DNA of 64,000 nucleotides, from assembly GCF_013283795.1 (NCBI RefSeq), contig NZ_JABSOD010000004.1, positions 186,001-250,000 of the forward strand. The letters are read 5' to 3'. Below, one piece after another: positions 1-64,000 of this stretch. Source of the DNA: Rheinheimera lutimaris (GTDB lineage: Bacteria > Pseudomonadota > Gammaproteobacteria > Enterobacterales > Alteromonadaceae). Each line of letters starts with the position of its first letter. Within the stretch, counting starts at the first letter, position 1. The position numbers and the translations under genes are program-made. Below the pieces are notes generated by a model. It was not told where the DNA came from. It ran no database searches and worked only from the letters and a program-made list of their open reading frames with translations.

Positions 1-995
1 ATCATATAGCGACAATAACGTAGTTTAATGTGTGGCTGTGTTACCGGTTGCGCCAAGGCAAATGCTTGCAGTAAATGGCTGGCAAAGTTCGCCCCGGCGC
101 AAAGTGATAACGGTGTACTGCCCCAAAAACGGCCGTTAATTTCCATCAGTACATACTGCTCTGTTGCCGGGTTGTAGCGGTATTCCACCATCGCTACACC
201 TTGCCAATTCAGTTGTTTCAGCAATGCTGCCGAGCGCTGTGCACAATCCTGATGCTTGTCGTTAGCTACGGTTTTACATAAGCTGGCCGAGCCGCCCTCC
301 GGTGGCCACTCGTGCAGCCTTTCGTGCTGAAAGCGGATCAACGCCTCACCGTCACGGCAAAGGAAAAACTGGCCCAAACCATGGCCGGCATAATAACGCT
401 GGATCAGCGGGAAATGACCAATTGCCTGAAAGGGTGTCAAACAAGCGGTGAGTTCTGCCATATCACGACAATACCGGATCTTGTGCAACTTAAGTCCGGC
501 CTGCTGCAGTAAGCCCGACACCTGGTGCGGGTTGGCCCATTTCAGGATCAATGGAAACTGCAATTGCCCGGCGATATCATCCAGTTCAGATAAACTGTGC
601 AACTGCCAACTGGCCGCAGTAGCAATACCGACAGCCTGCGCATACTGTTGTGTGACACTCTTGTCCAGTACCAGCGCCATATGCGCCTCATCAGCAAACA
701 GCAGGCTGTAACGCTCTGCCAGAGCGCTGCGCCAACGGTTAAGCATCGCAATGTCGGTTTCGCTCACTGCCAACAACGCAGCCGGTTGACCGGCCGCAGT
801 CAGTTGCAGCAACTGCGTAATTAACGGCTCTCCGTCTGCCGCACGCTTTAGCGGCGTTTGGCAATAGCGGGACACCAGGCCTAAGGCTGACATCTTGCGC
901 CCCAGAGCCGTTACGGCATGACCACTGCGGCCCAGGTCTCTGACTAACGCCAGGCCAATCGGAGAATCTGCGCCTAAAACCACTACCTGCATCAT
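1..995 (-). CDS. ATP-grasp ligase, C-terminus cut by the window edge
   Basis: The minus-strand frame is open from an ATG at 995 to the left edge (about 331 codons). It starts MMQVVVLGADSPIGLAL, a Rossmann-like N-terminus seen in carbamoyl-phosphate-synthase-like ATP-grasp proteins. It then has a lid-type stretch (FPLILKW, near residue 165) and a metal/ATP-binding segment MEINGRFWG near residue 283, which is the classic ATP-grasp E-x-N-x-R signature. An AAAGGA Shine-Dalgarno lies 4 nt before the first ATG; the second ATG (992) is equally possible. The gene follows the deacetylase-like gene at 1008 with a 12-nt gap, so the two are probably co-transcribed. By family it should join a carboxylate to an amine or thiol using ATP; the substrate cannot be told. 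In this setting it is inferred to modify a polysaccharide or its precursor. It is one of three ATP-grasp proteins in the locus. Confidence 0.85.
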   Translation of the reverse strand, partial: MMQVVVLGADSPIGLALVRDLGRSGHAVTALGRKMSALGLVSRYCQTPLKRAADGEPLITQLLQLTAAGQPAALLAVSETDIAMLNRWRSALAERYSLLFADEAHMALVLDKSVTQQYAQAVGIATAASWQLHSLSELDDIAGQLQFPLILKWANPHQVSGLLQQAGLKLHKIRYCRDMAELTACLTPFQAIGHFPLIQRYYAGHGLGQFFLCRDGEALIRFQHERLHEWPPEGGSASLCKTVANDKHQDCAQRSAALLKQLNWQGVAMVEYRYNPATEQYVLMEINGRFWGSTPLSLCAGANFASHLLQAFALAQPVTQPHIKLRYCRYM

Positions 996-1007
996 GCTGT
1001 CCTTTGC

Positions 1008-2024
1008 TTATCTCAGGTGATCATTTAACACATTTTGCACAGTTCGCTGCAACATATGCCGGTAACTGCCGCGTAATTCAACCGATGCCGCAGCGCCATA
1101 TTCGGGCTGCTGTTGCGGCAACCCGCCAAAGGTGCAGGCACTGAAACGCGCCGGCTGTGTGGCAATAAAACGGCACAAGGCAGTAAAGCGCGACTGATTT
1201 AGCTGATTCACGCTGCACTGTTCAAAGCTGCCGTTACGGCGCTTAATAAACTCAAACGGATGCGTCAAAATGCATACTGCACTCAGGCCCTGCTGCCAGG
1301 CTTGCTGCAAGGCACCGGTAATTTCCGTTACCGAACAGGCGGTAATCGCCATAATACGCTGACAACGGCTACCGTTAAGCCGGTATGAGTTAAAACTGGT
1401 TAACGGCAGCTCTGTCACGCCGTCTAACTGACAAAAGCCGTAGTAACGCTGCAACGCTGCATCTGCATTGGCCGGCAGCAATGCGGCAGCGATATTAGAA
1501 GAATAGTGCAGTCCGGCGGCGGCACAGGCAGCAAAGGTGTCACGTCCGGTAGAAAAATTGCCGGTGCGTACCGCAACCGGGGAACCAAACCCCCAGTCGG
1601 TAAAGCGTTGGCGCGCTTCCTGGAAAATTGCGATAAGTTCATTAAGTGGCCGCCCGGTAGAGGCGTCATTGGGCTGCGGATGTATCAGCTTGCCGTCAGC
1701 AAAATTAAGCCAGCACGGATGCAGATGCAGTTGTAAATCCTGGCCGGCAGCCAAAATCTGCTCAGCCCGACGTTGCATAGGCGCAACACCAAAATAGCGG
1801 TTTTGCAGGCTTTCCGTAAAAAAAGTAGCGCTTAAGCCATAGGCTTGCAGCGTACGCAGTAAAAAGCCCAGGGCTTCACTTTTGCCGTTTACCATGCCAT
1901 CGACAGGGCCGTCCAGTAACGGTCGGTAGCGCTGCGGATCAGCAAAAGCGCCGGCAACAGACGCTTCGGTATCAACGGTAATATAGACTTGTAACGCGGC
2001 TCTGTTGGTCGGTGCTGTATCCAT
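1008..2024 (-). CDS. Polysaccharide deacetylase-like (NodB-fold) protein
   Basis: The 338-residue product has no signal peptide. It opens with a beta-strand carrying VDTE near residue 17, followed by ATFF (about residue 66) and HLHPCW (about residue 100). This arrangement matches the WalW-like branch of the NodB/CE4 fold, where an Asp near the N-terminus and a His pair bind the metal. Classical TFDDG is absent, so the substrate may differ from N-acetylhexosamines. It is cytoplasmic by prediction. It lies 12 nt upstream of the ATP-grasp gene at 995 and is divergent from the glycosyltransferase at 2194. The start is the ATG at 2024; the Shine-Dalgarno is weak. Function is inferred to be removal or remodelling of acyl groups on sugars of the exopolysaccharide. 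Confidence 0.75.
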   Translation of the reverse strand: MDTAPTNRAALQVYITVDTEASVAGAFADPQRYRPLLDGPVDGMVNGKSEALGFLLRTLQAYGLSATFFTESLQNRYFGVAPMQRRAEQILAAGQDLQLHLHPCWLNFADGKLIHPQPNDASTGRPLNELIAIFQEARQRFTDWGFGSPVAVRTGNFSTGRDTFAACAAAGLHYSSNIAAALLPANADAALQRYYGFCQLDGVTELPLTSFNSYRLNGSRCQRIMAITACSVTEITGALQQAWQQGLSAVCILTHPFEFIKRRNGSFEQCSVNQLNQSRFTALCRFIATQPARFSACTFGGLPQQQPEYGAAASVELRGSYRHMLQRTVQNVLNDHLR

Positions 2025-2122
2025 AGCAAGCCTGTCGGCATCCCTGTTTTGCCCATGGCCCAGACTATAACGTGCTTACTTCAACGCTGGCAAGTATTGC
2101 GCCGGCGCAGCACAATAATTGA

Positions 2123-2155
2123 TTGGCTATTCGGCATAAAACTTGTTATAACAAG
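2123..2155 (+). promoter_or_regulatory. Candidate sigma-70 promoter with a 14-bp palindrome over its -10
   Basis: TTGGCT (2123-2128) and TATAAC (2147-2152) are separated by 18 bp and point to the glycosyltransferase at 2194. The -10 is embedded in the perfect palindrome CTTGTTATAACAAG at 2142-2155. A palindrome over the -10, between divergent genes, could be an operator. No regulator can be named. Confidence 0.45.
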
Positions 2156-2193
2156 CACCTGACTACAGTAGTTTGAAATGGAATTTCGCCTGT

Positions 2194-3159
2194 ATGAACC
2201 CGCAGACCCCGCTTGTCTCCGTTATTATTCCTGTGTTTAACAGTGCTGCCTATATTGCCGACAGCATTAACAGCATTTTACGCCAGGATTATACTCAGCT
2301 TGAAATTATCGTCGTGGATGACGGCAGTACCGACGGCACAGCAGAAATTGTGCAGGGGCTGGCAGATCCGCGGGTACGCTATGTGTGCCAAAGCAACAGC
2401 GGCTCGGCGGTAGCACGTAATTATGGTATCAGCCTGGCCAAAGGCGAACTGATTGCCTTTAACGACAGCGATGATCTTTGGGCACCGCAGCGCTTAACAC
2501 AACAAGTCAATTACTTAAACGACCACCCGGAATATCAGGCGGTGTGCGGCCGCTTTATGCATGTTAATGCTGATTTCAGCCTGACGGCAGCAGATGCCAC
2601 AGCGGCAGAGCAATATTGCGCCGAAGCGGTGTTTGACCCGACAAAGTCCGGTTGGATGTATTTAACCCTGCTGCAGGTGTCCTGTTTTCATATTATTACC
2701 TTATTGGTTAAAAAGCAGGCACTGGCGCAGGTGCATTTTAACCCCGACTACCGCCGCGGCCAGGATTACGATTTCTGGTTACAGTTGGCCAATCAAACCC
2801 GGGTGGCGCAACTGGATAATTTGTATGCTTTTTACCGGAAAAATTTACTCAGCATTTCGCATAAACCGCACAGCCGTAATTACCGTGCAGAAATTTTGCA
2901 GGCCGCAATAAGCCAATACGGCACTACAGATCAGCTTGGCCGTACGATGGACAGCCGGCAACTGAACACAATTTTTGCTCAGGTCTGGTTTGAACACGGC
3001 TACGAGCTGTTTCAGGCAAAATGGTATAAGGCCTCAGCACAGAGCTATCGTCGCGGGCTACGCTACCGCAAGAATAAAGCCGGCGCGTATAAATTTCTGT
3101 TGCTCAGCTATTTGTTACGGCTACAAGACAGGACACCGGCTTATGCTGTCACGCGCTGA
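2194..3159 (+). CDS. Family 2 glycosyltransferase
   Basis: The product is a 321-residue GT-A fold enzyme that starts MNPQTPLVSVIIPVFN, the standard GT2 opening. VDDGSTDGT lies at residues 41-49 and the metal/nucleotide-sugar motif NDSDD at about 90-94. It should transfer a sugar from a nucleotide sugar to the growing lipid-linked repeat unit on the cytoplasmic face of the membrane. A longer reading would use TTG at 2173, but the ATG at 2194 puts the N-terminus where GT2 enzymes normally begin. The C-terminal region from about residue 250 is basic and aromatic and may touch the membrane. It overlaps the DUF2264 gene by 17 nt. It is the only clear glycosyltransferase in the window, so others needed for the repeat unit must lie outside. 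Confidence 0.9.
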   Translation: MNPQTPLVSVIIPVFNSAAYIADSINSILRQDYTQLEIIVVDDGSTDGTAEIVQGLADPRVRYVCQSNSGSAVARNYGISLAKGELIAFNDSDDLWAPQRLTQQVNYLNDHPEYQAVCGRFMHVNADFSLTAADATAAEQYCAEAVFDPTKSGWMYLTLLQVSCFHIITLLVKKQALAQVHFNPDYRRGQDYDFWLQLANQTRVAQLDNLYAFYRKNLLSISHKPHSRNYRAEILQAAISQYGTTDQLGRTMDSRQLNTIFAQVWFEHGYELFQAKWYKASAQSYRRGLRYRKNKAGAYKFLLLSYLLRLQDRTPAYAVTR

Positions 3160-4588
3160 ACTGGGCAAAATTGCCCGTAATCAGCAGCAACTGTTGCAGC
3201 GCTTGCGCTTGCAGGCCCCGCCCTGGCGTGAGCCGCACCATAAGCAGCATGATAATACCCCACCCGCTGCACTGTCCGCTCACAGCAATGACGCCGTAAC
3301 GTACTGCCAACGGTTGATAGATTATTTCTGGCCGGCATTTTTACATTACCGCACCGCCGATGGCTGCCGGGCGTACTATCCGGGTTATGCCAGCATTTAC
3401 GGGGCCACCAACGACGGCATCGAAGGCGTCAGCCGTACCTTGCCATTATGGGCCGCTTACAGCAGCAGCCCGCTGGCAGAGCCACAGCTGGCGCAGGCAA
3501 TGCTAACAACACTACGGGAAACGCTGCTAAACGGCACCAACCCGGCGCACCGCTATTACTGGGGCACAATCAGCGATAAAAGCACCCTGATTTGTGAGGC
3601 CGCTGATATTGCCTTAGCCTTATGGCTGGCCCGCACATCGCTGTGGCCACAGTTTAATACCGCGCAACAACAGCAGATCCTTAACTGGCTAAAGCAAGTG
3701 CCTGGCAAAGCCACTGCCGACAATAATTGGCATTTGTTTGTTGCCCAGGTTGATGCCGTAGTGTCAGCGTTGGACCCGCAGCATCAGTTTAGCAGCGTGG
3801 CACGGCTGCAACGGCTTAATACTTTTTACCTTGGCGATGGCTGCTACCGCGATGGGGCTGACGGAGCGGTCGACTTATACAATGCCTGGGGCTTTCATTA
3901 TCATTTTTTCTGGCTCAGCCAAATACTGCCGCAGCATGATTTCAGTACGCAACAGCAGCACTTGCTGCAGTATTGCGACTGGTTTCAGCATTTATTTACT
4001 GAACAAGGCACGGTACTGTATGGCCGCAGCTTATGTTACCGCTTTGCGATGCCGGCGCCGCTACTGATCCGTGCCTGCTGTAAGCCGACAGCAGAGCATC
4101 AGGCTATAGCCGTCAGCACCTTACTGCGCACGTGGCAGTTTTTCGTTAAAAATAATGGCTTAACCAAGGGTCGCCCCAGCCAGGGGGTGTTTGACGACGA
4201 CGAATACTGGTTGGATCCCTACTCCGGCCCGGCCAGCGGTTTCTGGGGCTGTCGCAGCCTGGTGCTGTTTTATGCATTAAGCCCGCAGCTGTCATGGCAA
4301 CACACAGCGTTATTACCTTTACCGCTGCAGACTGCAGCATTGCAGCTGACGACACAGGCCGGTGTGATCACTAAAGCCGCCAACAGCCAGTTAGTCACGC
4401 TGCAACTACCGGCGCAAAAACAGCCGTTGTCTGCCTCGGCGCCGGCAAGCGGCAATAAGGTTAAAACCCGGCTGAAAAGCCTGCTGTACGCTTGCAGCTG
4501 CCGTCCGGCCCATAATCTGCAGAAAATGGGCCAGACCGAATTCAGCTCTGATTTGCGTCAATACCAGCCTTACCGGAGAAATACATAA
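3143..4588 (+). CDS. DUF2264 family protein (putative glycoside-active enzyme)
   Basis: The 481-residue product matches the DUF2264 pattern: an ATNDGIEG segment near residue 88, long amphipathic helices typical of an alpha/alpha barrel, an aromatic block DLYNAWGFHYHF near residue 250, and GRSLCYRF near residue 293. Proteins of this family are thought to be glycan-active (hydrolase- or lyase-like); that is family knowledge, not something proved here. There is no signal peptide, which is unusual for a secreted glycosidase and hints at action on a cytoplasmic intermediate. The ATG at 3143 was chosen because it sits at the 3' end of the glycosyltransferase gene and gives a normal N-terminus; a start further upstream would lie deep inside that gene. 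The flippase gene follows after 5 nt. Confidence 0.75.
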   Translation: MLSRAELGKIARNQQQLLQRLRLQAPPWREPHHKQHDNTPPAALSAHSNDAVTYCQRLIDYFWPAFLHYRTADGCRAYYPGYASIYGATNDGIEGVSRTLPLWAAYSSSPLAEPQLAQAMLTTLRETLLNGTNPAHRYYWGTISDKSTLICEAADIALALWLARTSLWPQFNTAQQQQILNWLKQVPGKATADNNWHLFVAQVDAVVSALDPQHQFSSVARLQRLNTFYLGDGCYRDGADGAVDLYNAWGFHYHFFWLSQILPQHDFSTQQQHLLQYCDWFQHLFTEQGTVLYGRSLCYRFAMPAPLLIRACCKPTAEHQAIAVSTLLRTWQFFVKNNGLTKGRPSQGVFDDDEYWLDPYSGPASGFWGCRSLVLFYALSPQLSWQHTALLPLPLQTAALQLTTQAGVITKAANSQLVTLQLPAQKQPLSASAPASGNKVKTRLKSLLYACSCRPAHNLQKMGQTEFSSDLRQYQPYRRNT

Positions 4589-4593
4589 CCGCT

Positions 4594-6093
4594 ATGAACT
4601 CCATCAGCTCCCGCGTTGCAAAAGGTGCGTTTTGGATGATCGGTCTGCGGTTGTTGCAACGCAGCCTGGGGTTAATCAGCACCCTGGTGCTTGCCAGATT
4701 GCTAATGCCGGAAGACTTTGGTGTCATAGCAATGGCCTTAGCCATTACCGCCCTGGTCGAGCTGTTAACCATGCTCGGACTGGATATGGCACTGATCCAG
4801 AAAAAAGGCGCCGGCAATAGCCACTTTGATACCGCCTGGACGTTAGGCCTGATATTTAAAGCAGCCTCGGCATTATTATTAGTACTGTCGGCCGGATTGA
4901 TTGCAGAATTTTATTCCGACGCCAGATTAACAGACATAATTTATATCTATGCCGCCGTAGCCTTTTTAAGCGGATTTGAAAACATCGGCCTGGTCGCCTA
5001 CAGAAAAGAGCTGGAGTTTCGCAAAGAGTTTAACTTTCAGATCATTAAAAAAGTATTGGCGGTTGTGGTTACCGTCGGGCTTGCCTTGTATTTCAGAAAC
5101 TATTGGGCGCTGGCGCTGGGAACGCTTTTCGCACAGTTTACCGGCGTGGCACTAAGCTATGTTATTCACCCTTACCGCCCGAAATTAACGCTGCATTACT
5201 GGAGAGAAATGCTGAATTTCTCCTCCTGGATTGTGTTCAATAATTTTGCTATCTATGCCAGAGACAGAGGCGCTGATTTTGTTATTGGTAAGGTTCAGGG
5301 TGCCGAAATGGTCGGTAATTTCAGAATAGCCAGCGAAATATCCTCGTTACCCACCACCGCAATTTACTTACCCATCACCCGAGCGGTGTTTCCGGGTTTC
5401 TCTAAAATTTCTGATGAACCGCTGCGGCTGAAAAATGCCTATCTGTCTGCACAGGCGGCGGTGTCCATTGTTTCTTTGCCTGCGGTAATCATGCTAATGC
5501 TGCTGGCCGACCCTTTGGTAACGCTGCTGCTGGGGCAAAACTGGCTGCATATTATTCCGGTTATACAGATACTGTGCTTGTGTGGTGCCACTAAAGTCGC
5601 TCATGGCAACCGGCATGCCTTGTTTATGTCGGTGGGTAAACCCTCCTGGATAGGCTTTGTAACGGTGATCGAACTGCTGATAATGTATCCGGCCATCATT
5701 TATGCCCTTATGCATAACCATGACCTGGAAGTCATTGCCTGGATTAAATTTATCTCATCTTTAGCCACTATCCCACTTGGCTTACACCTTATCTCTAAGG
5801 TGATCGACATCAAACGTACAGACTGGTTAGCAATATCATGGCGCCCGATAGCGGCCACAGTTTTGATGAGTGTGGTTGTTACAACTATGCATACTTATCT
5901 GCCGGGTGATGGCTCGGCTTACACTGCCGCATTGCAAATGCTGCTGCTAACTCCGCTATGTGTTATCAGCTATACGCTGTTTATCTGGTTACTGTGGCAA
6001 CTGGCGGGCAAACCCACGGGCATAGAAAGCAAAATAATCGGCTCGGAACAATTCACTAAAGTAATAAAAAAAATCACAGGAATGATCAGGTGA
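4594..6093 (+). CDS. Wzx/WzxC-like polysaccharide flippase (MOP superfamily)
   Basis: This 499-residue polytopic membrane protein has about 12-14 hydrophobic segments. Its N-terminus (SSRVAKGAFWMIGLRLLQRSLG, followed by VLARLLMPEDFGVIAMA) is typical of polysaccharide-transport MOP proteins of the RfbX/WzxC type. It should move the lipid-linked repeat unit from the inner to the outer leaflet of the cytoplasmic membrane. The ATG at 4594 lies 5 nt after the DUF2264 stop, and the ATPgrasp_ST gene begins 4 nt after its stop, so it is mid-operon. No polymerase (Wzy) was found beside it in the window. Confidence 0.9.
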   Translation: MNSISSRVAKGAFWMIGLRLLQRSLGLISTLVLARLLMPEDFGVIAMALAITALVELLTMLGLDMALIQKKGAGNSHFDTAWTLGLIFKAASALLLVLSAGLIAEFYSDARLTDIIYIYAAVAFLSGFENIGLVAYRKELEFRKEFNFQIIKKVLAVVVTVGLALYFRNYWALALGTLFAQFTGVALSYVIHPYRPKLTLHYWREMLNFSSWIVFNNFAIYARDRGADFVIGKVQGAEMVGNFRIASEISSLPTTAIYLPITRAVFPGFSKISDEPLRLKNAYLSAQAAVSIVSLPAVIMLMLLADPLVTLLLGQNWLHIIPVIQILCLCGATKVAHGNRHALFMSVGKPSWIGFVTVIELLIMYPAIIYALMHNHDLEVIAWIKFISSLATIPLGLHLISKVIDIKRTDWLAISWRPIAATVLMSVVVTTMHTYLPGDGSAYTAALQMLLLTPLCVISYTLFIWLLWQLAGKPTGIESKIIGSEQFTKVIKKITGMIR

Positions 6094-6097
6094 AGCC

Positions 6098-7180
6098 ATG
6101 CTGAAAACCATTTACTGGCGGCTCGCAAAAATAAAACGCTACATCAACAAGGCGGCAGCACTTAAAAATTACAACGGCAAGTATGGCGAACAAAACAGAA
6201 AGCCGGCCTACCGGCGCTTTGCCGAACTGCTTTACATATTATTACGCTATGACGAAAGCTCAACGGCCTATTTTGCCCAAGGTATAGATTACCGCAGAAA
6301 ATCGGTGCTGAAAGACTATTATCCGACAGCCGTTTTTAACAAGGCACTACGCAAACGTCAGCGCACAAAAAACTACCCGGAGCCGGATTACAGCGTAATA
6401 TTTGAAGACAAATTGGTGTTTGAAAAGTACTTCAGCGCCAATAATATAGCCTGTGCACGTTCTGAATTTATCTTAATGCCGGATCTGAAGCTTTTCGATA
6501 CAACCGGCAACTGCTGCGGTTATCTGAGTGACAACACCAGCATTAGCGACTCTTTTTGCAAACCGCTTGCCGGCCGCTATGGCTCCGGTGCCTTTCGGTT
6601 ACACAGAAAAGACGAGACCTTGCTGGTAAATGACCAACCGCTGTCCACAGTAACCTTAGCGCTGAAGTCACCAATGATTATTCAAAAAAGAATAATTCAG
6701 CACGCCGCTTTAGCGAAATTTCATCCGCAATCACTTAACACCATTCGTGTTGTCAGCATAATAAACGACCAACAGGACGTGTCTGTTATTGCCGCGTTTT
6801 TCCGCATGGGGAATAACGGCTCTGTGGTAGATAACGCCTCGGCAAGTGGTGTGGTTTGCGGCGTCGATATCAACAACGGCATGCTCGATGACACCGGCTA
6901 TATGAACAGCGGAAAAAACGTTGAGCAGCTCTCAGCGCACCCCGGCAGCAATATCAGCTTTAAAGGCAGTAAGATCCCCTGCTTTGAGCACATTATTCAG
7001 CTGGTAACTCAGGCCCACAAAGCCAGCCCGTGGCTGTTTAGCATAGGTTGGGATGTTGCGCTGACAGAAGACGGCCCGGTAATTATTGAAGGCAATGAGA
7101 AGTGGGGGCCGGTGTCTCTGATGTGGTGTCAGCCAAACTTTATTGCCATGATAAAAACTCACTTAAATAGCGGAGCCTGA
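6098..7180 (+). CDS. Sugar-transfer-associated ATP-grasp protein (ATPgrasp_ST type)
   Basis: The 360-residue product carries the features of the 'sugar-transfer associated ATP-grasp' family: KPLAGRYGSGAF near residue 150, HPQSLNTIRVVS near 208, and an acidic metal-binding end IIEGNEKWGP near 330. The family is found almost only in polysaccharide loci and is thought to form an amide or ester between a carboxylate and a sugar amine or hydroxyl, but its chemistry is not well established. It is cytoplasmic by prediction. It sits 4 nt after the flippase and 3 nt before the asparagine-synthase-like gene, which suggests ligation and amidation happen on the same intermediate. It is the second of three ATP-grasp genes here. 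Confidence 0.85.
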   Translation: MLKTIYWRLAKIKRYINKAAALKNYNGKYGEQNRKPAYRRFAELLYILLRYDESSTAYFAQGIDYRRKSVLKDYYPTAVFNKALRKRQRTKNYPEPDYSVIFEDKLVFEKYFSANNIACARSEFILMPDLKLFDTTGNCCGYLSDNTSISDSFCKPLAGRYGSGAFRLHRKDETLLVNDQPLSTVTLALKSPMIIQKRIIQHAALAKFHPQSLNTIRVVSIINDQQDVSVIAAFFRMGNNGSVVDNASASGVVCGVDINNGMLDDTGYMNSGKNVEQLSAHPGSNISFKGSKIPCFEHIIQLVTQAHKASPWLFSIGWDVALTEDGPVIIEGNEKWGPVSLMWCQPNFIAMIKTHLNSGA

Positions 7181-7183
7181 AGC

Positions 7184-8542
7184 ATGACGCAGATGAACAA
7201 TGACATCACGCAGGAAACAGCTGTGCCGCCTGAGCTGTTCTATCGTAACTTTGGTATGCCACCACTGTTTACTTTAGAAGGCACTGAGCACGCCGCGCAT
7301 GATTTTTTTGCTTTGCCGATACAGCAGCATGCGTTGGACTTTGATGATGACGCTATGGCGGTGTTTCTGCGGCTGGGCTTTTTTCTCAGTGCAGACACAC
7401 CGTTTAAGCAAATCCGCGTACAACATCCCGCTGCTCAAGAGGCCTTTTTGCAGCAACAGGTTCAGCCGTATCAGGGTAGCTTTGACGATGCTGCCAGAGA
7501 ATATGGCGAGGTATTTAAACGCGCGATAGCGAATTACCTCAGCACGATGACGCAAGACAAAATTGTTATGCCATTATCAGGCGGCCGCGACTCACGCCAT
7601 ATGCTGTTTGCTATTTTGGCCAGTGGCAAACAAATAGATCATTGCGTTACCTGCGTCAGGCCGCCCCCTTATGATGAACAAGACATAAACGTCGCCAGAG
7701 AGTTGTGCAAGGAGCTGAACATTCGCCATCATGCGTTAGCATTGGAGCCGGACTATTTAGCCCAGCAGTTGGAAAATTTCAGAATGTCCGGTTACTGCGC
7801 AGAGGAAAATGCCTGGATAAGTGTAGTGGCAAATTATTTCAATACACTGGACAGCAGCTACGTCGCGTTTGATGGCCTGGCCGGCGGTATTTTATCTGAC
7901 GGCGCCTTTACCAGCGCAAAGAAAATTCAACTGTACCGCGAAGAAAAGTGGCAGGAATTGGCCGACATTATTCTGTCAGCAGAGGGCTATTTGCCGGCCA
8001 TGTTATCGAAACAAGATTACTTACGCTGGAGCAGAGAAAAAGCCGTCAGCCGGGTAATAGCTGAATTAAAGCGCTATAAGCACTGCCCTAATCCGATCGG
8101 CCAGTTTTACCTGTGGAACCGCACACGGCGGGAAATCTGCTATATCCCGTTCGGCTATATGAATAAAGTGGTTAATGTTGCCACGCCTTATATGTTTCGC
8201 GATGTGTATAATTTTCTGCTGCAGCTGCCGGGAAAATTCTTTGCCAGTGAGTCTTTTCATACCAGGGCCATAGAGCTGACGTATCCGCAATATGCCCATA
8301 TCCGCTGGGCTGAGCGCACGCCGCCAAAACCGGTTGGCTTGGCGCAGCGGATAAAAACCTTAACTGATATCGGCGGTTTTTTGCTGAAAAATCCGCATCC
8401 GGTATCAAAGCGGTTTATTTATCCGCGTTTGGCCGCAGGCATGTTGTCCGGCGACTATGCCAGCAGGGTTACCGATATAATGGCAACGCCGGTGTATTTG
8501 GCCGAGTTACAGCGTTTTATCCGCAGTGGCCGCAGAAGCTGA
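7184..8542 (+). CDS. Asparagine-synthase-like PP-loop protein without a glutaminase domain
   Basis: The 452-residue product has the ATP-pyrophosphatase loop PLSGGRDSRH near residue 128 and the surrounding fold of the C-terminal synthetase domain of asparagine synthases. The N-terminal ~115 residues are short, begin MTQMNN, and lack the Cys2 and fold of a class II glutaminase. It should adenylate a carboxylate and pass it to an amine, with ammonia or an amino sugar rather than glutamine as the direct donor (inference). It is co-directional with the ATP-grasp gene (3-nt gap) and convergent with the next, full-length asparagine-synthase-like gene, one base apart. Confidence 0.8.
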   Translation: MTQMNNDITQETAVPPELFYRNFGMPPLFTLEGTEHAAHDFFALPIQQHALDFDDDAMAVFLRLGFFLSADTPFKQIRVQHPAAQEAFLQQQVQPYQGSFDDAAREYGEVFKRAIANYLSTMTQDKIVMPLSGGRDSRHMLFAILASGKQIDHCVTCVRPPPYDEQDINVARELCKELNIRHHALALEPDYLAQQLENFRMSGYCAEENAWISVVANYFNTLDSSYVAFDGLAGGILSDGAFTSAKKIQLYREEKWQELADIILSAEGYLPAMLSKQDYLRWSREKAVSRVIAELKRYKHCPNPIGQFYLWNRTRREICYIPFGYMNKVVNVATPYMFRDVYNFLLQLPGKFFASESFHTRAIELTYPQYAHIRWAERTPPKPVGLAQRIKTLTDIGGFLLKNPHPVSKRFIYPRLAAGMLSGDYASRVTDIMATPVYLAELQRFIRSGRRS

Positions 8543-8543
8543 G

Positions 8544-10334
8544 CTACTGCGGGGTAATGTTACCGCCGGTATTACGCTGCAGCCAAAACTCCAGCATGAT
8601 CATTACCCAAATTAGCTCGCCATAGTAGGCTGCATGCCCCTGGCGTTGTTGCATCACAGTCTGGCTGATAAAATCCGGCCGGAAAATATGCCGTTGCGCT
8701 AAACTGTCCAGCTGCGTGCTGGCCAGTTGCTGTAACGGCGGATGCTCTGCCAGCCATTTACCAAACGGCAAACCAAAGCCATGTTTCTTTTTCGCTATGG
8801 TTGCCGGCGGCAAAATCGGGCTTAACGCAAACTTATAAAAATCGCGTAAATTGTGTTTGGTCAGTTTAACCTCCGGCGGCAGTTGCAACGATAAATCAAC
8901 TACCCGCTGGTCCAGCATCGGATAAACCACCTCCACCCCTGCCAACTCGGTCATGCCGTTTACTTTAACTAAATCATTGTCGGCCAGCGTAAATTTCCAG
9001 TCGTTAAATAACATTGCATCGACCGGGCTTACCGCCCCCGCCGCCGCAAAGCGCTGCTGGATCTGGCGTAACGGCGCTGCCGTATCAACAGCCGCGAGAA
9101 ATTCTGCAGTAAACACCTGCTCTGCCGCGTGCTGATGCAAAAAATTATAGCGCTGCAAGCGGCTGGCTAAATCCAGTTCGCTTTGCTCAATAAAGCTGCG
9201 GGCTTTTTGCGTTAAACGATGTGGTATCAGCTGAGCGCCTAACTTAACACCGGCCGCTAACATACGGCGTAAAAATAATGGTGACTGACAAAAGCGTTCG
9301 AAAATCATTTGTTTAGCGTAACGCTCATTACCGGAAAACAACTCATCACCGCCGTCACCGGCCAGCATTACATCAACGCCCTGCTGCTTCGCCAACCTGG
9401 CACAAAAATAGGTTGGTAACGCAGACGAGTTACCAAACGGCTGCTGATAATATGCAGCGATTTGCGGCAACTGCTGCGCTATGTCATCCGGGGTGACGTA
9501 ATAGACATAGTGCTCGGTATTAAAAGCGTCAGCGACCACTTTCGCGTAAGCCGTTTCATCGTAGCCCGGCTCCGAAAAACCAATGGTAAAGGTTTTTACC
9601 GGCAGCTTACTTTGCTTTGCCAAACAAGCCACGACTGACGAGCTGTCCAGCCCACCACTGAGAAAACAACCGGCGGCCGGTTGGTCGCGATATGCTGCTG
9701 TAGCCTGCATTAATGCGCGGCGCAACTGCTCTGCCAGCGCAACTTTAGTGCTGTTAAGTTTGCCGGCAAATTGCGGTTGCCAATACACGTTAGTCAGTGC
9801 CGGTTGCTCAGGCGATAAGCTAAGCTGACTTGCCGGTTCCAGCTTATAAATATCTTGCCTTACGGTTGCCGGCCCGGGAATGGTATGAAAGTAGAAATAA
9901 TCAAATAAGCTCTGCGCGGCATAAGGTTGCTGTGAACTCACGGTATTTAACATGGTTCCGAGGCGATATTCGCTGTCGTTGGACTGATAAAACAACGCCA
10001 GAGCGGCAAATTTATCAGTATAAGCCTGCAAACAACCGCCAGGACGATGAAAGACTACCAGGGCAAACCGGCCTGACAGACCGCATAGCTGCTGTTGCAG
10101 CAAAGTGGCATCACGGTAGTGTAATTGTGCCGCGTTAAGCCGCTCACCCTCGCGGTTTTGGCAGCGGCCTGACAGCAACACCAGATAATCATCATTCAGC
10201 AGTACGTCAGTTCCTGCTCGCGACCAACTGCTGAAATCAGTCTGTGAGTTAATTAATTGCGCTGTATCGGTGCCGGGCATGAGAATGCTTAACTGCTGAT
10301 CTGCTTTGTTAAACACCAGAGTATAGTTATCCAT
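8544..10334 (-). CDS. Asparagine synthase (AsnB-like) homologue lacking the N-terminal catalytic Cys
   Basis: The 596-residue protein has a degenerate class II glutaminase-like N-terminal domain (GLSGRFALVVF near residue 94) and a complete synthetase domain with FLSGGLDSSSV near 227 and AGDGGDELFSG near 327. The mature N-terminus is MDNYTLVF: position 2 is Asp, not the Cys needed to hydrolyse glutamine. A TTG at 10343 would give MTLMDNY, also without Cys2. The ATG at 10334 is preferred because an AGGGA lies about 12 nt upstream. AsnB homologues are a recurrent part of exosortase-A loci. A Cys-less N-domain resembles beta-lactam synthetase-type relatives, which adenylate a carboxylate for intramolecular or ammonia-dependent amide formation; that comparison is inference. 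It is divergent from the TPR protein gene at 10475. Confidence 0.85.
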   Translation of the reverse strand: MDNYTLVFNKADQQLSILMPGTDTAQLINSQTDFSSWSRAGTDVLLNDDYLVLLSGRCQNREGERLNAAQLHYRDATLLQQQLCGLSGRFALVVFHRPGGCLQAYTDKFAALALFYQSNDSEYRLGTMLNTVSSQQPYAAQSLFDYFYFHTIPGPATVRQDIYKLEPASQLSLSPEQPALTNVYWQPQFAGKLNSTKVALAEQLRRALMQATAAYRDQPAAGCFLSGGLDSSSVVACLAKQSKLPVKTFTIGFSEPGYDETAYAKVVADAFNTEHYVYYVTPDDIAQQLPQIAAYYQQPFGNSSALPTYFCARLAKQQGVDVMLAGDGGDELFSGNERYAKQMIFERFCQSPLFLRRMLAAGVKLGAQLIPHRLTQKARSFIEQSELDLASRLQRYNFLHQHAAEQVFTAEFLAAVDTAAPLRQIQQRFAAAGAVSPVDAMLFNDWKFTLADNDLVKVNGMTELAGVEVVYPMLDQRVVDLSLQLPPEVKLTKHNLRDFYKFALSPILPPATIAKKKHGFGLPFGKWLAEHPPLQQLASTQLDSLAQRHIFRPDFISQTVMQQRQGHAAYYGELIWVMIMLEFWLQRNTGGNITPQ

Positions 10335-10400
10335 CAACGTCAAAAATCCCTTTATTCGTTAACTATCTTTGCCTGATTACTATACCAGCATAACAAAACC

Positions 10401-10428
10401 TTGCCAGTCCCATCTGTTGTTGTAGAAT
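10401..10428 (+). promoter_or_regulatory. Candidate sigma-70 promoter for the 10475-18728 gene run
   Basis: TTGCCA (10401-10406) and TAGAAT (10423-10428) are 16 bp apart and about 46 bp upstream of the first gene. All following genes to 18728 are on the same strand with overlaps or short gaps, so this could drive a long operon. Confidence 0.4.
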
Positions 10429-10474
10429 TAACAGGCAATGGAATTGGATAGTCAGACTTATTGGAGCGATACGG

Positions 10475-11149
10475 ATGTCAGCTGATGTGTCTCATATTAT
10501 TATTACGCCTGTGCTCAGGCTGCTTTTTTATACCGGCCTTTTATTACAGGCAACCTTTTTCACCAATGCTCTGCAAGCTTCAGAATTTTGTGATCCTAAC
10601 CTGGCCAGCCGTGTTGGCCCACGTGACTACTTCGATGATAAGCACCATAAAGCCGGCCGCATAGGCATTGTTGAGCGCATCCACCTGACGCCCGAGATGC
10701 TCAGGTTGGAAAAAGGTAACACCGCCTCTATCAGTGACGATTTAAACTATACCCTGACGGTGATCCCGAATCATCCGGCCGGGCTCGACTTAGCGTCCCG
10801 GCTTGATCGTGCGATTAAAGACTTTCCGGAGCGTTACCGGCGTGAAAAACTGACCCGAACGGTAGACTGTTATTTTCAGCGTGCTTTTTGGTATACCCCG
10901 TCACAGCCTTATCTGCATTATATCTTTGCTATTCACCTGCACCGTAATCAGGCTTATCAGCAAGCCGCTGAAGCATACAGCCAGGCACAACGCTTGGGCC
11001 TGAACAATGCTGAACTGGCCTACAATTATGGCTTAACCTTATTTGAATTAAAGCGCTATGATGAAGCACGTAAAATGGCTGATAACGCCAAAGCGCTGAA
11101 TTACCCTTTTGATGGCCTGCAGCAAAAGCTGGCAAAAAAAGGCTTTTAA
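10475..11149 (+). CDS. Secreted small TPR-repeat protein of unknown function
   Basis: The 224-residue product has an N-terminal hydrophobic segment (about residues 8-35) ending near ALQASEF, consistent with a signal peptide, so it is probably periplasmic. The C-terminal ~90 residues show two or three tetratricopeptide helices (AAEAYSQAQRLGL near 162; YNYGLTLFELKRYDEA near 183). The middle part (residues 40-120) was not recognised. A GGAG lies 9 nt before the ATG at 10475. It heads the plus-strand run of polysaccharide genes and may be a scaffold for the export or modification machinery, which is inference from position only. Confidence 0.7.
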   Translation: MSADVSHIIITPVLRLLFYTGLLLQATFFTNALQASEFCDPNLASRVGPRDYFDDKHHKAGRIGIVERIHLTPEMLRLEKGNTASISDDLNYTLTVIPNHPAGLDLASRLDRAIKDFPERYRREKLTRTVDCYFQRAFWYTPSQPYLHYIFAIHLHRNQAYQQAAEAYSQAQRLGLNNAELAYNYGLTLFELKRYDEARKMADNAKALNYPFDGLQQKLAKKGF

Positions 11150-11216
11150 CAGCTTTATCACCGGCCACACTGGGCACGGGTTAAGGCAATCAACAGGCAG
11201 GGAGCCGTGATCACTG

Positions 11217-12152
11217 ATGTTACATTGGATGTTAAAACAACTTACTGCGGCTAACCGCCTGAATATTCTTATTTATCACCAGGTGTTGCCGCAGCCGGAT
11301 CCGCTGTTTCCGTCCCAAATGCATGCCGCGCGCTTTGCGCAGCATATGGCATTGCTAAAGCGTTATTTCAGCCCCCTGCCGCTATCAGAAGCGGTACAGC
11401 GCTTACAACAACAACGCTTACCCCGCGGCGCGGTGGCGGTAACCTTTGATGACGGTTACAGCAATAACCTCGATACCGCCCTACCCATTTTGCAACAGTA
11501 TGGCATTAACGCGACCTGTTTTATCGCTACCGGTTTTTCTGACGGCCACAGTATGTGGAACGACATTATCAGCGAAACCGTGCGGCATACCGCGCCGGAG
11601 CAATTGAATTTAGCCGCCTTTGGTAATTATCTGCCGGCCACGTTACCGCTGAACGATAAGGCACGGTTAATTCCGGCATTGTTAATGGCCATCAAGTATC
11701 TGCCACCGGCACAAAGGCTGGCGATAGTGCAAACATTTGCCGCAGACAATGCCTTTACCCCGCCGGCACTGATGATGCAACCGGAGCAGTTGCTGCGCTG
11801 GCACAATGCCGGTATGGAAATTGGCGCCCATACGGTTAATCATCCGATTTTGGCCACACTTGATGACAGCGCCGCTGCCGCCGAAATTACGCAGAGCAAA
11901 CAGCAGCTGAGTGCACTGGGCATACCGGTAAAAGGCTTCGCTTATCCGAATGGCCGTTATGGCAAAGACTTTGGTAACCGTGATATTGCTCTGGTACAAC
12001 AAGCCGGTTTTGATTTTGCAGTTTCCACCAACAGCGGCACCAACGATGCCAACCACAATATCTTTCGCTTAAACCGTTTTACGCCCTGGGATAGTGCTAT
12101 GTTGAAATTTCATGCCCGCCTGATGCTGCAAAGCCGCCGGAGTGCTGCCTGA
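11217..12152 (+). CDS. Polysaccharide deacetylase (NodB/CE4 domain)
   Basis: The 311-residue product shows the CE4 hallmarks in order: YHQVLP near residue 21, the catalytic/metal motif TFDDGYSNN near 77-85, ATCFIATGF near 101, metal-binding GAHTVNHP near 203-210, and FAYPNGRYG near 241. It should remove N-acetyl groups from amino sugars with a divalent metal. No clear signal peptide is present, as in several exosortase-A associated deacetylases. The ATG at 11217 has GGGAG 12 nt upstream. Its TGA overlaps the ATG of the ATP-grasp gene by one base, so translation is coupled. Confidence 0.9.
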   Translation: MLHWMLKQLTAANRLNILIYHQVLPQPDPLFPSQMHAARFAQHMALLKRYFSPLPLSEAVQRLQQQRLPRGAVAVTFDDGYSNNLDTALPILQQYGINATCFIATGFSDGHSMWNDIISETVRHTAPEQLNLAAFGNYLPATLPLNDKARLIPALLMAIKYLPPAQRLAIVQTFAADNAFTPPALMMQPEQLLRWHNAGMEIGAHTVNHPILATLDDSAAAAEITQSKQQLSALGIPVKGFAYPNGRYGKDFGNRDIALVQQAGFDFAVSTNSGTNDANHNIFRLNRFTPWDSAMLKFHARLMLQSRRSAA

Positions 12153-13300
12153 TGACAGCCTTCATGCAACATACTGCCGCACTGGTTGTTGGCTTATGCA
12201 GCCATGGTCTGGCGGTTAGCCGTGCCTTACAACGCAGTGGCATCAACGTATATGCCGCCGAGCAAAATCCGCAGTTGCCGGGCGCCGCCACCAATTCTAT
12301 CCGGCAACTATTTCTGGTCGACAGCTTTGCCGATGAACAATTAATTCCGGCGCTGTTAGATATTCGCCGGCAACTGGCGCAGTATCAACAGGTGGTGCTG
12401 TTTGCGACCAACGATAACCATGTACGTTGTTTTGGTGTGCATCTGCAGCAACTAAGCACAGCTTTTTGCATCAGTTGGGCCGACAGCTGCCAGGCGGTAT
12501 TGCGGCTGCAGAAAAAAAGTGAGTTAGAGCAGATTGCACAGCAAAACCGGTTAAATTACCCCAAATCTGCTGTTTTAAGCACGACAGATACTCTGGCACA
12601 ACAACTGGATGGCTTTCGCTACCCGGTCATTATAAAGCCGGTGCAACCGCTGTCATCCTTTAAAACCCAACTGGCGGCTAACCTTAACGAGTTAAGCGCG
12701 CAGCTTACACAATATCAGGCCGATTTACCTATCCTGGCGCAGGAGTATATTGCCGGAGGAGACGAGAGTCTGTATTTCGGCGCCCTGACAATGGACCACG
12801 GCAAAACCGTGCAGGCGATGGTTGGACGAAAACTATCTTCCTACCCGGTGGCACGCGGCCAAACTACAGTCGCCGAAGTCGTACAGGAGCCGGAGGTGAT
12901 TGCACTGACTGAACAATTTTTTGCCGGTTTTAATTTATCCGGCCCGGTGTCACTGGAGCTGAAAAAAGCGCCGGACGGCAGTTTTTGGGTAATTGAACCC
13001 ACGGTAGGCCGCACCGATTTTTGGGCAGAGCTGTGTATCGCAGCCGGCTTTAATCAGCCACTGCAGGAATTTCAACTGGCGTTATCACAACCGGTAACTG
13101 TTACAGCGCTGAATATGAATATCAGCTGGTTTGACGCTGAGCGGGCACCATTGAGTTACTGGCAAGCCGTGTGGCAACATAAAAGCTTGCGCCCCTATGG
13201 TAAGCGCGCCGCATTCACATTTTGGCAGCGTTCAGATACGGCGCCCTTTTTCCGTGCCTGTCGCAACTTGCTAAAACGTCTGAGCAGAAAACATTTATGA
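12152..13300 (+). CDS. ATP-grasp ligase (carbamoyl-phosphate-synthase-like)
   Basis: The 382-residue product begins with a Rossmann-like pre-ATP domain (VVGLCSHGLAVSRAL, residues 11-25). It then has an ATP-grasp core with YPVIIKPVQP near 153, an acidic turn GGDESLYFG near 204, and a metal-binding pair SLELKKAP / WVIEPTVGRTDFW between about 268 and 292. The E-x-T-x-R version replaces the usual E-x-N-x-R, so Thr stands where Asn normally sits. It overlaps the deacetylase upstream (1 nt) and the GNAT gene downstream (ATGA). This trio pattern (deacetylase, ATP-grasp, GNAT/FemAB-like) suggests deacetylation followed by ligation of a new acyl or amino-acyl group on the freed amine; this is inference. 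Confidence 0.85.
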   Translation: MTAFMQHTAALVVGLCSHGLAVSRALQRSGINVYAAEQNPQLPGAATNSIRQLFLVDSFADEQLIPALLDIRRQLAQYQQVVLFATNDNHVRCFGVHLQQLSTAFCISWADSCQAVLRLQKKSELEQIAQQNRLNYPKSAVLSTTDTLAQQLDGFRYPVIIKPVQPLSSFKTQLAANLNELSAQLTQYQADLPILAQEYIAGGDESLYFGALTMDHGKTVQAMVGRKLSSYPVARGQTTVAEVVQEPEVIALTEQFFAGFNLSGPVSLELKKAPDGSFWVIEPTVGRTDFWAELCIAAGFNQPLQEFQLALSQPVTVTALNMNISWFDAERAPLSYWQAVWQHKSLRPYGKRAAFTFWQRSDTAPFFRACRNLLKRLSRKHL

Positions 13301-14400
13301 CAACAACTAAATTGTTATCTGCGACGCTGCAAATCCGGCAATTCCCGCTGGGTTCACCTTTACCGTCATCTGTCAGCCAATGGCTGGTGCAACATCAGCC
13401 GCATCCGCTGTTTGCCACACCAAGCTGGTTCAGCAACCTGGCCGGTTTTATCCAACAACGCCCCGAGCATCACAAAGACAGCGCATTTTACTGGCTGCTG
13501 GTGTCGGTAGACGACAATATTGTGCTGGCGGCACCACTGCAGCAACACACCAGCCTGGGCCACACCCGGTTGCGTTTGCTGAGTAATTTCTACAGCCCGA
13601 TGCTGGAGCTGTTTTATGACCAACAACAATTAAGCGCTGGATCAGCCTGGCAGACACTGCTGCGGGCTCTGACATTGCTTTGCCCGGGTTGGCTGTCATT
13701 ACGGCTTACGCCATTAACCTCTGTTCAGGTACAGCATATCTGTGAAAGTGCCACACAACAGCAGTGCAGTGCTTTTTCCTATCAGTTTTCCGCCAACTAC
13801 AGTGCCGACTGCACTGATATAACGCAGTACTGGCAGCAGCGTCCGTCAAAACTGCGTAATACCCTGCAACGTAAAGCGCGCCAGCTGCAAAAGCATAACC
13901 ACCGCTTTGAGCTGACCGCCAACCCCACTCAGACGCAAATCAGCCATTATTGGCAAATTTATCAACACAGCTGGAAGCATCCTGAACCATCGAAAGATTT
14001 TATCAACTGGCTGTTTCAATGGGCTACCGCAGAAGGAAAACTGCGGCTGGGCCTGTTATATATTGACGACCAGGTTGTAGCGTGCCAGCTATGGCTGCTG
14101 CATAACAGCACCGCCTGCATCTTTAAGCTGGCGCAGGATATTAACGCAAACCACTTTTCTCCCGGCAGCTTGTTAAGCGAATATATGATTAACCGGCTAA
14201 CACAGCAGGATCACATTCACACTCTGGATTTTTTACTCGGTGATGATGATTTCAAAGCGTTGTGGATGGATCAGAAACAACAAATATTCGGTATGGAACT
14301 GCTAAACCAGCAATGTCTCAGCGGGCGTTTACTCGGCCAGTTACAACAGCTGAAGCAACGGATAAAGCACACCTTCAGCGTTGGGGTCCCGCGTGATTAA
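13297..14400 (+). CDS. GNAT/FemAB-like acyltransferase (BioF2/CelD type)
   Basis: The 367-residue product has the C-terminal GNAT fold of the 'Acetyltransf_6' family: PSKLRNTLQRKARQL near residue 185, a long helix with WQIYQHSWKHPEPS near 222, and a core with LRLGLLYIDDQVVACQLWLLH near 250. FemAB-like and CelD-like proteins of this kind are common in exosortase-A loci and transfer an acyl or aminoacyl group to an amine. The ATG at 13297 overlaps the previous stop (ATGA). An upstream start at 13222 would lie inside the ATP-grasp gene and give a non-conserved extension, so it was not used. It is predicted to be cytoplasmic. Confidence 0.8.
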   Translation: MTTTKLLSATLQIRQFPLGSPLPSSVSQWLVQHQPHPLFATPSWFSNLAGFIQQRPEHHKDSAFYWLLVSVDDNIVLAAPLQQHTSLGHTRLRLLSNFYSPMLELFYDQQQLSAGSAWQTLLRALTLLCPGWLSLRLTPLTSVQVQHICESATQQQCSAFSYQFSANYSADCTDITQYWQQRPSKLRNTLQRKARQLQKHNHRFELTANPTQTQISHYWQIYQHSWKHPEPSKDFINWLFQWATAEGKLRLGLLYIDDQVVACQLWLLHNSTACIFKLAQDINANHFSPGSLLSEYMINRLTQQDHIHTLDFLLGDDDFKALWMDQKQQIFGMELLNQQCLSGRLLGQLQQLKQRIKHTFSVGVPRD

Positions 14401-15199
14401 GCCTTACTATCTTGACGGTTGCCGCGGCGCAAACTTTGTTCTAAGCCATCAGGCCGGTACCGGACACGCCTTAGTGCTGCTAACGCCATTTGGCGATGAA
14501 ATGAATAAAAGCCGGCATCTGCTAAACAGTATGATGCAAAACGCCGCCACTGCCGGCATCAGCAGTTACCTGATGGACCCTTACGGCACCGGCGACAGCA
14601 TGGGCGACCTTGACCAGGTTACCGTGTTGGATTGGCGCGCTGACTTTTTACAGTTATTGCAGCACATAGCTACGCAAGGTTATACCAAAGTCAGTTTTAT
14701 CGCCGTACGTTTTGGCAGTCTCATGTTGCTGGACTTGCTGCAACAGCCGTTGCCGCTGCCGGTGTCGCACATTATTCTGTGGCAGCCACAGCTTGATGCC
14801 GGCAGGTTTATGCAGCAGCTGTTCCGCCTGAAAATAGCCGAACACATGAGTAACGGCAGTAAAACCAACCAGGCAGAGCTTGAGCAACAACTGGCGGACG
14901 GTAAAACGCTGGAGATAGCCGGTTATCCGCTAAGCCGCGCTTTTTGCCACAGCATCAGCCAATTGTCCGGCATGCCGGCACCACGAACCGAAAAACCCGC
15001 GCTGCACTGGTTTGAAGTATCGGCCTTTGCCAACCCCGGTGTAGCAGTACAAAAACAAGCTGAAGCACTGTCGCAAAGCTTCGCCGTGCAGCTGCAGCTG
15101 ATCAACAGTGATCCGTTTTGGAGTACCCAGGAGCTGGTTGGCGCGCCTGAGCTTATCCGTCGTTCGTTGGCAGTGTTGGAGCAAGCGCATGCAGATTGA
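14393..15199 (+). CDS. Exosortase-A system-associated hydrolase 2 (likely without a nucleophile)
   Basis: The 268-residue alpha/beta-hydrolase-fold protein has LVLLTPFGDEMNKSRHL near residue 28, which matches the signature of PEP-CTERM-associated hydrolase 2, and a following DPYGTGDSMGD. The expected nucleophile elbow reads AVRFGSL, with Arg-Phe in place of a Ser or Cys, so catalysis by a normal triad is doubtful. The start is uncertain: GTG at 14393 overlaps the previous stop and has GGGG about 7 nt upstream, while a TTG at 14381 has no visible Shine-Dalgarno. The next gene, hydrolase 1, overlaps its end by 11 nt. The two hydrolases always travel together in such loci, but their substrate is unknown. 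Confidence 0.85.
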   Translation: MIKPYYLDGCRGANFVLSHQAGTGHALVLLTPFGDEMNKSRHLLNSMMQNAATAGISSYLMDPYGTGDSMGDLDQVTVLDWRADFLQLLQHIATQGYTKVSFIAVRFGSLMLLDLLQQPLPLPVSHIILWQPQLDAGRFMQQLFRLKIAEHMSNGSKTNQAELEQQLADGKTLEIAGYPLSRAFCHSISQLSGMPAPRTEKPALHWFEVSAFANPGVAVQKQAEALSQSFAVQLQLINSDPFWSTQELVGAPELIRRSLAVLEQAHAD

Positions 15200-16070
15200 A
15201 CGCCCACTGATCATACAGGCTGACACAGAGCACACAGCGATTTTGCACGAGGGTAACAGCGACACCGGCGTGCTGGTATTGGTCGGCGGCCCGCAGTACC
15301 GCGTTGGCAGTCATCGCCAGTTTGTTAAACTCAGCCGGGCATTGGCGGCACAACAGCTGCCGTCACTGCGCTTTGACTTTGCCGGCATGGGCGACAGCGC
15401 TGGCCGTGTCGCCGACTTTTATCAACGCGATGCGGAGATTACTGTTGCCATTAACGCTTTCTTTAGTGCCCAGTCACAGTTAAAACGCATTGTACTTTGG
15501 GGGTTGTGTGATGCTGCCAGCGCCGCCATGCTGTATTGTTACCGGCATCAAGACCCGCGGATTAGCGGCCTGGTGCTGTTAAACCCCTGGGTTCGCAGTA
15601 ATGAAAGCCTGGCACAGGTAAAACTTAAACATTACTACTTGCAGCGTCTGACCGATAAAGCCTTCTGGCAAAAACTGTTCAGCGGCGGCTTAAACTTAAG
15701 TAGCAGCCTGCGTGATTTCGGCCAAACCTGGCGGCAAAGCCGGCAAAAAAGTAAACCACTCACGCAGCAGCGTGGCGACAATATTAACGCACAGAATTAT
15801 ACCGGTTATATGCTCAAAGGCTGGCAGCAATTTACCGGTAACAGCTTACTGATCAGCAGTGGTAATGACTTAACAGCACAGGAATTTTTAGCCTTGTGCC
15901 GGGGAAATCCGCCTTGGCAGCAGCAACTGAGCAAAGCCGAGCATCAACACCTTGATGCGGCCAACCATACTTTTTCAACCGCACAGTGGCGCCAAACGGT
16001 AGAGCAACTTACGCTGGACTTCGTGCAACGACTGGCCGGCGCAGACCCGGGGCTACAGCAGGATAGTTAA
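15189..16070 (+). CDS. Exosortase-A system-associated hydrolase 1 (Cys nucleophile)
   Basis: The 293-residue alpha/beta hydrolase has GVLVLVGGPQYRVGSHRQF near residue 27, DFAGMGDS near 64, a nucleophile elbow GLCDAAS near 104 with Cys in place of Ser, an acidic residue after LISSGND near 225, and a candidate catalytic His in ANHTFS near 260. This C-D-H set fits the PEP-CTERM-associated hydrolase 1 family. A Cys nucleophile suggests a thioester, for example an acyl-carrier-protein or CoA thioester, which would fit the ACP and acyl ligase nearby (inference). The ATG at 15189 overlaps hydrolase 2 by 11 nt. The MBOAT gene starts directly after its stop. Confidence 0.88.
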   Translation: MQIERPLIIQADTEHTAILHEGNSDTGVLVLVGGPQYRVGSHRQFVKLSRALAAQQLPSLRFDFAGMGDSAGRVADFYQRDAEITVAINAFFSAQSQLKRIVLWGLCDAASAAMLYCYRHQDPRISGLVLLNPWVRSNESLAQVKLKHYYLQRLTDKAFWQKLFSGGLNLSSSLRDFGQTWRQSRQKSKPLTQQRGDNINAQNYTGYMLKGWQQFTGNSLLISSGNDLTAQEFLALCRGNPPWQQQLSKAEHQHLDAANHTFSTAQWRQTVEQLTLDFVQRLAGADPGLQQDS

Positions 16071-17609
16071 ATGCTGTTTAACTCTATTGAATTTCTGTTG
16101 TTCTTTTTGCCGCTGACCCTGGTTTTATTCCACTTTTTCAGCCGCAAAGTATCAACACAAAGCGCTGTTTTCTTACTGATTGTGGCGTCACTGTTTTTTT
16201 ACGCCTGGTGGCAGCCGGTTTATCTATTGCTGCTTGGCGCCTCAGTGTTGTTTAATTTTCACATGGCCCGCGCTATTTATCGTTATGCTAAACCCTGGCT
16301 GACCGTGGCCGGCGTAGCGGTCAATTTAGCCATTATCGGTTACTTCAAATACAGTGTGTTTTTTATTAATAACCTCGCCTTAGCCAGCGGATTTGAATGG
16401 CAGGCGGAGCAAATACTGCTGCCGTTGGCTATCTCGTTTTTTACGTTTCAACAAATAGCTTATCTTATTGATGTTAAACGGCATTATGTTATAGAAAACA
16501 GCTTCAGCAATTATGTGCTGTTTGTATGCTTTTTTCCGCAGTTAATTGCCGGCCCGATAGTACACCACAGCAATATGATGCCACAGTTTCGCCAACCGGG
16601 CCGGTTGCAGCTGAGCGCCGCCAACTTTGCTGTCGGCTTCAGCATTTTTACTATCGGTTTGTTTAAAAAAACGGTGCTGGCTGATGGCGTAGCGGTTTAT
16701 GCTAATCCGGTTTTCAACGCCGCCGACAGTGGCAGTGTGCCGGACTTTTTTACTGCCTGGGGTGGTGCTCTGGCTTACACTTTCCAGCTGTATTTCGACT
16801 TTTCCGGCTACTCTGATATGGCCATTGGCCTGGCACTGATTTTTGGTATTGCGTTACCGCTTAACTTTAATTCGCCTTACAAAGCACTGAATATTGTCGA
16901 TTTTTGGCGCCGCTGGCACATTACCCTATCGCGATTTTTGCGCGATTATTTGTATATCAGCCTCGGTGGTAACCGCGCCGGTTTTTTAAGGCGCTACAGT
17001 AATCTGTTAATCACCATGATCCTGGGTGGCTTATGGCATGGTGCCGGCTGGAACTTCCTGATTTGGGGCGCGTTGCACGGTGGCTACTTAGTCATTAACC
17101 ATGGTTTCAGTCATTTGCGCCAAACCAGTTTGCGCTTTATCCGCGATATTTGGTTTAGCCCGCTGGCCTGGCTTATCACTTTTGTGGCAGTGGTCGCCGG
17201 TTGGGTGTTTTTCCGCGCCCAAAGTTTAACCGGCGCCCTGGCTATGTTGCAGGCCATGGCCGGGCTCAACGGCATAACGCTGCCCGCCGGCATTATGGCG
17301 AAGCTACCCGGTTTGCAGCCGGTGTTCGACCTGTTTGCCGTAAGCGCCGCGCCAGGTGGCGGCCTGGTGTTTGTCAAAACCTGGCTGTGGATTGGCGCTT
17401 TGCTGTTAATTGCGTTAAAAGCCCCTAATGTGTATCAGCTGTTTTATGCCCGGCTGGCGCCCGAAACCACAGCCGACACGCCATGTAAAGTGCACAGCCG
17501 CATGCAATGGCAACCCGGCGTCTGCTGGGCATTGCTGATCAGCATTATGCTGGTGCTATCGTTATCCACTTTGGGCCAGGTCAGTGAATTTCTTTACTTT
17601 AACTTTTAA
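16071..17609 (+). CDS. MBOAT family O-acyltransferase (AlgI-like)
   Basis: This 512-residue polytopic membrane protein opens MLFNSIEFLLFFLPL, the usual AlgI/DltB start. It has RRWHITLSRFLRDYLYIS near residue 281 and LGGLWHGAGWNF near 322, where the His is the conserved MBOAT active-site residue. It should carry an acyl group, most often acetyl, from the cytoplasm across the membrane for O-acylation of the polysaccharide. It starts next to the hydrolase 1 stop and is followed after 12 nt by an SGNH-like secreted protein, the usual partner that finishes the transfer in the periplasm (compare AlgI with AlgJ/AlgX). Confidence 0.93.
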   Translation: MLFNSIEFLLFFLPLTLVLFHFFSRKVSTQSAVFLLIVASLFFYAWWQPVYLLLLGASVLFNFHMARAIYRYAKPWLTVAGVAVNLAIIGYFKYSVFFINNLALASGFEWQAEQILLPLAISFFTFQQIAYLIDVKRHYVIENSFSNYVLFVCFFPQLIAGPIVHHSNMMPQFRQPGRLQLSAANFAVGFSIFTIGLFKKTVLADGVAVYANPVFNAADSGSVPDFFTAWGGALAYTFQLYFDFSGYSDMAIGLALIFGIALPLNFNSPYKALNIVDFWRRWHITLSRFLRDYLYISLGGNRAGFLRRYSNLLITMILGGLWHGAGWNFLIWGALHGGYLVINHGFSHLRQTSLRFIRDIWFSPLAWLITFVAVVAGWVFFRAQSLTGALAMLQAMAGLNGITLPAGIMAKLPGLQPVFDLFAVSAAPGGGLVFVKTWLWIGALLLIALKAPNVYQLFYARLAPETTADTPCKVHSRMQWQPGVCWALLISIMLVLSLSTLGQVSEFLYFNF

Positions 17610-17621
17610 CCGGCGTCAGAT

Positions 17622-18728
17622 ATGAAAAAGTATCTCCTGTTGTTGCTGCTGTTTACTCTGGCCGTCAGCACCGTTGCGGCAGCATTCAGCTACCTGACAG
17701 ACCCCTATGGCATTTATCGCCACAGCACAAAAACGTCGTGGTTTGTCCGCAAAGTTGCCGCGCCCGATAAAGGCCGCACCATTAAGCCTTACCAGGCGAT
17801 GCAAGCAAGCCCGGCAACGTTGTTAATTGGTAACTCCAGAGTCGAGGTTGGCATGCCGGTACAACATGCCTTTTATCAGCAGGCTGACGTTTATAACCTT
17901 GGTTTACCGGGCGCCGGCATCGCCATGCAGTACGACTACGCCTGGCATGTGATCCGCTCCCGCGGCTCTGTGCGTCAGGTGGTTATTGCGCTGGATTTTC
18001 TTGATTTTACCTCAAGCGAAAACAATATCAGCACCGAAGCCGACCGCAGCCGCTGGCAACAACGATTACAGTATCATCTGGCTAATCCTGACACCGCGCA
18101 ACACCATTACGGCTTTATACTGCAAGAGCGCCTTAGCCTGTTGCTGTCAACCACAGCGCTCACTGATGCCATCTACACAGTATTTGCGCAAACACAAAAA
18201 ACCAATGCCCTTAACGCGCAAGGGTTTAACGATGGCGGAGTTTATTATCAACAAGTTGCCAGCGAGGGCTTTAGCGCACTTTATCAGCAAAAGGCCGCAG
18301 AGCTGACGCAACGGCTAGCGGCCGAAACATTATTTGTCACAGGGAAAAGCCATCACTTCAACACGTTGCACAGCTTTATCTCGTTACTCAAAGCAGAACA
18401 AATTGACATTTTTTTGCTGATTAATCCGTACCAGCAACCTTATTTGGCCAACCTTGAGCAACATCAGTTAACAGCTGAACTGCAGCACTGGAAACAACAG
18501 CTGGTGCAACTGGCAAAGCAACATCAACTGACGCTGTATGATTTTGCTATTGCCTCGCCGCCCGTTATCAACGTGGTTAATTTAAGCAGCAAAAATGCCG
18601 CTGACAGCGTCTATTTTTGGGAGCCGTCGCATTACCGGCCGGCCCTGGGCAGCTTAATGCTCGATGTGCTGCACAGCGGACAGTGCCAACAGCTGTACCT
18701 GCTGTGCGACAAATACTCAGAGCAATAA
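17622..18728 (+). CDS. Membrane-anchored SGNH-like protein, probable partner of the MBOAT acyltransferase
   Basis: The 368-residue product has an uncleaved or cleaved N-terminal hydrophobic helix (residues 4-24). It then shows LLIGNSRVEVG near 66, an SGNH block-I-like motif, and a C-terminal FWEPSHYRPALG near 341, where the Asp/Glu-x-x-His pair of SGNH enzymes would sit (here E-P-S-H). This layout matches periplasmic proteins encoded next to AlgI-type MBOATs. It should take the acyl group on the periplasmic face and give it to the glycan. It overlaps the convergent PLP decarboxylase by 12 bp. Confidence 0.75.
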   Translation: MKKYLLLLLLFTLAVSTVAAAFSYLTDPYGIYRHSTKTSWFVRKVAAPDKGRTIKPYQAMQASPATLLIGNSRVEVGMPVQHAFYQQADVYNLGLPGAGIAMQYDYAWHVIRSRGSVRQVVIALDFLDFTSSENNISTEADRSRWQQRLQYHLANPDTAQHHYGFILQERLSLLLSTTALTDAIYTVFAQTQKTNALNAQGFNDGGVYYQQVASEGFSALYQQKAAELTQRLAAETLFVTGKSHHFNTLHSFISLLKAEQIDIFLLINPYQQPYLANLEQHQLTAELQHWKQQLVQLAKQHQLTLYDFAIASPPVINVVNLSSKNAADSVYFWEPSHYRPALGSLMLDVLHSGQCQQLYLLCDKYSEQ

Positions 18729-19973
18729 TTCGCTTACCGGCGCATGACCAAGGAAATCCTGCGGGCTGGCGGTGGGACCATAAGCACCGGATTGATATAC
18801 CACCACCCAGTCGCCCACATCCGCTTTTGGCAGCATCACTTTGTCCGCTAATATATCCAGCGGAGTACACAGCGGGCCGACTATCGTGACCTGCTCCTGC
18901 TGCCCGCTGTTTAAGCGGTTGCCGATAGCCACCGGATAGTTTTTACGGATCACCTGACCAAAATTGCCGGAATTAGCCAAATGATGATGCAAGCCGCCGT
19001 TACACACCAAATAAGTCGTACCACGCGACACCTTTTTGTCGACCACCTGACATGCATAGATGCCGGCTTCGGCGACCAAAAATCGGCCTAACTCGATCAC
19101 CAGTTCAATGCCGTTGAAATCGTCGTGATACTGCTGCAACAGCGCAGCTAATGACTGCCCTACCGGGGCCGGATCCAGTCGTTTTTCACCGGCAAAGTAA
19201 GGAATACCAAAGCCGCCACCCAAATTAATCAGATCCGGCCGGTACGGGCAAGCCGCCACCAATTTTGCCGCCAAAGCAAAAGTATGCTGATGCGCTTCTG
19301 TCAGAGCATCAGCTTTTAAATTTTGTGAGCCACAGAAAATATGAAAACCACGCAGTCGCAGCGGCATAGCAGCTATATCGGCTAACACGGTGAACACCTG
19401 CTCTTCATCGATGCCAAAGGGTTTGGCACCGCCGGCCATTTTCATGCCGGAGGCTTTAAGTTCAAACGCCGGGTTTACCCGCAGGGCAACCTGAGGCGTA
19501 ACATCACACTCCTGCCCTAACCGGCAAATACGCGCCAGTTCCGACAATGATTCCACATTCAGCGTTACGCCAAGCGCAATAGCTGCACTAAGTTCAGTAT
19601 CGGTTTTACCTGGCCCGGCAAAGCTGATGTGCTGCACCGGCATACCGCTTTGCACCGCCAGCAGCATTTCCTTTTGCGAGGCCACATCAAAGCCATCGAC
19701 CAGCAGTTTTAAATGCTGCACCACCGGCCAGTAAGGGTTGGCCTTTACCGCATAGTGCAGCTTAATACGCGCCGGTACTGCATGGCGAAAGCGTTGCACC
19801 TGCTGCGTAATGATATTACGGTCATAAGCGTAAAATACTGCTTTACCTAACATCCGGCTGATAGCACTCAGGCTGAAACCACCGACTAACAGTTGGCCAT
19901 TATGTTGCGCAAACTGTGACATAACTTCATGCTGCGGCAGCTGCAGCGTTGCACCAGATACAGAGGCGCTCAT
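18717..19973 (-). CDS. PLP-dependent decarboxylase, exosortase-A system-associated
   Basis: The 418-residue fold-type III (alanine-racemase/DAP-decarboxylase-like) enzyme has the PLP lysine in YAVKANPYWP near residue 77, GGGFGIPY near 246, and the dimer-interface active-site segment GPLCTPLDI near 359. Members of this family are the 'exosortase A system-associated' decarboxylases. The substrate is unknown; an amino acid, possibly bound to the carrier protein, is likely given the acyl ligase directly upstream. Its ATG overlaps the ligase stop (ATGA), so translation is coupled. Confidence 0.92.
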   Translation of the reverse strand: MSASVSGATLQLPQHEVMSQFAQHNGQLLVGGFSLSAISRMLGKAVFYAYDRNIITQQVQRFRHAVPARIKLHYAVKANPYWPVVQHLKLLVDGFDVASQKEMLLAVQSGMPVQHISFAGPGKTDTELSAAIALGVTLNVESLSELARICRLGQECDVTPQVALRVNPAFELKASGMKMAGGAKPFGIDEEQVFTVLADIAAMPLRLRGFHIFCGSQNLKADALTEAHQHTFALAAKLVAACPYRPDLINLGGGFGIPYFAGEKRLDPAPVGQSLAALLQQYHDDFNGIELVIELGRFLVAEAGIYACQVVDKKVSRGTTYLVCNGGLHHHLANSGNFGQVIRKNYPVAIGNRLNSGQQEQVTIVGPLCTPLDILADKVMLPKADVGDWVVVYQSGAYGPTASPQDFLGHAPVSELLL

Positions 19974-21565
19974 AATGTTTCCCCGTTAAAGTAGTCGCGG
20001 TACTGCTCTGACAGCATTTTGCGGTCAATCTTACCGTTAGCGTTTTTGGGCAACATGGATAATGGTATTAATGCTGCAGGTAACATGTAGCCGGGCAAAG
20101 CGCGTTTAAGTTGCAACAGCCAATCTGTGGTATCCGCTTGCTGCCCCGCCTTAAGGGCATACAACACCAAAATAGCCTGGCCCAGTTCAGCATGATTTAC
20201 ACCTATAGCGGCAACATCAACCAGCGCCGGGCTTAAGCGGTAAACGGCCTCTTCTACCTCAGTCGGGCTGACCCGGTAGCCGGAGGTTTTTATCATCTCA
20301 TCGCGCCGGCCGATAAAATATAAAAAGCCCTCTTCGTCAAACCGCACCGTATCGCCGGACCAGACTGCCGGCTGCTGCAGTTGTATGCCTTTGGGCGCAA
20401 CCGGGTCAAACTTAAACCGCTCAGCGGTTTTTTCCGGCGCATTCCAATAGCCTAAGCTAACCAGCGGCCCGCGATGCACTAATTCGCCGGGTTCATTTGG
20501 TCCGCACAGACTGCCGTCTTCCCGCACCACCACAATCTCAGCATTCGGAATAGCCTTGCCCATAGAGCCCGGCCGCTTACTCAGTTCAGCCGGAGGCAAA
20601 TAGGTAGAGCGGAAAGCTTCTGTCAGACCATACATTAAATACGGCTCTGCCCTGTTAAAAGTCTGCTGTAGTTGCGCCAACAGCGGTTGCGGCATAGCAC
20701 CACCGCTGTTGGTAAGATAACGCACGCTGTCTGCGCTGCCCTCCGGCCAGTTTGCCTTTGCCAGCTGCGCCCATAATGGCGGCACTGCCGCTATACCGGT
20801 TATGCCATGCTGTTGCACGGCGCGCACCACGTCCTGCACAAAGAAAAAATCCAGCAGCACTACCGCTGCACCGCAGAGAAACGCCGTAGTTAACTGGCTT
20901 AAACCGTAATCAAAGCTCAGAGGTAGCAGCGCCAGCAATACATCATCCGGCGTATTGTTTAAGTAGCCGGCGACACTCTGTGCCCCAACCAACATATTGC
21001 GGTGCGACAGCACCACCCCTTTGGGCTTACCGGTACTGCCTGAGGTGTACAAAATGGCAGCCATATCAGCATCGGTGCTGTGGGCATAACATTGCAGCTC
21101 TGCCCCGTCGTGCGGTGCAGCAAAAGCTTTAACCTGAATATGTGCCAGGGGTTGAAAATCAGCAGTGCTGCCATCGGTAAGCAGTACCGTATGTAAATCA
21201 CTGCATAAATGCAGCTCATCCGCCAGTGCGGCCAGCCGGTCTTTACTGGTGATCAAGAGGCGAACATTACAATCTTGCAGAATATGGCCAACCTGGGCGG
21301 CTTTCAGCCCGGCATTTACCGGCACAAAAACCGCGCCGGCCATACTGCAACCAAACAAGCTGCTGACAGTTTCAAATTGTTTTGGTAAGTACACCGCTAC
21401 GCGGTCAAAGCGTTTTATATCAGCTTGTTGCAAGCATACAGCCGCACTTAACACCTGAGTTTGCAGTTCAGCATATGTTAATACGGCCTGTTTAAAGTAC
21501 AACGCAGGTCGCGCAGGAAAACGCGCAGCGGATTGGATAATAATATCGTGGATATTTTTGGTCAT
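19970..21565 (-). CDS. AMP-forming acyl-CoA ligase, exosortase-A system-associated
   Basis: The 531-residue ANL-superfamily enzyme has the P-loop-like AILYTSGSTGKPKGVVLSH near residue 170, YGLTEAFR near 312, SGDTVRFDEEGF near 415, and the catalytic C-terminal Lys in NANGKIDRK near 516. It activates a carboxylate as an acyl-AMP and passes it to CoA or a carrier-protein thiol. The ATG at 21565 was chosen because AAGGA lies 4 nt upstream; an in-frame start at 21628 has none. It is co-transcribed with the PLP decarboxylase and divergent from the acyl carrier protein, its likely acceptor. Confidence 0.92.
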   Translation of the reverse strand: MTKNIHDIIIQSAARFPARPALYFKQAVLTYAELQTQVLSAAVCLQQADIKRFDRVAVYLPKQFETVSSLFGCSMAGAVFVPVNAGLKAAQVGHILQDCNVRLLITSKDRLAALADELHLCSDLHTVLLTDGSTADFQPLAHIQVKAFAAPHDGAELQCYAHSTDADMAAILYTSGSTGKPKGVVLSHRNMLVGAQSVAGYLNNTPDDVLLALLPLSFDYGLSQLTTAFLCGAAVVLLDFFFVQDVVRAVQQHGITGIAAVPPLWAQLAKANWPEGSADSVRYLTNSGGAMPQPLLAQLQQTFNRAEPYLMYGLTEAFRSTYLPPAELSKRPGSMGKAIPNAEIVVVREDGSLCGPNEPGELVHRGPLVSLGYWNAPEKTAERFKFDPVAPKGIQLQQPAVWSGDTVRFDEEGFLYFIGRRDEMIKTSGYRVSPTEVEEAVYRLSPALVDVAAIGVNHAELGQAILVLYALKAGQQADTTDWLLQLKRALPGYMLPAALIPLSMLPKNANGKIDRKMLSEQYRDYFNGETL

Positions 21566-21600
21566 AGCGTCCTTCAGACCTTTCACTTTTAATCCCTTTG

Positions 21601-21627
21601 TGTGCAATAATAAAACAGTTTTGCACA
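21601..21627. repeat. Inverted repeat TGTGCAA-N13-TTGCACA between divergent genes
   Basis: Two 7-bp arms (21601-21607 and 21621-21627) are exact reverse complements around a 13-bp spacer. They lie between the acyl ligase and the acyl carrier protein genes, where an operator for both would be expected. There is no T-run beside it to make a terminator. No regulator can be named. Confidence 0.4.
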
Positions 21628-21722
21628 AAATCCGACTGTAATTTAGCCACTAAGTAAATTTAGTTATCGCAGCATGGATATGCAAATCAGGGAACCGTAT
21701 CAGTTACTTAAGGAAAAGCAAC

Positions 21723-21965
21723 ATGTCTCATCAGCAGTTACTGGCAGAAATTCTGCGCACCGTATTACAAATTGACAAACAGTTTGACCATGACACCCCG
21801 TTGCTCGGTGCTATTGCCGAGTTTGATTCTATGGCCGTCATCGCGGTAATCACTGAATTAGAGCAGCAATTAGGCATTCAAATCGACGATGATGAAATCT
21901 CTGCCGAGGTGTTTGCTACCTTCGGCCAATTAAGTCAGTTTGTCGCAGAAAAACAAGCTGCCTGA
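21723..21965 (+). CDS. Acyl carrier protein of the exosortase-A module
   Basis: This 80-residue acidic helical protein has the phosphopantetheine site EFDSM with Ser36, and the usual four-helix spacing. AAGGA lies upstream of the ATG at 21723. It differs from the fatty-acid-synthesis ACP in the sequence around the serine (DSM, not DSLD), and its position opposite the acyl ligase points to a dedicated carrier. Inference: the ligase loads a carboxylic or amino acid onto it, and hydrolase 1 (Cys nucleophile) or the GNAT-like protein uses the thioester. Confidence 0.9.
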   Translation: MSHQQLLAEILRTVLQIDKQFDHDTPLLGAIAEFDSMAVIAVITELEQQLGIQIDDDEISAEVFATFGQLSQFVAEKQAA

Positions 21966-22018
21966 CACCTGCTAAACCGCTAAATGTCAGGCCGGCAATT
22001 ACATAATAAGGAAACAGT

Positions 22019-23263
22019 ATGCATGGTTTTTCACGTGTCTCAGTTATCGGTTTAGGTTATATCGGCTTGCCCACAGCCGCAGTTATCGCTTCACGTGGTG
22101 TAGAGGTATTGGGTGTTGATGTATCAGAGCACGCAGTAAACACGATTAATCAGGGTAAAATTCACATTGTTGAGCCTGATTTAGACATGCTGGTACAAGC
22201 CGCTGTGACTACCGGCAAATTAAAAGCATCACTGACTCCGGAACCGGCTGAAGCATTTATGATAGCCGTACCCACACCGTTTAAAGATAATAAAAGCCCC
22301 GACCTTAGCTACATTAAAGCCGCGCTGGAAAACATTGCTCCGGTTATCGCCAAAGGCAATCTGATCGTGCTGGAATCCACCTCCCCTGTTGGCACCACAG
22401 ATAAAATTTCAGAGTGGCTGGCCGAACTGCGGCCCGATTTAATTATGCCGCATCAGGATCCGGACAAAGCCGACGTATTTATTGCCCACTGCCCGGAGCG
22501 GGTGCTGCCAGGCCGCGTATTGCAAGAGCTGGTCAGTAATGACCGCATTATCGGCGGCATAACCGACCGTTGTGCACAAAAAGCCGTGTCGCTGTACAAC
22601 TTATTTGTTCGTGGTGAGTGTTTGCTAACCAATGCCCGCACCGCAGAAATGGCCAAGCTGACAGAGAACTCGTTTCGCGACGTCAATATTGCCTTTGCCA
22701 ATGAACTGTCGATGATTTGTGACCATCTGAAAATTAATGTCTGGGAGCTGATAAAGCTGGCTAACCGCCATCCGCGGGTAAATATCCTCTCGCCAGGCCC
22801 GGGCGTAGGTGGCCACTGTATTGCCGTTGACCCCTGGTTTATCGTCGACTCCGCACCGGAACAAGCGCAAATTATCCGCAAAGCTCGCGAAATCAACGAT
22901 AGTAAACCACACTATGTGGCAGACAAAATAAGACAGGCAGCCGACCAGTTTAAAAAACCGGTTATCGCCTGCTTAGGCTTAGCCTTTAAAGCCGACATCG
23001 ACGATTTACGTGAAAGCCCGGCGCTGGATATTGCCATGTCATTGTTAACAGACAATATTGGTGAAGTATTATTGGTCGAGCCGAACATTAAGCAGTTGCC
23101 GGCAAAATATGCCGGCTACGCTGACCGGCTTACCCCGTTGCCTCAGGCGTTGGAGCGCGCCAACATTTTAGTGGTGTTGGTCGATCATAAACAGTTTAAA
23201 GCGCTGCATCCGGTGGATGTAGCAACCAAGGTGGTCATTGATACCAGAGGTATCTTCGGCTAA
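22019..23263 (+). CDS. wecC: UDP-N-acetyl-D-mannosamine dehydrogenase
   Basis: The 414-residue product has the NAD-binding motif GLGYIGLPTAAVIASRG near residue 11, LIVLESTSPVGTT near 115, and the catalytic Cys in GPGVGGHCIAVDPWF near 260. Length and these motifs match WecC (about 420 residues), which oxidises UDP-ManNAc to UDP-ManNAcA with two NAD. Another UDP-hexosamine 6-dehydrogenase is possible. The 2-epimerase WecB that makes its substrate is not in the window. AAGGA lies 6 nt upstream of the ATG. Presence here means the polymer probably contains an N-acetylhexosaminuronic acid, whose carboxylate could be amidated by the asparagine-synthase-like enzymes. Confidence 0.88.
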   Translation: MHGFSRVSVIGLGYIGLPTAAVIASRGVEVLGVDVSEHAVNTINQGKIHIVEPDLDMLVQAAVTTGKLKASLTPEPAEAFMIAVPTPFKDNKSPDLSYIKAALENIAPVIAKGNLIVLESTSPVGTTDKISEWLAELRPDLIMPHQDPDKADVFIAHCPERVLPGRVLQELVSNDRIIGGITDRCAQKAVSLYNLFVRGECLLTNARTAEMAKLTENSFRDVNIAFANELSMICDHLKINVWELIKLANRHPRVNILSPGPGVGGHCIAVDPWFIVDSAPEQAQIIRKAREINDSKPHYVADKIRQAADQFKKPVIACLGLAFKADIDDLRESPALDIAMSLLTDNIGEVLLVEPNIKQLPAKYAGYADRLTPLPQALERANILVVLVDHKQFKALHPVDVATKVVIDTRGIFG

Positions 23264-23293
23264 CGGACACATTGCAGCTACAGGGAGTGTACG

Positions 23294-26053
23294 ATGAAAA
23301 AGACAACCATATTAGCCAGTGCTGTAGCACTGGCTTTACTCAGCGGTTGTGGCAGTAAGGATGCAACAGAGCACTATAGCGACGCACTGAATTATATCGA
23401 TGCTAAGCAATACAATGCTGCAGTAATTGAATTAAAATCTGCTATTCAACAAATGCCGGACAATGCCGACTACCGTTTTGCCCTGGGCAAACTTTATCTG
23501 CAAACCGGCGATGCAATATCGGCTGAAAAAGAGTTGCTGCTGGCCAAAGCCGGTGGCATTGATACTGACGCCGTTACGCTGCCGTTACTGCGGGCCAGCT
23601 ATTTAGCCGGCAATTATTCAGCAATATTATCACGCCACCCTGACGATGAAACCTTACCGGCATCGTTGCAAGATTACGTGCAGCTTTATAAAGCGTTATC
23701 AGAGCTCGAGTTAGGCTCTGCTGAGAACTCTCTGCGTATATTTTCCGACCTTGCAGACAGTGATAAAGCCGGTGTTGCCGCTTTTTCCCAAGCTAATTTA
23801 TTGATCCCTGAGGCTAAATATCAGGATGCTTATGACTTGTTGGCGGCCATATCCACAGACCAGCCGCATTTTGAAGAAACATTGTATCTGAAAGCAAACC
23901 TGCTGCTGGCACTGGAAAAAAATACCGAAGCATCCGCCGCTTTGCTGGAGTACTTAAAACTACAACCGCGGCAATTAAAAGCCAGGCTGCAAGCTGCGCA
24001 GATCTTGGTTAAGCTTGAGCAATACCCGGCTGCGCAAGCACAGTTAGATGTCATTTTGAAAACTGCGCCGGAGCAGCCTTTTGCTAATTATCTGGCAGCC
24101 GTAACAGCGTTAGAAGCAGAAAACTATACTGCAGCAAAAGAGTTTGCTGACAAAGCCATCGCTAAGGGCTACCGCACTCCGCAGGCGCGGATCCTTGCCG
24201 CAGTTGCCTCAATACGGCTCGGGCTGGAAAGCCAGGCGTTACATCATCTGGCAGCAGCAGAGCAGCATCTGGGCGCTTATCCGCAACTGGAGCGGCTTTA
24301 TATCGCCCTGCAGTTAAAAGAAAGCAAAACCGCTGACGCGCAAAAACAACTGCTTGATATGAATATGACTGACAGTGATATTCAACTTGTAGCCGGCACA
24401 GCATTAAACCTGGTTAAACAAGGTAACACTGCAGCAGCACGCGAGTTGGTATCAAAATACGAAAGTAGTATGTCAGGTGAAGCACAAAGCCTCAGCTCGC
24501 TGGGTCAGCTAAAAATGTCTATCCCGGGCGAAGAACTGGCCGCTATCGAAGATTTAGAGCGTGCCCTGTCACTGGATCCCGGCATGCACAGCACCCGACT
24601 GGTGTTAGCGGCAAACTATCTGAAAAACAAGCAATTTAGCAAGGTTGATGAGTTAGCCCAAGAATGGTTAGACGACCCGGATACCGCTAATTTGGGTTAT
24701 AACCTCAAAGCTTACAGCGCTTTATTACAAAAAGACGTTGAAACCGCCAAGACACTGTTAGCCAGCGCTGCCGAAACCGCAGCGGATAATCCGTTGACCT
24801 TACTGCTGCAGGCTACAGTGGCACAGTTTGAAAAAGACTACACCTTAGCTGCGCAGTTAAACAGTAAATTGTTGCAGGCCAAACCAAGCTATTTACCGGC
24901 TTTACGCCAAGCCTATGCCTTAGCACGACAAAACAATAATACTACTGCAATATTGGCTACCGCCCGTGATACACAAAAAAATGAGCCGGATAATTACTTA
25001 CTGCGTTTAACCGTTGCGCGGTTGTTTCAATTAGATGGCAAGGCAAACGATGTAATCGCTTTACTGGATAAGGTGCCGGCAGATAGCAGCCAGCGCCTGC
25101 CGGCACATTGGACCATGTTAATTGAAGCTAATGTTAATCTGAATAAAGTTGCTGATGCACTGCGTCTGAGTAAAAGCTGGCACGAGCAAGACCCCACCGC
25201 ATTTCAGGCGGCCACCATATATGCCAATTTATTGCTAAGACAAGATAACCCGCAAGAAGCGCTAAGGGTAATACAGTTGCAGCAAAGCCGCTATCCGGAC
25301 AATGTTCAGCTCAGAATGGCGCAGGTATCTGCCCTGGAGGCTTTGCAACAGTACGGCGCAGCTATCGATGCCATAGCCAAACTACCGGAAAAAATACGTG
25401 ATAACGCCTATAATCTGGCGCTGAAAGGACGCCTGCTGTTGTTGCAAAATAAACCAACACCGGCACTGGAAGCCTTGCTGCAAAGCTACGATATGCAACC
25501 GGCTAACTCTACCGCTACTGTAATTGCTGATTTATATGCCAAAGAATATTCATTTCGCCGCAGCATTGAATTTATTGAAAAGCATATGCAAAACCATGAA
25601 CCATCACAGATGATGCAGTCTTACTACGCGAATCTGTTAATGCAGTCTGATCCGCAAAAAGCACAGCAAATCTACGCCTCTTTGGCAGAATCGCAGGCAG
25701 AAAATTTTATCTTCCTGAATAACTATGCCTGGTTGTTACTAAACGACAATAAGCCGGCAGAAGCAGAGCAGTTCGCGAAAAAGGCATTAGCACTGGCCCC
25801 GGAAAACCCCGATGTTATTGACACCTATGGCTCAACCCTAATGCGTCTTAACAAGGCTGATGCCGCTATAACGCAATTTGAAAAGTCGTTAAAACTAAGG
25901 CCAGGTAGCAGCGAAGTTCAGCTTAACTATGCAGAGGCTCTGCTAATGGCCGGCAAAACGGCAGAAGCAAGCAATGTCTTACAGCAGGTAAAATCAGACG
26001 ACCGAAAAATTAGCCAACGCCTTACTGAATTACAAGCCAAAGTCGCTCAGTAA
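23294..26053 (+). CDS. prsT: PrsT, XrtA/PEP-CTERM system TPR-repeat lipoprotein
   Basis: The 919-residue protein has a lipoprotein signal (LLSGCG, Cys19 as lipid anchor) followed by about 20 TPR-like helix pairs to the C-terminus. Length, lipobox and repeat content match the PrsT family, which occurs in nearly all exosortase-A genomes next to the sensor kinase PrsK and regulator PrsR. It probably acts as a periplasmic or outer-membrane scaffold for polymer export, as BcsC/PelB-like TPR proteins do; that role is inferred. GGGAG lies upstream of the ATG at 23294. A strong terminator follows its stop. Confidence 0.95.
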   Translation: MKKTTILASAVALALLSGCGSKDATEHYSDALNYIDAKQYNAAVIELKSAIQQMPDNADYRFALGKLYLQTGDAISAEKELLLAKAGGIDTDAVTLPLLRASYLAGNYSAILSRHPDDETLPASLQDYVQLYKALSELELGSAENSLRIFSDLADSDKAGVAAFSQANLLIPEAKYQDAYDLLAAISTDQPHFEETLYLKANLLLALEKNTEASAALLEYLKLQPRQLKARLQAAQILVKLEQYPAAQAQLDVILKTAPEQPFANYLAAVTALEAENYTAAKEFADKAIAKGYRTPQARILAAVASIRLGLESQALHHLAAAEQHLGAYPQLERLYIALQLKESKTADAQKQLLDMNMTDSDIQLVAGTALNLVKQGNTAAARELVSKYESSMSGEAQSLSSLGQLKMSIPGEELAAIEDLERALSLDPGMHSTRLVLAANYLKNKQFSKVDELAQEWLDDPDTANLGYNLKAYSALLQKDVETAKTLLASAAETAADNPLTLLLQATVAQFEKDYTLAAQLNSKLLQAKPSYLPALRQAYALARQNNNTTAILATARDTQKNEPDNYLLRLTVARLFQLDGKANDVIALLDKVPADSSQRLPAHWTMLIEANVNLNKVADALRLSKSWHEQDPTAFQAATIYANLLLRQDNPQEALRVIQLQQSRYPDNVQLRMAQVSALEALQQYGAAIDAIAKLPEKIRDNAYNLALKGRLLLLQNKPTPALEALLQSYDMQPANSTATVIADLYAKEYSFRRSIEFIEKHMQNHEPSQMMQSYYANLLMQSDPQKAQQIYASLAESQAENFIFLNNYAWLLLNDNKPAEAEQFAKKALALAPENPDVIDTYGSTLMRLNKADAAITQFEKSLKLRPGSSEVQLNYAEALLMAGKTAEASNVLQQVKSDDRKISQRLTELQAKVAQ

Positions 26054-26064
26054 GCTTAAACAGT

Positions 26065-26097
26065 AATCACGGCAGCACCCCGCTGTCGTGATTTTTT
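26065..26097 (+). terminator. Rho-independent terminator after prsT
   Basis: An 11-bp stem (AATCACGGCAG / CTGTCGTGATT, one G-T pair) with a 5-7 nt loop is followed by a T-run at 26092-26097. It lies 12 bp after the prsT stop. Confidence 0.9.
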
Positions 26098-26120
26098 ACA
26101 GTCGAAAACAAACAGACATA

Positions 26121-26149
26121 AAAAAGCCGGTTATTAAAACCGGCTTTTT
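26121..26149. terminator. Bidirectional terminator between prsT and the PEP-CTERM genes
   Basis: AAAAAGCCGGTT pairs with AACCGGCTTTTT around a short AT loop, with A- and T-runs on both sides. On the minus strand it lies about 24 bp after the stop of the first PEP-CTERM gene. Confidence 0.88.
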
Positions 26150-26172
26150 AGTAAGTAGATAATTTATGCTTG

Positions 26173-27039
26173 TTAAGCGGCTTTACGTCTGCGGGCAGTA
26201 GCACCTAAGCCTAATAAACCCAAACCTAAGATAGCAATAGACGCCGGCTCTGGTACTGCGAAGATACCGGTTGCGTTGATATCGGTCTCACGGCTTAAGG
26301 TCTCACAATCTGCATCATCACAGGTTGGCACAAAGTTAAAGTCAACGTTAAAGTCCATGCGGAAATTAATCACCGGTGGTGGCGCTAACTGACTTAACTG
26401 GTAAAACGACATACCTGAATCGCCATCAGTAAAAAAGTTATCAACAAAGGCGTTACCACCGGCATACCAATCATAATTTACTTCCATAAAGAAGATTACG
26501 TTTGGTGAAAAAGGTTGTAACTCAGTACCGACCAGCCGCAGTTCTAACACTTTTTGACCATCGTTAGGACTGGCGTCGTTTATATCGTTATAGAAAATTT
26601 CTAAAATGCCGGTAGTAAAGTTAGGTACTATCGCATCGCCGAAATCAACTAAACCGTCATTATTAGCATCTAAGGTGCCGTCTGGCGCAAATGGGAACAC
26701 ACCATCAACCAGCGTCGCAGTGCCACCAAAGTTATAGTTAAAACCCAATTGCCAGTTATTATTGTAACCCAATGAGTTACCGCCAAAAATAGGCACTAAT
26801 TCACCAAACCAACCACCTCCGACATCATTAAAGCTAAGCGGCGCGCCAATAAGGTCATCTGCACCACCCACTGCTCCGGGCCCTAAACCATGGCTGTAAG
26901 TTGAGGTTACCGGAATATTGCTGGCACCCAGCGCTTCGAATAAACCTGTAGTACCGTAATCGTTAGTAATGCTGATATCCCCTGCCTGAGCTGCGCCGGC
27001 AGCGCCGAGTAAGGCGGCAGCTAAAAGAATCTTTTTCAT
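26173..27039 (-). CDS. PEP-CTERM surface/secreted protein, paralogue A
   Basis: The 288-residue product has a Sec signal (MKKILLAAALLGAAGAAQA), a Gly/Asn/Phe-rich beta-type body of unrecognised family, and a textbook PEP-CTERM tail: AVPEPAS near residue 262, a hydrophobic helix ILGLGLLGLGA, then RRRKAA. Exosortase A is expected to cleave the tail after export. An EF-hand-like calcium loop DANNDGLVDFGD lies near residue 121. Three Cys residues (two near CDDADCE) lie late in the protein. A GGAG lies 8 nt upstream of the ATG. A sigma-54 promoter lies 48 bp upstream of the start codon. It is close to paralogue B at 27329 over its whole length. Confidence 0.93.
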   Translation of the reverse strand: MKKILLAAALLGAAGAAQAGDISITNDYGTTGLFEALGASNIPVTSTYSHGLGPGAVGGADDLIGAPLSFNDVGGGWFGELVPIFGGNSLGYNNNWQLGFNYNFGGTATLVDGVFPFAPDGTLDANNDGLVDFGDAIVPNFTTGILEIFYNDINDASPNDGQKVLELRLVGTELQPFSPNVIFFMEVNYDWYAGGNAFVDNFFTDGDSGMSFYQLSQLAPPPVINFRMDFNVDFNFVPTCDDADCETLSRETDINATGIFAVPEPASIAILGLGLLGLGATARRRKAA

Positions 27040-27086
27040 AGTAACTCCTTGTTAAACTCTGTAGTCATATACACCAGCTTTAACAA

Positions 27087-27102
27087 AGCAATCAACATGC
27101 CA
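27087..27102 (-). promoter_or_regulatory. Sigma-54 (-24/-12) promoter of PEP-CTERM gene A
   Basis: Read on the minus strand, the site is TGGCATG-N4-TTGCT, an excellent match to the RpoN consensus TGGCACG-N4-TTGCW with the required GG-N10-GC spacing. It gives a leader of about 35 nt. RpoN with the PrsK/PrsR two-component system is known to control PEP-CTERM genes in other bacteria. Confidence 0.85.
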
Positions 27103-27246
27103 TAATAATTTAACTTTACATTTCAACATTTTAAAAAAAAATACTCGCAACAAAAGCCGAAACTGATAAAAAAGCTGACAGAAATGTCTATAAAAAACAG
27201 TAAAAAAAATGGCTAATTGACATATCAAGAGCCTGAGATAACCAAC

Positions 27247-27288
27247 CTGCCAGCCGGCACAGTTTTAATAAACCATGCCAGCTGTCAG
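27247..27288 (-). terminator. Large hairpin after PEP-CTERM gene B
   Basis: Arms 27247-27262 and 27273-27288 pair over 16 positions with one mismatch and three G-T pairs; the loop is 10 nt of A/T. It starts 40 bp after the stop of PEP-CTERM gene B on the minus strand. The U-run is weak in that direction (the T-rich side faces the plus strand), so it may be an RNA-stabilising 3' end or a plus-strand terminator instead. Confidence 0.5.
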
Positions 27289-27328
27289 TTTGTTGTTTTT
27301 TGCAGTTCTGGTTATCCGGATTAAAACG

Positions 27329-28210
27329 CTAACTAATTTCGTTTCGGCCATTCCTCCGGCGAGAACTAAACCCCAGCCCCAACAACCCAAAACCCAACAT
27401 AGCCAGAGAAGCCGGCTCCGGTACAGCAAAAATGCCGGTCGCATTGATATCTGTGGTACGACTGATTGTTTCACAGACAGCATCACCACAAGTTGGTACA
27501 CGATTAAAGTCTACATTAAAGTCAAGGCGGAAACTGATAACCGGTGGGGGGCTGAGCTGGCTTAATTGATAAAATGACAGTCCTGAGTCACCGTCAGTGA
27601 AGAAGTTGTCAACAAACGCATTACCACCAGCATACCAGTCGTAATTGACTTCCAGAAAAAAAATCACATTGGGCGAGAATGGCTGCAGCTCAGTTCCAAC
27701 TAATTGCAATTCTAATACTTTAACACCTTGGTTTGGGTTGCCCGGCGTCGCTAAGTCGTTATAAAAGAACTCCAGCACCCCCGTAGTATAGTTAGGAACT
27801 AAAGCGTCACCGAAATCAATTAAACCGTCGTTATTAGCATCCAAAGTCCCATCAGGTGCAAACGGGAATACACCGTCGTCATAGGTGGCAGTGCCACCAA
27901 AGTTATAGTTGAATCCCAACTGCCAATCGTTATTGTAATTCAACGAATTGCCGCCAAAAATAGGCACCAACTCACCGAACCAGCCACTGCCCACATCATT
28001 GAAAGCTAATGGTACGCCAATCACATCATCTGCACTACTTACCACACCATTTCCCAAGCCATGGCTGTAAGTTGATGTTACCGGGATATTGCTGGCACCC
28101 AGCGCTTCAAATAACCCTGTAGTGCCATAATTATTGGTAATACTGATATCTCCTGCCTGAGCGGTTCCACCAACGCCGAATAAAGCGACAGCTAAAAAAA
28201 GTCTTTTCAT
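27329..28210 (-). CDS. PEP-CTERM surface/secreted protein, paralogue B
   Basis: The 293-residue product begins MKRLFLAVALFGVGGTAQA (signal peptide) and ends with AVPEPASLAMLGFGLLGLGF and a basic tail RRRNGRNEIS, so it is a second PEP-CTERM substrate. Over nearly the whole body it is the same as paralogue A, including the calcium-loop DANNDGLIDFGD. It differs by a five- to seven-residue region near LATPGNPNQG, the tail and scattered substitutions. The start at 28210 was chosen because GGGAG precedes it and the signal peptide fits; an upstream frame to 28261 reads through the leader. A sigma-54 promoter lies 47 bp upstream. Confidence 0.93.
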   Translation of the reverse strand: MKRLFLAVALFGVGGTAQAGDISITNNYGTTGLFEALGASNIPVTSTYSHGLGNGVVSSADDVIGVPLAFNDVGSGWFGELVPIFGGNSLNYNNDWQLGFNYNFGGTATYDDGVFPFAPDGTLDANNDGLIDFGDALVPNYTTGVLEFFYNDLATPGNPNQGVKVLELQLVGTELQPFSPNVIFFLEVNYDWYAGGNAFVDNFFTDGDSGLSFYQLSQLSPPPVISFRLDFNVDFNRVPTCGDAVCETISRTTDINATGIFAVPEPASLAMLGFGLLGLGFSSRRRNGRNEIS

Positions 28211-28256
28211 AGTAACTCCCTGTAAACTCTGTGGCCCGATGCCACAGCGCCCACAA

Positions 28257-28272
28257 AGCAATCACCATGCCA
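28257..28272 (-). promoter_or_regulatory. Sigma-54 (-24/-12) promoter of PEP-CTERM gene B
   Basis: On the minus strand the site is TTGGCATG-N4-TTGCT, again with GG-N10-GC spacing. It matches the promoter of paralogue A base for base except in the spacer and flanks, and the distance to the start codon is one base less. The duplication therefore carried the promoter. Confidence 0.87.
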
Positions 28273-28351
28273 AAATAAATTACCATTTAATTTCAAAAAC
28301 ATAACAACAACCGGCAAACCATAGAGTAAATAAATGATTAGAAAACTGACA

Positions 28352-29203
28352 CTAATTACTAACAATTTTCTTTGCGATTCTAAACATCAACCTGGGTATC
28401 AAGCCGGCATTGCCAAAGGGGCGCCAGGTTTTTACCAACTTGTTGCGATAGGCATCAAAATGCAGGCCGTATGGCGCGCACAACACATCGCCTCTGCCCA
28501 GCAATATTTTCAGCACATAAGTACCGGCAATACCGGCGCACAATTGCACCGCCATCGGTGTAGAGGGGCCACGTTGCTGCTTAAAGCTTACGCGGCTTTG
28601 ATCGACCAGGTAACTGCGCTGCAACATCGCCGGAGACAGCCCGATAAGAAACTGGATCAATTGATCTTCTTTACTATGGCCGGCAAAACGAAAGTACTGC
28701 TCATAGCTCATAGCGCCCGGCATAAAGCATAAAAAAGCGCAGCCCATACCTAAGGGCGCAGCAGTAACCACCGGAATACGTTTTTCGTGGCATTTCTGAA
28801 ACACCAACTGGCGGGCTTCTAAGGCAAAAAAGTCGAGGCTGTCGACATAGATATCCACATCCTGTAAAAAAGCATCGACATTGTCTGCATTAATACCTTG
28901 CTCAAAACAGCTGATTTCAGCTTCAGGATTAATATCCCTTACCATGCGCTGCATTACCGTCACTTTGTCCTGTTGCACAGTAGACATAAAAGCGCCTACC
29001 TGACGGTTAAAATTATGCACTTCAAACTGATCAAAGTCAGATAAACGAAATTTACCGATACCAAGCCTGGCAAGGGTTAACGCATGCGCACCGCCTACGC
29101 CGCCGGCCCCCGCTATTGCTACCGTAAAATTACGCAACTTTTGCTGTTCGGCCAGCGTTACCCAGCCTATATTGCGCGAAAACGCAGCGTTGTAGTCAAA
29201 CAT
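28352..29203 (-). CDS. ThiF/MoeB/E1-like adenylyltransferase
   Basis: The 283-residue protein starts MFDYNAAFSRNIGWV and has the E1-like nucleotide-binding glycine motif AGAGGVGGAHALTLARLG near residue 31, then LSDFDQFEVHNFNRQ near 54. These are the ThiF family's ATP-site residues. The catalytic and Zn-binding Cys pairs of ThiF/MoeB were not found, so the class is probably a non-canonical ThiF-like adenylyltransferase. It lies 34 bp after the acyltransferase on the same strand. The ATG at 29203 has AGGGA 8 nt upstream; an ATG at 29209 would be too close. Role inferred: activates a C-terminal or carboxylate group in an acyl or peptide modification. Confidence 0.85.
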   Translation of the reverse strand: MFDYNAAFSRNIGWVTLAEQQKLRNFTVAIAGAGGVGGAHALTLARLGIGKFRLSDFDQFEVHNFNRQVGAFMSTVQQDKVTVMQRMVRDINPEAEISCFEQGINADNVDAFLQDVDIYVDSLDFFALEARQLVFQKCHEKRIPVVTAAPLGMGCAFLCFMPGAMSYEQYFRFAGHSKEDQLIQFLIGLSPAMLQRSYLVDQSRVSFKQQRGPSTPMAVQLCAGIAGTYVLKILLGRGDVLCAPYGLHFDAYRNKLVKTWRPFGNAGLIPRLMFRIAKKIVSN

Positions 29204-29237
29204 GGCCATAATCCCTATGTATGTTTCAGCGTTAGCG

Positions 29238-30101
29238 CTAATGAGCGGCAATAAGTTTAGGTGAGAATATTGCTCCGGACGAGGGTGTACCAGGTTTTTT
29301 TAATTCAAACAAGTCTCGCTCTATTGCTTGCAGCAACTTCAGATAACCGCTACTGAGGGTTTTTTTCAGTTCTCTGGAGTCGATATAGTATGCCGCCCTT
29401 TTACCATGAAACTCTATCGGTTGGCCCAGTTGACGAAACATAATGCCAACAAAACTCAAACTGCGCGCCAAACGTGGCTCCATCATAACAAACACATGAT
29501 AACGCTTGGTTTTATACGACATAGCCGCAGCAGATAAATACAAACAAACAGCAATGTAAGGAAAACAGCGCAGCTCAGTTTGCGAGAATACCTGCTCGTT
29601 AATTGCGCCGGTTGCTGCGCCGGCGTGCTTGTCTATTTCACGCTTTCTGAATGCTGCCGGCACCGCCAGCCTGGAGATCTCACACACTTCATGTCGGGCA
29701 TATTTCATCGGTGAAATATCGGCATCAGTTAAGGCATGAGAGCAAAACTGCTCTATCGGCAACAGCTCGTTATCCTGCGCTGAGGTAATTAAGCGCACTG
29801 TGCCGGCGAGGTTATTGGAGCTGATATGGCGGACAAAACAGTGAATCGCCCTCAGATCAAATTCATCATGCTCTTCATAGGTTTCTTTTACGTCTTCAAA
29901 ATGCAGTTCTTCGCAATATACATTGTGACGCAGCTTATACACTTCGTGCCGTAACGCATCGGTGTCGGCAATTTGAGGTTTCAGGTACTGCGAAAAGTGC
30001 TCTGAAATCGCTTTGGCGTCGTTACTTGCCAGCGACGCCATGGCTTTTTTCACTACACCACCAATAATAGGCTTGTCTGCCAGCGCTTTTAAACGTTTCA
30101 T
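29238..30101 (-). CDS. PEP-CTERM/exosortase system-associated acyltransferase
   Basis: The 287-residue product has the acyl-homoserine-lactone-synthase-like N-acyltransferase fold: RHEVYKLRHNVYCEELHFED near residue 50, FDLRAIHCFVRH near 82, and CEISRLAVPAAFRKRE near 134. It fits the family found next to exosortase genes. By fold it uses acyl-CoA or acyl-ACP to acylate an amine; its acceptor is not known. It has no signal peptide and should be cytoplasmic. ThiF follows after 34 bp, and the two PEP-CTERM genes lie further on in the same direction, although they have their own promoters. Confidence 0.87.
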   Translation of the reverse strand: MKRLKALADKPIIGGVVKKAMASLASNDAKAISEHFSQYLKPQIADTDALRHEVYKLRHNVYCEELHFEDVKETYEEHDEFDLRAIHCFVRHISSNNLAGTVRLITSAQDNELLPIEQFCSHALTDADISPMKYARHEVCEISRLAVPAAFRKREIDKHAGAATGAINEQVFSQTELRCFPYIAVCLYLSAAAMSYKTKRYHVFVMMEPRLARSLSFVGIMFRQLGQPIEFHGKRAAYYIDSRELKKTLSSGYLKLLQAIERDLFELKKPGTPSSGAIFSPKLIAAH

Positions 30102-30225
30102 AGCACACCCCGTAAACCTGCAGGCTATACAGTAAGAGAGAATTAACTCTACATAGCTTAGTCTGAGTTAGGTGAGTTGCCACAACGAATAACGCTTTTT
30201 TAACGGCTGGCGCACAAGCGGCTAT

Positions 30226-30720
30226 TTAGTCGCGATATTGCTGCGCCAATTGTAATAATTGTTCTCCGGTAACGCGGTTAATCCGCCAGTCGTGCAGCAT
30301 AGTCGCGCCCTGCGCCTGATAAAAGTCGATCGCAGGTTGGTTCCAATCCAGCACCGACCATTCCAACCGGCCGCAGTCGCGCTGCACTGCCAGCTTAGCC
30401 AGATAGCTGAGCAGCAGTTTACCCAAGCCAAGGCCGCGGTGAGCCGGCAGCACAAATAAGTCTTCCAGATAGATGCCGGGTTTGGCCAGAAAGGTAGAGT
30501 AATTGTGGAAAAACAGCGCAAAGCCGGCGGCCTGTTGCTGATATTCAGCTATCACCACTTCAGCATAAGGCTTGGCGCCAAATAACGTAGCGCGTAATTT
30601 TTCTTCAGTTGCCACCACCTGATCGGCCAGTTCTTCATACTCAGCCAGGCCCTGAATAAACGCCAGAATGGCGGGAATATCCTGCTCTGTGGCTAAACGT
30701 AACGTGATATCTGCAGACAT
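30226..30720 (-). CDS. GNAT family N-acetyltransferase (diamine acetyltransferase-like)
   Basis: The 164-residue protein has LRLATEQDIPAILAFIQGLAEYE at the start and the acetyl-CoA motif YLEDLFVLPAHRGLGLGKLLL near residue 86. It ends with the usual WNQPAIDFYQ motif near 126. Close families include spermidine/diamine N1-acetyltransferases and related GNATs, but the substrate cannot be fixed. AAGGAG lies 5 nt upstream of the ATG at 30720. It probably is a single-gene unit, with the fadE terminator upstream of it. Confidence 0.88.
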   Translation of the reverse strand: MSADITLRLATEQDIPAILAFIQGLAEYEELADQVVATEEKLRATLFGAKPYAEVVIAEYQQQAAGFALFFHNYSTFLAKPGIYLEDLFVLPAHRGLGLGKLLLSYLAKLAVQRDCGRLEWSVLDWNQPAIDFYQAQGATMLHDWRINRVTGEQLLQLAQQYRD

Positions 30721-30740
30721 TGTCACTCCTTAATAACATA

Positions 30741-30776
30741 AAAAAACGCCGGCAGAGCATAGCCCGGCCGGCGTTT
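30741..30776 (-). terminator. Rho-independent terminator after fadE
   Basis: AACGCCGGC and GCCGGCGTT form a perfect 9-bp stem, and on the minus strand the downstream flank is six Ts. It lies just after the fadE stop. Confidence 0.85.
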
Positions 30777-30792
30777 GAGTGTAGCAAGTTGT

Positions 30793-33108
30793 TTAAGCGG
30801 CGTCAGCAGAGGCTATTGCCATCGCATCCAATGCACCTGCTTTAAAACTGTCAACACTGATAGCGCTAAAGCGCAGTGTATTCATCTTCGTCAGTTGCTC
30901 TGCTTCTGCTGCGGTAATCACCTCAGCATCCAATGCTTGCGCTATGGTTTGCACTAATGGCTGTTTACGCGCCAGCTTACCTTCGCGCTGGGCCTGATAA
31001 ATTTTCTTCATCAGTGGCTGCGCCGCATGCATCGCCACAAAAGCACTTTCCATTAAACCGGTAGCGTCGTTCTCATCCTTGCCGATATAACACAGGTGAG
31101 TTAACCGATCACGCACTACACCGGGTTTTGACAGCGCTTCACAAATTTGAATCGCAGTGTCGTCATTGGGCATTTTGTAGCCGATACCAAACGGGAAAAT
31201 CAGTGTTTTCAACAAACGTGCGACGACTCTGCTCGGGAAGTTGGCAAAGAAGCCATCAAAAGCACGACCAATTTCAAACAATGCCCGCTGTAAGCTGTAA
31301 TGCACAAACGGTAAGTCACATTGCTGACGGCCATTGTCTTCATAGAACTTCAGTACTGCAGAAGCGATATACAGCTGGCTTAATACATCGCCTAAACGGG
31401 CCGACAGCATTTCGCGGCGTTTTAACTCACCGCCTAAAATCAGCATCGAAAAATCGGCACTTAACGCTAAACCACGGCTCATCCGGCTTAGTTGTTTATA
31501 GTAACGGCTGGTTTCGCCCGATACCGGGGTTGAATTAAACGCACCAGCCGTTAAACCTTGCCACAAGGCACCAAAGGTATTACCAATAGCAAAGCCAACA
31601 TGTTTAAGTAGTAAGTTATCGAACTGTTTTAAACCCTGCTCTGCATCAGGATTGGCAGCGGCTTCCAACTCAGCCAGCACATAAGGGTGGCAACGTGTCG
31701 CGCCCTGGCCAAAAATCATCAGGTTACGGGTGAGGATGTTCGCACCTTCCACCGTGATAGAAATAGGAATACCCATATAACCGTGCGCCAGATAATTCTT
31801 CGGCCCAACCTGAATAGCGCGGCCGGCATGAATATCAAACGCATCATTCATTAAGGTACGCGACATTTCTGTCATATGGTATTTGGCGATAGCGGTTACC
31901 ACGCTTGGGCTTAGCTTCATGTCGATAGCACCGGCCGTCATCACTCGCATGGCTTCCAGGCTGTAATTTAAACCACCAATACGTGCCAATGATTCCTGCA
32001 CGCCTTCAAACTTGCCAATCGACATACCAAACTGCTGGCGTACATAACCATAAGCACCGGTCATCCGCGCCGCTAAGTGGCCGGTAGCCGTTGCCAGCGC
32101 CGGTAAGCTGATGCCACGACCGGCAGATAAACACTCAACCAGCATGCGCCAACCGCGACCGGCATAATCCGGCCCGCCGATAATCCACTCCAACGGAATA
32201 AAGACATCTTTACCGTAAGTGGTACCGTTCATAAAAGCCATATTCATCGGGAAGTGGCGGTCGCCAATTTCTACGCCTTTATGGCTGGTAGGAATAAGCG
32301 CACAGGTAATACCCAACTCTTCTTTATCGCCCAATAATTGCTCAGGATCAGACAATTTAAATGCCAGACCCAATACTGTCGCTACCGGTGCCAGCGTAAT
32401 GTAGCGCTTATCCCAGTTTAAACGAATGCCGATGACTTTTTTACCTTCAAACTCACCTTTACACACTACGCCGGTATCCGGAATACCACCGGCATCAGAG
32501 CCGGCTTCAGGCCCGGTCAGCGCAAAGCAAGGTACATCGGTGCCGTTAGCTAAGGTTGGCAACCAAAAATCTTTCTGTTGTTGCGTACCGTAGTGCATTA
32601 ACAGCTCGCCCGGGCCCAATGAATTAGGCACCATAACGGTTACCGCCGCAGTTAAACTACGGGTAGCGATACGCGATACGATAGTGGAATTGGCAATAGC
32701 GGAAAATTCACGGCCACCGTAAGATTTAGGAATAATCATCGCGAAGAAACCTTCACGCTTTAAGAAGTCCCACACTTCTTTGGGTAAATCGCGTTGCTCC
32801 TGCACGATTTTATAATCGTCCAGCATTTGCAACAGGGTTTCTACCTGGTTATCCATAAATGCCTGCTCATCGGCATTTAGTTCTGCCTTGGGGAAGCTGT
32901 GCAGCTTATGCCAGTCCGGTTTACCTTTAAATAACTCACCGTCCCACCATACATCACCGGCTTCCATCGCTTCACGCTCGGTGTCCGACAGCGGCGGCAA
33001 TATCTTTTTAAACATGGTAAAAACCGGCTTAGTAATTAAACTACGGCGGATATCACCAACACCCAGCACAATTGTTAAAGCAACAACCAATATTAACAGC
33101 ACTAACAT
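30793..33108 (-). CDS. fadE: Acyl-CoA dehydrogenase FadE
   Basis: The 771-residue protein begins with a hydrophobic N-terminal helix (MLVLLILVVALTIVLGVG), then shows an acyl-CoA dehydrogenase core with PGELLMHYG near 160, FALTGPEAGSDAGG near 190, and AGRGISLPALATATGHLAARM near 330, and a long C-terminal extension of the FadE type. It carries out the first, FAD-linked step of fatty acid beta-oxidation at the membrane. Length is close to E. coli FadE (814). The ATG at 33108 has GAAGGAAGG upstream and sits 2 bp into the psrA stop region, so the pair is an operon. Confidence 0.95.
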   Translation of the reverse strand: MLVLLILVVALTIVLGVGDIRRSLITKPVFTMFKKILPPLSDTEREAMEAGDVWWDGELFKGKPDWHKLHSFPKAELNADEQAFMDNQVETLLQMLDDYKIVQEQRDLPKEVWDFLKREGFFAMIIPKSYGGREFSAIANSTIVSRIATRSLTAAVTVMVPNSLGPGELLMHYGTQQQKDFWLPTLANGTDVPCFALTGPEAGSDAGGIPDTGVVCKGEFEGKKVIGIRLNWDKRYITLAPVATVLGLAFKLSDPEQLLGDKEELGITCALIPTSHKGVEIGDRHFPMNMAFMNGTTYGKDVFIPLEWIIGGPDYAGRGWRMLVECLSAGRGISLPALATATGHLAARMTGAYGYVRQQFGMSIGKFEGVQESLARIGGLNYSLEAMRVMTAGAIDMKLSPSVVTAIAKYHMTEMSRTLMNDAFDIHAGRAIQVGPKNYLAHGYMGIPISITVEGANILTRNLMIFGQGATRCHPYVLAELEAAANPDAEQGLKQFDNLLLKHVGFAIGNTFGALWQGLTAGAFNSTPVSGETSRYYKQLSRMSRGLALSADFSMLILGGELKRREMLSARLGDVLSQLYIASAVLKFYEDNGRQQCDLPFVHYSLQRALFEIGRAFDGFFANFPSRVVARLLKTLIFPFGIGYKMPNDDTAIQICEALSKPGVVRDRLTHLCYIGKDENDATGLMESAFVAMHAAQPLMKKIYQAQREGKLARKQPLVQTIAQALDAEVITAAEAEQLTKMNTLRFSAISVDSFKAGALDAMAIASADAA

Positions 33109-33109
33109 A

Positions 33110-33796
33110 TTACCTTCCTTCACCCGCCAACAGCGGCGCGTTATGACTAATTGGAGTAACGGTGGACACCGGCGCAGCTATCGCCGCCGACAAATAAGGC
33201 AGTAGGCGTAAAATTACGCCTTCAATATCAACTTTTTCATTAAAATCGGCTTCGGCAATCTCAGCCAGGGCTTCGTTGGATGCCATAGTAAACACCACGG
33301 TGCCAAGCGAAAAATGTAACCGCCAGAACAACTCTCCGGCCGGTAAATCAGGACAAGCTTGCTGAACCAGTAACACCAGTTTATCCAACACGCGGCCATA
33401 ATTATGATTAAAAAACCAGCGCAAATGTCCCTGCACGTCGGTATAACCACGGCCAAGCAGTTGCAAAAAAATCCGCGTACCGTTTTGATGCACTTTGTTT
33501 AGTTCCAGCAACGGCTTAACAAATACAGACAACACCTGGCTCAGATTATTCGCCTGCTGTGCAGCCAATAACCGTGTAAATTCCTGGTCCAGCCTTGGCA
33601 TTAATACCACTAAGTAGCGCTGTAATACCGCCTGGATCAGCTCTTTCTTCGAGCCAAAATGATAATTAACCGACGCCAGATTCACCTCAGCCTGACTGGT
33701 GATCTGCCGTAATGAGGTGTCGTTAAAGCCGGTTTCTGCAAACAAGCTTTGCGCCGCATCAAGAATTTTATGTTGGGTACTGAGTTTATTTGTCAT
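33110..33796 (-). CDS. psrA: TetR-family fatty acid regulator PsrA
   Basis: The 228-residue protein has a TetR helix-turn-helix (LRQITSQAEVNLASVNYHFGSKKEL, residues 27-52) and a C-terminal ligand domain with HLRWFFNHNYGRVLDKLVLLV and ELFWRLHFSLG. These closely resemble Pseudomonas PsrA as remembered. It should repress beta-oxidation genes and be released by long-chain fatty acids or acyl-CoA. It is co-transcribed with fadE. A direct pair of AAAC-N4-GTTT-like sites precedes its start codon, which fits autoregulation. Confidence 0.9.
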   Translation of the reverse strand: MTNKLSTQHKILDAAQSLFAETGFNDTSLRQITSQAEVNLASVNYHFGSKKELIQAVLQRYLVVLMPRLDQEFTRLLAAQQANNLSQVLSVFVKPLLELNKVHQNGTRIFLQLLGRGYTDVQGHLRWFFNHNYGRVLDKLVLLVQQACPDLPAGELFWRLHFSLGTVVFTMASNEALAEIAEADFNEKVDIEGVILRLLPYLSAAIAAPVSTVTPISHNAPLLAGEGR

Positions 33797-33812
33797 TACC
33801 AAACCAATATTT

Positions 33813-33836
33813 AAACAGGTGTTTGAAATGTACGTT
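33813..33836 (-). promoter_or_regulatory. PsrA-like operator
   Basis: AAAC-N4-GTTT at 33813-33824 matches the PsrA box of Pseudomonas and Shewanella (G/CAAAC-N2-4-GTTTG/C). It is followed by a second GAAA-N5-GTTTG half-matched site at 33825-33838. It lies 17-40 bp upstream of the psrA ATG. Confidence 0.75.
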
Positions 33837-33937
33837 TGAATCACAAAACTGTCAAGTGACAAATCACCAACTGGTCATACCTGAATGTTGAAAAAATAGG
33901 CGATTTGGGGACATTTCAGCCAATTGTTAAAAACCGC

Positions 33938-34012
33938 TTGACAGAAATATACGGATCCGCGAGTTTAAGCGTTAAGTAATTTATCAAATCTTCAGCATAA
34001 GGAGGCGTAACG
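33938..34012 (+). promoter_or_regulatory. Probable promoter and leader of the mini-ORF/TonB receptor unit
   Basis: A consensus -35 TTGACA lies at 33938-33943, but no good -10 is at 17 bp. The leader runs to a consensus Shine-Dalgarno AAGGAGG at 33999-34005, 7 nt before the mini-ORF at 34013. Between psrA's start and 33937 nothing else was seen besides the PsrA-like sites. Confidence 0.35.
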
Positions 34013-34087
34013 ATGCAAAAATGTGCAGTTAATCATCGCGGCTATTACGTCTCTCCTCACTACTTGTCCGAGTGGTTCAATAATTAG
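34013..34087 (+). CDS. 24-residue leader peptide candidate upstream of the TonB receptor
   Basis: A 25-codon frame (ATG 34013 to TAG 34085-34087) has a perfect AAGGAGG Shine-Dalgarno 7 nt upstream. The peptide starts MQKCAVNHRGYYVSPHY and ends with a Trp-Phe pair and two Asn. It is rich in aromatic residues (three Tyr, one Trp, one Phe). A perfect 8-bp hairpin follows 4 nt after its stop. No homologue is recognised; it could be a chance frame, but the ribosome-binding site and hairpin make a translated leader peptide plausible. Confidence 0.5.
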   Translation: MQKCAVNHRGYYVSPHYLSEWFNN

Positions 34088-34091
34088 TTCT

Positions 34092-34112
34092 CCCTCTGCG
34101 TCTGGCAGAGGG
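34092..34112 (+). other. Hairpin in the TonB receptor leader (attenuator-like)
   Basis: CCCTCTGC (34092-34099) and GCAGAGGG (34105-34112) form a perfect stem with a 5-nt loop, then TTTCG. A second hairpin TCGCA-cgt-TGCGA lies at 34149-34161 and a third (CGCCTT/AAGGCG) lies at about 34221-34234 just before the receptor's ribosome-binding site. The U-run is short, so it is not a strong terminator. Confidence 0.5.
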
Positions 34113-34259
34113 TTTCGCTAAACTTATATCTCTGATCTGGTCTAACCGTCGCACGTTGCGATTGGATATATATTTCGATTCCTGCTGCTTAGACGCATTT
34201 TTACTGCTTTTTAATCAGATCGCCTTTTAAGGCGGCGTTTACTATCCAGAGGAATGTGT

Positions 34260-36863
34260 ATGTTCGTTAAAGCAAAAATGAAGCTATCCACCCTGAGTAT
34301 GGCCATGTTGTTAGCTACAACCGGTTATAGTGTGCAGGCGGCCGAAGAAGCCACCGCCGAACAGGAAAAAATTGAGAAAATTCAGGTTACCGGTTCACGC
34401 TTAAAAGGCGTGGATATGGAAGGTGCAAATCCGGTGCAGATTTTCAGCCGCGATGATCTTGCCAACCGTGGTTATGATACGGTCAGCAGTTTTTTGCGCG
34501 ACTTGCCGCAAGCATCCAGTGCAGGCACCTTTACCGAAAATGGTGGTGTCGGCGGTGCTGACGGTGCCCCTGCCGGTTCATCCGGTGTCAGTTTACGTGG
34601 ACTTGGCAGCAGCTCTACGCTGGTCTTAGTCAACGGCCGCCGCGTAGCGGTTGATTCCTTTACCAATGGCTTCGACTCCTTCGTCAACGTCAACTCCATT
34701 CCGATGTCTGCGTTGGAGCGGGTTGAAATACTCACCGACGGTGCTTCATCAGTGTATGGTTCAGACGCTATTGCCGGTGTAATCAACTTTATTTTACGTA
34801 AAGACGTAGAAGGTCATGAGATTTCAGCATCTTACGGCGATGACACTGCCAGCAGCGATTTTGGCCGCACTAACCTGACCTATGTCGGCGGCTTTAACAC
34901 CACCAACAGCAATACCACCCTGGTCGTCGACTACTTTGACCGTGAAGCACTGTTTAACAGTGACCGGCCAATCGAAGTAACCTTGACATCAAGCACCCGT
35001 ACTACCATAGACGGCGTAGATTATGCCGAGCCCTGGTGTGGAGACAATACCAGCAGTGGCGGCACCCGCTGCTCCTACGATTACGTGATCCAACGGGCTA
35101 TTCAACCTGATACCACAGCTATCGGTGCCACGCTGCACCATAATTATCGCCTTGCCGCAGGCAAGGAATTTTTTGCAGAAGCCATGTATCAACAAAACAG
35201 TGGCTCAGCCTATGACTCCGCTGCCGCTTTTGATATCGGTATGGACGGCGATCTGTCAGTGGTACCGGCGTGGGTCCGCGACATTGATGCGCTGGATGGC
35301 GAAGTAAACCCAATTCGTGTGCGCTCACGCTTTCCTGAAACCCGTATTCAGGACTATGACACTACCAGTTACCGTTTATTAGCCGGTTTGCGTGGCGAGT
35401 TAGCTAACTGGTCTTGGGAAACCGCAGCTACTTACGGCAAAACCGAGAATGAAATTACCCACGTACAAGGCTACATGGGTGTGGATAAGGTGCTTGATGG
35501 TATTGCCGCAGGCACTTTTGCCCCGTTTAACCTGGGCCGGGATAACAATGCAGCCGCGCGTGCCGCAGTGCGGGAGTTGGCACCGAGAGTGGGCGAGTCA
35601 GAAGTGTTTTCTGTTGACTTTAATATCGCCGGCGATCTGCCCATTGAGCTTGCTGCAGGCAACATTAGCGCAGTATTTGGTGGCGAGTTCAGAAGCGAAG
35701 ATATCTTTGACCGGCCATCACAAATAGCCAAAGATGGCGGTGTATTTGCACTGGGTGCCAGTGATGCTGAGGCAGATCGCAGCCAGTACGCTGCCTATGC
35801 CGAATTTAACGTACCTATTACAGATAGCCTGGATGTGATAGCCGCACTGCGCTATGACCACTACAGCGATTTTGGTGGTGACGTTAACCCGAAATTATCG
35901 CTGCGCTACCGTGCCACCGATGATTTAATTTTGCGCGCCTCCTGGAGCACCGGTTTCAGAGCGCCGTCGCTGTCGCAACTGGGCGCCGGTGAGTCTCTGG
36001 GTACTGCGTACATTAACTGTGGTGAAGGCCAACCGTTCGATGCGCTGTGTGGTGATTTTGGTGCCTCTTTCGGTGAGTTAGAGCTGGACCAGGAAACCTT
36101 GGGTAACCGCGATCTGGATGCCGAAAACTCCGAAGCCGTTAACCTGGGGTTATCGTGGAACCTGACCGAAAAGCTACAAATTACCGCAGATTACTGGCGT
36201 TATGAGCACACCGACATTGTAGATGTTGATGCTAATACCACGCTAAAAGCCTGTATTGCCGGCACTGCGCCGGTGACCAGCAGCATTGCCGACTTAAACA
36301 GTGAGTTTGGTTGTGTACTGGATGCCGGGGATGACCTGGTGTTCTTGAGAACCGGCTTCTTCAACGTCGGTAGTCAGGAAACCGACGGTATCGACGTTAA
36401 AATTGACTACCGCATTGATACCGACAACTTCGGTACTTTTAAGTTGTATGCCGCCGGTACCAAAACCTTTAATTACGAGCGTCAGGTAACGCCGGACAGC
36501 GCAAAAGAAGATCTGCTGGGTAAACTCAGCGGCGCAAATGAAATTGCGCGGCCGGATTTTGTTGCAGACTTTGGTACTGATTGGAGCCGGAACAACTGGT
36601 CAGCCAGCTTATCAGCGCATTACATCAGCGAGTTGGGCGATGGTGACTTTAAATTTGGCGGCAACGAAACAGTAGATGCCTGGCTGGTATTCAGTGGCAG
36701 TGTTGGCTACGACATTACAGATAGCCAATCGCTGTTATTGTCGGTACGTAACCTGACAGATAAAGCACCACCCTATGCATCATCGCCCACCAATGGTTAT
36801 GCCAGTTCAGTGCATGACTGGATTGGACGGTTGTGGACAGTTCGCTATACTATTCGCTTCTGA
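34260..36863 (+). CDS. TonB-dependent outer-membrane receptor
   Basis: The 867-residue protein has a signal peptide (ending near YSVQAAEE), a plug domain beginning with IEKIQVTGSRLKGV, LRGLGSSSTLVLVNGRRV near residue 118, and a barrel ending with aromatic alternation and a terminal Phe (RYTIRF). It takes up a large ligand through the outer membrane using TonB energy. No co-transcribed gene reveals the substrate. The second ATG at 34260 was preferred because GAGGA lies 6 nt upstream; the ATG at 34254 is too close. The long structured leader and mini-ORF precede it. A terminator follows. Confidence 0.92.
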   Translation: MFVKAKMKLSTLSMAMLLATTGYSVQAAEEATAEQEKIEKIQVTGSRLKGVDMEGANPVQIFSRDDLANRGYDTVSSFLRDLPQASSAGTFTENGGVGGADGAPAGSSGVSLRGLGSSSTLVLVNGRRVAVDSFTNGFDSFVNVNSIPMSALERVEILTDGASSVYGSDAIAGVINFILRKDVEGHEISASYGDDTASSDFGRTNLTYVGGFNTTNSNTTLVVDYFDREALFNSDRPIEVTLTSSTRTTIDGVDYAEPWCGDNTSSGGTRCSYDYVIQRAIQPDTTAIGATLHHNYRLAAGKEFFAEAMYQQNSGSAYDSAAAFDIGMDGDLSVVPAWVRDIDALDGEVNPIRVRSRFPETRIQDYDTTSYRLLAGLRGELANWSWETAATYGKTENEITHVQGYMGVDKVLDGIAAGTFAPFNLGRDNNAAARAAVRELAPRVGESEVFSVDFNIAGDLPIELAAGNISAVFGGEFRSEDIFDRPSQIAKDGGVFALGASDAEADRSQYAAYAEFNVPITDSLDVIAALRYDHYSDFGGDVNPKLSLRYRATDDLILRASWSTGFRAPSLSQLGAGESLGTAYINCGEGQPFDALCGDFGASFGELELDQETLGNRDLDAENSEAVNLGLSWNLTEKLQITADYWRYEHTDIVDVDANTTLKACIAGTAPVTSSIADLNSEFGCVLDAGDDLVFLRTGFFNVGSQETDGIDVKIDYRIDTDNFGTFKLYAAGTKTFNYERQVTPDSAKEDLLGKLSGANEIARPDFVADFGTDWSRNNWSASLSAHYISELGDGDFKFGGNETVDAWLVFSGSVGYDITDSQSLLLSVRNLTDKAPPYASSPTNGYASSVHDWIGRLWTVRYTIRF

Positions 36864-36883
36864 TAAACTGCTGTTAACACCAG

Positions 36884-36908
36884 GGCCGGAATTATCCGGC
36901 CTTTTTTT
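36884..36908 (+). terminator. Rho-independent terminator after the TonB receptor
   Basis: GGCCGGA (36884-36890) pairs with TCCGGCC (36895-36901), followed by seven Ts. It lies 20 bp after the receptor's stop. Confidence 0.92.
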
Positions 36909-36984
36909 GTTCTGTGTCATTGGTATTGTAGCCGTTGCTGCATAAACTAATGGTTACTGCTTTTACGCTACGCCGGAGTTGTAC

Positions 36985-38241
36985 TTGTCTGTCCTGAAAA
37001 TAAAACCTGCTGCATTAAAACTGGGTTATGCCATTAAACTGCCGGGCGGTTGGCTGAAACACCCGTTTCTGTCCGGCGACATGATTATTGAAAATATGCA
37101 GCAATTGCAGATCATTCGCTCGCTGGAGCTGGAGTATGTATTTTTCTATCCGGATAAAAGCAAAAAAATCGACATGCCGGATGAGCTGAATGACGATGAT
37201 GCTGCCAGTTTTAATATGGCCGCCAGCGAAGCTCAGGTAAAAATGCAACAGGACAAAATGCAGCGTATTGAACAAGCCAAAGCGCACCGGCGAGAGTTAC
37301 AGCGCACCGAAAAAGCCTTTTCTCAATCTCTGCTTCAGGTAAAAAGCCTGATGAGTAAAATTAACAGCCGGCCATTAAATGCCATAGACGAAGCCGGCAG
37401 CTTAATAAGTGCCATGGCCGATATACTGCTGGGTGCTGATTCATTGGTGTTGCATTTAATTTCCGGCGCCGCTAAAGAGCAGGAAGGCTTGTATTACCAC
37501 TCTTTAAACGTCGCTACCCTATCAATGATGCTGGCAAAAAACCTTAACCTGACAGCTGCACAAATTAAAACCGTCGGCATAGGCGCTTTATTTCATGATA
37601 TTGGCAAAATTAAAATTCCCAGCCAAATTTTACGCAAAACTACTGCCCTAACCGCGCCTGAGCAAAATCTGCTGAAATTGCATACCAAATATGGTGTTGA
37701 GCTAGTGGGCTTGACCGATAACTTTCCGCTGGAAGCGTGGCCAATTGTTGAGCAACACCACGAATATATAGACGGCAGCGGCTACCCCAAAGGCTTAAAA
37801 GAGCCGCAAATAGACGCCTTGGCAAAAATTGTAGCCGTGGTAAATGCCTTCGACAATTTGTGCCATCCGTTAGATATCAACAATTCCCGCTCACCGCACC
37901 ACGCGCTGTCGTATATGTACCGCACAATGAAAGGCAAACTGCCCGAGCGGGAAATGAAAGTAATGATTAAAATGATGGGCGTATATCCGCCGGGTACCAT
38001 TGTATTATTGTCAGACCAGAGGCTGGGTATTGTTATGTCGGTAAACAGCGATAGCCTGCTGTGCCCGAATGTTTTGATCTATGACGCTGATATACCCAGA
38101 CTGGAAGCGCCGATTATCACGTTGGAGCCGGACAAACTCAGCATCAGCAAAGTGATTAAAATACAGTCTTTACCACAACAGGTAGCAGAGTATCTGAACC
38201 CCAGAGCCCAGGTAAGCTACCATATTCAGGGCAAGCCCTAA
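36985..38241 (+). CDS. HD-GYP domain cyclic di-GMP phosphodiesterase
   Basis: The 418-residue protein has an N-terminal DUF3391-like domain and an HD-GYP domain with HDIGKIKIP near residue 204 and HHEYIDGSGYPKGL near 262, so the HD and GYP metal-binding motifs are intact. It should hydrolyse cyclic di-GMP to GMP or pGpG. The start is most likely TTG at 36985, as GGAG lies 7 nt upstream; the TTG at 36979 is too close to the Shine-Dalgarno. It is a single gene, convergent with the peptidase at 38383. It could tune surface polysaccharide made by region 1, but nothing in the sequence ties the two. Confidence 0.92.
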   Translation: MSVLKIKPAALKLGYAIKLPGGWLKHPFLSGDMIIENMQQLQIIRSLELEYVFFYPDKSKKIDMPDELNDDDAASFNMAASEAQVKMQQDKMQRIEQAKAHRRELQRTEKAFSQSLLQVKSLMSKINSRPLNAIDEAGSLISAMADILLGADSLVLHLISGAAKEQEGLYYHSLNVATLSMMLAKNLNLTAAQIKTVGIGALFHDIGKIKIPSQILRKTTALTAPEQNLLKLHTKYGVELVGLTDNFPLEAWPIVEQHHEYIDGSGYPKGLKEPQIDALAKIVAVVNAFDNLCHPLDINNSRSPHHALSYMYRTMKGKLPEREMKVMIKMMGVYPPGTIVLLSDQRLGIVMSVNSDSLLCPNVLIYDADIPRLEAPIITLEPDKLSISKVIKIQSLPQQVAEYLNPRAQVSYHIQGKP

Positions 38242-38266
38242 TTTGACTCTGAACAGTAGCCGATTT

Positions 38267-38336
38267 GCTCACGCCAACACGCCGTAAACCCTTCCATGGG
38301 GGCTCGACTCAGGCATCCATGCCTTCAACGGTTGAC
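38267..38336. repeat. Probable dispersed intergenic repeat element
   Basis: Between the convergent genes lies a GC-rich, palindromic stretch with GGCAT-cc-ATGCC at 38312-38323 and CATGGGGGCTCGACTCAGG before it. Such 'ccatgggggctcgactcag' blocks resemble REP-like sequences of marine gammaproteobacteria, as remembered. Only one copy is present in this window, so its repeat nature is inferred. Confidence 0.4.
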
Positions 38337-38382
38337 TTAGAGCAAGCCGACTCCTGCACAGTTTGGAAAACACAATTCCCGG

Positions 38383-40602
38383 CTATTTAAGATGCCGGTC
38401 AAAAAACTGCGTAATACTTTTATGCAGATGGGTTTGCACCGGCTGGCCAAACATCGAGTGTTTGCTGCCCGGGTAATTCATCATATCGAACAGTAGCCCC
38501 TTATCCTGCAATTGCTTGTATAACTTCGTGCTGTGAGTAAACAGCACGTTGTCATCGGCCATACCATGGTAAATCAGCAGGTTACCTTTTAAGCCATCGG
38601 CATAGGGGAACACAGCACTGTCTGTATAACCTTGTGCGTTTTCTGCCGGGTGGCCCAAATAACGCTCGGTGTAATGGGTGTCGTACAAGGCCCAATCGGT
38701 TACCGGCGCACCGGACACACCGGCGGCGAAGTAATCGCCGGCTTTAAACATCGCCATTATTGCCATATAACCGCCGTAGCTATGGCCATAAATTGCAATT
38801 TTATCAGCCGCCACATAGGGTAAGTTGCGCAGGTATTCAACGCCGCGGATTTGGTCGTCCAGCTCAACTTCACCCAACTTTTTGTATATCGGATCTTCAA
38901 ACGCTTTACCACGATTATACGAGCCGCGGTTGTCCAGCTGAAATACCAGGTAGCCCTGCTGCACCAGATAATGCAGATAAAGGTCGCGTGGGCTCCAGCT
39001 ATTGGTTACGCGCTGCGCATGCGGCCCACCGTATACACTGACAATAACCGGATATTGCTTGCCGGCCGTCAGCGTTTTCGGTTCAAACATACGGTAATGC
39101 ATAAGCTGGCCATCTTCAGCCTTAAGGGTACCAAAGCGGGGGGCATTAAGCTCGCCATGATAAGCAGTCAGCGGGTGGCTGTTATCAAGCGTGTTTTGCT
39201 CCAGCCAGGTCAGCACTTTGCCGTCAATGGCACGCAGTACCACTTTATTTGGCGTACTGACATTGGAAAAGCTGTCGATAAAGCTGCTACCGTCTTTAGC
39301 AACGACCAGCGCATGATCAAAGCCCGGCTCAGTTAATCGCGTAATGGCGCCGTCTTTTAAACTCACACTATACAGATGGCGCTCCAGCGCGCTGTCTTTG
39401 CGGCCGGTAAAATACACCATGCCGTGTTTTTCGTTTACCGCATCCAGCTCATCCACCACCCAATCGCCACTGGTAAGCTGACGTTGCAGTTTGCCGTTAA
39501 AGTCAAAGTAATACAGGTGTTTGTAGCCGTCGCGTTCAGAAGCCCAGATAAAGCCTTGTTCATTGTCAAGAAAATGCAAATCATCATGCAGGTTCAACCA
39601 GGTTTTACTGCTTTCGCTAAGCAGTACTTTTTGCTGGTTGTTGTTTAAATCGACCAGACGCAATTCCAGCTGCTGCTGGTTACGGCTTTGCCACTGGTAA
39701 CTTAAGTAACGGGCACTTTTTGTCCATTCAACCCGCGGTAAATAGATATCTTCGTCATCACCATGTGAAATCCAGTTTACGCTACTGTCTTTGAGCGTTA
39801 CTACGCCCAGCTGAATTTTGGCATTGGCGGTGCCGGTATAAGGATAACGTTGATTAAACAGCTTTATTTCGTCGGCATAAATCTCGTTGCGTACTACCTC
39901 TGCCACACCGCTTTCGTCGGTGCGGGTAAAGGCAATTTTGCTGTCATCCGGTGCCCACCAATAGCCGGTCATGCGGCCCATTTCTTCCTGAGCAACAAAT
40001 TCCGCCATGCCGTTTTTTATATCACCGCCGCCATCAGTGGTCAGCTGGGTTTCTTTGCCGCTGGCAATATCCAGCACAAACAGGTTTTGGTTACGGATAA
40101 AGGCAACATAGCGCCCGGTGGGCGATATAGTTGCATCGGTTTCAAACTCGCTGGTATCGGTCAGCTTTTTTGCGGTTTTGCTGCTTAGTTGGTAGTAGTA
40201 CAAATCACCATTTAGCGGAAATAGCAGTGCATCACTGTTTTTCGACCAACTGTAACTGATAATGCCGGAGGCAAATAAGCGCATGCGTTCGCGCCTGGCC
40301 TTTTCTTCATCAGATAAGGTTTCAGCGCCACTGATTAAACTGTCGGCATCGACCAACAGGCTGTGTTTGCCGTCTTTAATATGGTATTGCCATAAATCCA
40401 GTCGGTTAGCATCTTCTGCTTTGCCTTTAAGGTACGTAACCCGACTACCATCCGGCGCCATACTCAACGAGCGCGGTGTGGCGCCGCTTAATGCCGGATC
40501 AGCAAATAAGCGTTCTAACTCCAGCTGCTTCGCATCTGCCATATTGCTGCCTCCGAATAGTAAACACAGTGTCAGTACAAAACGTGGTAATTTAACGTGC
40601 AT
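38383..40602 (-). CDS. Dipeptidyl peptidase IV, S9B family
   Basis: The 739-residue protein has a signal peptide ([24 protein letters not shown]), an N-terminal beta-propeller rich in WAPDDS / ISPTGRY-type blades, and a C-terminal alpha/beta hydrolase domain. The catalytic triad is visible: Ser608 in YGHSYGGYM, Asp684 in [10 protein letters not shown] and His715 in PGSKHSM. It should be periplasmic or exported and release Xaa-Pro dipeptides from peptides. It is a single gene opposite upp, with which it shares an intergenic region. Confidence 0.93.
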
Positions 40603-40643
40603 TATTGTCCCTGCGACTTTGATTTAATTTTGCTTGCCGTTTG

Positions 40644-40649
40644 TATAAT
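40644..40649 (+). promoter_or_regulatory. -10 element (TATAAT) upstream of upp
   Basis: A perfect TATAAT lies 71 bp before the upp ATG. The -35 is poor: TTGATT (40619-40624) at 19-bp spacing is the best candidate. Confidence 0.5.
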
Positions 40650-40719
40650 GCTTCAGGCTAAACTGCAAGAAAAAGCCGCTTGCGTTATGCTTAGCTGCGA
40701 TAAACAGAGGATTTCACAG

Positions 40720-41346
40720 ATGAAACTAACCGAAGTTAGCCACCCGCTGGTAAAACATAAAATTGGCTTGCTGCGCGCAGCAGATATCAGTACCAAACAG
40801 TTTCGCCAACTGGCAGCTGAACTGGGTAGCCTGCTGACCTATGAAGCTACCAAAGATTTGGCCACCGAAACGGTTAGTATCGATAGCTGGAGTGGTCCGG
40901 TTGAGATTGAGCAAATTCAGGGTAAAAAAGTTACCATAGTGCCAATATTACGGGCTGGCCTGGGTATGCTTGATGGTGTGCTGGAGCTGTTACCCAGTGC
41001 CCGTATCAGCGTGGTGGGTATTTACCGCGATGAGCAAACCCTGCAACCGGTGCCGTATTTTCAAAAACTGGCGTCGGATCTCGGGCAACGCCTGGCGATA
41101 GTAGTCGACCCCATGCTCGCCACCGGCGGCTCGCTGATTGCCACTATCGATTTGCTGAAACAACATGGTGCCAGGCACATCAAAGCGCTGGTATTGGTTG
41201 CCGCACCAGAGGGTATCGCCGCACTGCGAAAAGCTCATCCGGATATCGAGCTTTACACTGCAGCGGTTGACCACTGCCTGAACGAGCACGGCTATATACT
41301 GCCGGGCTTAGGTGATGCCGGTGATAAACTGTTTGGCACCAAATAG
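40720..41346 (+). CDS. upp: Uracil phosphoribosyltransferase
   Basis: The 208-residue product equals the E. coli Upp length. It has [15 protein letters not shown] at the N-terminus, [11 protein letters not shown] near residue 72, and the PRPP-binding motif [12 protein letters not shown] near 128. It makes UMP from uracil and PRPP for pyrimidine salvage. The ATG at 40720 was chosen over earlier in-frame codons because AGAGG lies upstream and the N-terminus matches the family. Confidence 0.98.
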
Positions 41347-41415
41347 CAGATGGCGCTTGTCTGAACCGGCAAAGCGTGGCACTTTAACGCCGTTTTGCCT
41401 TTGAAGGAGAGTGCA

Positions 41416-42306
41416 TTGCAGTTAGTTCCATGGTCTTATCACACCCGGCAAGGCTTTACCCTGCGTGGCTATCGCAGTGAGGCCCGCGGCAAGCCGGTAC
41501 TGCATATGTTGCATGGTAATGGCTTTTGCAGCCGGATGTATCAGCCTATGCTGCAACTGTTAGCGCCGGATTATGACTTATTTCTATCGGACGCTCAGGG
41601 CCACGGTGACAGTGATCACGGCGGTGCTTTTGTCGGTTGGAATAAAAGTGCCGAACTGGCGGCAGAGGCGTGGCTGGCACACAAAGATTTATATCCCGCA
41701 GTGCCGGTATATGGCGTTGGCCACAGCTTCGGCGGCATTTTAACAGCACTGATCCACACCTCTGGCTCCAGCCCCTTTACCGCGGCCATCTTACTTGACC
41801 CTGTACTGTTTACGCCTGGCATGCTAACAGTAATGAGCACGCTACAAGGAGTGCGCCTGTATCATAAAAACCCGATGGCCAAAGCCGCACTGCGCCGGCG
41901 TCAGCACTGGCCGGACAGAGATACAGCGCTGAATTACCTGAATAACCGTGGTATGTTCGCCAACTGGCATCCCGATGCATTAGCCGCCTATATCGATCAT
42001 GCCCTGAAGCCGTCAGAGCAAGGCTTGAGTTTAAAATGTCAGCCGCAGCGCGAAGCCGACATCTTTTCATCCTACCCGGAAAAACTATGGCAACAGCTGG
42101 CACAACCATGCCCGCCGGTACATGTTATTTACGGCGACAAAAGCTACGACTTTATCGGCAAAGCGTTGCAGAAATGGCAAAAGCGCAATAGCGCCGTCAG
42201 CATTGAACAGGTGCAGGGTGGTCATTGTTTTATGCAAGAACAACCACAGATGGCCAAACAACGTATGCAGCATGCGATTAGCGCCCTGAATTTGCCGCTA
42301 AAATAG
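41416..42306 (+). CDS. Alpha/beta hydrolase
   Basis: The 296-residue protein has an HGNGFCSRMY oxyanion motif near residue 33, DAQGHGDSDHGG near 60, a nucleophile elbow GVGHSFGG near 101, and a late HGC-type His in QGGHCFM near 272. This is the Ser-Asp/Glu-His set of an esterase or lipase. The start is TTG at 41416, since AAGGAGAG lies 6 nt upstream. It follows upp after 69 bp and may be read from the same promoter. Substrate not known. Confidence 0.85.
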   Translation: MQLVPWSYHTRQGFTLRGYRSEARGKPVLHMLHGNGFCSRMYQPMLQLLAPDYDLFLSDAQGHGDSDHGGAFVGWNKSAELAAEAWLAHKDLYPAVPVYGVGHSFGGILTALIHTSGSSPFTAAILLDPVLFTPGMLTVMSTLQGVRLYHKNPMAKAALRRRQHWPDRDTALNYLNNRGMFANWHPDALAAYIDHALKPSEQGLSLKCQPQREADIFSSYPEKLWQQLAQPCPPVHVIYGDKSYDFIGKALQKWQKRNSAVSIEQVQGGHCFMQEQPQMAKQRMQHAISALNLPLK

Positions 42307-42332
42307 CTGTTAATGCCGGGCACAATTTCCGT

Positions 42333-42338
42333 TATAAT
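42333..42338 (+). promoter_or_regulatory. -10 element (TATAAT) of the NlpE-META lipoprotein gene
   Basis: A perfect TATAAT lies 28 bp before the ATG at 42367. The -35 region is weak (TTAATG at 42310-42315, 17-bp spacing). Confidence 0.55.
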
Positions 42339-42366
42339 GACGCAAATTTAACTGCGGATCCCTCAA

Positions 42367-43473
42367 ATGAAAAAGCGCTTACTTGTTACCGCACTGCTGT
42401 TATCTGCCTGTAGCCAGTTGCCTTCAGAGCGCAATGCTGCCCCCGCAGAAGCCATTATTGCACCAACACAAATTGTACCGCAGCAAGCGGAAGAAGATGT
42501 TGTGGCCAATTCAACTACGGCCGAAGCCGTGGCGACTGACTTTGAGCATATCTTCGTCGATGCCGATATGACCTTCAGCGGCACCCTGCCCTGTGCTGAT
42601 TGCCCGGGCATTGCCTATCATATCAACCTGTTCCGCGATGGCCGCTTTGAAGCACGGCAGGAATACCTCGAGCGCAATCAGGTTAGTATTGTCAAAGGTA
42701 TCTGGCTGTTGGAAAAACGCAGCCTGCATTTGGTAAATCAGCAGCAAACTCTGCCGGCATTCCATTTTGTGTCGAACAATCAGTTGGCCATGCTGGATTT
42801 AGGTGGCAAGCCTATCAGCGCCAACCCGCAATATCAGCTGCAACGCGAAGCCGAATTTAAAAAACTCGATACCCGCCAGGCCATGCTGGGTTTATATATG
42901 CTAAGCAATAACCAGGCAACCTTTACCAGTTGCCGCAGTGGTGACACCTTAAGTGTGGCTAATACGCAGCATCATTTACCGGTTATGCGCCAATATCAGC
43001 AAGACGAGCGCTTTAGCGGCAATGCTGTTATTGCAACCTTGGTTGGCCGCAGAGGCCAGGATGAACAAGCCGGGACGCTGTTCATCGATAAGTTTGAACA
43101 GTTTTGGCCGGGCGCTATTTGCCCGGATCATGTTCAGCCCGGCAAAATGCAGGGTATCGTCTGGCGTGCCGAGAAACTTACCGACCGTTATGTGCCGCAA
43201 CAACTGAATGTACGGGTGATTTTTGACCAAAACGAGCGGCTATATGGCTTTGCCGGTTGCAATAACTTCAATGGTAATTACAAACAACGCTCGAATCAGT
43301 TGACGGTGCAACCACTGGTCAGTACGCGTAAGTTTTGCGCCGACAGCAGTGATTTGGAGCAGCAATTTACTAAATCACTGCAGTCTGCTGACAGAGCAGA
43401 AGTAAACGGCGACAAACTGCAGCTGTTTAAAAACAATCAGCTGATTCTGCAATTTAAGCCCGCGGTTAACTAA
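42367..43473 (+). CDS. Lipoprotein with NlpE N-terminal and META domains
   Basis: The 368-residue protein has a lipobox (LLLSACS, Cys16), an NlpE-like domain with SGTLPCADCPGI near residue 77, a variable middle, and a C-terminal META (HslJ-like) domain with LYGFAGCNNFNGNYK near 295 and a later FCADSS near 325. NlpE domains are linked to copper or surface sensing and META domains to heat/novobiocin resistance in E. coli; the fused protein's exact role is not known. It is a single-gene unit with its own -10 and shares the rplT terminator. Confidence 0.88.
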   Translation: MKKRLLVTALLLSACSQLPSERNAAPAEAIIAPTQIVPQQAEEDVVANSTTAEAVATDFEHIFVDADMTFSGTLPCADCPGIAYHINLFRDGRFEARQEYLERNQVSIVKGIWLLEKRSLHLVNQQQTLPAFHFVSNNQLAMLDLGGKPISANPQYQLQREAEFKKLDTRQAMLGLYMLSNNQATFTSCRSGDTLSVANTQHHLPVMRQYQQDERFSGNAVIATLVGRRGQDEQAGTLFIDKFEQFWPGAICPDHVQPGKMQGIVWRAEKLTDRYVPQQLNVRVIFDQNERLYGFAGCNNFNGNYKQRSNQLTVQPLVSTRKFCADSSDLEQQFTKSLQSADRAEVNGDKLQLFKNNQLILQFKPAVN

Positions 43474-43517
43474 TCGCGGCAATTAATCACACTGCTTATT
43501 CACTGAATATCAGACAT

Positions 43518-43546
43518 AAAAAAAGCCACCGCGAGGTGGCTTTTTT
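43518..43546. terminator. Bidirectional terminator between the lipoprotein and rplT
   Basis: A-run, GCCACC, a 4-nt loop, GGTGGC and six Ts form a symmetric terminator. It ends the lipoprotein gene on plus and rplT on minus. Confidence 0.93.
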
Positions 43547-43559
43547 ATTGCTGCGTAAA

Positions 43560-43919
43560 TTACGCTGCTAAGGCTTGTTTCGCTTTGCTCACTAAAGCAG
43601 TAAAGGCTGCTTTATCGAATACTGCGATGTCAGCTAAAATCTTACGGTCGATTTCTACTGAGGCTTTTTTCAGGCCATCAATGAAACGGCTGTAAGATAA
43701 ACCATTCATACGTGACGCAGCGTTGATACGCGCGATCCACAGTTGACGGAACTGACGCTTACGTTGACGACGGTCACGGTAAGCATATTGGCCGGCTTTA
43801 ATAACGGCTTGGAAAGCAACACGATAAACACGACTGCGGGCACCGTAGTAACCTTTAGCCTGGTTTAACACCTTCTTATGACGCGCGCGCGCCGTTACAC
43901 CACGTTTTACTCTTGGCAT
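43560..43919 (-). CDS. rplT: 50S ribosomal protein L20
   Basis: The 119-residue basic protein starts [18 protein letters not shown] and has [26 protein letters not shown], matching L20 in length and sequence. It binds 23S rRNA early in 50S assembly and, in E. coli, represses rpmI-rplT translation. It follows rpmI with a 17-nt gap. Confidence 0.99.
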
Positions 43920-43936
43920 GTCAGACTCCTAATTAA

Positions 43937-44134
43937 TTATGCGTACGGCATGCAACGGACTAAGCCGGCGATGTCTACTTTAGCGACTAAGGTTTTTGGA
44001 CCTAACTGACGCTTACGCTTAGAGGTCTTCTTCGTCAAAATGTGGCGAAGGTGTGATTGCTTACGTTTAAAGCTACCAGAAGCGGTTTTTTTGAAACGCT
44101 TCGCAGCACCTTTATTGGTTTTCATCTTTGGCAT
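43937..44134 (-). CDS. rpmI: 50S ribosomal protein L35
   Basis: The 65-residue protein starts [17 protein letters not shown] and ends with the typical [13 protein letters not shown]-like tail. Length and sequence match L35. It lies between infC and rplT in the conserved order. Confidence 0.99.
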
Positions 44135-44179
44135 AGTTAAAAACTCGCATTGTTAAGTTACAACGAATAATAAGGCGTC

Positions 44180-44205
44180 AACCCCACCCTTTGCAGTGCG
44201 GGGTT
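44180..44205 (-). promoter_or_regulatory. Hairpin in the infC-rpmI interval (possible L20 operator part)
   Basis: AACCCC (44180-44185) pairs with GGGGTT (44200-44205) with a 14-nt loop. In E. coli the L20 translational operator lies in this interval. Whether this hairpin is part of it cannot be shown from one sequence. Confidence 0.3.
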
Positions 44206-44222
44206 ACACTTGAAAGCACTTA

Positions 44223-44765
44223 TTACTTCTTATTTGGGGCCAGCATCATGATCATCTGACGACCTTCCACCCGTGAAGGGAAAGATTCGCAGATTGCAAT
44301 GTCTGATAAATCTTCTTTAATCCGATTTAACATCTCAATGCCGATCTCTGTGTGCGCCATTTCACGACCACGATAGCGCAGCGTTACTTTAGCTTTGTCA
44401 CCCTCTTCAATGAAGCGACGCAGGTTGCGTAGTTTTACCTGGTAATCGCCTTCATCAGTTCCAGGCCGGAATTTTATTTCCTTAATCTGGATCTGTTTTT
44501 GCTTCTTCTTCTGCTCTTTAAGAGCTTTACTCTTTTCGAACAGGAACTTACCGTAGTCCATCAACTTACATACTGGCGGTTCGGCTGTCGGGCTAATCTC
44601 TACTAAATCGGCGCCGCCTTCCTCAGCCAAACGAATGGCTTCAGCAATACTTACTACACCCAGTTGCTCACCTTCAATACCAATTAACCGTACCTCTGGC
44701 AGGTTAATTTCTTCATTGATCCTGTTAGGACGGTTTGCAGGTAATGTCTTCTTTCCTACTTTAAT
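44223..44765 (-). CDS. infC: Translation initiation factor IF-3 (AUU start)
   Basis: The frame from ATT at 44765 gives a 180-residue protein, the E. coli length. It begins M(ATT)[19 protein letters not shown] and continues with [15 protein letters not shown] and the C-domain [23 protein letters not shown] lies 5-6 nt upstream of ATT. The first in-frame ATG, at 44630, would remove 45 residues including the conserved RPNRIN segment. A non-standard AUU start is the known autoregulation device for infC. It follows thrS after 41 nt. Confidence 0.98.
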
Positions 44766-44806
44766 AGTATGTTCCTCCGAAAATTATTCTTATCGCTTAA
44801 CCAGGT

Positions 44807-46717
44807 TCACACCCGGGCTTTAATTTCTGTTGTCAGCTTCTCTACAAAAGCTGCAACCGACATTTTACCCAAGTCTTCACCCTTGCGCGTTCTCAGTGCA
44901 ATATCACCGGCTTCCATTTCTTTATCACCAACGACAACAAGGTAAGGAATGCGCTTAAGCGTGTGCTCGCGAATTTTAAAGCCTATCTTCTCATTTCTCA
45001 AGTCACTTATGACTCTAATACCGTGAGATTTGAAAGTTTTTACTAAATTTTGCACATATTCGGCCTGATTATCGGTAATGTTCATCACCACCACCTGGGT
45101 TGGTGCTAACCAGGCAGGAAATAAACCGGCATATTCTTCAATCAAAATACCGATAAAACGCTCAATTGAACCCAAAATGGCACGGTGGATCATCACCGGC
45201 GTTTGCTTTTCGCCGCTTTCAGCGACAAAAGTAGCGCCTAAACGGCCTGGTAAGGCAAAATCTAACTGCACAGTACCGCACTGCCAGGCACGGCCTAAAC
45301 AGTCGTGCAGGGTAAATTCAATTTTAGGCCCGTAAAAAGCGCCCTCACCCGGCTGTAAATCATAGGCGATATCATTGGCTTTTAACGCTTCGGTTAAGCC
45401 CTGCTCAGCGCGGTCCCACATCTCATCGGTACCGATACGCTGTGCCGGCCGGGTAGACAGTTTAACCGCGACGTTTTTAAAGCCGAAAGTGCTGTAGGTA
45501 TCAAATACCATCTGAATACATTTAGTCACTTCAGCCTGCACCTGATCTTCAGTACAGAAGATATGTGCATCGTCCTGGGTAAAGCCGCGCACGCGCATTA
45601 AACCGTGTAAGCCACCTGATGGCTCGTTACGGTGGCAACAACCAAACTCAGCCATCCGTAGCGGTAAATCGCGGTATGATTTTAAGCCCTGGTTGAAAAT
45701 CTGCACATGGCCCGGGCAGTTCATCGGCTTAATGGCATATTCGCGGTGCTCTGACTGGGTAGTAAACATATTGTCAGCGTACTTTTCCCAGTGGCCGGAC
45801 TTTTCCCACAGCACGCGGTCCATCATTAACGGACCTTTTACTTCGTCGTAGTCATATTCGCCCAGCTTTTCGCGCACAAAGCTTTCCAGCTCGCGGAAGA
45901 TGGTCCAGCCATCGTTGTGCCAGAACACCATACCCGGTGCTTCTTCCTGCCAGTGAAATAAGCCCAGCGCCTTACCAATTTTGCGGTGATCGCGCTTTTC
46001 GGCTTCTTCTAACTGCAGCAAATAAGCCGCCAGTTGCTTTTTATCGGCCCAGGCGGTGCCATACACGCGCTGTAGCATTTTGTTTTTCGAGTCGCCGCGC
46101 CAATAGGCACCGGCCACTTTCATAATTTTAAAGTGCTGGCAAAAACGCATATTCGGCACATGCGGGCCACGGCACATATCAACGTATTCTTCGTGATGAT
46201 ACAAACCGGGCTGGTCATCACGGCTAACGTTTTGTTCGAGGATTTCCAGCTTGTAGCTTTCGCCACGGGCTTTAAAGGTATCTACCGCTTCTTGCCAGCT
46301 AACTTTTTTCTTAATCACGTCGTATTCGGTTTTCGCCAGCTCCAGCATGCGCTGCTCAAGCTTAGCTAAATCGTCGCTGCTAATCGGCTGGTCTAAATCA
46401 ACGTCGTAGTAAAAGCCGTTATCTATTACCGGACCGATGGCCATTTTCACATTGGGCCACAGTTGCTTAATGGCATGGCCTAATAAGTGCGCGCAGGAGT
46501 GGCGGATAATTTCCAGCCCGTCCTGATCTTTGCTGGTAATAATGCTTAAGGTTGAGTCTGTTGTGATAGGGTCACAGGCATCAACCAACTGGCCATTCAC
46601 CTTACCGGCGATGGTGGCTTTGGCTAAGCCCGGGCCGATGTCTTTGGCAACATCCATAACGGAAACAGCATGATCAAAAGCGCGCTGGCTGCCATCTGGC
46701 AGAGTAATAACTGGCAT
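44807..46717 (-). CDS. thrS: Threonyl-tRNA synthetase
   Basis: The 636-residue protein has an N-terminal TGS domain ([20 protein letters not shown]), the editing domain with [16 protein letters not shown] near residue 72, the class II motifs with MNCPGHV near 328 and [16 protein letters not shown] near 362, and a C-terminal anticodon-binding domain. The zinc site includes Cys in MNCPGH. It charges tRNA-Thr. It heads thrS-infC-rpmI-rplT. Confidence 0.99.
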
Positions 46718-46922
46718 GATAAATCCTTATACAGTGGTGGCCCAAACCAAGGGTCACTTGTTTAGTTTTGTTAGAGGAAGTTTTACCACCCGAGACAACC
46801 AGTTAATGACTTACACGAAAAGTCATAAGGTTGTACCAATGGCGGCAAACAATAAAACAGGCGCTATAGTAGCAGTTGTCATGATTAGCGCAAAGCCATT
46901 AGCCGGAACTAACTGGCAAATG
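46718..46922 (-). other. thrS leader region, no gene seen
   Basis: These 205 bp hold no gene. Transcribed on minus, the leader has GGTGG...CCACC-type pairing close to the thrS start and could form the operator by which ThrS regulates itself in E. coli, but the tRNA-like fold was not verified. No clear terminator for the neighbouring EAL-HDOD gene was seen. Confidence 0.35.
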
Positions 46923-48161
46923 TCATCGGCTAAAACCGGAAAATTTCTCTTGTACATAATGCTGTTGCTGATTATAAACAGCAAAATAGTCTGCTTTGAC
47001 ATCACCTGCATTACGTTTCATTGCATAAGCGTTTTCAATAGTTTTAATAATATCAACAGCTTTGGCTGCATCTCCGCTGTGCATGCAAATAGCATTTTTG
47101 ATATCTTCAGCCACATTTAACTGCGCAACAAACTCTGCAGGCGCAATACCAAACAAAATATCGACTCCGGACAGTAAACCGGTCAGAAAAAATTGGCTTT
47201 GCTTGACACTGTCAACATGCCACAGCACAGCCAACTGCTGTGCTGTGTAAGCACGGCTTAATACAAGGCCGGCAGCTGCAGGACCGCAACGGTTAAGCAC
47301 AGAAAACATCAGGATCCATTTTCTGGCTAAATCTAATCCCAGCCGCATAATCAGTTCTTTTACCGAGTTCACCTCACGGGTTTTACGGTACAAAGGGCTG
47401 TTGGCAATGCGCAGCATACTCATAACCAGGGCAGGCTCATCATTCAATTGCAGCGACAGCTTATTTATATCAGGCTCGTCACGAAACAAATTATTGATCA
47501 AATCTGCCATTTTAAGCGCTGCCGGCGGTACTGTTTTGCCGGTTACCAGCTCGGGACGTGCCAGAAAATATCCTTGAAACAAGGTGAATCCCAATGCTTT
47601 GCACTGCTCAAATTGCTCCGGCGTTTCTACCCGTTCAGCTAACCATTCAAGCGGATAACTGCGTAAGCGGTGCATATGTGATTTAATCTCAGCATAGTTG
47701 TGCTGCAAGATGTCTACTTTTATAAAATCGGCCAGCGCAATCAGCGGCTCCCAGTCCGCGGTAAATTCAAAATCATCCAACGCAAAACGAAAGCCCCGGC
47801 GTTTAAAAGCAGCCACATGAGCTATAAAATCGGGGTCGGGCGTAATTCGCTCGACCAATTCAATAACAACATTGTCAGCATCCAGAGGTAAAAAACTGTC
47901 TGACAGCAGAAAGTCGGCACACACATTAATAAAAACCGGTGCATTGTACTGAGCAATTTGGCTGGAAATACCGCTGCACAAGTTATATAACAGTTCAGTG
48001 GTTGCCCGGTTGTCTCCGAGCTCAAGCGCCGTAATGCCGTTATCACTTCGATATAGCAGCTCAACCGCCACCCTATTATTGTTGCGGTCAAATATAGGTT
48101 GGGCAGCAAATAAGCTTTGTATACGCTGCTCTCTGCTATTGCTGATTTTGTGTTGCTGCAC
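46923..48161 (-). CDS. EAL-HDOD signalling protein (CdgJ-like; EAL probably inactive)
   Basis: The 412-residue protein has an N-terminal EAL-like domain with FAAQPIFDRNNNRVAVELLYR near residue 18 (ELL where EAL is expected), DDFEF instead of DDFG near 150, and FQGYFLARP near 208. A C-terminal HDOD domain follows, with LNDEPALVMSMLRIANSPLYR near 248. Missing EAL and DDFG residues make phosphodiesterase activity unlikely. CdgJ-type proteins regulate motility or biofilm through protein contacts. The start is GTG at 48161; upstream GGAG is at 8 nt. Confidence 0.87.
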   Translation of the reverse strand: MQQHKISNSREQRIQSLFAAQPIFDRNNNRVAVELLYRSDNGITALELGDNRATTELLYNLCSGISSQIAQYNAPVFINVCADFLLSDSFLPLDADNVVIELVERITPDPDFIAHVAAFKRRGFRFALDDFEFTADWEPLIALADFIKVDILQHNYAEIKSHMHRLRSYPLEWLAERVETPEQFEQCKALGFTLFQGYFLARPELVTGKTVPPAALKMADLINNLFRDEPDINKLSLQLNDEPALVMSMLRIANSPLYRKTREVNSVKELIMRLGLDLARKWILMFSVLNRCGPAAAGLVLSRAYTAQQLAVLWHVDSVKQSQFFLTGLLSGVDILFGIAPAEFVAQLNVAEDIKNAICMHSGDAAKAVDIIKTIENAYAMKRNAGDVKADYFAVYNQQQHYVQEKFSGFSR

Positions 48162-48438
48162 CTTCTACTTCTCCACTTCAGGATGTAATACAACTACAAG
48201 CTCTGGCGTCACCATTCAACCAGCGCCACAGCAACATTGCCGCCTGCTAAAGTATAGGCACTATAAGACTATCGTCCACTGTATTTAGCGCAGTGGTGGT
48301 TCACATCCGGTACCACGCAGCCGATTACCGGGAATTAAGTCACCTGATGAGCAATACGTAGTTCAGGCAGAAAGTCGATCAGTGATTTTTCCGCTTTATC
48401 AGCCATACTCACATCACAGCGCAAAGGGAGGATCAAAT
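48162..48438. other. Intergenic region, no gene seen
   Basis: These 277 bp separate the divergent EAL-HDOD and kinase genes. AAAGGGAGGA at 48423-48432 is the ribosome-binding site of the kinase. No convincing promoter pair or hairpin was found. Confidence 0.4.
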
Positions 48439-49299
48439 ATGTGGCAGGCTATTACAGATCATATTAACAGTGAGTTGGGCGGGCAGTTTCATATTACGCA
48501 GAAAAACCAACTTAGTGGCGGTGAAATTAATCTGGCCTGGCATATCAGCAACACTAAACAAGATTTCTTTGTCAAAATTAATCAACGCGAGCAATTTGAG
48601 CAATTTGAAACCGAAGCGCTGAGTTTACAGGCATTGCGTCAACACCACTGTATTCGAGTGCCGGAGGTGATCTGCGCCGGCCAAACTATCGATAAAGCTT
48701 TCCTGGTTTTGGAATACTTGCCGCTGATTAACGATAACGGCGCGTCCTGGCGGCAACTGGCGCAACAATTAGCCTTACTACATAAACAGCATGACCAGGC
48801 CATGTATGGTTTTGACTGGGACAATATGCTCGGCAACACGGTGCAACCGAATAAGTGGCAAAGTAACTGGAGCAGCTTTTTCTCTGAGCAGCGCATCGGC
48901 TGGTTGTTGCAGTTGCTGCTGGAGCAAGGCTTCGGCTTTGGCAAAATTGATCATCTGGTAGAGCAATGCCGCCAGCGCCTGCAACATTACCAACCGCCCC
49001 CCAGCCTGCTGCATGGTGATTTATGGCGCGGCAATGTTGGCTTTATGACCACCGGCCCGGCAGTGTTTGACCCGGCCTGCTATTACGGCGACAGAGAAAC
49101 CGACATCGCTTACAGCAGCCTGTTTGGTCGCTTTGACGACAGCTTTTATCAGGCATACCACGAATTCTATCCATTAGACGCCGATTTTGAGCAGCGCAAA
49201 ACGCTGTATAATCTGTATCATGTATTAAACCATGCCTATTTGTTTCGCGGTGCTTATCTGGTGCAGGCGCAGGAAATGATAAAACAGCTGTTTTACTAA
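48439..49299 (+). CDS. Fructosamine kinase family protein
   Basis: The 286-residue protein has the aminoglycoside-phosphotransferase-like fold with SGGEINLAWHI near residue 25, VLEYLPL near 92, catalytic LLHGDLWRGNVGF near 190 and DPACYYGDRETDIAYSSLF near 209. These match fructosamine/ketosamine-3-kinases, which phosphorylate glycated amines so that they break down. The ATG at 48439 has AAAGGGAGGA upstream, so an earlier frame start at 48382 is not used. It precedes the SDR gene by 48 bp. Confidence 0.9.
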   Translation: MWQAITDHINSELGGQFHITQKNQLSGGEINLAWHISNTKQDFFVKINQREQFEQFETEALSLQALRQHHCIRVPEVICAGQTIDKAFLVLEYLPLINDNGASWRQLAQQLALLHKQHDQAMYGFDWDNMLGNTVQPNKWQSNWSSFFSEQRIGWLLQLLLEQGFGFGKIDHLVEQCRQRLQHYQPPPSLLHGDLWRGNVGFMTTGPAVFDPACYYGDRETDIAYSSLFGRFDDSFYQAYHEFYPLDADFEQRKTLYNLYHVLNHAYLFRGAYLVQAQEMIKQLFY

Positions 49300-49347
49300 A
49301 CTGCACCGGCAATAACAGCACCGCCCGTTGTTCAGGAAAAATACCCG

Positions 49348-50112
49348 ATGTCAGCGTCGTCTTCTCAACCTGTTGTACTAATCACCGGCAGCGCCAAACG
49401 GCTGGGCCGGCAAATGATCGAAACCCTGCATCAGCAGCATTATCGCGTTATTATTCATTGCAACCGTTCACGCCAGGATGCCGACAGCCTGGCAGACAGC
49501 CTGAACCGGCTTCGCCCGCAAAGCGCCGCCGTACTGCAAGCCGATTTACTCAATATTGACGCCCTGCCGCAGCTGGCACAGCAAGCCATTGCCTGTTTTG
49601 ACCGGCTGGATGCGCTGGTAAACAACGCTTCTGCGTTCTACCCCACCCACGTTGGCAGTGCCACCGCATCGCAGTGGCAGGAGCTGTTTGGCAGCAATGT
49701 GCAGGCGCCGTATTTTTTAAGCCAGGCCTTAGCACCACAGCTGGCAAAACAGCATGGCGTTATTATTAACATGGTGGATATCCATGCAGAGCGGCCGCTG
49801 CTGGGCCACAGCATTTATTGCATGGCCAAAGCAGCACTATTAATGATGACAAAGTCGCTGGCGCGCGAATTAGCGCCTACAATCAGAGTCAATGGTATCG
49901 CGCCGGGTGCCATTTTGTGGCCCGATACCACAACAACCCCCCTGGCCGAACAGGACAAGGCGGCGATTTTGGCGCAAATACCGTTGCAACGGCTGGGCGC
50001 AACCAGCGACATCGCGCAAACCCTGCTGTTTTTGTTACAGGCGCCTTATATTACCGGGCAAATAATTGCTGTGGATGGCGGCCGCAGTTTAGGCGGCAGT
50101 AATAAGGCCTGA
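49348..50112 (+). CDS. Pteridine-reductase-like short-chain dehydrogenase
   Basis: The 254-residue protein is a classical SDR with the altered cofactor motif ITGSAKRLGR near residue 12 (TGxxxRxG, seen in pteridine reductases), VNNASAFYP near 91, and the catalytic Tyr-Lys pair in YCMAKAA near 158. It ends with the usual IAVDGGRSLGG. Pteridine reductases and FolM reduce dihydrofolate or dihydrobiopterin with NADPH. The substrate is inferred. Confidence 0.82.
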   Translation: MSASSSQPVVLITGSAKRLGRQMIETLHQQHYRVIIHCNRSRQDADSLADSLNRLRPQSAAVLQADLLNIDALPQLAQQAIACFDRLDALVNNASAFYPTHVGSATASQWQELFGSNVQAPYFLSQALAPQLAKQHGVIINMVDIHAERPLLGHSIYCMAKAALLMMTKSLARELAPTIRVNGIAPGAILWPDTTTTPLAEQDKAAILAQIPLQRLGATSDIAQTLLFLLQAPYITGQIIAVDGGRSLGGSNKA

Positions 50113-50145
50113 TATCAGCTGACACCACACAGCGGCGGAGGGAAT

Positions 50146-50346
50146 ATGGACATACTGAGCAAAACTATACAGTGCCCGTTTTGCGGCCATCCTATGCATT
50201 TAAGCGTAGAGGTCACCGACGAAGACCAGGAGTATATTGAGGATTGCAGCAACTGCTGCAACCCTATCCATGTGCGGGTGCATAAAGACGAGTTGCACCA
50301 CAGTGTGCAGCTGTTTATTGATGCCGACGACGAACAGTACTACTGA
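50146..50346 (+). CDS. CPXCG-motif zinc-ribbon protein
   Basis: The 66-residue protein has CPFCGHPM near residue 11 and a second pair CSNCCNPIHV near 33, which together make a four-Cys zinc site of the CPXCG family. GGAGG lies upstream of the ATG. Its last 7 bp overlap the convergent riboflavin synthase. Function of the family is unknown. Confidence 0.9.
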   Translation: MDILSKTIQCPFCGHPMHLSVEVTDEDQEYIEDCSNCCNPIHVRVHKDELHHSVQLFIDADDEQYY

Positions 50347-50975
50347 GCCGCCGGACCCGACGAAAATCGCTGCGCCATAATGCGTTCTACCGTTTGCACT
50401 ATGGTTTGTGTTTGCTGATCCAGCTCGATATTAATCATATCGCCTACCTGCTTTTGGCCCAGCGTGGTAATGGCCAGGGTTTCCGGGATCAGGTATAAAC
50501 TAAAACCATCGGCATAGGTTTCCCCCACGGTTAAACTGCAACCTTCTACCGCAATAAAGCCTTTGCTTAAAATATAACGCATATACTCCGGTGCTAATGT
50601 CAGGCGCATCGCGCAGTTATTTGCCGTCTTTTCCAGCGCCGTTAACGTCGCTGTTGTTTGAATATGGCCTGAGACAATATGGCCGCCCAGTTCGCTGCCA
50701 AAACTAAGCGAGCGTTCAAAGTTAACGGCATCGCCCGGGCTTAAAGCGCCCAGGTTAGTTTTACTTAAAGTTTCCGCTATCACATCAAAACACACCCAAC
50801 CGGCCTCGCTGTCAAAATCGGTTACGGTTAAACATACGCCGTTAATGGCTATGCTGGCGCCACGGGCTAAATTCTGCAGATATTGCGCGCCCGGTTTCAG
50901 GGTTAACTGGCGAAAACCCGCTTCGTCGCGAATTGCTGTTAACTGCGCTTTGGTTTGAACTATTCCGGTAAACAT
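50340..50975 (-). CDS. ribE: Riboflavin synthase, alpha subunit
   Basis: The 211-residue protein starts MFTGIVQTKAQL and has two lumazine-binding repeats, seen as GASIAINGVCLTVTDF near residue 40 and GFIAVEGCSLTVGE near 135. It makes riboflavin from two 6,7-dimethyl-8-ribityllumazine molecules. It is divergent from the MATE gene. No FMN riboswitch is seen in the 59-bp gap. Confidence 0.97.
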   Translation of the reverse strand: MFTGIVQTKAQLTAIRDEAGFRQLTLKPGAQYLQNLARGASIAINGVCLTVTDFDSEAGWVCFDVIAETLSKTNLGALSPGDAVNFERSLSFGSELGGHIVSGHIQTTATLTALEKTANNCAMRLTLAPEYMRYILSKGFIAVEGCSLTVGETYADGFSLYLIPETLAITTLGQKQVGDMINIELDQQTQTIVQTVERIMAQRFSSGPAAQ

Positions 50976-51034
50976 AAGCCCCCATTTGTGCTACATTGCG
51001 CGCCATTACACGCTGCTGATACAACAGACTGCAT

Positions 51035-52420
51035 ATGTTACCTTTTTCCCGCTTCGAAGCCAGAACCATCCTGAAACTTTCCGGTCCCATCGTGCTGGCC
51101 CAGCTGACACAAACCTTAATGTACTTTGTCGATACCGTTATGGCCGGCCGTTACAGTGCAGTAGATATGGCAGCAATAGCGGTAGCATCCGGCTTATGGT
51201 TTCCGGTGGTAATGACCATGCAGGGCTTATTGCTGGCATTAACGCCCATAGTGGCGCAGTACTACGGCAGTAAACAAACCAAACCGGTTACCCACTTCAC
51301 CATGCAGGCCATGTACCTGGCCATGGCATTAGCCGCGGCCCTGTTTATCGTGATGCTGTATGTGCATGTGCCGATAGACTTGTTGAATATGGATGAAACC
51401 CTGCGGCAAAAATCTTTGGACTACCTGTATTACGTCAGCTTTGGTTTGTTTCCGGCAGCAGGCTATATGGTGCTGCGCAGTATGTTTGAAGGTATCGGCA
51501 ACACCAAGGCCAGCATGTGGATCAGTTTTGTTGGTATCCTGGTTAATATCCCGGCGAACTACGTGTTTATTTACGGTAAGCTAGGCATGCCGGCACTGGG
51601 CGGCGCCGGCTGTGGTATTGCCACCGCACTGGTGTTTTTAGCCATGTTTATTGCCATTTTAATCTACGGCTGGTTTAGCCGCACCACCAGACGTTACCGT
51701 ACCCACCCCGACAGCTATCGCGTTAACTTCAAAGATATCTGGCAAATTATTTGTATCGGTACCCCTATTGCCTTTTCTATCTTCTTTGAAGTAACCCTGT
51801 TCGCCTGTATTCCGCTGGCAATAGTGCACCTTGGCCCAATTATGGTGGCCGGCCATCAAATAGCGCAAAACTACAGTGGCATAATGTTTATGCTACCGTT
51901 GTCGTTAGGTATGGCCACCACCATCCGCGTTGGCCATCTGGTAGGCCAGCAAAGCCTGCTGGAGCTGAAAAAAGCCGTTTCAACTGCAATCATCCTGGCA
52001 GTATTAATGTCATTGGTTATTGCCAGCCTGACCTTTGTGTTAAGGAACAGTATTGCAGCGCTGTACTCGCCAGATGCTACTGTTATTGCACTGGCGGCTT
52101 CGCTGTTAATTCTGGCCTGTTTTTATCAGGTGTCCGACGCTATTCAAGTCGTGTCGGCTTGCGCATTGCGCGGTATGAAAGTGACCAAACCGGTGTTTTT
52201 TATTACCTTTATTGCTTACTGGCCAATCGGTTTTGGCCTGGGTGCCGTACTGGGACTAACCAATTGGTTGGTACCGGCAATGGGCGCACACGGTTTCTGG
52301 ATTGGCATTATTGCCGGGTTAAGTGTCGCTGCCGTATTGTTAGCCATTATCTTAAAACGCAACTTACACAGGTTGGAATATGAAGGTATGCCTGCTACCA
52401 CTGCTGCTGATAAGCCTTAG
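51035..52420 (+). CDS. MATE family multidrug/Na+ efflux transporter (NorM-like)
   Basis: The 461-residue protein has 12 predicted membrane helices and starts MLPFSRFEARTILKLSGPIVLAQLTQTLMYFVDTVMAGRYSAVDMAA, the NorM-type opening. It should export cationic drugs in exchange for sodium or protons. Its end overlaps the DUF3080 gene by 41 bp, so the two are probably read together. Confidence 0.93.
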   Translation: MLPFSRFEARTILKLSGPIVLAQLTQTLMYFVDTVMAGRYSAVDMAAIAVASGLWFPVVMTMQGLLLALTPIVAQYYGSKQTKPVTHFTMQAMYLAMALAAALFIVMLYVHVPIDLLNMDETLRQKSLDYLYYVSFGLFPAAGYMVLRSMFEGIGNTKASMWISFVGILVNIPANYVFIYGKLGMPALGGAGCGIATALVFLAMFIAILIYGWFSRTTRRYRTHPDSYRVNFKDIWQIICIGTPIAFSIFFEVTLFACIPLAIVHLGPIMVAGHQIAQNYSGIMFMLPLSLGMATTIRVGHLVGQQSLLELKKAVSTAIILAVLMSLVIASLTFVLRNSIAALYSPDATVIALAASLLILACFYQVSDAIQVVSACALRGMKVTKPVFFITFIAYWPIGFGLGAVLGLTNWLVPAMGAHGFWIGIIAGLSVAAVLLAIILKRNLHRLEYEGMPATTAADKP

Positions 52421-53390
52421 CGCCTGTAGCAACTATAACGGCGATAAAGCCCTGCAAAATTACCAACAGCGCCTTGCGCGGGTATTGGATACACCGCCGG
52501 CCGACACCGCTATGCCGGATGCTGCAGCACTGGCAAAGCAACGCGATTTAAAGCAACCACTGCCGGATGTCAGGTTAGATTTAACCGACGCCTACGCTAC
52601 CCGACACTGCAGTCTGGACAGCTTAATTGGCGAGCGTAACTCCAGCCTGGGTAAGGTCTACAGTGCTAGCAAACAGCTGAGCTACGAACTGCGCTTTTTA
52701 AGCCAGCTGCAACAATGCCTGGCACAAAGCTGGGACAACACTTTGCTGCTAAGCCAGTTGCAACAGGTGTACCAGCAAAAACAACTTAGTATCGATATCG
52801 CGTTTAATAATATGCTGCTAACCGATGACACGCTGCGCAAAGAACTGCTTGGCGTACGCCAGGCATTGCCGCTGAACGCGGCGGCCGGTATCAGTGAAAC
52901 CTGGCAAGCATTAACTGAACTTAACCGCTTACAAAAGTTTATTGCAGAGCAAAACTGGCAGGCTGCCAGCCAAATTGATATCGAACAACAACTACAATTG
53001 CTGTATCAATATAATGTGCTTGCCAGGTTGCAATACAGCTTGCGCGATGCCGGCCATCGGTTGGCACAGCTTAACCTGTTGACAACAAACATCGCGCCGG
53101 CAAGCTTGTGCCCGCAACGGCGGGACAGCGAAAAACTGCGCATTCTGAGCAATGTATTCAGCAAGTACTTTGTCAGCGAAGTGCAGTTGTATACCAGCGA
53201 ATTAAATCGCTACCAGCAACAATTGTGGCCACTGCTGCTGCAACTTTATCAACATACCGCGCTTAACAACGCACTAACGCAGCGTTTTGAGCAAACTCAT
53301 CTGACTATGCGCACTGAGCTAAGCCGTCACGTAACCTGGTGGCAAACGCTGAACAGCCAATGCCCGCTTGAACTGACTGCCCGGCAGTAA
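52380..53390 (+). CDS. DUF3080 family lipoprotein
   Basis: The 336-residue protein has a lipobox (LISLSACS, Cys16) and a helical body with many Gln and Leu residues. It contains LGKVYSASKQLSYELRFLSQLQQCL near residue 93 and CPQRRDSEKLRIL near 241. This pattern is the DUF3080 family of gammaproteobacteria, whose role is unknown. Its ATG lies inside the MATE gene, with the stop 41 bp downstream. Confidence 0.85.
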   Translation: MKVCLLPLLLISLSACSNYNGDKALQNYQQRLARVLDTPPADTAMPDAAALAKQRDLKQPLPDVRLDLTDAYATRHCSLDSLIGERNSSLGKVYSASKQLSYELRFLSQLQQCLAQSWDNTLLLSQLQQVYQQKQLSIDIAFNNMLLTDDTLRKELLGVRQALPLNAAAGISETWQALTELNRLQKFIAEQNWQAASQIDIEQQLQLLYQYNVLARLQYSLRDAGHRLAQLNLLTTNIAPASLCPQRRDSEKLRILSNVFSKYFVSEVQLYTSELNRYQQQLWPLLLQLYQHTALNNALTQRFEQTHLTMRTELSRHVTWWQTLNSQCPLELTARQ

Positions 53391-53442
53391 GCACCAATGC
53401 GGTGAAAAATACACCAAACACACAGTGTTAGCAGAAAAACAC

Positions 53443-53471
53443 TTGCCATTGCTCCAACGGCGCAATAACAT
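53443..53471 (+). promoter_or_regulatory. Candidate promoter of tRNA-Val
   Basis: TTGCCA (53443-53448) and TAACAT (53466-53471) are 17 bp apart. The tRNA starts 48 bp downstream of the -10. No GC-rich discriminator was noted. Confidence 0.4.
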
Positions 53472-53518
53472 AGCCGCCGTTGTCTGCCGCGTACAGTTGT
53501 CGCATGCAACCAAAGTGT

Positions 53519-53595
53519 GCGTCCTTAGCTCAGCTGGTTAGAGCACTACCTTGACATGGTAGGGGTCGGTGGTTCGAGTCCACTAGGACGCACCA
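53519..53595 (+). tRNA. tRNA-Val(GAC)
   Basis: The 77-nt gene forms a full cloverleaf: acceptor GCGTCCT / AGGACGC, D-arm with GGTTAGA loop, anticodon stem CTACC / GGTAG around TTGACAT (anticodon GAC), and GGTTCGAGTCC T-arm. CCA is encoded at the 3' end. It is identical in plan to the E. coli tRNA-Val(GAC) genes. Confidence 0.98.
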
Positions 53596-53606
53596 AAAAT
53601 TTCAAT

Positions 53607-53636
53607 AAAAACGCCACCTTACGGGTGGCGTTTTTG
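53607..53636. terminator. Bidirectional terminator between tRNA-Val and yfhL
   Basis: AAAAACGCCACC pairs with GGTGGCGTTTTT around a 5-nt loop. It ends the tRNA transcript and, on minus, the yegQ-yfhL unit. Confidence 0.92.
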
Positions 53637-53643
53637 TTTTAGC

Positions 53644-53832
53644 TCAAACCAAAGTAATACAATCTAATGGGCATACCGCAATGCAGGTAGGTTTATCGTA
53701 GTAGCCAATGCATTCAGTACACAGTAGCGGATCAACTTCATAGTGCCTGGTGCCCATGCTAATAGCCTCGTTCGGACACTCTGGCACACACATATCGCAA
53801 TTAATGCAGCTGACTTCAATAACCGCAGGCAT
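53644..53832 (-). CDS. yfhL: YfhL-type 2[4Fe-4S] ferredoxin
   Basis: The 62-residue protein has CINCDMCVPECPNEAI near residue 9 and CTECIGYYDKPTCIAVCP near 37, eight cysteines for two 4Fe-4S clusters with the longer second spacing of YfhL-like ferredoxins. The ATG at 53832 overlaps the yegQ stop, which places the ferredoxin as the electron partner of the U32 protein (inference). Confidence 0.93.
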   Translation of the reverse strand: MPAVIEVSCINCDMCVPECPNEAISMGTRHYEVDPLLCTECIGYYDKPTCIAVCPLDCITLV

Positions 53833-53833
53833 G

Positions 53834-55165
53834 TTATTGCCCCGCCGCAGCCGCAGCATTAATGGCTAAATCAGCGCCAGCCGGCACGGTTGTCGGCAGC
53901 TGTTTAAGCAACATGGCAAAGCGCACATCAGTTTGCTGTGGTAACTTTACTTTAAGCTGATAACACGCGCCCGGTGCCAGCAAAATAGCGTTGTCCTGCT
54001 TATCGCGCAGCGCCTGCAAAGTAAAACACTGGTTGCCAGCTGGCGACATTAATATCAGGCTATCGCCAACGCTAAACTGGTTTTTTACCTCCAGTAGCGC
54101 GAAACCTTCGCTGTCTTGCTCAGCAATAAACTCGCCGACTAACAGCTGCTCGCCAACACTGTGGCTGGTGTCGTAGTTTTGTGTGTCCTGCGGTTTATGC
54201 CGGCGTAAAAAGCCTTCGGTAAAGCCGCGGTTGGCCATGCCGTCGAGCTCGCCGGGTAAATTGTGATTAAAGGCCTTACCGGCCACGGCATCGTCGATAG
54301 CCTGGCGATACACCTGAGCGGTGCGCGCAACATAATACGGCGATTTGGTGCGGCCTTCGATTTTCAGCGAATGCACGCCCATCGCCGTTAGTGCCGGCAC
54401 ATGCTCGATAGCGCGTAAGTCTTTTGAATTAAGGATATAAGTGCCGTGCAAGTCTTCATCTATTGCCATCAGCTCACCGGGGCGGCCCTGCTCTTCTAAC
54501 AACGCCGGCGTGCTTATCGGGGTAAACTGGCCGACGTCGTCCTCGCGCGCGGCATGCACCTGATACGGCCAGCGGCAGCTGTTGGTGCAGGCGCCCTGAT
54601 TCGGATCGCGCTTATTAATATAGCCCGACAGCAAACAGCGGCCGGAGTACGCCATACACAACGCTCCATGCACAAAAACCTCCAGTTGCATATCAGGCAC
54701 TTCGCGGCGGATTTCGGCGATTTCATCAACCGCCAGCTCGCGCGATAAAATAACCCGCTCTACCCCCTGCGCCTGCCAAAACTTTACTGCCGCCCAGTTC
54801 ACAGTATTGGCCTGCACAGATAAGTGCAGCGGCATCTGTGGAAAATGCTGTTTAAGCAAATACACCACACCGGGATCGGACACGATTAGCGCGTCGGGCT
54901 TAAGCGCCACCACCGGTGCCATATCGGCAATAAAGCTTTTTAGCTTGCTGTTATGCGGCGCAATATTAACTACCACATACAGCTTTTTACCCAGCGCATG
55001 GGCTTCGTTAATGCCGGTTTCAAGCGCGGCCAAATCAAACTCGTTATTGCGCACGCGCAAACTGTAACGCGGCTGACCGGCGTACACGGCATCGGCACCA
55101 TAGGCAAACGCCAGGCGCAGTGCTTTTAAACTGCCGGCTGGGGAGAGTAATTCAGGTTTAAACAT
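53834..55165 (-). CDS. yegQ: U32 peptidase family tRNA hydroxylation protein TrhP/YegQ
   Basis: The 443-residue protein has LLSPAGSLKALRLAFAYGADAVYAGQPRYS at the N-terminus, EVFVHGALCMAYSGRCLLSGYI near residue 161, and CTNSCRWPY near 193, all diagnostic for the U32 YegQ group. E. coli TrhP (453 residues) makes 5-hydroxyuridine at U34 of tRNAs. The Cys residues are kept. It is followed within two bases by the ferredoxin gene. Confidence 0.93.
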   Translation of the reverse strand: MFKPELLSPAGSLKALRLAFAYGADAVYAGQPRYSLRVRNNEFDLAALETGINEAHALGKKLYVVVNIAPHNSKLKSFIADMAPVVALKPDALIVSDPGVVYLLKQHFPQMPLHLSVQANTVNWAAVKFWQAQGVERVILSRELAVDEIAEIRREVPDMQLEVFVHGALCMAYSGRCLLSGYINKRDPNQGACTNSCRWPYQVHAAREDDVGQFTPISTPALLEEQGRPGELMAIDEDLHGTYILNSKDLRAIEHVPALTAMGVHSLKIEGRTKSPYYVARTAQVYRQAIDDAVAGKAFNHNLPGELDGMANRGFTEGFLRRHKPQDTQNYDTSHSVGEQLLVGEFIAEQDSEGFALLEVKNQFSVGDSLILMSPAGNQCFTLQALRDKQDNAILLAPGACYQLKVKLPQQTDVRFAMLLKQLPTTVPAGADLAINAAAAAGQ

Positions 55166-55273
55166 AACAGGGCCTCTGGCACGACATCACAACTATACAA
55201 AGGCGGCTAGTCTAACGCCGGCAGGAAAACCGGCTTTGATCTGCCGCAAACCGCCGGTGGTTAACAGTTGGCC

Positions 55274-55295
55274 TGCGCCGGCTTATACCGGCGCA
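55274..55295 (-). other. Hairpin between moeA and yegQ
   Basis: TGCGCCGG and CCGGCGCA form a perfect 8-bp stem with a 6-nt loop. There is no U-run on either strand, so it is not a standard terminator. The rest of the 158-bp gap shows only GC-rich, GCCGGC-containing sequence. Confidence 0.5.
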
Positions 55296-55323
55296 AAGGT
55301 GGTAGATAAAACAAGGTAGCGCG

Positions 55324-56571
55324 TTAACGCAGCAAATTAGAAAACGGCAGTATCGATACTGTTTCACCAGCCGGCAGGCTGGCGCTGTCACGCGCCAACA
55401 CGATATAACAGTTGGCGTTGGCAATGGAGCTGAGCATACCCGAGCTCTGGCTACCTAAGGTTTTCACTTTTAAACCATGCTCACCCTGCCAGTACCAGCC
55501 CCGTTGGAAATCCATCCGGCTGGGTTGTTTTTTCAACGGCACTTCGCATTCGGCACTTAACAGCTTAACTTCGCCAACCACATTTTCGCCGCTAAGTTTG
55601 CGCAGCACCGGCTGCACCAGTTGCTCCAGCGTTACTACCGCAGCCACCGGGTTACCCGGTAAGCCAAAAAACCAACAGTTATTAAGCTTACCAAAGGCAA
55701 AGGGTTTGCCGGGCTTTATCGCCACCTGCCAGAAGTTAATCTGGCCAAGTTTATGTAAAATTTGCCGGGTGTAATCGGCATCGCCCACTGAGACACCGGC
55801 ACTGGTAATAAGCACATCGGCCTGTGTCATCGCTTGCAAAAACGCCTGTTCTATCGCCAGAGGATCGTCCGGCAGTAAGCCCAGATCAATCACCTCTGCG
55901 CCCAGCCGCGAAAGCATAGCTGCCATTACATAGCGGTTGCTGTCGTAAATATGCCCATCCGGCAGTGGCTGGCCGGGTGGAATTAACTCATCACCACTGG
56001 AGAATATCGCCACTTTAAGCTGGCGCAGCACTTTAACGTTGGCAATACCAATGGATGCCAGTAAACCGATATCGGCTGGCCGCAGTTTATGCCCGGCGGC
56101 AAACACTTCAGCACCGTTAGCGATATCTTCACCGGCGCGGCGCACATGCTCGCCACTGACGGGCACCAGCTGACATAAGATCTGCTGCTGTAAATCGCTT
56201 TGCGTAAGCGTAACCTGCTCCTGCATCACAACGGTATCTAAGCCTGATGGCATTACAGCGCCGGTGGTAATACGTACACAGCAGCATGGCGGCACCCTGT
56301 CAGTAAATGCATGGCCGGCCAGCGCCAGACCCGCTACCGTCAGTGGCTGGCCGGGTTTAACATCGCCGGCCCGCAGCGCATAGCCATCCATCGCCGCGTT
56401 GTCGTAGCCCGGCACATTAAGGTTAGACAGCACAGGCTGCGCCAGTACTCTGTCCAGAGCGTCGCTTAGCGGCACACTAACACTTTGCGTCAGTGGCGCG
56501 ACCTCGCCCAGCATCTGCAATATAGCCTGCTCAGCGCTTAGCATCTGTTTCGGCACGCGGGCGTCTGGCAT
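55324..56571 (-). CDS. moeA: Molybdopterin molybdenumtransferase MoeA
   Basis: The 415-residue protein has the MoeA layout, with PGYDNAAMDGYALR near residue 60, GDELIPPGQPLPDGHIYDSNRY near 193, VSVGDADYTRQIL near 253, and GLPGNPVAAVV near 302. It inserts molybdate into adenylylated molybdopterin. The start at 56571 overlaps the narL stop (TGATG) and has AAGGAG upstream. Coupling with narL makes sense because nitrate reductase needs the molybdenum cofactor. Confidence 0.95.
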   Translation of the reverse strand: MPDARVPKQMLSAEQAILQMLGEVAPLTQSVSVPLSDALDRVLAQPVLSNLNVPGYDNAAMDGYALRAGDVKPGQPLTVAGLALAGHAFTDRVPPCCCVRITTGAVMPSGLDTVVMQEQVTLTQSDLQQQILCQLVPVSGEHVRRAGEDIANGAEVFAAGHKLRPADIGLLASIGIANVKVLRQLKVAIFSSGDELIPPGQPLPDGHIYDSNRYVMAAMLSRLGAEVIDLGLLPDDPLAIEQAFLQAMTQADVLITSAGVSVGDADYTRQILHKLGQINFWQVAIKPGKPFAFGKLNNCWFFGLPGNPVAAVVTLEQLVQPVLRKLSGENVVGEVKLLSAECEVPLKKQPSRMDFQRGWYWQGEHGLKVKTLGSQSSGMLSSIANANCYIVLARDSASLPAGETVSILPFSNLLR

Positions 56572-57224
56572 CAGGCTTTTGCTCCTTGTTGATTCACCAT
56601 CCATACCGCAGCTTCAACGCGTGAACGCAAACCCAGTTTTTTCAGCAGGTGCTTCACATGCACTTTTACCGTACCGTCAGAGATATTCAGCTCGCGGGCA
56701 ATCAGTTTGTTACTTAAACCCTTAGCAATAAAACTTAAAATTTCGTGTTCACGGTTAGTCAGGCTGTTAAGCTCAGCAGAAGTTTTCACTGCAGGGCGAC
56801 GCAGTGCTGTGGCCAGTACCTGAGTAATGGCCTCACTGAGCACCATTTTACCGCTCAATGCCCGCTTTATCTGCTCAAGTAACACTTCCGGATCGGCATC
56901 TTTTAGCAGGTAACCATCAGCACCATTGCTGATCGCATTAACTACGTCTTCATCCGCATCCGATACCGTCAGCATTACGATGCGTGAGGTAACGCCTTCA
57001 TCACGTAAACACTTTAACGTGGCAATGCCGTCCATGCCCTGCATATTTAAATCCAGAATTATCAAATCCGGGTCCAACTCTACTGCCAGCGGTATTGCCT
57101 CCGTGCCACTACCTGCTTCAGCAATCACTTCCAGCTCATCTTCCAGCGCCAGTAATTGCCTTAAGCCTTTACGCAGTAACGGATGATCGTCCACCAGCAT
57201 AATGCTGGATTTTTGCTCTGACAT
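56571..57224 (-). CDS. narL: Nitrate/nitrite response regulator NarL
   Basis: The 217-residue protein has a receiver domain with DDHPLL near residue 13 and the phospho-Asp in IILDLNMQGMDG near 57, and a LuxR-type DNA-binding domain with LTNREHEILSFIAKGLSNKLIARELNI near 150. Length and motifs match NarL/NarP. The ATG at 57224 is preceded by GGAG at 6 nt. The partner sensor NarX is at 59584, separated from it by narK on the opposite strand. It heads narL-moeA. Confidence 0.94.
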   Translation of the reverse strand: MSEQKSSIMLVDDHPLLRKGLRQLLALEDELEVIAEAGSGTEAIPLAVELDPDLIILDLNMQGMDGIATLKCLRDEGVTSRIVMLTVSDADEDVVNAISNGADGYLLKDADPEVLLEQIKRALSGKMVLSEAITQVLATALRRPAVKTSAELNSLTNREHEILSFIAKGLSNKLIARELNISDGTVKVHVKHLLKKLGLRSRVEAAVWMVNQQGAKA

Positions 57225-57287
57225 GTCTTGCTCCAAATCTAACGTATTTCTGTATGAGTATTAGCTTATAACAAGGCGGAGCTAACT

Positions 57288-57301
57288 TTGATATAAATCA
57301 G
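57288..57301. promoter_or_regulatory. FNR box 1 in the narL-narK interval
   Basis: TTGAT-N4-ATCAG has one mismatch to the FNR consensus TTGAT-N4-ATCAA. It lies between the divergent narL and narK genes, nearer narL. Confidence 0.7.
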
Positions 57302-57376
57302 TTAAATGGCAGTTAAGCCTATCGTGCCCTGCCGCTAACAACGGCCAGCCACAACCGAAACAATACAGCTAATAAA

Positions 57377-57390
57377 TTGATTTAATTCAA
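57377..57390. promoter_or_regulatory. FNR box 2 in the narL-narK interval
   Basis: TTGAT-N4-TTCAA has one mismatch to the FNR consensus. It lies 155 bp upstream of the narK start. Confidence 0.65.
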
Positions 57391-57415
57391 CATTAAAAAA
57401 TCACAACTTAGAGCC

Positions 57416-57436
57416 TACCACTTAATAGGTACTCCT
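57416..57436. promoter_or_regulatory. NarL/NarP heptamers upstream of narK
   Basis: TACCACT-TA-ATAGGTA (57416-57431) has the 7-2-7 inverted layout bound by NarL and NarP; the right half is a perfect TACYYMT on the minus strand. A further TACTCCT lies at 57430-57436. Confidence 0.65.
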
Positions 57437-57544
57437 AACTATCCCCCAGCCGCCAGCGGCTAACTCCGAAGATACATTGTGACAACGCCATACGCCCTGC
57501 ATAGTTTGCACAGTTTGAATTGCAGTTCCTAACAGGAGTGAACT

Positions 57545-59161
57545 ATGTCAGATCTTAAACAATGGCAACCGGAAGACGACAACTTCTGGCACAGCACAGG
57601 CAAAGCCATTGCCAACCGTAACCTGTGGATCTCGATCCCCGCCTTGCTGTGCGGCTTTGGCGTCTGGATGCTATGGAGCATTGTCACCGTGCAAATGCTT
57701 AACGTCGGCTATCCGTTTAGCACCGCTGAGCTATTTACTCTTACCGCCATTGCCGGCTTAACCGGCGCTACACTGCGGATCCCGTCAAGCTTTTTTGTCC
57801 GCTTGTGTGGCGGCCGCTACACGCTGTTTTTAACCACCAGCTTGCTGCTGATACCTGCTGTCGGTACCGGCCTTGCGCTGCAAAGTATCGACACGCCATT
57901 ATGGGTGTTTCAGTTGATGGCGCTGTTATCGGGTATTGGTGGCGGCAATTTTGCATCGTCAATGTCCAACATCAGTTTTTTCTTCCCGAAAAAACAACAG
58001 GGTTTAGCGCTGGGGCTAAATGCTGGCCTGGGTAATTTTGGTGTCACAACAGTGCAAATTCTGGTGCCTATTTTTATGTCATATGGTGTTTTTACCCTGC
58101 TGGGCGGTGGCGAGCCGATGATACTGGCCAAAGCCAGCGGCACTGTTACCGGCACTATACCTGCCGGCACCGAAACCTGGATCCAGAATGCCGGTTTTGC
58201 CTGGTTAATTACCTTGGTGCCGCTGGCATTTCTACTCTGGTTTGGCACCAACAATATCCACACTGAAGAAGTAACCCCCAAGCTGCCATCTGCCATAAAG
58301 TCTTTCAGCATTATTCTGGCCATGCTCGGCATAGGTTTTGTGACCTCTATTGCTGGTTTATGGCTGATTTTACCCGAGTCAGCTAACGGCTCCGGCTTTG
58401 GAATTCCAAAAGAAATTGTGCTGATAGCTGTGCTGTTTGCCACGGTGTTTTTATTAAAATTGCTGCCAGGAGCCATTCGCACCAGCCTTGACAGGCAGTA
58501 CAAGATTTTTAATAACAAACACACTTGGGTAATGAGCGTGCTGTACGTGATGACCTTTGGTTCTTTTATCGGCTTCTCGGCAGCCTTTCCGCTGTCTATT
58601 CAGGTGATCTTTGGCTACAGCCATATTATGGTTGATGGCGTTATGACGCACAGCACGCCTAACCCAAACGGCCCCAGTGCCTTAACCTATGCTTGGATAG
58701 CGCCTTTTGTCGGCGCACTTATCCGCCCGGTTGGTGGCTGGATAGCCGACAAACTCGGCGGCGCCTTTGTTACTCAACTCTGCTCAGTGGTGATGATTAT
58801 TTGTGCCTTAGGGGCGGCTTACTATATGCAACTGGCGTATCAAAGTGCCACGCCAGAGCAATATTTTGTGCCGTTCTTCCTGATATTTTTAGGCCTATTT
58901 GCCGCCAGCGGCATTGGTAATGGCTCAACCTTCCGCACCATCGCCGTGGTATTCCCAAAAGAGCAAGCCGGACCGGTACTGGGCTGGACATCTGCGGTAG
59001 CCGCCTATGGCGCCTTTTATATTCCACAGGTGTTGGGTGAGCAAATAAAAGCAGCTACACCGGAGTATGCCATGGTGGGTTTTGCCATTTTCTATGGCTT
59101 ATGTCTGCTGATTAACTGGTTCTTTTATCTTAGAAAAAACGGCGAATTTTATAATCCTTAA
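57545..59161 (+). CDS. narK: Nitrate/nitrite transporter NarK
   Basis: The 538-residue membrane protein has about 12 helices and matches E. coli NarK from the N-terminus (WQPEDDNFWHSTGKAIANRNLWISIP) through the conserved GGGNFASSMSNISFFFPKKQQG near residue 135 and a second nitrate signature with GNGSTFRTIAVVFPKEQAG near 458. It is about 75 residues longer than E. coli NarK (463), mainly in loops between helices. It should exchange nitrate for nitrite or take up nitrate. It is divergent from narL across the FNR/NarL region and convergent with the narX unit. Confidence 0.95.
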   Translation: MSDLKQWQPEDDNFWHSTGKAIANRNLWISIPALLCGFGVWMLWSIVTVQMLNVGYPFSTAELFTLTAIAGLTGATLRIPSSFFVRLCGGRYTLFLTTSLLLIPAVGTGLALQSIDTPLWVFQLMALLSGIGGGNFASSMSNISFFFPKKQQGLALGLNAGLGNFGVTTVQILVPIFMSYGVFTLLGGGEPMILAKASGTVTGTIPAGTETWIQNAGFAWLITLVPLAFLLWFGTNNIHTEEVTPKLPSAIKSFSIILAMLGIGFVTSIAGLWLILPESANGSGFGIPKEIVLIAVLFATVFLLKLLPGAIRTSLDRQYKIFNNKHTWVMSVLYVMTFGSFIGFSAAFPLSIQVIFGYSHIMVDGVMTHSTPNPNGPSALTYAWIAPFVGALIRPVGGWIADKLGGAFVTQLCSVVMIICALGAAYYMQLAYQSATPEQYFVPFFLIFLGLFAASGIGNGSTFRTIAVVFPKEQAGPVLGWTSAVAAYGAFYIPQVLGEQIKAATPEYAMVGFAIFYGLCLLINWFFYLRKNGEFYNP

Positions 59162-59171
59162 TCCGAAACAA

Positions 59172-59200
59172 AACAAAGGCGCAGTAACTGCGCCTTTGTT
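59172..59200. terminator. Bidirectional terminator after narK
   Basis: A perfect 13-bp stem (AACAAAGGCGCAG / CTGCGCCTTTGTT) with a TAA loop lies between the narK stop and the end of the narX-linked small gene. Confidence 0.85.
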
Positions 59201-59202
59201 GT

Positions 59203-59508
59203 TCATTTCTGCACTAAATTAGTTACGTTCTTACATCTTTGCTCCAGCTCAGTTAAACATATTTGTAATCGTTTAATATTCTGTGCAAGCTGCTGCTGTA
59301 TAAAGAGCTGCTTTGCTTCGGCAGACGTTAATAGCTTTAAACGTTGCTCAGTAACAAACTGGTACTGCAACAGAGAGCGGCGGTTAGCATCATTGCTCTG
59401 CCGCTCAATAAGCTGCTGCCGCAACAGCTCCGCTTTTTCAGGGTACTGCTTACACAGCTGTATCAATTGATTAAAATCGGTAAAATTATACTCTTGTAAC
59501 TCAAACAT
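59203..59508 (-). CDS. Small helical protein downstream of narX, function unknown
   Basis: The 101-residue product starts MFELQEYNFTDFNQLIQLC and is very rich in Gln, Leu and Glu with coiled-coil-like heptads between about residues 25 and 90. It has two Cys near its C-terminal end. No family was recognised. GGGGGAA lies 5 nt upstream of the ATG at 59508; a longer frame to 59574 has no Shine-Dalgarno. It lies 75 bp after narX in the same direction, so it may be a nitrate-linked accessory protein. Confidence 0.6.
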   Translation of the reverse strand: MFELQEYNFTDFNQLIQLCKQYPEKAELLRQQLIERQSNDANRRSLLQYQFVTEQRLKLLTSAEAKQLFIQQQLAQNIKRLQICLTELEQRCKNVTNLVQK

Positions 59509-59583
59509 CACAGTTTCCCCCAAGCTGTTAATAGCCCTAGCTTGTGGCAACAACACTGTTGAAGCTATACCCATTAAGTAATA

Positions 59584-61368
59584 TCAGGCCCGCTGCTTGT
59601 GCTGCAGATATTCAGGAGCAAAGTTAAAATACACTCCGGTACCGCCCTGGCTACGCCGCCTTATTTCTATTGTTCCGCCCAGATGTTTACTGCGCTCCTG
59701 CATAATCGCCAGGCCGTAATGGTTCAGTTTCTCGGCTGACTGCGGGATGCCGACACCGTTATCTTCCACCGCCAGACTAATACCATCTTTACTGTGTTGC
59801 AGGCTGACTTTAAGCTCACTGCCCTGGCTGTGGTGCACTGCATTCTGGCTGGCTTCGCGAATAATCTGCAGCAGGTGAATTTCCTCATGCGGCGCCAAAG
59901 GCACATTGGTTAACTGGTAATCCAGCAGGATCTGCAAGTCAGACTGCCCGCTCAGTTGCTTTACCGTAGTTTGCAGCGCGCTTAACAAACCGGCGCCATC
60001 GACTTTTAAGCGGAAGGTGGTTAGCAGTTCACGCAGCTGCCGGTAAGCCGCGTCCAGGCCTTGTTTTAACTCGGCTGACACATCGGCAATAGTGGCTTTG
60101 TCATCTTTTTGCGTGGCTTTGTTTAGCCGGGTGACCTGAATTTTTAAATACGACAACGCCTGAGCTAAGGAGTCATGCAGCTCGCGGGCAATTACTGTGC
60201 GCTCCTGCATTAGCGCCAGCCGTCGCACCTGCTGCTCTTCTGATTTTAAGCTCAGCGCCAGTGCCAGCTGATCGGCCACCGATGCCATTAACTGCTGCTG
60301 CCAGCGCGCCAATTGTTGGCCTTCGGGTACCCGGGCTACCAGTACACCGTACTTCTTCCGTTCACGCTGCAGTAAATAATTATATTGGTGTGTGCTGCAG
60401 CCAATGTTCTCGCTTTGGCTGATGCAATCTCCACAATTTTGCTCAGCACAAGGGTCGGCGCCGCTATCACCCGGAACCAGTTGCATATAGGGTCTATCAC
60501 CTTCTTCAGTGAACAGGCAAAGCTCTATATCATCCAGTTTTACTGCTGGCTTTAGTTCAGTGATGATCTGGTTAAAATCGACATATTCCGGCACATGCTC
60601 ACTAATGCGCTGCGCCGTGTTGTACAAAAAGCGTAAGGTGGTATTGCTATGTTTTAGTGCCTCGGTTTGCTGCTCTACCCGCTGCTCTAAATTGCCATAC
60701 ATATAGGAAATGGAATCATTCATTTTATTAAAGCTGTGTGCCAGGGTACCCAGCTCATCGTTATTCTCGACGCTTAAGCGATGGGTAAAATCGCCCATCG
60801 CGACCCGTTTAGCGCCCTGAGTCAACGCTTCCAGCGGTTGCTGTACCATTACCTTTAACCAGTAAATCACTATTGCCGACAGCAGCACGGTAGCCAGCAG
60901 CGCAGCCAGTTGTAGGGTGCGAAAACTACGTACCTTTTGCTCTGCATCCTGCTGAATATAAGACACCAGTTGCTCCAGCAATTGGATTTGCTCTGCCAAT
61001 GCCTGTTCTAACTGCTGTGGCTGTTGCGGCAACTGTGTTAGCTGTGGCTCAATTTGCTGCCAATGCCGTCTGGCGGCATCGAACTGCGACACTATAGTGT
61101 CGTTATGCATAAAACGGGTAAATACCGGATGCTGCCAGCTTTGGTTAAACTGCGCTTTAGCCGCTCGCAACTTTTGCTCGTCCTGCTGCTGCGTTAACCA
61201 AGCCATGCGATAGCTTTGCATCCGTAGCGAGCCGGCCACATTTACCGCATGAGCATCGTTATCGGTTTTATCCGACAGCCAATACGACGCCAGCATGGTG
61301 CCAATGGCCAGCGTAACAATACAGGCAAGCGCGATATTAATTCGGGTAACAATAGAAAACTGTCGCAT
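59584..61368 (-). CDS. narX: Nitrate/nitrite sensor histidine kinase NarX
   Basis: The 594-residue protein has two membrane helices (about 8-30 and 153-173). Between them a periplasmic P-box reads NVAGSLRMQSYRMAW near residues 41-56, the nitrate-binding signature. HAMP follows, then a central Cys cluster (CAEQNCGDC) and a HisKA_3 dimerisation domain with the phospho-His in ARELHDSLAQAL near 390. The ATPase domain has EASQNAVHHS and DNGVGI. This layout and the Cys cluster match NarX. The ATG at 61368 has GGAG at 5 nt. It should phosphorylate NarL at 56571, which is not adjacent. Confidence 0.93.
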   Translation of the reverse strand: MRQFSIVTRINIALACIVTLAIGTMLASYWLSDKTDNDAHAVNVAGSLRMQSYRMAWLTQQQDEQKLRAAKAQFNQSWQHPVFTRFMHNDTIVSQFDAARRHWQQIEPQLTQLPQQPQQLEQALAEQIQLLEQLVSYIQQDAEQKVRSFRTLQLAALLATVLLSAIVIYWLKVMVQQPLEALTQGAKRVAMGDFTHRLSVENNDELGTLAHSFNKMNDSISYMYGNLEQRVEQQTEALKHSNTTLRFLYNTAQRISEHVPEYVDFNQIITELKPAVKLDDIELCLFTEEGDRPYMQLVPGDSGADPCAEQNCGDCISQSENIGCSTHQYNYLLQRERKKYGVLVARVPEGQQLARWQQQLMASVADQLALALSLKSEEQQVRRLALMQERTVIARELHDSLAQALSYLKIQVTRLNKATQKDDKATIADVSAELKQGLDAAYRQLRELLTTFRLKVDGAGLLSALQTTVKQLSGQSDLQILLDYQLTNVPLAPHEEIHLLQIIREASQNAVHHSQGSELKVSLQHSKDGISLAVEDNGVGIPQSAEKLNHYGLAIMQERSKHLGGTIEIRRRSQGGTGVYFNFAPEYLQHKQRA

Positions 61369-61542
61369 AACCACTCCGCTGATTTACTGCTTAAGCATAC
61401 CTGCTTATCTGTTGTCACGCCGCTTTATTATAAAAACCGCCGGCACAATTGAGCTACCCCCTTTTTCCCGCCAGGGTAGCTGGCGCGCACCACTTTATAC
61501 CGCAAGAGGTAAACACCCGCCTATTGTCGGCGATTGCGGCGC

Positions 61543-61567
61543 TACCCACACTACCACTTTGTGGGTA
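61543..61567. promoter_or_regulatory. NarL site cluster in the narX-narG interval
   Basis: TACCCAC (61543-61549) and GTGGGTA (61561-61567) are perfect inverted NarL heptamers 11 bp apart. A third heptamer-like TACCACT lies inside the spacer (61552-61558). The cluster is about 87 bp upstream of the presumed narG start point. Confidence 0.7.
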
Positions 61568-61605
61568 TTTTCGTTTTTTATCAGCTATTTAGCGCTCTGG
61601 TTAGC

Positions 61606-61646
61606 GTGATCTAAATCAAGCATCATCCGCCTGTTGTTTCTATAGT
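61606..61646 (+). promoter_or_regulatory. FNR-dependent promoter of narG
   Basis: GTGAT-N4-ATCAA (61606-61619) is one base from the FNR consensus. The -10 TATAGT lies at 61641-61646. With a start point near 61653 the FNR centre is at about -41, the class II position found for narG in E. coli. Confidence 0.8.
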
Positions 61647-61702
61647 GTGCATACCAGAAAAGCAATATGTCTGTTCATGCAGGACAAGACCAGGAGTAAA
61701 CC

Positions 61703-64000
61703 ATGAGTCACCTACTCGACAAACTGCGGTTTTTTAAAACCCGCAAAGCCCCGTTCGCCGACGGCCACGGTGTTACCACTAATGAGGACAGAGCCTGGGA
61801 ACAGGGTTACCGCCAGCGCTGGCAGCACGATAAAATTGTGCGATCTACCCATGGTGTTAACTGTACCGGCTCGTGCAGCTGGAAGATTTATGTTAAAGAC
61901 GGTCTGGTGACCTGGGAAACCCAGCAAACCGACTACCCGCGTACCCGTCCGGATTTACCCAACCACGAGCCGCGCGGCTGCCCGCGTGGTGCCAGCTATT
62001 CTTGGTATATCTACAGTGCTAACCGCTTAAAGTACCCCAAAGTACGCCAGCAGCTGATGAAACTGTGGCGCGAAGCCAAGGCTGTGCACAAGGATCCGGT
62101 TAAAGCCTGGGAATCTATTGTCAGCGACCCGGAAAAAGCCAAAAGCTATAAAGAGCGCCGCGGTTTAGGCGGTTTTGTCCGCGCCAGCTGGGATGAAGTT
62201 AACGAACTGATTGCCGCTTCAAATGTGTACACCACTAAAACTTATGGCCCGGATCGGGTTACCGGCTTCTCGCCTATTCCGGCAATGTCGATGGTATCTT
62301 ACGCCGCCGGTGCCCGTTATTTATCGTTAATTGGTGGTAACTGTTTAAGCTTCTACGACTGGTACTGCGACTTACCACCGGCTTCACCGCAGGTGTGGGG
62401 TGAGCAAACCGACGTGCCGGAGTCGGCCGACTGGTATAACTCAAATTACATTATTGTTTGGGGCTCTAACGTGCCGCAAACCCGCACGCCCGACGCGCAC
62501 TTTTTAACCGAAGTACGCTATAAAGGCACGAAAACCTGCGTTATTACCTCAGATTACTCAGAAGCGTCTAAATTTGGTGACACCTGGTTAGCACCGCGCC
62601 AGGGTACCGATGCCGCATTGGCGATGGCCTTTGGCCATGTCATTTTAAAAGAATTCCACGTTGATAACCCAAGTGCGTATTTTACCGACTATGTAAAACG
62701 CACCACCGATATGCCAATGCTGGTGATGCTGGAGCAAGGTGACAAGCATCTGACGCAGGGCCGGTTTTTACGCGCTGCCGATTTAGTGAATAACCTGGGT
62801 GAAGACAACAATCCTGACTGGAAAACCATTGCCATTAACAGTGATGGCCGCTTAACCAGCCCCAATGGTGCCATTGGTTATCGCTGGGGCCAGGCCGGTA
62901 AATGGAACCTGGAGCAAAAAGATAAAGACGGCGAAATCGACTTACAGTTATCGCTAAAAGACAACCGCGATGAACTGGTTGAGGTGGCCTTCCCATACTT
63001 TGGCGGAGCGCCGCACGAGTATAAATACTTCCAGCACACCGCGCATGACGATGTGCAAATCCGTAAGATCCCGGCCAAACGCGTCGAACTAGCCGATGGC
63101 AGCACGGCGTTAGTCGCTACCGTGTTTGACTTAATGCTGGCGCACTATGGCGTAGATAACGGTATCGGTGATGACAGCCGGGCTAAATCCTACTTAGACA
63201 ACGTGCCTTATACCCCGGGTTGGCAGCAGCCGATTACCGGTGTTAACCCGGAAGATGTGATTCGGGTAGCGCGTGAATTTGCCCGTAACGCCGATAAAAC
63301 CCGCGGCCGTTCTATGGTAATTGTCGGTGCCGCATTAAACCACTGGTACCACATGGACATGAACTACCGCGGTTTAATTAACATGCTAATGATGTGCGGC
63401 TGTATCGGCCAAAGTGGCGGCGGTTGGGCGCATTATGTTGGCCAGGAAAAACTGCGGCCACAAACCGGCTGGACCCCGCTGGCGTTTGCACTGGACTGGC
63501 AGCGGCCACCGCGTCATATGAACGGTACTTCGTTCTTCTACAACCACTCCAGCCAGTGGCGCTATGAAAAGCTGGATATGACCGAAGTGGTATCTCCGCT
63601 GGCGAACAAAGAAAAGTGGAGCGGCAGTATCGTCGATTTTAACGCCCGCGCCGAACGGATGGGTTGGTTGCCATCAGCACCACAACTGGGCGTGAACCCG
63701 CTGGGGCTGGCCGCTAAAGCCAAAGCCGCCGGGGTTGAGCTAAAAGACTATGTGCTGCAGCAGCTAACAGATCGCAACATTAAGTTTGCCTGCGAGCAGC
63801 CCGACAGCCCGCAAAACTTCCCACGCAATATGTTTATCTGGCGCTCTAACCTGCTGGGCTCCAGCGGTAAAGGCCACGAATATATGCTGAAGCACTTTTT
63901 GGGCACCAAACATGGTTTGCTCGGTAAAGACTTAGGCGAATTCGGCGGTAAAAAGCCACAGGATATTGAATGGACTGACAAAGGCGCCGAAGGCAAGGTC
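61703..64000 (+). CDS. narG: Respiratory nitrate reductase alpha subunit, C-terminus cut by the window end
   Basis: 766 codons are present up to the edge, with no stop in frame. The protein starts MSHLLDKLRFFKTRKAPFADGHG, then HGVNCTGSCSWK near residue 50 supplies a His and three Cys for the FS0 4Fe-4S cluster. WGSNVPQTRTPDAHF lies near 254, in the bis-MGD molybdenum region. It is the membrane-bound, quinol-oxidising Nar type, not Nap. CAGGAG lies 7 nt upstream of the ATG. narHJI are expected to follow beyond the window. It is divergent from narX across an FNR/NarL control region. Confidence 0.97.
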   Translation, partial: MSHLLDKLRFFKTRKAPFADGHGVTTNEDRAWEQGYRQRWQHDKIVRSTHGVNCTGSCSWKIYVKDGLVTWETQQTDYPRTRPDLPNHEPRGCPRGASYSWYIYSANRLKYPKVRQQLMKLWREAKAVHKDPVKAWESIVSDPEKAKSYKERRGLGGFVRASWDEVNELIAASNVYTTKTYGPDRVTGFSPIPAMSMVSYAAGARYLSLIGGNCLSFYDWYCDLPPASPQVWGEQTDVPESADWYNSNYIIVWGSNVPQTRTPDAHFLTEVRYKGTKTCVITSDYSEASKFGDTWLAPRQGTDAALAMAFGHVILKEFHVDNPSAYFTDYVKRTTDMPMLVMLEQGDKHLTQGRFLRAADLVNNLGEDNNPDWKTIAINSDGRLTSPNGAIGYRWGQAGKWNLEQKDKDGEIDLQLSLKDNRDELVEVAFPYFGGAPHEYKYFQHTAHDDVQIRKIPAKRVELADGSTALVATVFDLMLAHYGVDNGIGDDSRAKSYLDNVPYTPGWQQPITGVNPEDVIRVAREFARNADKTRGRSMVIVGAALNHWYHMDMNYRGLINMLMMCGCIGQSGGGWAHYVGQEKLRPQTGWTPLAFALDWQRPPRHMNGTSFFYNHSSQWRYEKLDMTEVVSPLANKEKWSGSIVDFNARAERMGWLPSAPQLGVNPLGLAAKAKAAGVELKDYVLQQLTDRNIKFACEQPDSPQNFPRNMFIWRSNLLGSSGKGHEYMLKHFLGTKHGLLGKDLGEFGGKKPQDIEWTDKGAEGKV

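Follow-up and report, generated by a model that had tools for sequence, protein, structure and literature searches.

The gap between the putative PrsR site and the sigma-54 promoter of PEP-CTERM boxes is quantised at about 51, 62 or 73 nt in the family of Rheinheimera lutimaris, and the same clusters recur outside the family. The window analysed here, a stretch of 64,000 nt of the R. lutimaris genome (contig NZ_JABSOD010000004.1), holds two tandem PEP-CTERM genes, each preceded by a sigma-54 site and a degenerate candidate for the PrsR site. Comparison with relatives suggests a rule by which the activator, DNA-bending and promoter sites would be set at fixed helical distances. We consider it probable that PEP-CTERM genes across Gammaproteobacteria share a rigid three-part switch (PrsR site, IHF bend, sigma-54 promoter). 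In this switch PrsR would be kept on one face of the helix, turns of about 11 bp would be gained or lost in evolution, and the IHF site would occupy one of two places in opposite orientations. The pair in the window would be a duplicated example of the central gap class.

The gene pair and its promoters

Both genes lie on the reverse strand. Gene 1 (26173..27039, 288 aa) encodes a PepA-like PEP-CTERM protein and gene 2 (27329..28210, 293 aa) a further PEP-CTERM protein. The two open reading frames end in a PEP-CTERM segment that exceeds the cut-offs of TIGR02595 (23.0 and 23.5 bits for genes 1 and 2, cut-off 16) and of PF07589 (27.9 and 28.9 bits, cut-off 20.7). The PepA model NF033554 (floc_PepA) aligns over most of its length, at 43.8 and 39.3 bits. 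These scores are below its cut-off of 80, so we call the proteins PepA-like and do not file them as PepA. The gene prsT (23294..26053, forward strand), encoding the XrtA/PEP-CTERM TPR protein (TIGR02917, 437 bits, cut-off 312.2), is convergent with gene 1 and lies downstream of the pair. Upstream of gene 2, also on the reverse strand, are genes for a ThiF/E1-like adenylyltransferase (28352..29251; NF006077, 421.5 bits, cut-off 266) and for a PEP-CTERM/exosortase-associated acyltransferase (29238..30101; TIGR03694, 223.4 bits, cut-off 111.95).

A sequence-only reading of the window had reported TGGCATG-N4-TTGCT before both start codons, and the element is indeed present at both genes, 46-47 nt upstream. 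The -24/-12 site of gene 1 (TGGCATGTTGATTGCT, 27087-27102, reverse strand) is separated by 47 nt from the ATG at 27039, and that of gene 2 (TGGCATGGTGATTGCT, 28257-28272, reverse strand) by 46 nt from the ATG at 28210. Both genes therefore have motif 2 as defined in Haft 2006, i.e. a sigma-54 -24/-12 site upstream of a PEP-CTERM gene. Judging from sigma-54 geometry, transcription on the reverse strand would start at 27076 for gene 1 (12 nt past the -12 C) and at 28246 for gene 2, leaving predicted 5'UTRs of about 37 and 36 nt. The exact pattern has 3 matches in the 4.08 Mb genome versus 1 for the reversed control; the looser TGGCANGN4TTGCW has 8 versus 3. We rejected the third exact site (C49:25788) as a PrsR target: it belongs to a DUF3192 lipoprotein gene, and its best motif 1 matches at 9/14 positions and is out of phase at 91 nt. 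That no other gene has such a site, as the same reading held, is correct for the window, where the two-motif count was passed only at genes 1 and 2 (a stricter PWM scan retained gene 1 alone), but incorrect for the genome.

The second element of the box is motif 1, the putative PrsR site. It lies on the reverse strand at 27164..27180 for gene 1 (TGTCAGCTTTTTTATCA), with a gap of 61 nt to the sigma-54 site, and at 28335..28351 for gene 2 (TGTCAGTTTTCTAATCA), with a gap of 62 nt and immediately after the stop codon of the ThiF-like gene. At these gaps, the candidate copies match 12 (gene 1) and 10 (gene 2) of the 14 fixed bases. Both copies keep TGTCAG, and they end in TTATCA and TAATCA, versus TTTACA in the published motif and in the strict pattern used below. 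Under shuffling of the local sequence, the chance of such a motif is 0.00075 at central gaps and 0.0033 at all phased gaps for gene 1, and 0.023 and 0.09, respectively, for gene 2. A PWM scan of six stretches of the genome and one motif pattern both missed the gene 2 copy, which is weak when taken alone and is a candidate through its register with gene 1. The third element is an IHF-like 13-mer whose first base is 31 nt before the sigma-54 site in both genes: TAAAATGTTGAAA (27121..27133, reverse strand) in gene 1, an 8/9 match to YAANNNNTTGATW, and TATGTTTTTGAAA (28291..28303, reverse strand) in gene 2, which at 7/9 is weak alone. Motif 1 and the IHF-like site had gone unremarked in the sequence-only reading, which had motif 2 alone; motif 1 of gene 2 (28335-28351) lies beyond the segment it described.

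Origin of the pair

The two proteins are identical at 235 of 288 aligned residues (82%). Silent divergence between the copies is high (dS of 1.1 with YN00 and 2.9 with NG86) and replacement divergence is low (dN of 0.14 and 0.12), suggesting that the duplication is old and that purifying selection acts on both copies. In the leaders, identity between copies is 15/16 in the sigma-54 site, 14/17 in motif 1 and 23/28 over the 27 nt directly upstream of the ATG (aligned with gaps), versus 18/34 in the upper spacer and 11/20 at the start of the 5'UTR. The earlier claim that drift had spared the sigma-54 element but not the remainder of the leader thus describes the upper spacer and the early 5'UTR well, but not motif 1 and the end of the 5'UTR, which are also kept.

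Outside this genome, the closest relative found is at the MAG locus L214; it is 65% identical to gene 1 and is single-copy within the locus fetched. Of the 27 nt directly upstream of its ATG, 26 match gene 1. Its motif 1 is TGTCAGCTTTTTTTGCA, at a gap of 62 nt from the sigma-54 site TGGTACGCTCTTTGCT, and an IHF-like site matching at 8/9 lies 31 nt before the latter; this sigma-54 site, 11/16 identical to the window site, was placed by eye because the strict TGGC is missing. Since both window copies have motif 1, the IHF-like site, the sigma-54 site and the end of the 5'UTR, and the L214 relative is single-copy, the comparison supports a tandem duplication of the gene together with its promoter, as had been proposed.

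One pepA-like gene follows the ThiF gene at L214 and in two Alkalimonas loci. Across the 147 genomes of the family, which we take to be the Alteromonadaceae in the GTDB sense, a search with the gene 1 protein gave matches in five, the window's genome included, and only the latter has two copies. Upstream of the match, three of the other four genomes have TGTC-N7-TTTACA and the fourth, where the protein match is partial, has TGTC-N7-TTAACA; a sigma-54-like site follows motif 1 at 72, 72, 82 and 84 nt. Five other genomes of the same genus have no relative at E 1e-10, though all five have PrsR, and the related-locus search queried with gene 1 returned no relative.

Regulators and other PEP-CTERM genes of the genome

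The models for PrsR, PrsK and PrsT (TIGR02915, TIGR02916 and TIGR02917) all exceed their cut-offs in this genome. PrsR (689.7 bits, cut-off 502.6) and PrsK (558.3 bits, cut-off 300) are encoded by adjacent genes on another contig, and XrtA (352.7 bits, cut-off 208) on the contig of the window, about 16 kb before its start. One protein only reaches the PrsR cut-off; eleven further stretches match the model at 262-393 bits, below it. Two features expected of XrtA substrates are present for the window proteins: a C-terminal PEP-CTERM segment over the cut-off and an XrtA gene in the genome.

Six open reading frames in the genome exceed the PEP-CTERM cut-off, the window pair and four elsewhere. In a lenient scan, the boxes of these four have gaps of 50, 51, 72 and 62 nt. 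Each also has an IHF-like site where one is expected, matching at 8/9, 8/9, 9/9 and 8/9, respectively; the sigma-54 box is poor in two of them (AGGAACAATTATTGCA and TGGATTGCTTTATGCA). With four further PEP-CTERM genes elsewhere, preceded by variants of the box, the pair is at most a candidate for the main cargo proposed earlier. Two other candidates from the scan were dropped. The C3 candidate stands before a gene of 1033 aa whose product has no PEP-CTERM tail; its sigma-54 site is weak and it lacks an IHF-like site. The coordinates of the C45 candidate put it inside the second PEP-CTERM gene. Both candidates are in phase, as expected for about half of chance matches (21 of the 45 scanned gaps count as phased).

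Spacing of the boxes across genomes

We searched the 147 family genomes with a strict box, TGTCN5TTTTTACA-N{45,75}-TGGCN8TGCW, and obtained 130 matches in 78 genomes; the reversed control gave none. The gaps fall at 49-53 nt (29 matches), 59-64 nt (78) and 70-75 nt (23), with none of the 130 at 54-58 or 65-69 nt. Allowing wider gaps of 76-106 nt gave 16 matches (control 1), 11 of them at 82-87 nt and the other five at 78, 96, 98, 104 and 105 nt, while shorter gaps of 15-44 nt gave two (19 and 41 nt; control 0). The clusters have means of 50.8, 62.1 and 72.7 nt, plus 84.8 nt from the wider search. A fit that sets adjacent clusters one turn from each other gives a period of 11.19 bp (bootstrap 10.92-11.44). 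These gap statistics ignore phylogeny, and as a check we counted one match per genome: over the 78 genomes and three clusters the period is 10.97 bp, with no gaps in the troughs.

Outside the family, where the pattern for motif 1 was slightly different, we found 82 matches in 57 genomes. They cluster at 51.7, 62.9 and 73.2 nt, with a period of 10.65 bp (10.14-11.14). Ten of the 82 gaps are at 54-58 or 65-69 nt, and seven of these are at 65 nt, beside a peak. Among the best 80 of 180 named loci, which come partly from the same taxa and are hence not independent of the other sets, 23 of 25 gaps are at 50, 62-64, 72-73 or 82-83 nt; the other two are 94 and 97 nt. The window genes themselves fail the strict pattern, whose sole match in their genome is at a C45 gene.

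The strict box goes with the regulator and with the expected cargo. It occurs in 77 of the 118 family genomes with PrsR, versus 1 of the 29 without; the other 41 genomes with PrsR have no strict match. A PEP-CTERM-like tail, defined as a hydrophobic stretch and a basic end, is found in the open reading frame after 114/130 family boxes and 43/82 outside boxes, versus 4/85 open reading frames of the window, and these counts are rough because the longest reading frame was chosen automatically and in some cases runs off the end of the stretch. A stricter P[EA]P test retains 79/130 family boxes, and for a few boxes of the family the protein that follows is clearly of another kind.

An IHF-like site in the spacer

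The family spacers (129 distinct of 130) are 75% A+T, and some are near-identical. In these spacers the 13-mer WATCAANNNNTTR, which we take to be the IHF consensus, is enriched in both orientations, and the reversed-order controls are not. Measured back from the sigma-54 site, the forward matches concentrate at 18-19 nt and the reverse ones at 30-32 nt. We fixed the places at 17-20 and 29-33 nt from the family data; the outside set played no part in setting them. In the family, 70/129 spacers have a match of 8/9 or better at these places (control 1) and 115/129 a match of 7/9 or better (control 20). Outside the family, 39/82 spacers have 8/9 or better, compared with a mean of 1.1 and a maximum of 4 in mononucleotide shuffles and with 1 and 1 for the control motifs. 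At 7/9 or better the count is 62/82 (shuffles 8.9, maximum 18; control motifs 10 and 12).

The place used varies with the gap class. With matches of at least 7/9, the 51-nt class has 19 forward and 10 reverse sites in 29 spacers in the family, and 4 and 4 in 10 outside. The 62-nt class has 46 reverse and 24 forward in 77 (21 and 14 in 46 outside), and the 73-nt class 12 reverse and 1 forward in 23 (15 and 3 in 26 outside). The place near 31 nt thus prevails in the longest class; in the family, that at 18-19 nt prevails in the shortest.

Relation to known systems

In Haft 2006, motif 1, a spacer and the sigma-54 motif 2 were reported upstream of 99 among 167 PEP-CTERM genes of proteobacteria; the spacer averaged 62.8 nt (s.d. 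10.6, range 32-92), and the box was tied to PrsR, PrsK and PrsT (PMC1569441). A paper of 2023 mapped the RpoN1-dependent start of pepA in Aquincola tertiaricarbonis RN12 (PMC9850573). The mechanism put forward in the sequence-only reading, control by RpoN and PrsK/PrsR, is thus the published one. It agrees with the PrsR and PrsK genes over their cut-offs and with the PrsR-type motif upstream of the pair, but it is not new. On this evidence from the genome, the predicted control of the pair by sigma-54 and PrsR is supported.

The window resembles the Haft 2006 cases in having a candidate 17-nt motif 1, a spacer and a 17-nt motif 2 before a single PEP-CTERM gene, in the presence of PrsR, PrsK, PrsT and an exosortase in the genome, and in its gaps of 61 and 62 nt, near the mean of 62.8 nt. 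It differs in the treatment of the spacer, given there as a mean and standard deviation, whereas we observe discrete gap classes with an IHF-like site; the portions of the Haft 2006 text searched contain nothing relevant on helical phasing, looping, bending or a host factor (PMC1569441). As in Aquincola, where the -24/-12 promoter has been mapped (TGGCAC / CTGCTT), a PEP-CTERM gene stands beside prsT. The case described in Aquincola is one pepA with prsT downstream, whereas the window has two copies, a convergent prsT and proteins below the PepA-model cut-off (PMC9850573). The Desulfovibrio orp operons have the same order of enhancer-binding site, IHF-type site and -24/-12 promoter that we predict for the window, but with a different activator and different genes, and we found no cross-genome rule of phased spacing in the available parts of that source (PMC3897727). 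Bacterial lac loops are also known to have a period close to 11 bp per turn. Those are engineered repression systems with operators about 133-144 bp apart, whereas ours are natural promoters with gaps mostly of 50-85 nt (PMC8501960).

In the open-access literature searched, which covers the broader work on sigma-54 and phasing in part, we found neither the phasing rule nor the IHF rule, and no paper joining PEP-CTERM and IHF. The main text of a 2025 paper on sigma-54 regulons contains no mention of PEP-CTERM, exosortase, PrsR or IHF.

Mechanism and alternatives

We are confident in an account of both genes by a phased box for PrsR, IHF and sigma-54, including the tandem duplication and sorting by XrtA; within it, each window gene would be a single-gene unit with its own PEP-CTERM box. 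PrsR from the PrsK/PrsR pair on another contig would, once phosphorylated, bind motif 1 across a gap of 61-62 nt from the -24/-12 site. IHF would bind the AT-rich spacer at the 13-mer whose first base is 31 nt upstream of that site and bend the DNA, so that PrsR could then touch and remodel the sigma-54 RNA polymerase. The gap would have to equal a whole number of helical turns, each of about 11 bp in vivo, and this requirement would place both window gaps in the central class. The secreted products of the pair would be sorted by XrtA. What we observe are the elements with their spacing, the return of both in relatives, and the genes for PrsR, PrsK, PrsT and XrtA; the binding by PrsR, IHF and sigma-54, the phosphorylation, the bend and the sorting are inferred from these.

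The sigma-54 sites could be real and yet serve an enhancer-binding protein other than PrsR, since motif 1 is degenerate. The weak motif 1 of gene 2 leaves room for this, as do the eleven stretches that match the PrsR model below its cut-off. We judge it improbable, given that a single protein reaches that cut-off, that TGTCAG and the gaps of 61 and 62 nt are kept in both copies, and that the single-copy L214 relative has TGTCAGCTTTTTTTGCA at a gap of 62 nt. Extremely improbable is a chance match of the pair to the short sigma-54 consensus. The relaxed pattern does occur in the reversed control at 3 matches to 8, but the sites stand at the same place before both genes, two more elements accompany them in register, and PEP-CTERM genes of many genomes are preceded by this architecture.

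Two further alternatives concern the rule itself. The gap classes may come from something other than helical phasing, for example from the shared ancestry of a few promoters spread in blocks. Related genomes do have promoters in common, some with near-identical spacers, but the classes persist with one match per genome, and they recur outside the family and within the R. lutimaris genome (50, 51, 61, 62, 62 and 72 nt), which makes this very unlikely. Somewhat less unlikely, though still the weaker reading, is that the 13-mer is an AT-rich part of the footprint of RNA polymerase or of PrsR. The IHF consensus is A+T-rich, as are the spacers, and in two Geobacter ihf mutants the exosortase substrate GSU1943 goes up about 3-fold, not down (PMC7962754). 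Against this reading, reversed-order controls of the same composition stay near or below the shuffle level, both IHF orientations are enriched, each at its own place, and IHF between enhancer and promoter is described as common at sigma-54 promoters. We favour the phased switch, with a putative IHF bend.

Implications

The gene pair is in itself one more instance of a published regulon, and the interesting part is the rule of phasing and IHF. This rule gives the regulon a precise geometry, which aids the prediction of PrsR-controlled genes, including those with weak sigma-54 boxes in this genome, and it points to IHF as a probable third participant. The natural promoters of 135 genomes, 78 in the family and 57 outside, offer a possible read-out of the helical repeat in vivo. 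If the rule is true, natural promoters would carry a record of the supercoiled helical repeat in living cells.

Conserved features of the pair and its neighbourhood

The final 27 nt of the 5'UTR lie at 27040-27066 for gene 1 of the PEP-CTERM pair and at 28211-28237 for gene 2. Over this segment, gene 1 shows 26/27 identity to its single-copy relative in the MAG locus L214, with only 65% identity between the two proteins. This end of the leader possibly has a role beyond that of a ribosome-binding site. Next to the pair lie genes for a ThiF/E1-like protein and for an exosortase-associated acyltransferase (28352-30101), and a relative of the acyltransferase is present in 48 of 80 named loci (the best 80 of 180, retrieved via the ThiF gene). 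Farther away, an asparagine synthase-like protein (8544-10343) matches the XrtA-associated amidotransferase model TIGR03108 at 248.7 bits, far under its cut-off of 816.9.

Boxes and sigma-54 sites beyond the pair

In several relatives, PrsR-type boxes come in sets of two or three on the same strand, spaced by about 1 kb (L125-L127 in G025:C2; L163-L164 in G055:C423; L217, L222, L223 and L235). Hence, tandem arrays of gene-plus-box units look recurrent among relatives.

Of the exact TGGCATGN4TTGCT sites in the genome, the third (G000:C49:25788-25803, i.e. L003:1501-1516) precedes by 57 nt the start of a gene encoding a small DUF3192 lipoprotein (PF11399). A search upstream of this gene revealed no PrsR motif in phase, and it may be a sigma-54 gene under another activator.

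In the short gap class, four strict boxes with gaps of 50-52 nt were observed upstream of proteins with twin-arginine-like starts (L131:706-1401, L133:688-1377, L152:835-1407 and L165:367-996). At the thresholds applied, neither Pfam nor NCBIfam gave a match for these proteins, which are possible PrsR targets outside PEP-CTERM proteins.
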